Shown here: positions 1 through 36,117 of the stretch, piece by piece
Position numbering within the stretch: the stretch's first letter is position 1
Layout: every line of letters starts with the position of its first letter
Source of the DNA: Candidatus Methanoperedens sp.
GTDB taxonomy: Archaea; Halobacteriota; Methanosarcinia; Methanosarcinales; Methanoperedenaceae
Direction of reading: 5' to 3'
NCBI GenBank assembly: GCA_026552955.1
Contig: JAPMTS010000046.1
Coordinates: 1 to 36,117 of the forward strand
DNA length: 36,117 nucleotides
Translations under genes and position numbers: made by a program
The notes under the pieces: model-generated
The model's input: only the letters and a program-made list of their open reading frames with translations
What the model was told of the DNA's origin: nothing
Databases searched by the model: none

Positions 1-156
1 CCAAGACCGGATATTTACTGGAATCCTCAGATAGATGCCATACAGTCAACGAGAGACCACTGCAAGAAGGGGAGCAACGAAGTAGGAAGCCCCAGCCCGA
101 AAGGGTGGGGTAGTTCACGCAAGAGTTTCTACCCCAAAACAAAAGAAAGACCTTGA
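1..156 (+). pseudogene. 3' end of an IS200/IS605 tnpB-type gene, cut by the window edge
   Basis: Reading frame 1 is open from the first base to a TGA at 154-156. Its last about 30 residues (RDHCKKGSNEVGSPSP, then PKGWGSSRKSF) read like the tail that results when a tnpB gene runs through its own right-end hairpin. The end ...GSSR... is common in archaeal IS605 OrfB proteins because the transposon-end DNA is translated. Everything upstream lies outside the window, so I cannot tell whether this is an intact gene's 3' end or a remnant. The next tnpB starts only about 125 bases downstream in the same direction, so two IS605-type elements sit in tandem. The call rests mainly on the hairpin and the TAGTTCAC motif inside it. 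Confidence 0.6.
80..118 (+). ncRNA. Candidate omega-RNA (reRNA) 3' end / IS605 right-end hairpin
   Basis: A strong stem-loop pairs 90-98 (CCCCAGCCC) with 103-110 (GGGTGGGG) around a GAAA tetraloop, with one bulged A and one G-T pair. It is preceded by GAAGTAGGAAG and followed at 111-118 by TAGTTCAC. This arrangement, AAGCCCC hairpin then TAGTTCAC, is the usual right end of archaeal IS200/IS605 TnpB elements. In TnpB systems the right-end transcript is the guide RNA scaffold, and the guide would be the sequence just after TAGTTCAC. What is seen is the hairpin and motif; RNA function is inferred from the family. Confidence 0.6.
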
Positions 157-282
157 AAATCAAATAACCTTCTTTGTTATGTGGGATGAAATCATTAATC
201 ATAAAGTTGACAAAGTAATAATTGCTTAAAGATAGAAATTCATAGCAAACGAAAAAATAGAAACACATTGAGGTTTCCACAG

Positions 283-1503
283 ATGAACTTGATTAGAACA
301 GAACAGATTCAAATAGAAGGCACTGATGAACTTAGTTCATTGTGTCATTTATCAAAAAATTTGTGGAACGAGGCTAATTATTTAATTAGACAAGAATTTT
401 TCATGAATGGTAATTGGATAAGGTACAATACGCTTGCAGCAACATTAAAAACACCAGAAAATTATAAAAACTTAAATGCTCAAACAGCCCAACAAATACT
501 GAAGGTTCTTGATAGAAGCTGGAATTCATTTTTCAAAGCAATAAAAGAATGGTCAAAAAATCCTGATACATTCAGAGGAAGACCAAAATTACCTAATTAT
601 AAACCAAAAGATGGTGAAGCATTGTTGATATTTACAAATCAACAGGTCACAATTAAAGATCATATTTTATCCTTCACAAAAAAATTACCTTTAAGAATCA
701 AAACAAGACTACCTGATAACACAAATTTATGTGAAGTCCGAATAATCCCAAAAAGCTTAAATTATATTTGTGAAATAATTTATAAAAAACAATCAGAAGA
801 AGGTGAAATAAACAAACGATGGTATGCAAAAATACATACCGGAAATAGGGTTATAGGAATTGATTTAGGATTAAGAAATGTCGTAACTATTGCAAATAAC
901 ATTGGTGAAATACCAATTGTTATTAAAGGCGGTATTTTAAAGAGCATGAATCAATATTATAATAAAGAAAAAGCACAACTTCAATCAATTTATGATAAAC
1001 AAGGCATTGAATTTGGAACAAGAATGTCTCAACTTAATTCTAAAAGAAATCAGAAGATAAAAAACACAATGCATAAGATTTCAAGATACACTATTGATTA
1101 TTGTCTTGAAAACAACATTGGAACGATTGTGATTGGTAAGAATGATAATTGGAAACAAGAAACCAATATGGGAAAGAAGAACAACCAGAATTTCGTTCAA
1201 ATTCCACATGTTAAGTTAATTCAAATGCTTCAATATAAAGCAGAAACAGAAGGAATAACAATTAAACTGCAACAAGAATCACATACTTCAAAGTGTTCAT
1301 TCCTTGATTCAGAACCAATCTGTCATCAGGAAACTTACAAAGGTGTAAGGTTTACAAGAGGTCTTTTCAGATCAGAAAATGGTACTATCTTAAATTCAGA
1401 TGTAAACGGTGCCTACAACATTATAAGAAAAGCAATTCCTGATGCATTCGCAAAAGGAATAGAGGGTGTAGGGCTACACCCAATAAGGAGTAATGCCTTA
1501 TGA
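283..1503 (+). CDS. tnpB: TnpB-like RuvC nuclease (IS605 OrfB family), subgroup with altered active site
   Basis: A 406-residue protein of the IS605 OrfB/TnpB family, ancestors of Cas12 and in characterised members an RNA-guided DNA nuclease. RuvC-I is GIDLGLRNVV near residue 192 (catalytic D194) and RuvC-III is NSDVNGAYNI near 371 (D373). The position where most TnpBs carry the RuvC-II glutamate reads TIVIGKNDNWKQ, without Glu. The zinc-ribbon region is TSKCSFLDSEPICH instead of two CxxC knuckles. Both traits mark a known-looking subgroup (GKN/GYN and SKxSFLD motifs), so the protein need not be dead; E332 in QQESHTSKC is a possible substitute acid. An upstream TTG at 268 is in frame, but ATG 283 is preferred because GAGGT at 270-274 sits 8 bases before it. 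The gene is AT-rich relative to its neighbours. Confidence 0.85.
   Translation: MNLIRTEQIQIEGTDELSSLCHLSKNLWNEANYLIRQEFFMNGNWIRYNTLAATLKTPENYKNLNAQTAQQILKVLDRSWNSFFKAIKEWSKNPDTFRGRPKLPNYKPKDGEALLIFTNQQVTIKDHILSFTKKLPLRIKTRLPDNTNLCEVRIIPKSLNYICEIIYKKQSEEGEINKRWYAKIHTGNRVIGIDLGLRNVVTIANNIGEIPIVIKGGILKSMNQYYNKEKAQLQSIYDKQGIEFGTRMSQLNSKRNQKIKNTMHKISRYTIDYCLENNIGTIVIGKNDNWKQETNMGKKNNQNFVQIPHVKLIQMLQYKAETEGITIKLQQESHTSKCSFLDSEPICHQETYKGVRFTRGLFRSENGTILNSDVNGAYNIIRKAIPDAFAKGIEGVGLHPIRSNAL
1444..1496 (+). ncRNA. Nested stem-loop at the tnpB 3' end, candidate omega-RNA scaffold
   Basis: Inside the last codons of tnpB a perfect 7-bp stem GGGTGTA (1464-1470) / TACACCC (1475-1481) closes a GGGC loop. 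Outer bases GCATT (1444-1448) and AATGC (1492-1496) can pair around it. The encoded peptide GIEGVGLHPIRSNAL is the typical tail of this TnpB subgroup, which suggests the RNA structure constrains the protein end. In TnpB elements the guide RNA overlaps the 3' end of the gene; function here is inferred. Base pairing was checked by eye only. Confidence 0.45.
1485..1490 (+). promoter_or_regulatory. Shine-Dalgarno site inside tnpB serving the methyltransferase-like gene
   Basis: AAGGAG ends 9 bases before the ATG at 1500. It lies within the translated end of tnpB, between the inner hairpin and the stop codon, so translation of the downstream gene is probably coupled to tnpB or driven by a site supplied by the element. 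Confidence 0.5.
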
Positions 1504-2552
1504 ATGGGAACTTTAATACTGTTAATAGTTTTCATAGCCTGAAATGCCCCACATGCAACGGGGATTGCATTCTTCCCGCCCGGAAATTGCTGGATGACAT
1601 ATTGGGGATGTACATGGCGTGTGGATCCTGTCCTCCTGACCCCGTGTTCAGTAAAAATATTCCTTTATCCAATAACATTGATGATCATACAGGTTTGTGC
1701 CCAGAATGTAAAAAGAGGCACCTGGATTTTGTCATGGGGAATGTTCTGACGATATTGAAGGAAAAAGGGCTATTTCCCCGGGACGCCCTGCTTCGTGAAG
1801 TAGGAACTCCGCTCATCTCTTTTGGCTATCAAATACCCTATCCTCCAAGGCTGGGTAGCAAGGACATTGTTCTTATTATGGATTCAATAACAAAAGATAT
1901 TGCAGAAGAAATAATCAAAAAAGTACCGGAAATCAAAGGAGTGATCAAAAGAAAAGGGCTGCAATCGCAAAGTATCGGTATTCTTGATACTGACAGTTCA
2001 CCCCACACATACGAATTGCTTTCCGGATGCGATATGCGATGTGATGTTATCTTGTCATTGTTTGGGGAACTGTGTATTTATAAGAACCAGTCAAGAATTC
2101 ATATAGAGTTCAATAACACCAAAATAAAAAAGATGGAAGAACTTTATCTTAGGGGGGAACTGGAAAATGCGGTTGTGGTTGATGGTTTTTGTGGTCCTGG
2201 TACGCTTGGCCTGTTAAGCGTTCTTGGGGGTGCAAGGAAGGTAATACTCAATGATGCATGGCTTCCTGCACTCAGGAACACAATTTTGAATATCAAGGTA
2301 AACTCAAGTCTCCTGGGAATCAATATGGTTTTTGAAAACCAGGATCATAATGAACTGATAGGGGATGAACCACTTCTCCTTGCAAAGGCCACGGGAAAAT
2401 CGGAAGTCATGGTTTATCATGGTGATATCCGCAAACTTGATATGGTCGTTAAGGAATCGGATATTTGTATAATAGACACATTCCCTTCTATAAATCCTGC
2501 CCGTTTCATGGGCGCATGTAAGGATCTGTCAAAAAAATTAGTAATAATCTAA
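1500..2552 (+). CDS. Zinc-ribbon, class I SAM-dependent methyltransferase-like protein
   Basis: A 350-residue protein with an N-terminal cysteine-rich segment (CPTC at 16-19, CGSC, CPEC) that looks like one or two zinc ribbons. A central alpha/beta region follows, then a Rossmann-like C-terminal domain. The glycine-rich loop DGFCGPGTLGL near residue 228 and the acidic ND after KVIL match motif I and II of class I methyltransferases of the Trm5/TYW2 type. The later segment CIIDTFPSINPARF occupies the motif IV position but lacks the NLP or NPP signature, so activity on tRNA or any substrate is unproven. The start ATG overlaps the tnpB stop (ATGA), and its best ribosome site, AAGGAG at 1485-1490, lies within the tnpB end. 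The native 5' region may therefore have been replaced by the insertion. It converges on the next gene with a 4-base overlap. Confidence 0.6.
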   Translation: MNGNFNTVNSFHSLKCPTCNGDCILPARKLLDDILGMYMACGSCPPDPVFSKNIPLSNNIDDHTGLCPECKKRHLDFVMGNVLTILKEKGLFPRDALLREVGTPLISFGYQIPYPPRLGSKDIVLIMDSITKDIAEEIIKKVPEIKGVIKRKGLQSQSIGILDTDSSPHTYELLSGCDMRCDVILSLFGELCIYKNQSRIHIEFNNTKIKKMEELYLRGELENAVVVDGFCGPGTLGLLSVLGGARKVILNDAWLPALRNTILNIKVNSSLLGINMVFENQDHNELIGDEPLLLAKATGKSEVMVYHGDIRKLDMVVKESDICIIDTFPSINPARFMGACKDLSKKLVII

Positions 2553-3595
2553 CTATTGCAGCAGATATGATCCAATACTATCAGACTTGTTGAATATTTC
2601 GCTTCATATTCATGTCCATTTGCCTTCAAAAGCGATATATAAAAATCCCGTATATTCTGGATGGCTTTTTCCTTTTTAAAATTGTGATAGATATTAATAC
2701 CATTCTCCATTATCTCTATTTTGTCTATGATCATCAGGGATTCTTCGGTTTTTTTCAAGAGTTTCAAAAAATCCTGATGGGGAATACTGGCAATATGCTT
2801 TTTGGATATTGATTCGAACATACCGGCATCCATGAGTGAATTTGAAGCAAGCAGTTCTTCATAATTCCCTTTATAAAGGGATACCATATTATAATTCACA
2901 GAACTATATATTTCCACAAGGTTTTTCCAGAATTCTTCCCTGGATTTGAACTCCCTCATCGCATCTTTTAAATACCCGAAGTATTTCATTGTCTCAACAG
3001 GTTGTGTTCCTTTCTCTCGTTTCTTGAGGTCTATCCTGGTTGAGGTCGCCCTTTTATGAACAACTTCAATATCAAGCCCTTTGTTAATAGCAAGGAACAT
3101 TATGACAAGGTGCGCCACAAAATCGCGATAAAATTCATTATCGCCTGATATTGTAACAGTCGCAGTTGAAGGATTAATATCATCCATGCAAAAGAGAGAT
3201 ACCTGGCAGTTCCAACCTGATTCTATGCTTATTTTATTTATGTTTGTATCAAGGTCTGAAATCGTATTGATTTTCAGGGGGTCAAGAACCTCTTCAAATA
3301 TTTCATTTTCAAGCGGAATTCCTTTTGTGGATTTAAGCATCCACAAGAAAATAGGTTTGCCAAGAAGAACGTTTCTTCCTGACTCTATCGATTCTTCCAT
3401 TTCATTCAGACTTTTCTTATCAGCTGCAATTCTTGCTATGGCTTCTTCGACAGAACCATAGCGATGAAGCGATGCATCAGTAATATCAATAGCATCCCTG
3501 ATAGCTGCGCTGAGATTGCCATTGTGCTTTACGAGCAGGGATTCAAGTTTTTTTATATGATTTGGTTCGAGAGAAATATTTTTTCGGACTACCAT
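2549..3595 (-). CDS. Ribbon-helix-helix transcriptional regulator with a large C-terminal domain
   Basis: A 348-residue protein. Residues 1-40 (VVRKNISLEPNHIKKLESLL, then GNLSAAIRDAI) fit a CopG/Arc ribbon-helix-helix: a short basic beta strand followed by two helices. The remaining 300 residues are soluble, mixed alpha/beta, with repeated aromatic/Asn patterns and no membrane segment. Such long RHH proteins recur in Methanosarcinales, where the C-terminal part is usually taken to be a sensor; I cannot name its ligand. The gene is monocistronic, has a TATA-like TTTATAAT about 30 bases upstream, and behind that two identical TAGTAGTAC repeats exactly 11 bp apart. Those could be its own operator. 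Confidence 0.65.
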   Translation of the reverse strand: MVVRKNISLEPNHIKKLESLLVKHNGNLSAAIRDAIDITDASLHRYGSVEEAIARIAADKKSLNEMEESIESGRNVLLGKPIFLWMLKSTKGIPLENEIFEEVLDPLKINTISDLDTNINKISIESGWNCQVSLFCMDDINPSTATVTISGDNEFYRDFVAHLVIMFLAINKGLDIEVVHKRATSTRIDLKKREKGTQPVETMKYFGYLKDAMREFKSREEFWKNLVEIYSSVNYNMVSLYKGNYEELLASNSLMDAGMFESISKKHIASIPHQDFLKLLKKTEESLMIIDKIEIMENGINIYHNFKKEKAIQNIRDFYISLLKANGHEYEAKYSTSLIVLDHICCNS

Positions 3596-3622
3596 GATAT
3601 TACTGGAATATCACTGAGTTAA

Positions 3623-3675
3623 TCTATTATAAACCTTTTCAAAACAGTGTTCAATTAGTAGTACGATAGTAGTAC
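3623..3675 (-). promoter_or_regulatory. Promoter and tandem operator candidate of the RHH regulator
   Basis: Read on the minus strand, GAAAAGGTTTATAATAG (around 3623-3639) gives a purine-rich BRE followed by a TATA box. Upstream of it, TAGTAGTAC occurs at 3656-3664 and again at 3667-3675, an 11-bp period that places both copies on the same DNA face. A partial inverted copy, GCTACTATAC, lies at 3703-3712. RHH dimers commonly bind tandem short repeats, so autoregulation is a reasonable inference. Confidence 0.45.
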
Positions 3676-3819
3676 AAATATGGCAATATACTATTTATTA
3701 ATGCTACTATACTAAATTTATTGTTTGATTATGTCAGACTAGAGTGGAGGTGCCCTGAGCGGGTTGAGGAGTGGGGTATCTATTACCAAGAAAGAATCTT
3801 AGGAAACAATTCCGCCAAA

Positions 3820-4488
3820 TTACTTTTCTTTAAGCTCTGCCTGTACTACTTTCATGATTCCATGATCCCCCATCCATATATTTTGGGTTTCAAGAAGATG
3901 AATTTTTTTTTTATAGAATGGAGCATCAAGAACAAGGGATTCATACTCTCCCCCTTCTCCCGCGATATGCACCCTGTATTTCCTGTTAAGCGCCAACAAA
4001 TCTCTAATCATATGTTCACCGAAAATCCTTCCAAGCCACGATTCGTCCATGCCGGCAGCCGCTACTTTCACCATCCTGATATCCATTAGCGGGATCATTT
4101 CCCGAAGAAGTCCAAGAGGTTCCCTATGCCACAATGGCGCATACATCTCTAGTCCAAGTTCATCGCAGATATTCCTCACGCGGGAAGCCTGGTATTCCGA
4201 TTCGATAGCCCCAACCGCCACCCCATCAACTTCCACGCTGCTTATGGCTTTTTTAAGATCCAGGAGTTCCTTTTCCTTCTCGCCTGCCGATAGCTGCCTG
4301 GTGAGAGGAATTTCGCAAGCCTGGGAGATGAGTTCAGTGAGCTGAATATTTGCGGAATGGAACATGTAGGAGTCTTCATTTGCAGATATTATTGTTAAAA
4401 GATCAGTTACCTTATGACCTTCCTGCAATGCTTTATATATTGCAAATGATGAATCCTTACCCCCTGAAATAAGAGCTGCAAGCTTCAT
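3820..4488 (-). CDS. dph6: Diphthine--ammonia ligase (Dph6-type PP-loop ATPase)
   Basis: A 222-residue cytosolic enzyme of the ATP_bind_4/MJ0570 family. It amidates diphthine on elongation factor 2, the last step of diphthamide synthesis, using ATP and ammonia. The N-terminal PP-loop is SGGKDS at residues 8-13. The family signature GEGGEYESLVLDAPF lies near 177-191, with DESWLGR before it. Length matches archaeal Dph6. It is the last gene of a minus-strand operon, 8 bases after UPF0212, with the start ATG just behind that gene's TAG. The reaction is known for the family; nothing in the sequence departs from it. Confidence 0.9.
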   Translation of the reverse strand: MKLAALISGGKDSSFAIYKALQEGHKVTDLLTIISANEDSYMFHSANIQLTELISQACEIPLTRQLSAGEKEKELLDLKKAISSVEVDGVAVGAIESEYQASRVRNICDELGLEMYAPLWHREPLGLLREMIPLMDIRMVKVAAAGMDESWLGRIFGEHMIRDLLALNRKYRVHIAGEGGEYESLVLDAPFYKKKIHLLETQNIWMGDHGIMKVVQAELKEK

Positions 4489-4496
4489 CTGAATTA

Positions 4497-4877
4497 CTAT
4501 TTCCCAGATTTTTTCTTTTCCCTGGTATCTTTTCCACCTTCGAACTCTTCAACATCAACGACATCCAGAGGTGTGCTTATCAACGCTTTACCGATGGTGG
4601 ATTTTGCGATCCTTGCCCCATGCTCTTCATTTTCCGCATCATACACTTTCATTTCAAGCAGTATTCCCACAAGAGCAGTACCCGCGGCCATAAAGACGCT
4701 GTCAAAAGCCTCACCGCATGCAGGACAGCTCGTTGTACCGACTTCTATTTCCACGAAGTTCAAATCAGGATTGAGCATTTTTCCAACTTCAGATATTGCA
4801 ATGTTCATTGCATCTTCAACACTTTCAACACTTTTTACAAGCCATGCAGCTTCAAGTGTAACAATATAATTTGACAT
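4497..4877 (-). CDS. UPF0212 (DUF555) family protein
   Basis: A 126-residue protein matching the archaeal UPF0212 family along its length: [11 protein letters not shown] at the start, [13 protein letters not shown] with a CxxC pair near 50-58, and [16 protein letters not shown] near 84-99. The function is unknown. The single CxxC could bind a metal across a dimer or act as a redox pair. The C-terminal 20 residues are a charged lysine-rich tail beyond the conserved core. It is the middle gene of the DUF357-UPF0212-dph6 cluster, with gaps of 15 and 8 bases. Confidence 0.85.
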
Positions 4878-4892
4878 TTTATTATTCCTCTA

Positions 4893-5246
4893 TTAAATCG
4901 TAAACAGGTTTTCATCACTTACTTTAAAGACACCGAGTTTTACCCCTGCGTCCAGCCACGCATGTCCATAACTGAAACAGACAAGAGCATTCACCATATC
5001 ATCTTCTTCGATAAAATGCATCCCATCATCGTAATAGGAACTGGCCATATTTGAATAATCTTCGGCGACTTTGATTAAATGGGAATTTTCCTGCACTACT
5101 ATCTCAAACGCTTTCAAAGCCTTACGTAAGAGTTCTTCATATCTTCTGACTTTTTCAGGAAGGATAGCTTTTTGTTTCACTTTTCTGTATAATACAGGCG
5201 ATGATATGTAAAGGTTGTTGTGATAGGAAAAGGTAGAGGATTTCAA
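4893..5246 (-). CDS. DUF357 family protein
   Basis: A 117-residue, mostly helical protein. From residue 34 on it matches the archaeal DUF357 family: RRYEELLRKALKAFEIV, then YSNMASSYYDDGMHFIEEDD and ALVCFSYGHAWLDAGVKLG, a pattern of paired helices like a HEPN or TPR-type bundle. The family core is about 75-90 residues, so the first 30 residues (MKSSTFSYHNNLYISSPVLY) are unusual. The true start may be further in, but no later Met exists before the core. The function is unknown. It leads the operon with UPF0212 and dph6 and faces the next gene divergently across 188 bases. Confidence 0.8.
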   Translation of the reverse strand: MKSSTFSYHNNLYISSPVLYRKVKQKAILPEKVRRYEELLRKALKAFEIVVQENSHLIKVAEDYSNMASSYYDDGMHFIEEDDMVNALVCFSYGHAWLDAGVKLGVFKVSDENLFTI

Positions 5247-5434
5247 GAATTCATGGATAGATTGTGGATAGGATAGGAAGTGAATCTTGATGATTATTAT
5301 TTATCCTCTACTTAATTTCTAATTGGTATATCCTTTAATAGTATTTTTCCAAGATTATACCCAAATTATTTCCAAATCATCCTATTGAACTAGTTATAGA
5401 AAGGCTTTAATCACAGCTTCTCCTTAAAAATACC

Positions 5435-6376
5435 ATGGTTGAAACAACAAAGATCAATATTGGTCATCTTTCTACTTTATATCACACCTCTTTTATTCTC
5501 ATGGGTACGGATTGGCTGGGGAAGTCCGGGATACAGGCAAACTGGAACCTTTTTGCTTCAGGACCTGACATTGTAAAAGCTTTTGAAAATAAGGAAATTG
5601 ATATCGGTTACATTGGTCTTCCTCCTGCACTTATTGGTATAGATCGCGGCGTTCCCCTGGTATGTGTGGCCGGCGGGCATGTTGAAGGTACTGTGTTGAT
5701 AGCACGGAAAAATTACAGAACTTATGCTGAACTTAATGATATCAACATCGCCATGCTGCAATTTGAGGGAAAATTCATTGGTTCGCCCCCAAAAGGTTCC
5801 ATCCATGATGTCATTATCAATAATATCATAAATGAAAAAGGCCTTGATATAAAAGTAAAGAACTATCCATGGACTGACTTTGTTCTCGAGGCGCTCCTCG
5901 ATGGAGATATTGATGCTGCGGTAGGAACTCCATCCCTTGCCGTTGCTGCAGCGAATGCCTGCGGTGCAAAAATAATCATTCCACCCCATATGCTCTGGCC
6001 GGACAATCCAAGCTATGGGATCGTTATCCACAAAGATCTGATGCGTCATCCTTATGTAATCCTGAAATTCCTTAATGAGCATGAAAAAGCAAGTAATTTC
6101 ATCAGGAATCACCCGATAGAAGCTTCCAGGCTTGTATCAAGACTGACAGGAATAGTCGATGAAAAGTTCGTTCTTGATGCATACCGGATTTCCCCTAACT
6201 ATTGCGCCGCCCTGTCAAAAGAGTTTGTAGCATCCACAATGGCTTTTGTACCGGTGCTTCACAGGTTAAAATATATCTCAAAGATCATATCCGAAAGAGA
6301 AATATTTGAATATTGTTTTATTGAAAATATCCATAAAGAAGAGCCGCATTATAAGCATCACAATGTATCTTTATAA
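5435..6376 (+). CDS. Cytosolic NMT1/THI5-like (periplasmic-binding-fold) protein
   Basis: A 313-residue protein with the type II periplasmic-binding fold of the NMT1/THI5/SsuA group: INIGHLSTLYHTSFILMG at the start, DIGYIGLPPALIGIDRGVPL near 56-75, an internal GDIDAAVGTPSLAVAAA hinge strand near 153-170, and SYGIVIHKDL near 197. There is no signal peptide or lipobox, so it should act in the cytosol, unlike ABC transporter binding proteins. No permease or ATPase gene is nearby. It may be an enzyme, as Thi5 is, or a ligand sensor. It converges on moaA, and the two 3' ends share a 19-bp direct repeat. ATG 5435 has no clear Shine-Dalgarno site, and a TATA-like stretch lies only about 25-30 bases upstream, so a leaderless mRNA is possible. 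Confidence 0.65.
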   Translation: MVETTKINIGHLSTLYHTSFILMGTDWLGKSGIQANWNLFASGPDIVKAFENKEIDIGYIGLPPALIGIDRGVPLVCVAGGHVEGTVLIARKNYRTYAELNDINIAMLQFEGKFIGSPPKGSIHDVIINNIINEKGLDIKVKNYPWTDFVLEALLDGDIDAAVGTPSLAVAAANACGAKIIIPPHMLWPDNPSYGIVIHKDLMRHPYVILKFLNEHEKASNFIRNHPIEASRLVSRLTGIVDEKFVLDAYRISPNYCAALSKEFVASTMAFVPVLHRLKYISKIISEREIFEYCFIENIHKEEPHYKHHNVSL

Positions 6377-6401
6377 TAGGTTATCACAATGTATCTTTAT
6401 A
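6357..6401. repeat. 19-bp direct repeat spanning two convergent stop codons
   Basis: ATCACAATGTATCTTTATA occurs at 6357-6375 and again at 6383-6401, a 26-bp period with 7 unrelated bases between. The first copy encodes the last residues HHNVSL of the NMT1-like protein on the plus strand. The second encodes the last residues YKDTL of MoaA on the minus strand. Both contain part or all of the respective stop codon. Confidence 0.9.
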
Positions 6402-7289
6402 GAAAGGTTCTCTTTTTTCCATGGCGAATTTCATTAATTCCTCGATTTCCCCGGGCTCTTTGTTATTGACATCCACAAGATTATCATTCCTTAATAGACA
6501 GGGCTTTAGCTTTCCATCGGAAGTCACCCTGAGCCTGTTGCAATTTGCGCAGAAATGCGAATTGTCTATGGGTCGGACAAGTTCTACCTCAATGCCATCG
6601 ATATGGTACTTCCTTCTCCTGTGCATTGACCGCTCTTCAATGCTATCTGCCCTTTTTTCCAGGAATTTTTCCACTTCATTGATATTTACCTGATACCGGG
6701 ATGTCTCCTGGAAATTCATCAGTTCAATTAACTGGAGGATAACTTTTCCATCATACTTTTTAATAAAATCCATCATTGCCGGGATTTCATCCGTATTCAA
6801 TCCTTTCATAAGGACCATATTCAATTTGACAGGTATCAGGCCTGATGCCACAGCGTTGTCTATTCCATCAAATACGATGTTCACATCCCCCCCCGTCACT
6901 TCCCTGTATTTTCGAGGAGAAAGGGATGGAAGACTTATGTTTATCCTGTTTAAGCCACTGCGGGCAAGATCATGTGCTCTTTGTGCAAGCGATGTCCCGT
7001 TCGTTGTAGCTGAAATATCCTTTAATACAGGAAGAGCTTTGATGATTTTTTCCAGATCGTTTCGCATCAAAGGTTCTCCCCCGGAGAATTTCACTTTATT
7101 GACCCCGAACTTCTTTGAAGCCTTCACGATATTTGCTATGGTATTAACACTCATCTCATTATTAGTATGCCATATCTCCCCTTCGTGATGGCAATAAATG
7201 CATTTCAGGTTGCAGCGATTTGTGATAGATATTCGCAGGCTCTTTATGGTTCTTCCATAGGTATCTGTTAATTGCATAGCAGGGGTCAT
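6384..7289 (-). CDS. moaA: GTP 3',8-cyclase MoaA (molybdopterin biosynthesis)
   Basis: A 301-residue radical SAM enzyme that converts GTP to 3',8-cyclo-7,8-dihydro-GTP, the first step of molybdenum/tungsten cofactor synthesis. The SAM-cluster motif CNLKCIYC gives C26, C30 and C33. GGEP follows at 70-73. The second cluster uses C247, C250 and C264 in FCANCNRLRVTSDGKLKPCL. The canonical bacterial C-terminal GG is absent and the protein ends FYKDTL; archaeal MoaAs are often like this. Upstream on the same strand, after a 305-base gap, is a MoaD/SAMP-like gene. Tungsto- or molybdoenzymes are therefore expected in the host. Confidence 0.92.
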   Translation of the reverse strand: MTPAMQLTDTYGRTIKSLRISITNRCNLKCIYCHHEGEIWHTNNEMSVNTIANIVKASKKFGVNKVKFSGGEPLMRNDLEKIIKALPVLKDISATTNGTSLAQRAHDLARSGLNRINISLPSLSPRKYREVTGGDVNIVFDGIDNAVASGLIPVKLNMVLMKGLNTDEIPAMMDFIKKYDGKVILQLIELMNFQETSRYQVNINEVEKFLEKRADSIEERSMHRRRKYHIDGIEVELVRPIDNSHFCANCNRLRVTSDGKLKPCLLRNDNLVDVNNKEPGEIEELMKFAMEKREPFYKDTL

Positions 7290-7374
7290 GATTCGAATAA
7301 TGTGTGCTTTACCCTATATTCTCGCTAAGAATAAATATTGTGCAAAAATTACAACGAAATTTTACGATTTTTTA

Positions 7375-7439
7375 GACAGGATTTACAGGATCAACAGGAT
7401 TGGATTGAAAAGTTATCCTGTAAATCCTGTTATCCTGTC
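7375..7439. repeat. ACAGGAT-unit palindrome in the moaA upstream gap
   Basis: The left arm 7375-7400 holds three ACAGGAT units (GACAGGAT, TTACAGGAT, CAACAGGAT). The right arm 7415-7439 holds three in reverse (ATCCTGT, AATCCTGT, TATCCTGTC). A 14-base loop separates them. The arms can form an imperfect long hairpin. The rest of the 7290-7594 gap is AT-rich and holds no credible gene. The repeat resembles the dispersed CAGGATTTACAGGAT elements I have seen in many anaerobes' genomes; that comparison is from memory. Confidence 0.75.
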
Positions 7440-7594
7440 GAATTGTGCTTCTGCTTGTAATTTTATATGAAAATAAGTGTCTATTTTGCTTATAATTAGA
7501 AAACAAAGAATTCTATCGAATTTGCCACACGCTCAAATACAAAGAAAATATAAAAATTTCTCAATATTTTATAATATTCAAATCTTTTTCCCGT

Positions 7595-7801
7595 TCATCC
7601 ACCCGTCACTACTCTTAATATTTCTACATTATCCGGCGTAACTATTTCATCAAGCGGTACCGGATTGCCGCTCCTGAACACAAGAACTATTTCGGGATTA
7701 ATATGAAGAGATTGAAGAAGCTCTTCATATGTCGATGATGATGGGACGTCCAGGTTTTGTTCTTTAACACCTCCGGACAGGATTTTTACTTTTATCTCCA
7801 A
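7595..7801 (-). CDS. SAMP/MoaD/ThiS-like ubiquitin-fold sulfur carrier
   Basis: A 68-residue beta-grasp protein ending VVTGG, the C-terminal diglycine that E1-like enzymes adenylate and that becomes a thiocarboxylate or an isopeptide link. EIKVKILSGG at the start and PVPLDEIVTPDNVEILRVV at the end fit MoaD/ThiS/Urm1 patterns. It could supply sulfur for molybdopterin (moaA is the next gene), for tRNA thiolation, or act as an archaeal protein modifier; the sequence does not decide. The start is TTG, 7 bases after GAGG at 7809-7812, which overlaps the end of the preceding small gene. Translation of the two is thus likely coupled. Confidence 0.82.
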   Translation of the reverse strand: MEIKVKILSGGVKEQNLDVPSSSTYEELLQSLHINPEIVLVFRSGNPVPLDEIVTPDNVEILRVVTGG

Positions 7802-7803
7802 TT

Positions 7804-7941
7804 TTATTCCTCAGGGAGTTCCGATGTTTCCACTTCTTTCTTAGTTAAATCCCCAAGATGCTCATCCATCAATTTAGTGTCTAAGATCTTCTGTTTCTTT
7901 TCGCCTTTTCGTTCCAATTCCCGCTTTTTAAGTTTTGACAT
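7804..7941 (-). CDS. 45-residue charged small protein upstream of the SAMP-like gene
   Basis: An ATG at 7941 opens 45 codons ending at TAA 7804-7806. The protein is highly charged: MSKLKKRELERKGEKKQK, then ILDTKLMDEHLGDLTK and an acidic tail ending ELPEE. A strong Shine-Dalgarno site GAGGT (7948-7952) lies 6 bases before the ATG. The stop sits 2 bases before the TTG of the ubiquitin-like gene, and its last codons contain that gene's ribosome site. I do not recognise a family. The N-terminus is basic and the C-terminus acidic, probably one amphipathic helix. Coding status is inferred from the ribosome site and tight coupling. Confidence 0.65.
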   Translation of the reverse strand: MSKLKKRELERKGEKKQKILDTKLMDEHLGDLTKKEVETSELPEE

Positions 7942-8072
7942 ATTCTTACCTCGCATCTTTTCGATTCAAAAATAAAGTTCTACCATTGGAAAATTGCATG
8001 AAAACATAGTGAATGGTTCTAAATAGTTACCATAACTTTATGATACATACTTAGACCCATTCATTTATTAAC

Positions 8073-9737
8073 TTATTCCTCGCCCACGAAAGTCTTCTCG
8101 GTATCTTCAACAAGCATACCCTGGATCACTTCAGCATATGCAGGTCTTGCAATGAATACTCCGACAAGTACTCCGACTATGGTAATTACGGCAAAACCCC
8201 TTAGAGCGCCGAATCCCATAATAAGGAGCGGTGACATTGCCACAAGGACTGTCGCAGCTGCTGAGAATATAATGGTAAATGCCTTGGTAAGACGTGACCT
8301 ATAAACTTTATCCGGAGGCATGGCCCCACCTGCAAGAACCTCATCAGTAATAATTATCAGGTGGTCTATACCCGTACCTATGACCGCAATGATACCTGCT
8401 ATTGTTGGCAGATCAAGCTGGAATCCTACAAGTACGGTAAAACCCAATATGATAATTACTTCACTGAAGGATGTTGAAAGCATCGGGATAACGATGTTTG
8501 GTTGTTTGTACCTCAATGAAACAACTAGTGCAACTAATATCAGTGCTATTATACCTGCGATCAATACCTGTGACTTGAACTTTGAGCCAAGTTCAGACGA
8601 AACCTGCCCCGCGCCGACAACATCTACCTTTACAGGAAGGGCGCCGGCTTTCAAGTGGATCTGGAGCTGATTCGCCTTTCTTTGTCCTTCATCACCGGTG
8701 CCTGTAGTCGCTACCATGTTTTTCACGGGTACGCTCTGTATGTTCCTGGCCAGGTCAGGTGAGAGGGGAGCATCAAATACCACGTTTTCATCCAGTGACA
8801 TTATTAAATTATGGGCTTCAGGATCAGTAACCGCCCCATACTTTATTGCAGCATCGCGAAGAGCTTGTGCGCCAGCATCATTAAGGGTAAAAGACACGCC
8901 CCATACGTCTCCTTTCTCCTTTGCAGGCAACCCGGGTGTTATATCCGTTCCATAAAGCACATGTTCAGTTTCATTGTCCTTCACCTGTATGCGAATTTCG
9001 AATTTTCCGGGTTTAGCCGCGATTTCCCTTGCCGTATTGATATCTATTCCTGCAAGATCAATAAGAAGATAATTATCGCCAACGGTCCTGATGGGGATTT
9101 CTTTTATCCCGAGGCTGTTTAGTTTAATTTCAAGGATATTCTTTGTTTCTTCCCTCGTATTTGCCGAAACACCTTCTTTGAATGAATTGACTTTTCCATC
9201 CACTGGTTTCAGGATAGCATTCAATTCATCTTCTGTCACTGTTTTTCTTATTTCGAACGTCAGCAGGTTTCCCTCGATCTTTATTATTTCCGCATTGAGG
9301 TTATTTCCAAGATATTTCTGGAGAACATAATCGCTGCTTACTTGCAGGGAAATCCTTATACCACCATCAGGGGCCTGGGATATTGTGGATTTGCCAAACC
9401 CGAAATCATCTATTATTTTCTGTGTGGTCTGTTTTGATGTCGTAAATGTGATAGAATTTAAAGTTGTCTCTTCGATCTTGATGGAGGGATCATTCAGCAA
9501 TTTTCCAAATTCCGCCTGGATGATCTTTTTCTCATCAGCATTTACCTGGACAATAGCTCCCTGGAGCTGTAATTGAAGCCATGAGCCTCCTTCCAGGTCA
9601 AGGCCATACTTCAGGTTGCTGCCCACCTTCACTTCTCCGTTCTTGTAAGAGACAGTCATTATGGCGATCGAAGCAAGTATTACAATCAATAATACGATTA
9701 CACGTGTTCTCTTATAATAAGGTTCTTCACCGTTCAT
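8073..9737 (-). CDS. secD: Protein-export membrane protein SecD (archaeal)
   Basis: A 554-residue subunit of the SecDF complex, which uses proton motive force to help pull exported proteins through SecYE. One N-terminal membrane helix (about residues 12-30) is followed by YGLDLEGGSWLQLQL, the conserved SecD D1 signature. A long external domain runs to about residue 380, then five membrane helices including TIAGIIAVIGTGIDHLIIITDE, the D4-region signature. It overlaps secF by 4 bases (ATGA), in the archaeal order secF-secD. Length is normal. SecA is absent in archaea, so the role is auxiliary to co- or post-translational export. Confidence 0.95.
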   Translation of the reverse strand: MNGEEPYYKRTRVIVLLIVILASIAIMTVSYKNGEVKVGSNLKYGLDLEGGSWLQLQLQGAIVQVNADEKKIIQAEFGKLLNDPSIKIEETTLNSITFTTSKQTTQKIIDDFGFGKSTISQAPDGGIRISLQVSSDYVLQKYLGNNLNAEIIKIEGNLLTFEIRKTVTEDELNAILKPVDGKVNSFKEGVSANTREETKNILEIKLNSLGIKEIPIRTVGDNYLLIDLAGIDINTAREIAAKPGKFEIRIQVKDNETEHVLYGTDITPGLPAKEKGDVWGVSFTLNDAGAQALRDAAIKYGAVTDPEAHNLIMSLDENVVFDAPLSPDLARNIQSVPVKNMVATTGTGDEGQRKANQLQIHLKAGALPVKVDVVGAGQVSSELGSKFKSQVLIAGIIALILVALVVSLRYKQPNIVIPMLSTSFSEVIIILGFTVLVGFQLDLPTIAGIIAVIGTGIDHLIIITDEVLAGGAMPPDKVYRSRLTKAFTIIFSAAATVLVAMSPLLIMGFGALRGFAVITIVGVLVGVFIARPAYAEVIQGMLVEDTEKTFVGEE

Positions 9738-10681
9738 GTTGCCTGCCTCCTCTTTTTAGGTTTCTCGACCCGCTTTTCCGTTGCTCCCCCTTTTTCCAGA
9801 TACCATTTCAGGATTCCAACATTGGTCATCCAGGTGTTTATCATGTCAGCGATCAGACCGAAAATCAGGACAACGGAAATATCTCTTATTATATCAATGC
9901 GCGTAAACGTTGAAACCAGATAGGAACCCGATGAAACAATGAATAATGCAATAAGAGCCGAAAGAGTTGTCAACGTCATTGTCATACCGGTTTTCATTGC
10001 GTCCTTTATCTTATCACCTAATTCACCTTTTCTCTTAAGAAGCCTTGTTGTCAAAAGAATATCGGTATCCACCGAATAACCGATAAGCATCAGAAGGGCA
10101 GCAACCGTGCCAAGAGACAATGCAATGCCGAACACATCCATCATAGCTATGGCAAAAACAATATCAGCAAAAGCCGAGATTACAACAGCAATCGCAGGTA
10201 CAAACGTCCGAAAGATCAGGAATACAACAAGTCCCATACCAAGGAATGAAAATAATATGGCACGAAGCGCCTGTCCCTGCAAAGCTTTGCTGACCACTTC
10301 CCCCATTTGTCTTATTTCAAGGTTGGAATTAGAGTATTCTAAATTTATCTTTTTTGTGACCTCAGTAATATCGGTTTCCTTCATGGGACCGAACTGTATC
10401 AATTTTCGGCTACCTCCGCCATATTCCCTGGCCTGGATGACCGGATATGCCGAAAAATCTTCTTTTAGCTGCTCGGGTGTTTTTGCACTGTCAAAGATCA
10501 TGGCCATTCCCCCCTGGAATTCCATTCCCAATTCGACCGGAGTATGAGTTGGACTTGAAATAGTAGTGTAAGCAAGGATTAAAAGCGATACCGCAAGCAG
10601 GATTGCTGGAAAAATAAGCATTTGTTTGAAATTGAACTTTTTGACATAATCGTCAATCGCTTTTTCATTAATTAGATTCAT
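9734..10681 (-). CDS. secF: Protein-export membrane protein SecF (archaeal)
   Basis: A 315-residue partner of SecD. A membrane helix at about 20-40 is followed by ELGMEFQGGMAMIF, the SecF D1 signature, then an external domain of about 80 residues and five membrane helices from about residue 135. These include LLMLIGYSVDTDILLTTRLL (D4-type motif) and GLIADMINTWMTNVGIL near the end. The C-terminus is a basic tail (KRVEKPKKRRQAT). A good Shine-Dalgarno site, GAGAGGAGA on the minus strand, lies just before the ATG. It is the first gene of the secFD operon and diverges from the antiporter across 211 bases. Confidence 0.95.
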   Translation of the reverse strand: MNLINEKAIDDYVKKFNFKQMLIFPAILLAVSLLILAYTTISSPTHTPVELGMEFQGGMAMIFDSAKTPEQLKEDFSAYPVIQAREYGGGSRKLIQFGPMKETDITEVTKKINLEYSNSNLEIRQMGEVVSKALQGQALRAILFSFLGMGLVVFLIFRTFVPAIAVVISAFADIVFAIAMMDVFGIALSLGTVAALLMLIGYSVDTDILLTTRLLKRKGELGDKIKDAMKTGMTMTLTTLSALIALFIVSSGSYLVSTFTRIDIIRDISVVLIFGLIADMINTWMTNVGILKWYLEKGGATEKRVEKPKKRRQAT

Positions 10682-10740
10682 TGGGATTCTCCTCTCGACA
10701 AGTTTAACTTGCTTAAATTATAACACAACATATTTACCTT

Positions 10741-10795
10741 TTGCCCTCTCCACAACTGAAGTCGGGGCTTTCTTCCCCCTTTGAACCCCATTTTT
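10741..10795 (-). repeat. Possible decayed IS200/IS605-like end hairpin
   Basis: On the minus strand this gap reads GGAAGAAAGCCCCGACTTCA followed by GTTGTGGAGAGGGC. CGAC/GTTG pair around TTCA, and the arrangement AAGCCCC, hairpin, GTGG resembles the right-end hairpin seen at 80-118. No TAGTTCAC follows and the stem is short, so it may be a remnant or chance. A GGGG/CCCC stem (10764-10767 / 10775-10778) is also present. Confidence 0.25.
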
Positions 10796-10892
10796 GTAAT
10801 ACGAAACAGTTATTTATCTAAGCATATCTGCTGTCATAAAAAACAGATTTTTAAACGATGAGCTTTTGTAATATTGTGTACAAGTTACATTT

Positions 10893-12101
10893 ATGATGGA
10901 AATTATCCTGATCCTATTAATTATCCTGGTATTCGCAAGGGCATTCCGGTGGATCTTTGCCATGATGAAGCAGCCCTCAGTTATTGGTGAACTCTTTGCA
11001 GGGATTCTCATAGGCCCATCTATTCTTAATCTAATAAGCCCCACAGCGAAAGGACTCGATATATTGGCGGATCTTGGCATTTTCTTCCTGATATTTTTTG
11101 CAGGAATGGAGATGCGAATGGCCAGTATGAAAGAATATTACCGTGCGATCATCATCGCATTGATGTCGATCTTCTTCTCGATTCTTGCAGGTATGGCAAT
11201 AGGAAGGTTGTTCAATCTTGATTTAATAAGTTCATTATTTGTAAGCATCGTTTTTGCTCTTACTGCTCTACCTATAAGTGTCAGGATCTTGATGGATATG
11301 GGAAAAATGAATTCTCCCATAGGCAATATAATTGTTACTTCCGCAGTCATTGACGATGTCTTTAGTTTTGTCTTTCTGGCGATTGTACTTTCCATTGCAA
11401 AAGGGGCTTCAAAAACACCTGATGCAGGATATGTTCTGATGACAATTATCAAAGTAGCTATATTTTTATTAATAATCTATATTCTAAATAGATTATTGAC
11501 CGCTAAAAAAGGATTTTTGCCGGGGGGTATAACGCTGTTATTCAGCAAACTGGATAAAGAATCCCAGTTCTTTGCTGTCATTATCTTTGGTATTTTTGCA
11601 GGTTACATTGGGGAATTGCTTGAGATTACTTTCATCATAGGTGTTTTTTATGCCGGGATCCTTATAAAAAAAACAACGATCGGTATAGAAGGATATGAAC
11701 ATTCCTATAATGTGATATCCTCCATAACGTTAGGAATTTTTGCGCCGATCTTTTTTGTTTATATGGGTATATTGCTTGATATATCTATGATCTTTGATTA
11801 TTCGGACATATTATCAGCAAAGAACCTCAATCAAGCATTATTTCTCCTGGCAGCCATCCTGTTTGCAACCGCAGGAAAAAGTGGAGGCGCATTTTTAGGA
11901 GGATTACTTGCCAGATTAAAAACAGCCGATTCCCTGGCTGTGGGATTCGCGTTAAATGCAAGAGGAATGGTTGGACTTGTTATCGCCGGAGTAGGATTAA
12001 AAGACGGACTGATAAATATGAATATATACGCTATGCTGGTAATGTTGTGTATTGTAACTACGATCATAGCCCCGATCGGGCTAAAACGGTTTATTAAATA
12101 G
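10893..12101 (+). CDS. CPA2-family cation/proton antiporter (Kef/NapA-like)
   Basis: A 402-residue integral membrane protein with about 11-13 predicted helices. QPSVIGELFAGILIGPSIL at 27-45 is the CPA2 entry signature. The ion-binding aspartate pair is D154-D155 in TSAVIDDVFSF, as in electrogenic NapA-type antiporters. LNARGMVGLVIAGVGL near 350-366 is the conserved late helix with the RGM motif. There is no C-terminal RCK/TrkA-N domain, so it is a bare transporter. It likely exchanges Na+ or K+ for protons. The start is ATGATG with the second Met as alternative. It is monocistronic and divergent from secF. Confidence 0.88.
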   Translation: MMEIILILLIILVFARAFRWIFAMMKQPSVIGELFAGILIGPSILNLISPTAKGLDILADLGIFFLIFFAGMEMRMASMKEYYRAIIIALMSIFFSILAGMAIGRLFNLDLISSLFVSIVFALTALPISVRILMDMGKMNSPIGNIIVTSAVIDDVFSFVFLAIVLSIAKGASKTPDAGYVLMTIIKVAIFLLIIYILNRLLTAKKGFLPGGITLLFSKLDKESQFFAVIIFGIFAGYIGELLEITFIIGVFYAGILIKKTTIGIEGYEHSYNVISSITLGIFAPIFFVYMGILLDISMIFDYSDILSAKNLNQALFLLAAILFATAGKSGGAFLGGLLARLKTADSLAVGFALNARGMVGLVIAGVGLKDGLINMNIYAMLVMLCIVTTIIAPIGLKRFIK

Positions 12102-12261
12102 GCCTGCGAAATTGAGATGAAAGTACTACTTCACAATCGTGATATAACCTGGAAAAACCAGCTTATACAGTCTTAAAATACATACTAATAAATACTCCTA
12201 TTACCTGTAAATATTGATGCGGAAAAAACATGTGACATCATGCAGGGTTATGATGGAACTA

Positions 12262-12311
12262 TTTTTTCATTTGTGCGAAAGTGTCCGTGAATATCCCCTG
12301 AAATGAAAAAA
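12262..12311. repeat. 11-bp perfect inverted repeat before the KamA-family gene
   Basis: TTTTTTCATTT (12262-12272) and AAATGAAAAAA (12301-12311) are exact reverse complements around a 28-base loop, and end about 20 bases before the chosen start. The rest of the gap from 12102 holds no credible gene. It could be a leader hairpin near the ribosome site; the A/T-only arms limit its meaning. Confidence 0.6.
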
Positions 12312-12331
12312 TTGTGCCTGTTGGAGATATT

Positions 12332-14143
12332 ATGAAAGAATTAATGGAATATGATAAAACAAAATTAATAGAACTATTATGGGAAAGCGATCCTGAGATC
12401 CATAGGATACTGAGATCAAGCAATAAATTACAGGAGGCACGGAACAATCTTTTTGATCATTTGAACGATATAGAACGTCATCTTTTTAATATATATTCAG
12501 ACAAACATTTTAAGGATAAGAATATCCTGGAGAGAAATAATGCAAAGGAATGCATACGGGTTTTCAAGAATGTCATAAGAACGGAAAATGAAGAAATTAC
12601 AAATTATTCAGCCTTGAATTCATTATACAGGACAGCAAAGAAGAAAGCAAAATCCAACAGCTTAAATGATGGATTTTTCCTGGAATTTATTAACCTGTCC
12701 AGGGGAATTAACTGCGAGTCTGGAGCGTATGCGGAAAAAGAAGCCCCCTTATTTTTAAGCCTGACAGGGCAAAATGCTACAATGGAACGCATGAAAATAC
12801 TTGACGAGTATTCTTCAAAAATGGAACATTATTTCCTGAGATATAAGACCGGAATGGATAAGGAACTAATAGAAGAAAGAAAAAATAATAAAAGATCAAT
12901 ACTGGATTTTTTTAATGCAAGTGAAAAGGATTGGCAGGATCATACCTGGCATATCAAAAATATAATCTCAGATATTGATACCCTCCATGATCTGGTGTGG
13001 TTAAGTAACGATGAGGTAAAAGGACTGGAATGCGCACGAAAAAATCGCATACCTTTTCAGATCACTCCGCATTATCTCTCCCTTTTTGAAAAGAAAAACT
13101 CAGGCAAATATGACCATGCAATAAGAGCACAGGTCCTGCCGGGTGAGAATTACTGCTGGAATTATATCCAAAGCAAAAATCAAGGAACTAATCTTGATTT
13201 TATGGGTGAAAAATCCACAAGTCCAACAGACGGAATAACCCGAAGGTATCCGCAGATACTCATTCTAAAACCTTTTGATTCATGCCCGCAGATATGTGTG
13301 TACTGCCAGAGGAACTGGGAAATCACAGATATTAAAGATGCGGTTTTTTCAAAAGAAACGATGAGGAATGCCATTAACTGGATAAAGGATAATCAAAACA
13401 TAAAAGAAGTCCTTATCACAGGAGGGGACCCGCTAACACTTGATGACATTTCTATTGATTGGCTGCTGTCGGAAATCTCAGATATCGGTCATGTCGACAG
13501 GATCAGGATAGGTACAAGGATTATCGTGACACTGCCGCAGAGGATCACAGAAGGACTGATACATATATTTGCCAAATACCATGAATTGGGGACAAGGGAA
13601 TTATGCATCGTTACACATTTTGAACATCCGACCGAACTTACCCCGGATTCCCTGGAAGCTATAAAGAAAATAAAAAAACTCGGTATTAGCGTGTACAATC
13701 AGCAGGTTTTCACATATTATAATAGTAAAAAATATGAATCGTGTTTTTTGAGAACAGTGTTGAAAAAGTCAGGGATCGACCCTTATTACACGTTCAATGC
13801 AAAAGGAAAAGAGGAAACAATAGATTACCGCGTACCCATTGCACGGATCGAACAGGAAAGAAAAGAGGAAGCAAGGTTCCTCCCCGGTCTGGTGAGAACG
13901 GACGAACCTGTTTTCAATGTCCCAAGGCTTGGGAAATCAAATCTTCGCTCATGGCAGGACCATGAAGTAATAATGATACTGGAGGACGGAAGGAGAGTCT
14001 ACCGTTTCTATCCATGGGAATCCAAATACGCTCTTGTTGAACCCTATAATTATACGGATGTTTCTATATATGACTATCTCAGGAGATTGAAGGAAGACAA
14101 TGAAAATGTTGATGACTATTCTTCTATCTGGTATTATTTCTGA
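12332..14143 (+). CDS. Long KamA-family radical SAM protein (lysine 2,3-aminomutase-like)
   Basis: A 603-residue protein. Residues about 205-603 match the lysine 2,3-aminomutase fold: DWQDHTWHIKNII, then ITPHYLSL, the SAM-cluster motif CPQICVYC (C318, C322, C325), ITGGDPL, and RIGTRIIVTLPQRIT. The first about 200 residues are a helical extension absent from AblA (about 410 residues). The PLP-lysine region, PGGGGK in classical enzymes, reads VFNVPRLGKSNL, so K535 probably holds PLP. The two substrate-binding aspartates of lysine 2,3-aminomutase are not conserved (FNA and FNVP where CDL and VDAP are expected). The substrate is thus probably not lysine. ATG 12332 is chosen because GGAG lies 5 bases upstream; an in-frame GTG at 12314 has no such site. 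Confidence 0.8.
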   Translation: MKELMEYDKTKLIELLWESDPEIHRILRSSNKLQEARNNLFDHLNDIERHLFNIYSDKHFKDKNILERNNAKECIRVFKNVIRTENEEITNYSALNSLYRTAKKKAKSNSLNDGFFLEFINLSRGINCESGAYAEKEAPLFLSLTGQNATMERMKILDEYSSKMEHYFLRYKTGMDKELIEERKNNKRSILDFFNASEKDWQDHTWHIKNIISDIDTLHDLVWLSNDEVKGLECARKNRIPFQITPHYLSLFEKKNSGKYDHAIRAQVLPGENYCWNYIQSKNQGTNLDFMGEKSTSPTDGITRRYPQILILKPFDSCPQICVYCQRNWEITDIKDAVFSKETMRNAINWIKDNQNIKEVLITGGDPLTLDDISIDWLLSEISDIGHVDRIRIGTRIIVTLPQRITEGLIHIFAKYHELGTRELCIVTHFEHPTELTPDSLEAIKKIKKLGISVYNQQVFTYYNSKKYESCFLRTVLKKSGIDPYYTFNAKGKEETIDYRVPIARIEQERKEEARFLPGLVRTDEPVFNVPRLGKSNLRSWQDHEVIMILEDGRRVYRFYPWESKYALVEPYNYTDVSIYDYLRRLKEDNENVDDYSSIWYYF

Positions 14144-14197
14144 ATTTTCATGAATAAACGTTACATTGATTAGAAAGCAGGAGAATCTGCAATAATT

Positions 14198-14386
14198 ATG
14201 AACTATAAAGTGATTTGTATAACATCCGGATCTACAGTTCCACCCGAACCCGATAGGATTGAAAAAGAGATCACGACCATGACAGAGCAGGGGTGGAATT
14301 TCCTCCAGATTACATCAGGTGGCGGCGGCACAGGTAGTGGAAATATAACTTCCTGGATTTATTTGATTTTCAAACGTGAATCTTAG
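14198..14386 (+). CDS. DUF4177-like small protein
   Basis: A 62-residue protein: YKVICITSG, then EKEITTMTEQGWNFLQI and a glycine-rich loop before WIYLIFKRES. The pattern beta strand, helix with EQGW, beta, glycine loop, and a strand ending in KR fits the DUF4177 family, whose function is unknown. A Shine-Dalgarno-like AGGAGA lies about 13 bases upstream, rather far. It sits between the KamA-family gene (54 bases) and the methyltransferase (11 bases) on the same strand. Confidence 0.6.
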   Translation: MNYKVICITSGSTVPPEPDRIEKEITTMTEQGWNFLQITSGGGGTGSGNITSWIYLIFKRES

Positions 14387-14397
14387 TTATGATTTAA

Positions 14398-15156
14398 ATG
14401 ATAAAAAAAAATAAGCGCCCATCATTGGAGAATATTATAGAAAGTGAGGATCTGTTTTTAGATATCCTGCACCCTGGCGGATTTGAAATAACCCGGGAAC
14501 TTGCACAACTCTGTCACATCGGAAAAGTAATTAATGTCCTTGACGTGGGTTCGGGGACTGGTGAAAGCGCTTTTTACCTTGTAAGAAATTTCAACTGCCA
14601 TATAATCGGAATAGATATCTCAGATCGTATGATCAAAAAGGCAAAGAGAAAAGCAATAGACCATGGCGTAATAATACAGTTTAAGAAAGCTGATGCCCAC
14701 GACCTGCCTTTTAAAGATAATACTTTTGATGTAGTTATTTCGGAGTGCACAACCAGTATCCTGGATAAGAAGAGGGCCATAGAGGAAATGGCAAGAGTTA
14801 CTAGATCGGGGGGCTATATAGGCATTCATGATATTTGCTGGAAAAAAGATACTCCGGAGCACCCTAAACAGAAACTTGCAGAAATTGAATTCAGGAAACC
14901 GGAAACCCTGGATGGTTGGAAAACCCAATTTGAGAAAGTCGGGTTGATAGACATTATGATCAAGGACAGATCAAGCTTGATCCCTGAATGGGAAATAAAC
15001 ATATCGGAAAAGCTGGGTTTACTCGGGCGGTTGAAAATATTACTTAAGATCATTAAAAATTGGGGAATCGGGGGATTAAGGAAAGTTATGGAATCCAGAA
15101 GAATATTCCATAGCCATTATACCGGTTATGGGATCATTGTGGGAAAGAAAACATGA
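14398..15156 (+). CDS. Class I SAM-dependent methyltransferase
   Basis: A 252-residue Methyltransf_11/25-type enzyme. NVLDVGSGTGESAFYL (motif I) lies near 48-63, GIDISDRMIKKAK gives the acidic motif II, and ADAHDLPFKDNTFDVVISE gives motifs III-IV near 97-116. ARVTRSGGYIGIHD is the post-motif strand. It resembles small-molecule (UbiE/sterol-like) methyltransferases; the acceptor is not readable from sequence. The C-terminal part after 190 is helical and basic, possibly membrane-associated. The last codons overlap corA by 4 bases (ATGA), so the two are translationally coupled. Confidence 0.82.
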   Translation: MIKKNKRPSLENIIESEDLFLDILHPGGFEITRELAQLCHIGKVINVLDVGSGTGESAFYLVRNFNCHIIGIDISDRMIKKAKRKAIDHGVIIQFKKADAHDLPFKDNTFDVVISECTTSILDKKRAIEEMARVTRSGGYIGIHDICWKKDTPEHPKQKLAEIEFRKPETLDGWKTQFEKVGLIDIMIKDRSSLIPEWEINISEKLGLLGRLKILLKIIKNWGIGGLRKVMESRRIFHSHYTGYGIIVGKKT

Positions 15157-16235
15157 GTTTGGGCCCAGGGCAAAATGGAATGCGTAAGAGAAGGTCAACT
15201 AAAACAGGTCTTCCTCCGGGAGCATTGGTTCATATCGGAGAGAAAAAAGCAGAAAAAGTGAAGATCAATATCCTTGGCTATGATGAAAATCAATATGAGG
15301 AAAAAGAAGCCAGGACTATTGAGGAATGTTTTCCCCTCAAAGATAAGCCAACGATCACATGGATAAATATTGATGGTCTTCACCAGGTTGATATAATCGA
15401 AAAGATCGGGAAGAAAATTGATCTCCATCCTCTCATTCTGGAAGATATTCTTAACACTGAGCAGCGCCCTAAAATCGAAGATTTTGAGACCTGCATCTAC
15501 ATTGTTTTAAAAATGCTATATTATGATGAAAAAACAAATGAAATTGATTCAGAGCAGGTCAGTATAATTTTCGGACACAATTTTGTTATTTCATTCCAGG
15601 AAAAAGAAGTAGATGTTTTCAATCCGCTAAGAGAAATAATCAGGACACATAAAGGCCGTATCAGGAAAATGGGAGCAGATTATCTTGCATATAGTTTAAT
15701 AGATACAATCGTTGATGGCTATTTTCTGATCCTTGAAAAACTTGGAGAGAATATCGAAGATGTGGAAGAAATCATGATGGCGAATCCCTCACCTGAAACG
15801 TTAAAGGATATTCATAAATTAAAAAGAAGGATGATATCCCTGCGTAAGTCGGTGTGGCCTCTACGAGAGGTAGTCAGTGCCCTTGAAAGATCCGAATCAT
15901 CGTTGATCCACGACCAAACACAGATATATCTCAAGGATGTTTATGACCACACTATCCAGGTGATTGATTCAGTTGAGATAAACAGGGATGTGCTTTCCGG
16001 TATGCTTGATGTTTACCTTTCAAGCATCAGCAATAAGATGAACGAGATCATGAAGGTTTTGACGATAATCGCAACGATCTTTATTCCCCTGACTTTCATA
16101 GTAGGGGTCTATGGAATGAATTTTGAATTTATGCCTGAACTTACATGGTACTGGGGTTATCCGGCTATCTGGGGTGTAATGCTCCTTATTGGCATTTCGA
16201 TGCTGTTTTATTTTAGAAAAAGGAAATGGATATAA
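15153..16235 (+). CDS. corA: CorA-type magnesium/cobalt transporter
   Basis: A 360-residue CorA protein. The cytosolic N-terminal alpha/beta domain carries LHPLILEDILNTEQRPKIE near 91-109, a standard CorA signature, followed by long helices. Two C-terminal membrane helices (about 303-320 and 335-354) flank the selectivity motif YGMNF at 320-324. The C-terminus is basic (FRKRKWI). Length and layout are those of pentameric CorA channels for Mg2+ (also Co2+/Ni2+). The start overlaps the upstream methyltransferase stop; a Met at residue 10 is an alternative. Confidence 0.95.
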   Translation: MSLGPGQNGMRKRRSTKTGLPPGALVHIGEKKAEKVKINILGYDENQYEEKEARTIEECFPLKDKPTITWINIDGLHQVDIIEKIGKKIDLHPLILEDILNTEQRPKIEDFETCIYIVLKMLYYDEKTNEIDSEQVSIIFGHNFVISFQEKEVDVFNPLREIIRTHKGRIRKMGADYLAYSLIDTIVDGYFLILEKLGENIEDVEEIMMANPSPETLKDIHKLKRRMISLRKSVWPLREVVSALERSESSLIHDQTQIYLKDVYDHTIQVIDSVEINRDVLSGMLDVYLSSISNKMNEIMKVLTIIATIFIPLTFIVGVYGMNFEFMPELTWYWGYPAIWGVMLLIGISMLFYFRKRKWI

Positions 16236-16273
16236 ATATAGGGAACTGTATTTTAAGATAATGGAGTACAAAA

Positions 16274-17464
16274 ATGAGATTTCTTTATGGCGATTCTACT
16301 GAATTCGACCTGCAAATCGATTTCCTGAGACTTTTAAATAATTTTATAGACACCGGTGTAAGAACTATAAAATATGAAAATGCGATTTTCGATCTCAAGA
16401 ATTCTATTATTGAAAGAAAAAAATATAATACTTCGGTAATTGAAGATATGAATGGGTTTTTAGTAAATATCGAAACGGCTATTTCGGAATCAGTTGCCAG
16501 TAGCAAAGAGCAGGAGACCTTCGTTAAATATGCAGACAAGAGCAAAGAATTATTTAATAAATTTATCGAAGAAAGCAAAACAAAATTATCAGATGAAATA
16601 GAAAAGGAAATAGCTCAACTGGAAAAAAAGATCAAAGAGGCATGTGAAGAGAACAGGAAGATCCTGGAGTCTTTCTTTATCTATGATCCAATACCAATAA
16701 TAGAAGAAAATTATACTATCAAGGCAGCAGAAAAAGGCTATTCTGCAAAATTGAAGATAGACGGTGAGGGTGGGATTTCCAGCCTTTTTCACATTGCATC
16801 ATCAGAATCTCCGTTCTGGAGAAATCATGTCAGAGCACGTGATTTTGTAAAAGATGTCCAGATCCCTGCCAGGTTGAAGAAACCTTTTCTTAAAAAAGAA
16901 CCTGTCCCTGATATTGTAAATATAAATGATTTCATTATTGTTGATCTTGTTCTCTCTGATAAAGAGCTTGAAGTTGTTTTCAGGAAAAGACTCGATAGTA
17001 AGGCTGAGGCGTTCAGATTGAAAATGAAATTAGAAAAGGAATTTTCAGTTGAAGTATACGAAACAGAAGATAACGGAACAGAGAGAAGCATCGAAAATAT
17101 TCCCGAATTGAAAAATGAATTGAATTATTTAAGACTTCAGGAGCTTGGAATAAAGATAATCGAAAAAACAAAATATCTTTATCCAAAGAAACAAAAGTTG
17201 GAAACCATATTACTGGAAGAAAAGGATGTATTTGAAGAAAACCTTGTTTTTGAGTTAATGCAGAAAGTCGCAGAAATCTTTGCCCCTACCATTTCTGATA
17301 TAAGAAAACACAGTCCTTCAGGCGAAGAACTCTCCCTCAAATCTGAAGATGAACACGGGGCAAGACATGAAATATATCTTAAAAAATCAGAAATAAAAGA
17401 AAAGCTCAATGAGATAGGAGATAAAGGTAAGACTTTGTCAGAATTTCTTAACATAATTATTTAA
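16274..17464 (+). CDS. Coiled-coil protein of unknown function (RFLYGDSTEF N-terminus)
   Basis: A 396-residue soluble protein. It opens with MRFLYGDSTEFDLQIDFL, a compact motif I associate from memory with uncharacterised proteins in other phyla such as Myxococcota. Residues about 40-135 are a charged helical coiled coil (SIIERKKYNTS to EACEENRKILES). After that comes an alpha/beta region with ARLKKPFLKKEPVPDIVNINDFII, and a C-terminal helical part with KLETILLEEKDVFEENLVFE. There is no Walker motif, no membrane segment and no recognisable catalytic motif. GGAG at 16263-16266 precedes the ATG by 7 bases. It is the first of three consecutive plus-strand genes of unknown function, possibly one complex. 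Confidence 0.7.
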   Translation: MRFLYGDSTEFDLQIDFLRLLNNFIDTGVRTIKYENAIFDLKNSIIERKKYNTSVIEDMNGFLVNIETAISESVASSKEQETFVKYADKSKELFNKFIEESKTKLSDEIEKEIAQLEKKIKEACEENRKILESFFIYDPIPIIEENYTIKAAEKGYSAKLKIDGEGGISSLFHIASSESPFWRNHVRARDFVKDVQIPARLKKPFLKKEPVPDIVNINDFIIVDLVLSDKELEVVFRKRLDSKAEAFRLKMKLEKEFSVEVYETEDNGTERSIENIPELKNELNYLRLQELGIKIIEKTKYLYPKKQKLETILLEEKDVFEENLVFELMQKVAEIFAPTISDIRKHSPSGEELSLKSEDEHGARHEIYLKKSEIKEKLNEIGDKGKTLSEFLNIII

Positions 17465-17513
17465 CCTTTGAAGCACTAAACCGTTTAATAGTGAATCATC
17501 AAGAGGCAGTAAT

Positions 17514-17756
17514 ATGGTACGATTAGAACGTGAAGGGAATTCATTCGTGTTCATTACTGGAAAAACGCAGCCAGCACAGGATATAAATATTCTGATAAGT
17601 GCATTATCAGAACTGCAAAATAGTACACCTGATACCTCTAAAATAAAAGAAGGGCTTTTGTTTATTGATAATTCGAACGAGTTCGATATTCGAAATGAAA
17701 TTAAAAACCTTCTCAGAAAAGCCCTTGAAATTGAAGGAACAAGCTTACAGATATAA
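17514..17756 (+). CDS. 80-residue protein of unknown function
   Basis: A small soluble protein: MVRLEREGNSFVFITGKTQ, a helix through ISALSELQN, a strand KEGLLFIDNS, then a helix to the end. The order strand-helix-strand-helix suggests a small alpha/beta unit. No family is recognised. Shine-Dalgarno GAGG at 17502-17505 precedes the ATG by 8 bases. It lies 49 bases after the coiled-coil gene and 15 bases before the next one, consistent with one transcript. It may be a small subunit or adaptor for its two larger neighbours; this is inference. Confidence 0.6.
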   Translation: MVRLEREGNSFVFITGKTQPAQDINILISALSELQNSTPDTSKIKEGLLFIDNSNEFDIRNEIKNLLRKALEIEGTSLQI

Positions 17757-17771
17757 GCTGATATTTTATTA

Positions 17772-18854
17772 ATGCCAAAATTATTCCTTATCCCCATCAT
17801 TGATGTCCTGGAAGTACATGATGCAGTTATTAGGGACTGGCTGAGTGGTCTTGAAGAAACTGCCATAAAGGAGCATCTTGAATACCCGTTCAGGCTGGAG
17901 CGATTTTTTCCTGAAAGCGCAAGACTTGCACTGGTAAATGGGAATAAAGTCCACGATGAAATCCTTACCTTATTTAATAGTATTGATCCGCATGCGGTTT
18001 TTCTTAATATTTCATCAGATCTCTATGAGCTGGAAAATAGATATAATAAAAGGCTGATATCGCCTCAAGAATTCTGGCAGGAATATTATGAGAACATCTC
18101 AAAAGATATAAGCGAGCCTGCAAGAACACTTTATAAGATTTACCTGAATGAGATCATCGATAAAAATACGAGGCTCATAGAAAGTAAAGAACGTCTTCCT
18201 TTGAATCTCCTTTTTTATGGGATCAGTATGAGATCAAAAGACCAGCTTATTCCGGTTTATGAAAAAGCTTCCGAGATGGTCGAAGATTTTACCTTGCATA
18301 TGGTACGGGCAGTTAATGAAATAATGAATCTTCGTGAAAAGCCAAAACACCTCTGGCATAGTTCATTAAATGCCACAAGGGTGGGGATCTCGTATGAAGA
18401 AACTGAAAAATTTTATGATGAACTCTTGAGCAGATTAAAAAGACTGCTTAAATATAAAGCGAGGGAGTATTTCGTTAAGATCCTGTGGGAACAGGCCAGA
18501 AAATATGTTGCCTCCCATGAAGAATTCCTTGATCATAAAATAATAGAAGATGAAACTAAAATTTCAAATATTTCAGAGGGACTAACAATTCTGGAATTAC
18601 AGTCAGAGCTCTCTGAAATAGTGATACTTTGCCAGCCTGCGGACTATACTTCGATCCTTGATTTCTTAAAAAATAATATGGACACCAGGTTTTCCATTGC
18701 ACAGATGAGTCTTATCGGGCTTTTTGAAAAAATGAGGCCGTTTATCCAGAAGAACAGGATAATGCAAAACAATTATGATATCGCGTTAAATATTCTTGGG
18801 CGCGAGAAACCTAAAAGATTCATCGGTCACAGCGCCGTTCTTTTTCCGAAATGA
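17772..18854 (+). CDS. Helical protein of unknown function
   Basis: A 360-residue, almost entirely helical soluble protein. It starts MPKLFLIPIIDVLEVHDAVI and carries repeated aromatic/acidic helices (PQEFWQEYYENISKDISE, RLLKYKAREYFVKILWEQAR). There is no nucleotide-binding motif, no membrane helix and no metal-ligand cluster. It ends with a short basic strand (KRFIGHSAVLFPK). No family is recognised. It is the third gene of the unknown module and converges on the MgtC/DUF4010 gene. No clear Shine-Dalgarno site is seen before ATG 17772, so translation may be coupled to the small upstream gene. Confidence 0.65.
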   Translation: MPKLFLIPIIDVLEVHDAVIRDWLSGLEETAIKEHLEYPFRLERFFPESARLALVNGNKVHDEILTLFNSIDPHAVFLNISSDLYELENRYNKRLISPQEFWQEYYENISKDISEPARTLYKIYLNEIIDKNTRLIESKERLPLNLLFYGISMRSKDQLIPVYEKASEMVEDFTLHMVRAVNEIMNLREKPKHLWHSSLNATRVGISYEETEKFYDELLSRLKRLLKYKAREYFVKILWEQARKYVASHEEFLDHKIIEDETKISNISEGLTILELQSELSEIVILCQPADYTSILDFLKNNMDTRFSIAQMSLIGLFEKMRPFIQKNRIMQNNYDIALNILGREKPKRFIGHSAVLFPK

Positions 18855-18909
18855 TCTCTTGATTCCGATGATTTTCGAACTTCACTTTTAGTCTCCTTGC
18901 GAAAACAGT

Positions 18910-20205
18910 TCAGGAATAAGTTATAATGGTTCCCCATATAACCAGAACAATTCCTCCAACAATTACAAAGCGTGTGAATGTCTTATTGATCAATTCGCCA
19001 AGCTTTGGCGGACCTGACCATTTAACCAGTATCATCTTATTTCCAGTACTTACCAGGCTTGCAAGGATCGCAGTTATCGCCCCTGTGCTGTATGAAACAT
19101 CACCATTTACCGCAAGTGTTGCTGCTGATGCCGTTACTACAGCGCTGCTTACAAAACCGCCCAATGCAGTCGCATAAACACCGGCTGCACCTGCCCAGAT
19201 GTTTGCGAATTTTGACACAATGGATAATCCTGTGAAGCCAAAAGCAAATTGTATGGCTGGAGAAAGCGCGAACGGGGATTGCAATTGGATCGATTCGTTC
19301 ACATGCGAATTATTTTTTGATCTAAAAACTTCAACCGCAGAATAGATGACCACAAATACCAGGGGAATTAGTATATAAAAAAATATTTTTCCGCTTCGAT
19401 CCACGATCAATGCGATAACAAGGTTCCTGATAAGCATTGTGGCATTGCACATTATTATTCCCTTGAAACTGGATTCGATCAAATCGTATCGCTTTTTTGC
19501 TATCGTGCAAAGTGCAGCTGTTGTGGCTTCGCTATTAACAAGCCCGCCCAGCAGACCGGAGACGGGTATTCCTTTTTCAGTCCCCATATTTTTCATTATT
19601 ACGAAGCTGGCAAAGCTTAACGTTGCAACAAATATTACGATGTAAAGTAGAGTCCTCGGATTGATAACATCCATATATAATGCATCAGGGGTCAGCGGAT
19701 ATAGTATAAAAACCACTGCAAGGAACCGGACAGCGCTTAAAATTTCTTCATCCGTAAGTTTTATGGCAAATGAATGAAGCGGTTGTTTTTCTGCAAGCAA
19801 GAGAGTGATAATAACAGCTCCGGCAACAGCAGGGATGAATAACTCATAGGATATCAAAACACCAAGAAGGAAAGTGCAATATAGTGCAATAGGACCAGTG
19901 ATACCCGGTGTTTTTAGAATTACATTTTTAATATAGATAAATAATAGTGATATGCCTGCAAAGAATGCAAGAGATATGAGAAGTATGCCGGAATTGATTT
20001 TTATTGCAAGGAATGAAGAGATCATTCCTGCAATGCAGACTATGGTAAATGAGCGAACTCCCGCGATCAATTCTATTTTCTCAGGCCGCCTGTGTTCTCT
20101 TTCAATACCGATAAGAATTCCAATAAGCATAGCAAGGGCTAATTTCTTAAAGAAATCAAAATTGACATCCATATTATTGAAAAACTGCGGTACTAAGTCC
20201 AGCAT
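18910..20205 (-). CDS. MgtC/SapB-DUF4010 membrane protein
   Basis: A 431-residue integral membrane protein with about 12 helices. The N-terminal third is an MgtC/SapB domain: LALAMLIGILIGIEREHRRPE near 22-42 and GVRSFTIVCIAGMISSFL near 49-66. The C-terminal part is DUF4010-like, with VSGLLGGLVNSEATTAALC near 215-233 and a late TASAATLAVNGDVS motif. This fusion is widespread in bacteria and archaea and its transported substrate is not established. The gene is 51 bases downstream of the DUF1786 gene on the same strand, but an AT-rich TATA-like stretch in that gap suggests its own promoter. Confidence 0.88.
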   Translation of the reverse strand: MLDLVPQFFNNMDVNFDFFKKLALAMLIGILIGIEREHRRPEKIELIAGVRSFTIVCIAGMISSFLAIKINSGILLISLAFFAGISLLFIYIKNVILKTPGITGPIALYCTFLLGVLISYELFIPAVAGAVIITLLLAEKQPLHSFAIKLTDEEILSAVRFLAVVFILYPLTPDALYMDVINPRTLLYIVIFVATLSFASFVIMKNMGTEKGIPVSGLLGGLVNSEATTAALCTIAKKRYDLIESSFKGIIMCNATMLIRNLVIALIVDRSGKIFFYILIPLVFVVIYSAVEVFRSKNNSHVNESIQLQSPFALSPAIQFAFGFTGLSIVSKFANIWAGAAGVYATALGGFVSSAVVTASAATLAVNGDVSYSTGAITAILASLVSTGNKMILVKWSGPPKLGELINKTFTRFVIVGGIVLVIWGTIITYS

Positions 20206-20256
20206 TGAATATCAACAATTAATACTTTTATAATTATAAATACTTAGCTTCTTTCA

Positions 20257-21303
20257 TCAAATTTGATCCTTTTGCTCTTTAGCATGATGAATGTAAGCAT
20301 CAACCAATCCGAAACACCCTGTCAACATCATATCCCCGAAGGGTGTGGCAAAATGGAAATCCAGTTTTGAACCGCTCATGATCTCTCTCTTTGGACCTGT
20401 GACCAATATTGGGCCAATATTTTCAAAACCAACCGGCTCCCGCACAAAGCACCCATGTCCGCCATCCTCAAAAATCTCCTCAAATCCGATCGTTCCATTG
20501 CATAATCGCACCAGGTGATCATCAAGCTTCTCCGGGGTCATTTGTTGGGTATGGTGCTCCATTAATGCAATGAGCTCTCCATTATTAATGATCCCGGAAA
20601 GTGTGTGACCATTTCCGATATTTACCGCAAGATAGGGGGGATGGGCATTCTTGTCCAGGATCGCTCCCCTTATTGCTGCAATGCCTGTATCCATTAGCAT
20701 TGCACCCGGAAGTGTTCTTTCCACTGCTTTCATTCTCGTAAAGCGCCCCGGAATGTTGTCCTTAAAGGCAAAAGAATCAAGTGTCGCGTATTTTTCAATT
20801 ATTTCCCTGAAATAATCAAATCTGAAGACACGATTGCTTCTATCGGGAGAAAATCCGTGGTCCTGCACAGCTATGGCAAAATTTTCAGGGATCGCAATAT
20901 CAAAAAGAGCTAAAGCTTTCAAAAGGGCGGTTTTATCAATATCGCACATCCTGATAATAGAGGCATTCAGTTCCGGTACTTCATCCTCTTTTACGATAAC
21001 AACACCCATTTTCTTTGTCTTTTCAAGACTATCATCCAGTGTAAGCGCCGCTTTTTCAGTAGCCCAGACGCATAGACCTGCTTCCAGGTGCCTCTTTACT
21101 GCTGTCGAACATGGTCCTCCACCCATTGTTTCTCCTGTCAGGACAATGTCTTTTTTTGACCCTGTCTCTTTTGCGATTCTCCTGGCGATTATTTGTGTTT
21201 GTGACGGCATGACCATCTTGAAACAATTCTCGATGTTCTTTTGGCTGTCATAAAGGAGAATATCCTGTGTTCCCATTCCCACATCAATAGCAAGTAGCTT
21301 CAT
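20257..21303 (-). CDS. DUF1786 ASKHA-fold protein
   Basis: A 348-residue protein with an actin/hexokinase-like nucleotide-binding layout: LLAIDVGMGTQDILLYD at the start (phosphate-1-type loop), GAMLMDTGIAAIRGA near 204-218, AVNIGNGHTLSGII near 237-250 (phosphate-2-type loop), and GPILVTGPKRE near 300. This matches archaeal DUF1786 proteins, which databases have labelled as pyruvate formate-lyase activating-enzyme related. That label has little basis here, because no radical SAM cysteine motif is present. The substrate is unknown. It is divergent from the acetoacetyl-CoA synthetase gene across 168 bases. Confidence 0.75.
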   Translation of the reverse strand: MKLLAIDVGMGTQDILLYDSQKNIENCFKMVMPSQTQIIARRIAKETGSKKDIVLTGETMGGGPCSTAVKRHLEAGLCVWATEKAALTLDDSLEKTKKMGVVIVKEDEVPELNASIIRMCDIDKTALLKALALFDIAIPENFAIAVQDHGFSPDRSNRVFRFDYFREIIEKYATLDSFAFKDNIPGRFTRMKAVERTLPGAMLMDTGIAAIRGAILDKNAHPPYLAVNIGNGHTLSGIINNGELIALMEHHTQQMTPEKLDDHLVRLCNGTIGFEEIFEDGGHGCFVREPVGFENIGPILVTGPKREIMSGSKLDFHFATPFGDMMLTGCFGLVDAYIHHAKEQKDQI

Positions 21304-21471
21304 AAGTTAAATCGAATATTCAATACGATGTGATATTATATATCTGCTTCTTGATTGAAAGGAAAACCGAAACAAAGAAGGATTTGAAATCGAATAACTC
21401 AAGATTTATTCATATTTCCCAAACACCAGGCACAAATCTAATATAGTATTGAATATTCTTGCATAATTATC

Positions 21472-23430
21472 ATGAGTGGTGAACTGTTATGGAAACCGTC
21501 TGAAGAGAGAATTAGAAAAACGAATATGTATACATTTATGGAGGCAGTTAACAGAAAACACGGAACGAATTTTAAAGAATATTCAGAATTATACAATTGG
21601 TCAATCCGGAATATTCCTGAATTCTGGGCCAACATGTGGGACCAAGCAGGTATCATAGCATCAAAAAGGTATGATACGGTTTTAGACGATATAACGAAAA
21701 TGCCCGGAGCAAAGTGGTTTTCCGGCTCAAGATTAAATTATGCGCAGAATCTCTTACGGTTCCGGGATGATAAAATAGCGATCATTTTCAAGGGTGAAGC
21801 AATGGATGAACCCGAACGAATAACATATGCCCAGTTATTCGAAAGGGTGTCAGGATTTGCAAGAGCACTTCGGAATGAAGGGATTGTTGCAGGTGATCGT
21901 GTTGTGGGTTTCATGCCAAATATGCCGGAAACAATAATTGCTATGCTTGCCGCTTCAAGCATTGGGGCGATATGGTCTTCATGCTCTCCTGATTTTGGAA
22001 CAAAAGGCGCACTTGACAGGTTCGGGCAGATCGAACCAAAGGTATTGTTCACCGCCAGCGGGTATTCGTACAACGGTAAGAGATTTGACTCACTCAAAAA
22101 AATAACAGATATTTCAAGCCAATTATCATCACTGCCAAAGATCGTGGTAGTACCGTATACCGATCCTGATCCTGAAATAAGTTCTGTTCCGAATTCAGTT
22201 CATCTTCGTGATTTCATATCAATTGAAAAAAATCCTGAGATCGAATTTGAGCAGCTGCCATTCGATCATCCCCTCTATATAATGTATTCATCCGGAACAA
22301 CAGGTTTGCCCAAATGCATGGTACAGAGTGCAGGAGGAATATTAATCAATCATATCAAGGAGTTGAAGCTTCACACAGACGTATTGCGTGATGATGGATT
22401 GTTTTATTTTACAACATGCGGCTGGATGATGTGGAACTGGATGGTATCAGCGCTGTCTCTAGGCGCCACTATCATATTGTTCGACGGCTCACCGATGTAT
22501 CCGGATCAAGATGCACTTTTCAAGCTTGCAGAGACGGAAAGAATTACGATATTCGGAACCAGCGCGAAATATATCGATTCATTAATGAAAAATGGGCAGA
22601 GTTTAAAAGACAAATACGACCTTGGCGCATTAAAAACCATACTTTCCACCGGCTCACCACTTTCAGAGGAGAATTTCAGGTTTGTTTACAATAATATCAA
22701 AAAAGATGTGTGTCTATCCTCGATCTCGGGAGGTACTGATCTTAATGGTTGTTTTGCACTGGGAAATCCTATGGGGCCAGTCTATGCAGGTGAATTGCAG
22801 TGCACAGGTCTTGCATTAAACGTGAAGGCATATGACGAAGAAGGTAAACCCCGTCTTTCATATAAAGGAGAACTTGTTTGTACTTCCCCATTCCCATCGA
22901 TGCCATTATTTTTCTGGAATGACCCTGATGGTAAAAAATATCATAATGCATATTTCGATGTTTACCCTGGTATCTGGCGGCACGGGGATTTTATTGAGAT
23001 CAATGGGCATGGAGGTGTTGTAATCTATGGCCGGTCTGACTCAACATTAAAGCCGGGAGGTGTCCGAATTGGGACTGCAGAGATCTATAGCATAGTAGAA
23101 GCTTTTGATGAAATTGAAGACAGTCTTGTCATCGGCCAGGACTGGGAATCCGATGTACGCATTATATTATTTGTCAAATTGAAAGGTGGTATTAAACTCA
23201 ATGAAGGTCTGATACATAAAATAAAAAATGCCATAAGAACAAATAGTTCGCCGCGTCATGTGCCTGCCAAAGTCATAACCATTAGCGATATCCCCTATAC
23301 GATCAATATGAAAAAAGTGGAAATAGCGGTAAGAAGGATCATTCATGGCCAGACCGTACTTAATCGCGATACTCTTAAAAATCCCGATTCTCTCGATCTG
23401 TTCAAAGATATCCCGGAATTGAAGGTTTGA
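21472..23430 (+). CDS. aacS: Acetoacetate--CoA ligase (acetoacetyl-CoA synthetase)
   Basis: A 652-residue ANL-superfamily enzyme making acetoacetyl-CoA from acetoacetate, ATP and CoA. The N-terminus LLWKPSEERIRKTNMYTFM is specific to acetoacetyl-CoA synthetases. The AMP-binding P-loop is YSSGTTGLPK at 272-281. WMMWNWMVSALSLGATIILFDGSP follows near 140 residues later in family order, and WRHGDFIEINGHGG with YGRSDSTLKPGGVRIGTAEIY form the hinge. YTINMKKVEIAVRRII holds the catalytic lysine region. Length is normal. In archaea with polyhydroxybutyrate metabolism it links acetoacetate to that pathway, or to mevalonate supply. A TATA-like AATCTAATATAG lies about 30 bases upstream. Confidence 0.93.
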   Translation: MSGELLWKPSEERIRKTNMYTFMEAVNRKHGTNFKEYSELYNWSIRNIPEFWANMWDQAGIIASKRYDTVLDDITKMPGAKWFSGSRLNYAQNLLRFRDDKIAIIFKGEAMDEPERITYAQLFERVSGFARALRNEGIVAGDRVVGFMPNMPETIIAMLAASSIGAIWSSCSPDFGTKGALDRFGQIEPKVLFTASGYSYNGKRFDSLKKITDISSQLSSLPKIVVVPYTDPDPEISSVPNSVHLRDFISIEKNPEIEFEQLPFDHPLYIMYSSGTTGLPKCMVQSAGGILINHIKELKLHTDVLRDDGLFYFTTCGWMMWNWMVSALSLGATIILFDGSPMYPDQDALFKLAETERITIFGTSAKYIDSLMKNGQSLKDKYDLGALKTILSTGSPLSEENFRFVYNNIKKDVCLSSISGGTDLNGCFALGNPMGPVYAGELQCTGLALNVKAYDEEGKPRLSYKGELVCTSPFPSMPLFFWNDPDGKKYHNAYFDVYPGIWRHGDFIEINGHGGVVIYGRSDSTLKPGGVRIGTAEIYSIVEAFDEIEDSLVIGQDWESDVRIILFVKLKGGIKLNEGLIHKIKNAIRTNSSPRHVPAKVITISDIPYTINMKKVEIAVRRIIHGQTVLNRDTLKNPDSLDLFKDIPELKV

Positions 23431-23503
23431 GAAATAAATAACGGAAATGATTATATGTCATCATGTATATTACTCCCTTTATTTCATGTAATGGAACTGA
23501 AAA

Positions 23504-24799
23504 ATGAGTCCTCGTAAACACGTCAGCCTGAATATAAATGTGCGTGGCAATGGCCAATCCGCAACTCTTGCTATAAATGAAAGATGTAAATGTCTTCAGG
23601 GAGAAGGGAAAAAGATATATAATTTTGGGCTTGGCCAGTCGCCTTTCCCTGTCCCTACGTCGGTTGTTGATACCCTGAAACTGCATGCGCATGAGAAAGA
23701 TTATCTTCCTGCAAAGGGACTGCCTGCGTTGAAGGAAGCGGTGGCGAATTTCCATAAGGCAAAGGATAATGTGGATATATCCCCTGATTTTGTCCTTGTT
23801 GGCCCTGGCTCCAAGGAATTGATGTTTCTTCTTCAGATCGCCTTTTATGGCGAGATCGTGGTACCAACCCCATGCTGGGTTTCTTATGTCCCCCAGGCGC
23901 GGATATTGGGAAAGAATGTGAGGCTAATCCATACTACTTTCGAGGAGAAATGGAAAATGACAGCCAGGCATCTTGCTGAATTCCTGGAAAGCGAGCATGA
24001 TATATTTCGTCCTCGTATTCTTGTACTGAATTATCCCGGAAATCCTGATGGTCTTACCTATTCTCCGGATGAGTTGAAAGAAATTGCTGAAGTTGCACGA
24101 AAGTACGAACTTATCCTTCTCTCAGATGAGATCTATGGTCAACTCAACCACAAAGGTGAACATGCTTCTGTTGCCCGTTTCTATCCTGAAGGGACTATTC
24201 TCAGTTCAGGTCTCTCAAAGTGGTGTGGAGCCGGCGGATGGAGATTGGGTACATTTACCTTTCCCAGGGACCTTGACTGGCTTCTGGATGCCATGGCTTC
24301 CATAGCCAGTGAGACTTATACTTCGGTCAGCGCTCCGATACAATACGCTGCAGTACAGGCTTTCCGCGGAGATATGGCCCTTGAAAGGTATCTCTGGCAT
24401 GCCAGGCGTATTTTGTCAGAGCTTGGACAGAAATGTCATAAGATCTTAACCCGGGCAGGTCTGCGTATTCATCCCCCTGAAGGTGGTTTCTATCTTTTTC
24501 TTGACTTTACCCCCCTGACTGATCGTCTTGCCATAAGAGGTATAAATGACAGCCTCACACTTTGTGAACGTCTTCTTCAGGATGCAGGTGTAGCGGTTCT
24601 TCCGGGTTTTTCCTTTGAACGCCCAGTCGATGAGCTAACAGCAAGGCTCTCTTATGTGAATTTTAGCGGATCAAAAGCTCTGGCAGCAAGTGAGACAATT
24701 CCGCTTCATCATTCACTTCCGGAAGATTTCATTGAAAGGATTTGTGAAGATACGATTGAGGGTGTCAAAAAAATCGCGGAATGGGTATCAGAAAAATGA
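23504..24799 (+). CDS. PLP-dependent class I/II aminotransferase
   Basis: A 431-residue fold-type I aminotransferase. NYPGNPDG at 176-183 is the ring-stacking NPxG-type motif, SDEIYG at 207-212 holds the aspartate that pairs with the PLP nitrogen, and K239 in SSGLSKWCGAGGWRLG is the Schiff-base lysine. The substrate-carboxylate arginine is probably in ARLSYVNFSG near residue 373. It resembles aspartate/aromatic aminotransferases, but the first 40 residues (IN-VRGNGQSATLAINERCK) and the CGAG insertion set it apart from standard AspC. The amino acid substrate is not decided by sequence. It follows aacS by 73 bases on the same strand and is visibly more GC-rich than its upstream neighbour. Confidence 0.85.
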   Translation: MSPRKHVSLNINVRGNGQSATLAINERCKCLQGEGKKIYNFGLGQSPFPVPTSVVDTLKLHAHEKDYLPAKGLPALKEAVANFHKAKDNVDISPDFVLVGPGSKELMFLLQIAFYGEIVVPTPCWVSYVPQARILGKNVRLIHTTFEEKWKMTARHLAEFLESEHDIFRPRILVLNYPGNPDGLTYSPDELKEIAEVARKYELILLSDEIYGQLNHKGEHASVARFYPEGTILSSGLSKWCGAGGWRLGTFTFPRDLDWLLDAMASIASETYTSVSAPIQYAAVQAFRGDMALERYLWHARRILSELGQKCHKILTRAGLRIHPPEGGFYLFLDFTPLTDRLAIRGINDSLTLCERLLQDAGVAVLPGFSFERPVDELTARLSYVNFSGSKALAASETIPLHHSLPEDFIERICEDTIEGVKKIAEWVSEK

Positions 24800-24807
24800 T
24801 ATCTATT

Positions 24808-26040
24808 TTAATCGATCCCAATCTCCCCCATCATATTCCTGACTCCCAGCGCTACACCCTCCACTTCAATACCGCCTTTTCCTTTTGCGCCATCACCCAC
24901 AATAAAAAGGTTCCCGACAGGAGTCCTGTTCCCGTTATCACTGCCTGATGATGCCCTGTTCACAGGCCATCCGTTGGAATATGATTGAATTAACAGTACC
25001 TTATATTTCTTACCGGGGAAAAGCTGCTGCAGATCATGCAATCCAAGATGTATCTCCTCTTCCAGATCATCAGAAATAAGGGCCTGATGCGACATCACAA
25101 GATGTTTTCCGGGCGGTGCAAGGGATGGGTCTGCATTCGTAACTTCATTGATGCCATTGACCCTTTGCGCATATGGTGTAAAAAATACCCCGCTGTGACC
25201 TATTAATGGTTCATCCGAGGAAAGACATATTTTAATTCCTTTTGAAGGTTTGACATTTGATATTTTATCTGAATATTCTTTATCCTTACATTCATAGAGC
25301 CTGCTTGTCTCAAAATGCCCTATATCACTGATAACAATATCAGCTTCAATTGTTTTTCCCTTAACAATAACTCCTCTTGCCGTTTCGTTATCGATACCTA
25401 TACTTTCAACACAAGATCGTGTATGTATCCTTCCACCATTTGATCTTATTATCCCGGAAAGTGCATCCGTCACGGCGCTGCATCCACCCAGGGGAATCCC
25501 TGAACCTTTGTAGAGATACATATTGTCGATAATATCAAGCATTTCCCGTGCCGGGACATCCTTTGCCTTAAGACTCAATGCCCAGCCGCAAAAAGAATCG
25601 GCAAGCTTAAAAAGGAATTCATCATCAAAATATTTTAATAACCAGTCCCTGAATGAGAGATCGCTTTTGGGTTTGAATTTCAGGGAATATGAGAGTACTG
25701 TTCCCAGTTTCACCTGTTTGGTAAGTGATAGTTCATTTCGAAAGTTGTGAAATGCTATGATCTCAGCGTTTTCTTTCCTGATCACAGCCATCGGGTTTGA
25801 ATCAATTATTGTCACATGGGCGCCCACTTCTTTTAAGATCTGCGCAAGCGGCCCGCGCGAACCATGGGGAATCATGTGAAGAGCGCCCGTGCTGAGTTTG
25901 AAACCTTTATAGGGAAGATTAGTGAACCTTCCTCCGATGAAAGGAAGGCGCTCGAAAATCTCCACATCATATCCGGCTTTTGTGAGTTTTGCACCCGCCA
26001 GCAAACCGCCAAGACCGGCTCCAATAATCACTGCTTTCAT
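24808..26040 (-). CDS. Phytoene-desaturase-like FAD-dependent oxidoreductase
   Basis: A 410-residue flavoprotein of the CrtI/amine-oxidase type. The FAD dinucleotide loop is VIIGAGLGGLLAGAKL near 4-19, with VEIFERLPFIGGRF after it. The C-terminal FAD motif is NLFIVGDGAKGKGGIEVEGV. An internal GSGIPLGGCSAVTDALSGII segment fits CrtI/CrtN-like proteins. Isoprenoid saturation or desaturation is likely; the exact substrate is unknown. The start is ATG 26040, since it overlaps the ferredoxin stop (ATGA) and has GGAG 5 bases upstream; the open frame extending to 26091 is only the ferredoxin gene read out of frame. Coupling to a ferredoxin suggests ferredoxin is its electron donor or acceptor. Confidence 0.85.
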   Translation of the reverse strand: MKAVIIGAGLGGLLAGAKLTKAGYDVEIFERLPFIGGRFTNLPYKGFKLSTGALHMIPHGSRGPLAQILKEVGAHVTIIDSNPMAVIRKENAEIIAFHNFRNELSLTKQVKLGTVLSYSLKFKPKSDLSFRDWLLKYFDDEFLFKLADSFCGWALSLKAKDVPAREMLDIIDNMYLYKGSGIPLGGCSAVTDALSGIIRSNGGRIHTRSCVESIGIDNETARGVIVKGKTIEADIVISDIGHFETSRLYECKDKEYSDKISNVKPSKGIKICLSSDEPLIGHSGVFFTPYAQRVNGINEVTNADPSLAPPGKHLVMSHQALISDDLEEEIHLGLHDLQQLFPGKKYKVLLIQSYSNGWPVNRASSGSDNGNRTPVGNLFIVGDGAKGKGGIEVEGVALGVRNMMGEIGID

Positions 26041-26198
26041 GGTATCTCCGAAATAGCAGATATCGGGCAATAGTTGACACATTCGCCGCATCCCGTACAG
26101 TTTTCATTCATTGCCGCGCGGCCAAATATAATAATAGCATCAAATGCACAATATGCAGCGCACTGGCCGCATCCAACGCATTCTTCACTGACTTTCAT
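26037..26198 (-). CDS. 2[4Fe-4S] ferredoxin, 53 residues
   Basis: A short gene from ATG 26198 to TGA 26037. It has two classical four-cysteine clusters: C7, C10, C13 and C17 (CVGCGQCAAYC), and C34, C37, C40 and C44-P (CTGCGECVNYCP), so it should carry two [4Fe-4S] centres. The first cluster lacks the usual Pro after its last Cys (it reads CAFDA). It overlaps the upstream DHH gene by 4 bases (ATGA) and the downstream flavoprotein by 4 bases (ATGA), so all three are translationally coupled. It probably passes electrons to or from the flavoprotein. In Methanosarcina acetivorans a ferredoxin gene beside a geranylgeranyl reductase gene supports lipid saturation, as I recall it; that precedent fits but is not proof. 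Confidence 0.93.
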   Translation of the reverse strand: MKVSEECVGCGQCAAYCAFDAIIIFGRAAMNENCTGCGECVNYCPISAISEIP

Positions 26199-28309
26199 CC
26201 GATCCCGGCCGCCCCTATCTTTTCTGCAAGTTTAGCGAGCACTTCTTTTCTCATCCCTTCAACAAATTTAATGCTTCCCACAACAAGATGGCCGCCGCCA
26301 CTCACGCCTGCGCCTTTTATCTCGCTGTGGAGTTCTTTCACCATCTGCGGGATGTTCATCTTTACACCTTTTGAGCGCAGCACTGCAAAATCAGGCCCGT
26401 ATCCTATGGTGACAAGCGGCTGTCCTGCATACCGGGTACATAATCTATCATGTATTTCCCCGCTTGTTTTTCCGGGTGGTGGGAAGGTAAATTTATGGGC
26501 GAAATTTTCCACATCTATCACATTCATTATTGTCCCGTTGGACAATTTCTGCGTTTTAACATTGGGCATTGATGCCTCCAGCTGTTCGGTTATTGCAGCA
26601 TTTGCCTGTTCGTTCAACAGGTCCACTATTTGCTGATGTCTCACGCTTGAACCAAGATTAAGTATATCATTCATTAATCCACGCCCGTCATTGAACCTCT
26701 GCCAGAATGCCTCATAATCAATGGCAAGCGCCATTTTTCTAAGATCATCAAGCTTGTATTTATCGGACACAAGAGCCTTATAAGCATCGCCTTCTGTCGC
26801 AGAGGACCTGTCGCCCATGGCTGAAACCGCCGGGAGATGTTTTATCTCTTCTGTTACATCAGGATTTATCATTCGTGCTATCTCGGTACCTATCATTCCT
26901 GTCGTTATCCCATAATCTCCGCCTGCATAAGCAGGATTTACATGTTCAAGCACAATAGAATCAATAGTCCCATCAGGGTGATGGTGATCAATGACCATGA
27001 TATCAATCCCATAGATGACCGCCTGTTTCATCGCGGGCATATCTTCTTCTGTCGCCCCGTTGTCCATCAATACCACAAGCGGCATCTTCTGGGAGAAACG
27101 CTCCTGGTCCTCAAGCGCAAAAGTAATGTCTTTTGTTACATCCTCTATTTCGTAGAATGGCGCTTTGGATGGGGAGCGCCTGAAAAAGTGCCTGTCCGCA
27201 TCAGATCCTCCTACTTCGCGGATAATAGGTAAAAGTGCGCGCTCAATTGCGATAGCAGAGGTGATCCCGTCTGCATCCGCATGATGCCTTATGATTATCG
27301 GCCGGGATTTGTATGCAGCCTTCCTGATAAGCCTGGCAGCATTTTTCATTTTTGGTTTTAGCTTCTCAAGCACGTCACTTTTTACCAGGAACTGTATATC
27401 ATGGGGTTCGGCGCGCCTGTCAATAGCAGCTTCGATCTGCTCTTTTATTCCATTGGCATCCTGGCCCCAGAGCTGTCTGATGGAACGGATCTCAACCTGC
27501 AATGCGCCGTTTCTCATTGAAGGCTCCCCAATAACCTTTACTATGGTCTCGGATTTTATTTCAGGATAAGCCCGCTCACCGGCTTTTTCAAAAGCTGCAC
27601 ACTGGACAGTCCCATCCTCATCTGAAATGGAAAATATCGTGGGACCACCTGTCTGCTTTATCTGGATGACCTCACCGGACATATGAATAAGTTTCCCGAG
27701 ATACTTTGTGAGTTCTATGGTCTTCCTTCTGGGAAGCTGTTTTTCGACCTGGATTATCTGGTATTCTTTCGGAGCTCGAAGGAGCAGTTCGATATTACCG
27801 TTTGAAGCAATGTTTTTGACTTCAACGAATATCTTTTCTCCAAGTTCTGGAATATGACTCAAATTGCTTGAATGGATCAGTCCCCGAAGCATTGGATTAA
27901 GGTCAATGAAAACACCAAAATTAGCATGACCCTGCACTTTTCCTTCGTATATCTTTCCAATTTCGAGCTCACGTGTATCGCATTCCGAACTGAGGATATG
28001 TACGGGTTTTTTCTTAGCGCAGTTTTCGCAAAGCTCTCCCTTACCAGGAATTTCTATTCCGCAGGCTGTACAGGTGAAGAATTTTCCTCTTCCTCCGCAT
28101 GTTTTGCATGGCTCGGTCACAGAAACTTTTCCGGTGCCGCTGCATTTTGCGCATTTTAATCCACCACCCATGAGCGCACCCAGGTCTTTTTCAGAAAGTC
28201 GGTCAAGGCTTATGGATCTTGGTTTACCCGCACCTTTGCAGTCAGGACATTCTTTTTCACTGAGTATTATAGTCCCTGTGCCTTTACAGTCATTGCATTC
28301 AGTAGTCAT
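26195..28309 (-). CDS. DHH-family phosphoesterase with DnaJ-type zinc fingers, S1 and OB domains (archaeal RecJ-like)
   Basis: A 704-residue multidomain protein. Residues 5-29 and 53-75 hold CxxCxGxG repeats as in DnaJ (C5/C8, C21/C24, C53/C56, C68/C71), and C80/C83 with C94/C97 form a further ribbon. An S1 RNA-binding domain follows at about 117-180 (GKIYEGKVQGHANFGVFIDL). An OB fold lies at about 200-285 (SGEVIQIKQTGGPTIFSISD). The DHH domain starts near 338: RHHADADG (motif I), LMDNG (414-418), and VIDHHHPDG (439-447). GAGVSGGGHLVVGSIKF near the end is a DHHA1-type nucleic-acid binding motif. The family includes archaeal RecJ/GAN-like exonucleases; a ssDNA or RNA 5'-3' exonuclease is likely. 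It leads the operon with ferredoxin and flavoprotein. Confidence 0.88.
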   Translation of the reverse strand: MTTECNDCKGTGTIILSEKECPDCKGAGKPRSISLDRLSEKDLGALMGGGLKCAKCSGTGKVSVTEPCKTCGGRGKFFTCTACGIEIPGKGELCENCAKKKPVHILSSECDTRELEIGKIYEGKVQGHANFGVFIDLNPMLRGLIHSSNLSHIPELGEKIFVEVKNIASNGNIELLLRAPKEYQIIQVEKQLPRRKTIELTKYLGKLIHMSGEVIQIKQTGGPTIFSISDEDGTVQCAAFEKAGERAYPEIKSETIVKVIGEPSMRNGALQVEIRSIRQLWGQDANGIKEQIEAAIDRRAEPHDIQFLVKSDVLEKLKPKMKNAARLIRKAAYKSRPIIIRHHADADGITSAIAIERALLPIIREVGGSDADRHFFRRSPSKAPFYEIEDVTKDITFALEDQERFSQKMPLVVLMDNGATEEDMPAMKQAVIYGIDIMVIDHHHPDGTIDSIVLEHVNPAYAGGDYGITTGMIGTEIARMINPDVTEEIKHLPAVSAMGDRSSATEGDAYKALVSDKYKLDDLRKMALAIDYEAFWQRFNDGRGLMNDILNLGSSVRHQQIVDLLNEQANAAITEQLEASMPNVKTQKLSNGTIMNVIDVENFAHKFTFPPPGKTSGEIHDRLCTRYAGQPLVTIGYGPDFAVLRSKGVKMNIPQMVKELHSEIKGAGVSGGGHLVVGSIKFVEGMRKEVLAKLAEKIGAAGIG

Positions 28310-28384
28310 AGATTTAAGTGATAGATGTGTTTCGGGGTAAAATAGGTTACGTGGGAATGCTTCAAACCTCTCGAAAAAATTTCG

Positions 28385-28432
28385 GAAAATATATGTAGGT
28401 GCATCGTATTTAATAGTTTAAAAAGTCGGGAG
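28385..28432 (+). promoter_or_regulatory. alba promoter and ribosome site
   Basis: GGAAAATATATG at 28384-28395 is a BRE/TATA candidate placed to start transcription near 28415. CGGGAG at 28427-28432 ends 8 bases before the ATG. A second AT-rich stretch, TATTTAATAG near 28407, is an alternative TATA. The 131-base gap is shared with the divergent DHH gene. Confidence 0.4.
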
Positions 28433-28440
28433 ACAACACA

Positions 28441-28710
28441 ATGACAGAGGATAATGTAGTATTTATCGGGAACAAACCAGTGATGAACTATGTCCTTGCA
28501 ATAGTTACACAATTTAATAATGGTGCTCCGGAGATTTCTGTAAAGGCAAGAGGAAAAGCAATATCAAGAGCAGTTGATGCCGTAGAAGTTTCAAGAAACC
28601 GGTTTTTACCTGAAACAAAAATTAAGGAAATAAAAATAGGAACTGAAAAAATTGCCACTGATAGGGGAGATTCCAATGTCTCAACTATAGAAATTGTTCT
28701 GACAAAATAG
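28441..28710 (+). CDS. albA: Chromatin/RNA-binding protein Alba
   Basis: An 89-residue Alba protein, a dimeric archaeal nucleoid protein that also binds [23 protein letters not shown] at 6-25 carries the conserved lysine K12 that contacts the DNA backbone and the dimer-helix. [19 protein letters not shown] near 33-51 is the second conserved block, and [11 protein letters not shown] is the terminal strand. Length and sequence are typical of Methanosarcinales. It is monocistronic, divergent from the DHH gene and convergent with the thermosome gene, and ends at a T-run terminator. Confidence 0.97.
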
Positions 28711-28737
28711 CTTTTTTCTTGAATTATAAAAAAAAAT
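28711..28737. terminator. Back-to-back T-run terminators between alba and the thermosome gene
   Basis: After the alba stop, plus-strand T6 at 28712-28717 can end alba transcripts. An A9 run at 28728-28736 gives T9 on the minus strand, just past the thermosome stop at 28754. Archaeal intrinsic termination needs only such U-rich tracts. Confidence 0.55.
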
Positions 28738-28753
28738 TAATGGGTATAAGCCC

Positions 28754-30394
28754 TTACATCATGCCCGGGGGCATTCCGCCCATACCGCATTGGGCTCCGC
28801 CTGCTTCCCCACCGCCGGATGCAGCAAGCACATCATCAATCCGCAGGATCATAATGGCTGTTTCCGTTGCAGAGTTTATGGCCTGTGTCTTTACACGAAG
28901 GGGCTCGATAACTCCGTTTTTCCACATATCTTCGGTGTTTCCGGTAAATACATTCAGGCCAAAATCCTTATTGCCCTGCTCATGCTGGCTTCTGAGATCC
29001 ACAAGTTTATCAATGGGATCAAGCCCTGCATTTTCTGCAAGTGTCTTCGGGATCACTTCAAGTGCTTCGGCAAACTTCATGACTGCAAGCTGCTCTCTTC
29101 CTTTTAGTGTTGAACCGTAGTCTTTTAATCTCAAAGCAAGCTCAATTTCAGGTGAACCTGCACCTGCAACCAGTTTTTCATCTTCGATTGCAACACCTAC
29201 TGCTCTTAGTGCGTCCTCAAGAGCCCGCTCGGTGCTGTCAATAACATGTTCCGTGCCACCGCGGATAAGAATTGACACAGCTTTCGGATTGACGCATTCC
29301 GTTATATAAAGCATTTTATCCTCGCTGTGTCCTTTGAGTTCCACGATACCGGAATGACCGATATCAGTTGCTTCAAAATCATCAAGACTTGTTATAAGAT
29401 TTGCACCTATTGCCCTTGCAACTTTCTCAATGTCCTTTTTCTCCACGCGTTCAACTGCAAGGATGTTTGCTTTTGCCAGGAAATATTGAGCCAGATCCTC
29501 TATACCAAGCTGGCACAGAACAACATTCGCTCCTGTTGCAGCGATCCTGTTGACTATATCATGAACTATCTGTTCTTCCTGGTCGAGGTATTTTGAAAGC
29601 TCATCGGGTGACGAAACATTGATTTCGGCTTCCAGTTCCATCTTGCTGAATTCGATCGGTCGTGTTATAAGCGCTATCTTTGCATCAACTATCCTGTTTG
29701 GCATATTGCTGCTGGCTTTGTTCTTATCAAGTACAATACCTTTGATAAGCTCACATTCATCCATGCTTTGTCCGACTTTTTTCTCGATCTTGATATTATC
29801 AATGTCAACTACTTTTTTCCCATCTTCTTCATCTACAATGGATTTTATTGCACTTACCACGATTTCCGAGAGTTTGTCTTTTAATCCTTCCGCTCCTTTT
29901 CCTGTCATTGCCGTCATTGCAATGTTTCGAAGAACGTCATCATCATTTTCTGAAATCGTGTGAGTGATGTCATTTAAAATCTCAATTGCCTTATCAGCTG
30001 CAGCCCGGTAGCCGGATACGATTATTGTGGGATGGACACCTTGTTCGATCAATTCCCCTGCACGGACAAGCAATTCTCCCGTAAGGACCGCAGCCGTGGT
30101 AGTTCCGTCCCCGACTTCATCATCCTGTGTTTTTGCCACCTCGACAAGCATTTTGGCTGCTGGATGCTCTATTTCCATCTCCCGGAGGATGGTAACACCG
30201 TCGTTTGTGATTATGACATCTCCGCTGCCGCTTACAAGCATTTTGTCCATTCCCTTTGGGCCAAGCGTAGTTCTTACGGCATCTGCCACTGCTTTTGCCG
30301 CCATGATATTAGTATTGCGGGCTTCTTTGCCTCGTGTTCTCTCAGTACCTTCTCTTAAAATTATGATGGGCTGTCCGCCAAGTTGTGCTGCCAT
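28754..30394 (-). CDS. Thermosome subunit (group II chaperonin)
   Basis: A 546-residue subunit of the archaeal ATP-driven folding chamber. [12 protein letters not shown] near 43-54 is the apical/equatorial signature, [15 protein letters not shown] near 94-108 holds the nucleotide-binding Asp/Thr residues, and [15 protein letters not shown] near 407 is the conserved late block. The tail is Gly/Met-rich ([15 protein letters not shown]), as in other thermosomes. An excellent ribosome site, AGGAGG on the minus strand at 30405-30410, lies 10 bases upstream. A TATA box (CTTATATAG, minus strand, 30504-30512) predicts a leader of nearly 90 bases. Only one subunit gene is in this window. Confidence 0.97.
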
Positions 30395-30496
30395 AGATAA
30401 TTATCCTCCTGATATTGTTATTAGGTTTATTCAGATCTCCCGATTAATTATTGGATTTATTCACATATCGGGATATGATTTTGGCAAATCAATGTT

Positions 30497-30549
30497 TGAG
30501 GTTCTATATAAGAATAACGATTGGAGGTTCTGCGTAGTCTTCGGAGGTT
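30497..30549 (-). promoter_or_regulatory. Thermosome promoter with GAGGTT repeats
   Basis: Minus-strand TTCTTATATAGA (30503-30514) is a strong TATA candidate. Plus-strand GAGGTT occurs at 30498-30503, 30524-30529 and 30544-30549, flanking it on both sides, with GGAGGTT at the last two. The copies may be sites for a heat-shock or general regulator; this is unproven. Confidence 0.4.
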
Positions 30550-30662
30550 AAAAGTCAGCCAAATGAAACTAAAGCTGATCTCAATAATATTTGCAGGTAA
30601 GATATTATGATGTTTGGAAATTACGGTTTGAAGATTGGGATATTCTTAAAAATCAAATTTCT

Positions 30663-30830
30663 TTATAATATCAGGTATCTTTCAAAGCTTTGAAAACCCT
30701 CAGAGTGTATTTTCGCACAAATGACCACACTGCCCTTTCTTTCATAGAAATCTTTCATTTCTTTTTCCGGGCTTCGTCTTCCATCAACAGCTTGTGCTTT
30801 ATTCAATTTACCTTTCTGTGTTTTAGTCAT
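30663..30830 (-). CDS. 55-residue small protein of unknown function
   Basis: ATG 30830 opens 55 codons ending in TAA 30663-30665. The protein starts MTKTQKGKLNKAQAVDGRRS, continues with PEKEMKDFYERKGSVVICAK and ends in IHSEGFQSFERYLIL. The first half is basic and probably disordered; the second half suggests a strand and helix. No family is recognised. Support for a real gene: GAGGTG (30836-30841) sits 5 bases before the ATG, and a textbook TATA box TTTATATAT (30875-30883 on the minus strand) sits about 49 bases before it, predicting a leader of about 23 bases. An opposing plus-strand frame here lacks such signals. Confidence 0.65.
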   Translation of the reverse strand: MTKTQKGKLNKAQAVDGRRSPEKEMKDFYERKGSVVICAKIHSEGFQSFERYLIL

Positions 30831-30835
30831 TTATT

Positions 30836-30886
30836 CACCTCTGCTTTTATCAATGATAATAGTATATTCATACAATATATAAATAG
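30836..30886 (-). promoter_or_regulatory. Promoter of the 55-residue gene
   Basis: On the minus strand AGCTATTTATATATTG contains the TATA box at 30875-30883. Shine-Dalgarno GAGGTG follows at 30836-30841. The upstream side of the TATA box runs into the GACAGCTAT arm of the 13-bp inverted repeat, where a BRE or regulator site would lie. Confidence 0.55.
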
Positions 30887-30961
30887 CTGTCAAAAGATAA
30901 AAAAAATGATAGTAATTGTTATGATTATTATCAATAAGAACTATAGTTTTTTGACAGCTAT
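30883..30961. repeat. 13-bp perfect inverted repeat around an AT-rich core
   Basis: ATAGCTGTCAAAA (30883-30895) and TTTTGACAGCTAT (30949-30961) are exact reverse complements separated by 53 bases that are over 80 percent A/T and include GATAGTAATTGTTATGATTATTATC. The left arm touches the TATA box of the 55-residue gene. It could be a two-site operator, a small inverted-repeat element, or an unwinding region. Confidence 0.75.
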
Positions 30962-31090
30962 CTGCTGCGGACTTGACAGAGTGAGCCCATAAGTCGTGAA
31001 ATTCGTTTTGCCAGGTAAGGTATGACCCGGTGCAAGTATGCAAAATACCAAAAATTAAATAACCACAAAGCTAATTAAGCCACATAAATC
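30962..31090 (+). other. Leader region of the pyruvate carboxylase operon
   Basis: No gene is seen here. AT-rich CCAAAAATTAAATAACC near 31048-31064 is a weak BRE/TATA candidate about 35 bases before pycB. GACTT (30971) and AAGTC (30992) can pair, but no known riboswitch is recognised. A BirA operator would be expected in this stretch, because the operon's own biotin ligase carries a helix-turn-helix domain. Confidence 0.3.
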
Positions 31091-32800
31091 ATGGCCAAAG
31101 TAAAACTTACAGATACGACCCTGAGAGACGCCCACCAATCACTGATAGCGACACGCATGCGCACAAGGGATATGCTCCCCATTGCCGAGAAGATGGACGA
31201 TGTGGGATTTTATTCACTTGAAGTGTGGGGTGGAGCGACTTTTGACTCTTCGATAAGATATCTTAATGAAGACCCCTGGGACAGGCTTCGGGCACTCAAG
31301 AACACCATTAAGAAAACACCCCTCCAGATGCTCCTTCGCGGCCAGAACCTTGTGGGCTACAGGCATTATTCCGATGATATTGTGGTCAAATTCGTGGAAC
31401 ATGCGGCTGAAACAGGTATTGATATTTTCAGGATCTTTGATGCTGTGAACGATATCAGGAACATGGAAGTATCTATCAGGACAGCAAAGCGGGTTGGAGC
31501 GCATGTCCAGGGAACCGTTTGTTATACTATCAGTCCGGTCCATCCGATCCCCCTTTATGTAACGATGGCAAAAGAACTTGAAGAAATGGGGTGCGACTCA
31601 CTTTGCATAAAAGATATGGCAGGCCTTATTTCGCCGCAGAACGCCTTTGATCTTGTAAAAGCCCTGAAAGAAGAGATAAGCATCCCTATTGACCTGCACA
31701 GTCACTGCACAAGCGGAATGGCCCCAATGAGCTACATGTATGCATGCCAGGCAGGGATTGACATACTTGATACTGCTTTTTCACCATTTGCCTGGGGCAC
31801 ATCGCAGCCCCCAACGGAAACAACAGTGGCAGCACTTCGCGGGACTCCTTATGATACCGGTCTTGATCTTTTTCTGCTCACGGAGATAAAGAAATATTTT
31901 GAAGATATTAAAGAAAAATACCGGGGGATCCTTGACCCGATCTCAGAGAGAATAGACACAGATGTCTTAAAATATCAGATACCTGGCGGTATGCTCTCAA
32001 ACCTTGTATCCCAGTTGAAAGAGCAAAATGCCCTGGATAAATATGAAGCAGTCCTTGCTGAGATGCCCCGGGTGCGTGAAGAACTGGGTTATCCCCCGCT
32101 TGTCACCCCCACGAGCCAGATCGTTGGCACGCAGGCAGTGCTTAATGTATTGATGGGTGAACGTTATAAAGTTGTCCCGAAAGAAGTCAAGGATTATGTC
32201 AAGGGCCTATACGGCCGAACACCTGCCCCGGTCAGCAAAGAGATCGTGATCAAGGTGCTTGGTGATGAAAAGCCCATAACATGCCGTCCCGCTGACCTAT
32301 TGCCTCCGGAACTTGACAAGGTAACAAAAGAAGCACAGGATCTTGGGATCGTCAAAAAACCCGAAGATATTCTAACGTATGCCTTATATCCTGCAATAGC
32401 CCCCAAATTCCTGCGCGGGGAAACAAAGGAAGAAACACTTGTTGCCCCGTCAAATGGAAAATCAGTCGAGCCGTTACCTTCGGAGTTCAAAGTTGAAGTT
32501 GACGGCGACCTGTTCAGCGTCAGGATCATTTCGGCAGGCGGCGGGATGTCTGTCCAGCCTGCAGAATCCCAGAGCCAAAAAGTAATGGATGGAGCCATAA
32601 CTGCGAGCATGCAGGGTATGGTCCTTAAGGTAAAAGTCAAAAAAGGCGACCAGGTTTCAAAAGGTGATGTTGTGCTGGTCCTTGAAGCAATGAAAATGGA
32701 AAATAATATACATGCGCCTCATGGCGGCGCGGTGAAAGACATCTTTGTCAAGGAAGGCAGTACCGTAGGGGCAGGGGATGTATTGATGGTTATTGCTTAA
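31091..32800 (+). CDS. pycB: Pyruvate carboxylase subunit B (carboxyltransferase + biotin carrier)
   Basis: A 569-residue subunit carrying the carboxyltransferase half of the two-subunit archaeal pyruvate carboxylase, which makes oxaloacetate for anabolism. LTDTTLRDAHQSLIATRMRT at 6-25 is the metal-site signature, FRIFDAVNDIRNM follows near 113-125, and LHSHCTSGMAPMSYMYA with IDLHSH holds the other metal histidines. The C-terminal biotinyl domain has EAMKMEN with the biotin lysine K535, and a flexible linker near 455-500. Close relatives include oxaloacetate decarboxylase alpha; the adjoining biotin carboxylase and lack of membrane subunits favour pyruvate carboxylase. It is first in the pycB-pycA-birA operon. 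Confidence 0.93.
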   Translation: MAKVKLTDTTLRDAHQSLIATRMRTRDMLPIAEKMDDVGFYSLEVWGGATFDSSIRYLNEDPWDRLRALKNTIKKTPLQMLLRGQNLVGYRHYSDDIVVKFVEHAAETGIDIFRIFDAVNDIRNMEVSIRTAKRVGAHVQGTVCYTISPVHPIPLYVTMAKELEEMGCDSLCIKDMAGLISPQNAFDLVKALKEEISIPIDLHSHCTSGMAPMSYMYACQAGIDILDTAFSPFAWGTSQPPTETTVAALRGTPYDTGLDLFLLTEIKKYFEDIKEKYRGILDPISERIDTDVLKYQIPGGMLSNLVSQLKEQNALDKYEAVLAEMPRVREELGYPPLVTPTSQIVGTQAVLNVLMGERYKVVPKEVKDYVKGLYGRTPAPVSKEIVIKVLGDEKPITCRPADLLPPELDKVTKEAQDLGIVKKPEDILTYALYPAIAPKFLRGETKEETLVAPSNGKSVEPLPSEFKVEVDGDLFSVRIISAGGGMSVQPAESQSQKVMDGAITASMQGMVLKVKVKKGDQVSKGDVVLVLEAMKMENNIHAPHGGAVKDIFVKEGSTVGAGDVLMVIA

Positions 32801-32819
32801 TTTATTCAAAGGATGAGAC

Positions 32820-34304
32820 ATGTTTAAAAAAGTCCTTATAGCAAACCGCGGTGAAATCGCGATCCGCGTCATGAGAGCATGCAGGGAGCTTGATGTAAAG
32901 ACCGTAGCAGTGTATTCTGAGGTGGACAAGAACGCACTTTTTGCAAAGTACGCAGATGAAGCCTACCTTATAGGTCCTGCACCGGCAAACCAGAGCTATC
33001 TTAATATGGATAAAATAATTGAAGTAGCCCATAAGACCGGTGCCCAGGGCATCCACCCGGGGTATGGGTTTTTGTCAGAGAATGAAAAATTTGCAGACAG
33101 GTGCCAACATGAAGGAATAATTTTTATCGGCCCCAGCCGAAAGGCCATCGAAAGTGTTGGAAGTAAAATTGCGGCAAAGAAGACCATGAAAGCGGCCGGG
33201 ATCCCGGTCATCCCGGGAAGTGAAAGTGGTATAAGCGATCTGGATGAGGCCATCGATGTGGCAGAAGCGATCGGATATCCCGTGATCGTAAAAGCCTCAG
33301 CAGGCGGCGGAGGTATTGGCATGAAGGTTGTCAGAAAGACCGAAGAACTGCGTGAAACCATTGAATCCACCCGGAGAGTGGCGAAATCATCATTCGGAGA
33401 TGCAACGGTTTTCATCGAAAAATACCTGGAAGAGCCCAGGCACATTGAATTCCAGATACTTGCAGATTCTTATGGCAACATAATCCACGTTGGAGACCGT
33501 GAATGCTCGATCCAGCGCAGGCACCAGAAACTGATAGAAGAATCCCCATCTCCTATTATGACTCCCCAATTGCGGGAAAAAATGGGGCATGATGCAGTAA
33601 AAGCGGCTGCTGCTATAAATTATACTAATGCCGGGACCATCGAATTCCTTTATTCAAAAGGTGAATATTATTTCCTGGAAATGAACACAAGACTGCAGGT
33701 AGAGCATCCGATAACGGAAATCGTAACGGGAGTTGACCTTGCAAAAGAGCAATTGAGGATCGCATCGGGTGAGGAGTTAAGTTATAAACAGTCGGATATC
33801 CAGCAAAGGGGATGGGCTATTGAATGCCGTTTGAATGCGGAAGACCCCCTTAACAACTTTACACCCTCTCCCGGGAAATTGCGAAGATACCGTTCCTCAG
33901 GAGGACCTGGAGTCCGCGTGGATAGCGGTGTTCACACTGGATTTACAATAACACCCTATTACGATTCTCTCATTTCCAAGCTCACTGTCTGGGGAAGGGA
34001 CAGGGATGAAGCTATCGCCCGGATGAAACGTGCATTATATGAATACATCATTGTTGGTGTTACTACCAATATTCCCTTCCATAAAGCTGTGATGAATAAT
34101 CCCAATTTCAAACGCGGCGAGTTAACAACGCATTTCATAGAAGATAATAATATCATAAAAGATGTTGAGAAGATCATAGAGGCTGAAAAAGAGAAGGGTG
34201 CCACGCTTGCATCGGCCCTGGGTGCGGAGGAAAAAAAGGTTGCTGCGATCACTGCTGCTGTTGGCACATATATCCAGAATGCAAAAGTGGGTGTAGCTAA
34301 ATGA
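32820..34304 (+). CDS. pycA: Pyruvate carboxylase subunit A (biotin carboxylase)
   Basis: A 494-residue ATP-grasp enzyme that carboxylates the biotin on PycB using bicarbonate. [21 protein letters not shown] at 4-24 is the N-terminal signature, [13 protein letters not shown] near 160-172 is the glycine-rich ATP lid, HIEFQILAD follows, and [16 protein letters not shown] near 280-295 holds metal and bicarbonate ligands. There is no fused biotin carrier. It starts 19 bases after pycB, and its TGA overlaps the birA start by 4 bases. The last 40 residues are Ala-rich and helical, likely a subunit contact. Confidence 0.95.
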
Positions 34305-35275
34305 ATATAAAGGATAAAGTACTTGAAAGACTGATCAAAAAAAAAGGTATTTGGGTTTCCGGAGAACAGCTTGCAAGCGAGCTTTCGGTTTCAAGAACTG
34401 CAATATGGAAACATATCAATATATTAAGGGAACAGGGTTATATGATCGATTCATCAACAAATCTCGGGTATTCTCTTATCGAAACACCTGACGCGTTAAC
34501 TCCGGCTGAAATAAAAGCGAGACTTAAGACAGAGATCATCGGAAAAGATATCAAATATTTCAAAGAGACAGAAAGTACGAATAGTATTGCATGCGAGATA
34601 GCACAAAAGGTAGATGAGGGCACACTGGTAATAGCTGAATCACAGACCCAAGGACGCGGCCGCCTGGGGCGTAAATGGATATCCCCGGAAGGAGGGATAT
34701 GGCTTTCTGTGATCCTTAAACCAAAGATACTGCCTTTACATGCCCCTCGCATTACATTTCTTGCAGGTGTTTCTGTCGCCAGGACGATACGGAGTTTTGG
34801 TCTTCCTGCAAAAATTAAGTGGCCAAATGATATTCTAATTAAGGGAAAAAAAGTATGCGGAATCCTCACAGAGATCCAGGCTGAAACTGATCTCATAGAT
34901 TATATCGTGGTTGGGATAGGAATAGATGCAAATGTAGATACGGAATCTTTCCCTGACGAACTAAAGGATAGTACAACATCGCTTAAAAAAGAAATAGGGG
35001 ATAAAATAAACCGTGTTGACTTTGTGAGGAAGTTACTTGAAGAATTTGATGAATTATATCTGAAATTCCAGAAAGAAGGATTCAAATCCATACTGGAAGA
35101 ATGGAGAAACACCTCTGCAACGATAGGTGAATGGGTAAAGATAACCACACAAACGCATACAATATACGGTGAAGCGATAGGTGTGGATAATGAAGGGGCG
35201 CTCATTCTTGAGGCAGGCGATGGGCATATTGAAAAGATCGTGGCAGGGAGCTGCGAACACCTGAGACGCTCATAA
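34301..35275 (+). CDS. birA: Bifunctional biotin--protein ligase / biotin operon repressor BirA
   Basis: A 324-residue protein that activates biotin as biotinyl-AMP and attaches it to PycB. Residues 1-62 form a winged helix-turn-helix ([20 protein letters not shown]), so it can also act as a DNA-binding repressor. The ligase core has [13 protein letters not shown] near 88-100, the biotinyl-AMP loop GRGRLGRKW near 119-127, and [19 protein letters not shown] near 171-189. A C-terminal SH3-like domain ends the protein. Its place behind pycBA, with the ATGA overlap, gives a self-contained enzyme, modification and control unit. Confidence 0.95.
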
Positions 35276-35299
35276 CATAATTCAGAAAGGGCAGAAGTT

Positions 35300-35929
35300 A
35301 TGCATAATGAGTTGAAAGAACGACTCAAAAAACTTGAAAACAATTATAATGGGAAAGAGTTCCTTTCTATCGTGAATAAAGTCAAGAAAGATAGGATAAA
35401 TGATGAAGAGCTTCTAGAACAAATCGAAACCATAAGCTTGAAAAGATTCCGGGAGAAAGTTTCTTTGACCCTTGGAACATTTGCCGGGAATGCGCTTGAG
35501 ATCGCGGGCACGATCGCAGGTGTGGTCCTTCCTTATTTGATGAACAATGATGTTGTGTACTATATCAGCGCCCTGATTCTTATGACCACGCTTCACCCGC
35601 TCTCGCATTTTTTTATAGGAAGTGTGTTCGGGATCAGGTTCACGCATTACTATCTCAATGGTCCTGCCCGCATCGAACCAACTCTTCGGATCAATTATTA
35701 TTCATATCTTAAAACAAAAAGTGAAAAAAGAGCGCTGATGCACGCTTCAGGTGTTATCGGGACACTTCTTGCGCCACTAATAGCGGCGCATATCGCATTT
35801 TACAGCGGGTCTGTGGGTGTTGCTCAAAATCTTATTTATTTCTTTTTACTGCTGATAGTCTTTGAACTGCTGACATCAACAAAAATAGGGGATCTGATGA
35901 AAGCAAAGAGAGAGATTGGTTTCCGGTAA
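35300..35929 (+). CDS. Multispanning membrane protein, possibly M50-like
   Basis: A 209-residue protein. Residues 1-50 are a charged, soluble helical part (LKERLKKLENNYNGKEFLSI). After it come about five membrane helices at roughly 60-80, 85-108, 147-168 and 172-192. HPLSH at 99-103, a glycine/proline-containing helix ASGVIGTLLAPLIAA at 149-163, and a late KIGDLMKAKRE recall the layout of site-2-protease (M50) proteins. The catalytic glutamate of HExxH is Pro here, so protease activity is doubtful. It starts 24 bases after birA, with AGAAAGGG ahead of the ATG, so it may be in the same transcript. The function is unknown. Confidence 0.6.
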   Translation: MHNELKERLKKLENNYNGKEFLSIVNKVKKDRINDEELLEQIETISLKRFREKVSLTLGTFAGNALEIAGTIAGVVLPYLMNNDVVYYISALILMTTLHPLSHFFIGSVFGIRFTHYYLNGPARIEPTLRINYYSYLKTKSEKRALMHASGVIGTLLAPLIAAHIAFYSGSVGVAQNLIYFFLLLIVFELLTSTKIGDLMKAKREIGFR

Positions 35930-36117
35930 AAAGAAAGGAAATCTTCATAAACAAAATTTACACGTTTCCCAGGAATAGATAGTACGTTACCAAACTCAAT
36001 TAGCATAAGAATTATAATTAATGGTGGTTACCAATTCATAGGTTTGCCTTATAAATTTAACTATTTTTAATACTTGCAGTAAAATTTATATTATTCATCC
36101 CCCTATTATTATTTTAA
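35930..36117. other. AT-rich 3' end without a visible gene
   Basis: No credible gene is seen. GTTACCAA occurs at 35987-35994 region and again near 36027-36034 as GGTTACCAA, and CCTTATAAATTTAAC near 36047-36061 looks like a BRE/TATA element for a gene beyond the window. Confidence 0.35.

Follow-up and report, generated by a model that had tools for sequence, protein, structure and literature searches.

The window, a stretch of 36,117 nucleotides from a Candidatus Methanoperedens genome (contig JAPMTS010000046.1), contains three consecutive open reading frames (ORFs), called A, B, and C here, and several flanking genes and elements:

10893..12101, plus strand: CPA2-type cation:proton antiporter gene, upstream of A, assigned by homology to L065:7247-8452
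12314..14143, plus strand: gene for a KamA-family radical SAM enzyme of 609 aa (KamA-609), co-localized with A in the genus
15153..16235, plus strand: CorA magnesium transporter gene, the immediate upstream neighbor of A
16231..16239, plus strand: TATAAATAT, a TATA-like stretch and candidate separate promoter of A, proposed from the sequence only
16274..17464, plus strand: gene A, 396 aa, defined by the ORF list, an alignment, and a structure model
17449..17470, plus strand: TAACATAATTATTTAACCTTTG, a TATA-like conserved element upstream of B and a putative promoter, at the junction of two units
17514..17756, plus strand: gene B, 80 aa, paired with C and preceded by its own conserved upstream element
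17772..18854, plus strand: gene C, 360 aa, restricted to Methanoperedenaceae among the searched genomes
18910..20205, minus strand: MgtC/DUF4010 membrane protein gene, convergent to C

The three ORFs lie on the same strand, with gaps of 49 bp between A and B and 15 bp between B and C, just as the first-pass annotation had described them when it proposed a three-gene module of unknown function. Because their proteins are conserved across related genomes, the ORFs represent real genes. It also holds that none of them matches a recognized family. Profile searches in Pfam, NCBIfam, PHROGs, and PADLOC gave no significant match for A, B, or C, and the single NCBIfam match in total, for B, was well under its cut-off. 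Nothing significant was found when profiles of the three proteins were searched against the sequences of solved structures. Against the anti-phage defence models of PADLOC, the coiled coil of A gave only weak matches (E 0.013 and above), and B and C had none. Neither viral contigs with A or C nor plasmids with A were found.

The idea of one module did not survive comparison within the genus. Of the 31 genomes of the Methanoperedens group, 17 have A, whereas B and C are each present in 30. A and B-C are on one contig only in the window genome (G000) and its sister FeB_1 (G019; record L061), that is, in two of the 31 genomes, a count to be read with the splitting of some genus assemblies into many contigs in mind. 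In the remaining 15 A-carrying genomes, A and B-C are on different contigs, or B-C was not found (G023). In G014, for example, an assembly of about 10 contigs, A is on a contig of 546 kb and B-C on one of 721 kb. A was not detectable in 14 genomes of the genus, and B-C is retained in all 14. Linkage of A, B, and C as an operon across several independent genomes was not observed among the 31. B is located just upstream of C on the same strand in every one of the 31 C-carrying genomes, of which 30 are in the genus and one (G032) is from another genus of the family. The presence profiles of A and B-C differ, and so do their neighborhoods. A and B-C are most likely two independent units that have been neighbors only since recently, and what looked like a three-gene system reflects chance adjacency. 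What stands of the "undescribed system" is that the genes are undescribed and that B-C is a conserved pair; A is no part of it. When a single genome is read alone, two units that were joined only recently can mimic an operon.

The junction itself is informative in this respect. In the window, TAACATAATTATTTAACCTTTG coincides with the last codons and the stop codon of A (stop at 17462-17464), and both the window and G019 have AAC ATA ATT ATT TAA (N-I-I-I-stop) at the 3' end of A. The same TAACATAATTATTTAACCTTTG is kept upstream of B in genomes where A is not adjacent (G020, G003, G017, and G021), and G018 and G002 have a variant in which the first T is replaced by G. In species with A elsewhere, the element is found about 45-65 bp before the start of B. 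Its A-T rich core resembles an archaeal TATA box and is probably the promoter of B, and conservation of this block in species without A as a neighbor argues for a separate candidate promoter between A and B. Since TAACATAATTATTTAACCTTTG is conserved where A is located elsewhere, yet forms the 3' end of A in the window, A seems to have landed beside an independent unit. The simplest history would be a rearrangement in the common ancestor of the window genome and G019 that fused A to the region upstream of a pre-existing B-C unit, so that the 3' end of A came to lie right on the putative promoter region of B. A may also have a promoter of its own, as TATAAATAT lies 35-43 bp before A and overlaps the stop codon of CorA.

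B-C is a family-specific conserved two-gene unit, confined to Methanoperedenaceae in all genomes searched. In a phylum sample of 394 genomes, C occurred only in the three that belong to the genus. Of the loci fetched around B-C, 22 contained a gene of the MgtC/DUF4010 family, which encodes a fusion membrane protein and keeps its convergent orientation relative to B-C in most of the genus. In five genomes (for example, at L051:7144-7974), a gene of 275 aa separates C from the mgtC-like gene, and its product resembles, by eye, a membrane serine protease of the SppA/ClpP type. B was considered as a KaiC-like ATPase and rejected; its score was 18.6 bits against a cut-off of 232.2, matches were obtained in 3 of 15 members, and the Walker A GKT is not conserved. 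C had been described as a helical protein, and this was not confirmed, as the structure model of C, made from two sequences, reached a pLDDT of only 40 and was unusable. Our best guess, held with low confidence, is that B and C may form a heteromeric cytosolic complex with a housekeeping role specific to the genus. Being a genus-wide pair, B-C could mark a trait particular to Methanoperedens.

Gene A belongs to an old, uncharacterized family of Methanosarcinales. Its relatives were found in ANME-2 groups and in all sampled Methanosarcinaceae genomes but one, which often carry two copies, and none was found in sampled archaea outside Methanosarcinales. In addition, relatives appear in records of Myxococcota or Deltaproteobacteria, where they are sporadic (5 of 141 sampled genomes of that phylum). 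The N-terminus RFLYGDSTEF, pointed out earlier from the window alone, is real and is a signature of the family, M[RK][YF]L[YF][GQ]DS. Within an alignment of 51 sequences, M1, D7, S8, E352, R364, and E366 are invariant. An AlphaFold2 model of A (pLDDT 92.8, pTM 0.84) predicts a helical hairpin within residues 17-135, a beta domain (142-272), and a C-terminal alpha/beta part (277-392). The coiled coil noted in the first-pass annotation corresponds to this predicted hairpin, whose helices span residues 17-75 and 80-135. The invariant residues all map to two places, the N-terminus and the beta hairpin of the C-terminal part. This suggests one conserved polar site, which may be the working site of the protein. 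No membrane segment was predicted and no nucleotide-binding domain was found in A, and a fold search of PDB and viral libraries with the model gave no match at E<=0.001.

Within the genus, the genes adjoining or near A encode CorA, MscS, DUF1646, CPA2, a sodium symporter, universal stress proteins, and KamA-type radical SAM enzymes. In seven loci of the genus, a CorA gene of the window type flanks A. Where a genome has both A and a KamA-type gene, the two are no more than 20 kb apart in 8 of 13 cases (0.37 expected); for the CorA ortholog, this holds in 8 of 12 (0.21 expected). The genes also co-occur. KamA-609 is found in 12 of 17 A-carrying genomes vs. 1 of 14 A-less genomes (p=0.0004; p=0.007 for near-complete genomes only), and CorA in 12 of 17 vs. 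2 of 14 (p=0.002; p=0.03 for near-complete genomes only). Multi-spanning membrane proteins in general were not significantly enriched among the neighbors of A within the genus alone (p=0.32). The KamA-609 of the window has an N-terminal extension of about 200 aa; it scores above the cut-off of the KamA subfamily and below the equivalog cut-offs for lysine, glutamate, and arginine aminomutases. In two Methanoperedenaceae genomes, DUF432 genes adjoin A (L072:29-760 and L073:5114-5821), the copy in L073 being next to an MscS-like gene, and DUF432 is possibly a further partner of this neighborhood.

One locus of the genus, L068, connects A to a published operon. Its gene order is an MscS-like gene (365 aa), a lysine aminomutase gene (441 aa), an acetyltransferase gene (289 aa), a KamA-609 remnant, CorA, and A. 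The ynaI-kamA-ablB osmolyte operon was reported as salt-induced in Ca. Methanoperedens Vercelli Strain 1 (PMC11337218). The first three genes of L068 match it in their three lengths, in the adjacency of the first two, and in the 41 bp gap after ablB, and judging from this match L068 probably comes from Vercelli Strain 1. A (L068:6001-7188) starts 2.5 kb downstream of ynaI-kamA-ablB on the same strand. The region after ablB was called genes of unknown function (PMC11337218); directly after ablB, L068:3584-3976 is a fragment of the 609-aa KamA-type protein.

Outside the genus, in Methanosarcinaceae, the main copy of A has a co-directional tyrS-like gene upstream in 20 of 20 fetched loci, and a gene like tRNA-His guanylyltransferase (thg1-like) usually precedes it, both names having been read by eye. 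A CPA2-TrkA antiporter is directly downstream of the main copy in six loci. Second copies in this family adjoin genes for a cation P-type ATPase, TrkA (with TrkH alongside), a cation-chloride cotransporter, CNNM, or an SDF symporter. At L204:3457-4983, L195:2610-4913, L121:1372-3485, and L196:6322-8850, second copies are each by a different ion or sodium-coupled transporter gene. A also borders Na/H exchanger genes in Methanosarcinales outside the genus. When each protein family was counted once, ion-transport families made up 10 of 73 families next to A vs. 4 of 135 found only at a distance of three or more genes (p=0.005), an enrichment that is support rather than proof because the classes were picked after the neighbors had been seen and the related genomes are not independent. 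A less biased count of multi-spanning neighbors gave a weak enrichment (p 0.03-0.04 by family). In Myxococcota, there is no widely recurring neighbor of A and no shared theme. A conserved neighborhood of A with osmotic and ion homeostasis genes was found in Methanosarcinales, for gene classes that were partly defined post hoc.

We consider it probable, with moderate confidence, that the locus consists of two independent transcription units, with A most likely encoding a soluble protein that assists or regulates cation and osmotic homeostasis, and B-C being a separate operon. The first unit would be A, placed in the genus within a neighborhood for ion and osmotic stress (KamA, CorA, MscS, and CPA2). 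Its product would present the helical hairpin on the beta domain, and the N-terminal strand together with the beta hairpin near the C-terminus would make up the putative polar site. The second unit would be the B-C operon, whose two genes are fixed in the genus beside the convergent mgtC-like gene. The family of A is structurally distinct, and a part for it in ion and osmotic homeostasis is plausible. If A is such a stress factor, it would be a previously unnamed component of salt adaptation in anaerobic methane-consuming archaea and their cultivable methanogen relatives. A bolder version, in which A would serve the inorganic ion transporters of Methanosarcinales as a general cytosolic partner, have a fold unseen in solved structures, and adjust different channels and pumps under osmotic stress, seems unlikely to us.

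Other explanations for the locus have to be weighed against this. A might be a passenger in variable chromosomal islands that are rich in stress and transport genes, without any functional tie to them. Its neighbors differ by species, 14 of the 31 genomes in the genus lack it, and the Myxococcota loci have no common theme; however, A is repeatedly found by different ion-transport families in separate lineages, co-occurs with KamA-609 and CorA, and is near-universal in sampled Methanosarcinaceae, so that we regard the passenger explanation as doubtful. A role in translation or tRNA metabolism is suggested by the tyrS-like gene at all 20 main-copy loci, usually with a thg1-like gene before it. 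No such neighbor is seen in Methanoperedens, in ANME-2, or at the second copies of A, so the linkage may be one inherited arrangement, and such a role appears quite improbable. The cytosolic complex of a scaffold, an adaptor, and a helical partner that was first proposed for A, B, and C draws on their common strand, their short gaps, and the conservation of the order in FeB_1. It fails the linkage check that was put forward with it, as in the 15 other A-carrying genomes of the genus A and B-C are on different contigs or B-C was not found; with linkage in two of 31 genomes, 14 genomes that have B-C and no detectable A, and a separate conserved element before B, it is largely refuted, and we give it very little credence.

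Several known systems invite comparison with these proteins. For C, the four hydrophobic strands are spaced, by eye, similarly to those of the TraB/PrgY/GumN (TraB/Tiki; PF01963) family, but an hhalign comparison of C with 30 archaeal TraB proteins gave a profile-profile probability of 0.3%, and none of 16 C members had a TraB Pfam match, a comparison limited by the low diversity of C; this assignment was rejected. A resembles soluble regulators or accessory subunits of ion transporters, such as TrkA, in having no predicted membrane segment and in being encoded beside many ion-transporter families. It differs in that no nucleotide-binding domain was found in it, and no sequence or structural similarity to them was found. 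As for the ynaI-kamA-ablB operon, A is outside the operon as described and has no match to any enzyme of that pathway, whereas its position shortly downstream in L068 and its co-localization with KamA-type genes elsewhere in the genus bring the two together.
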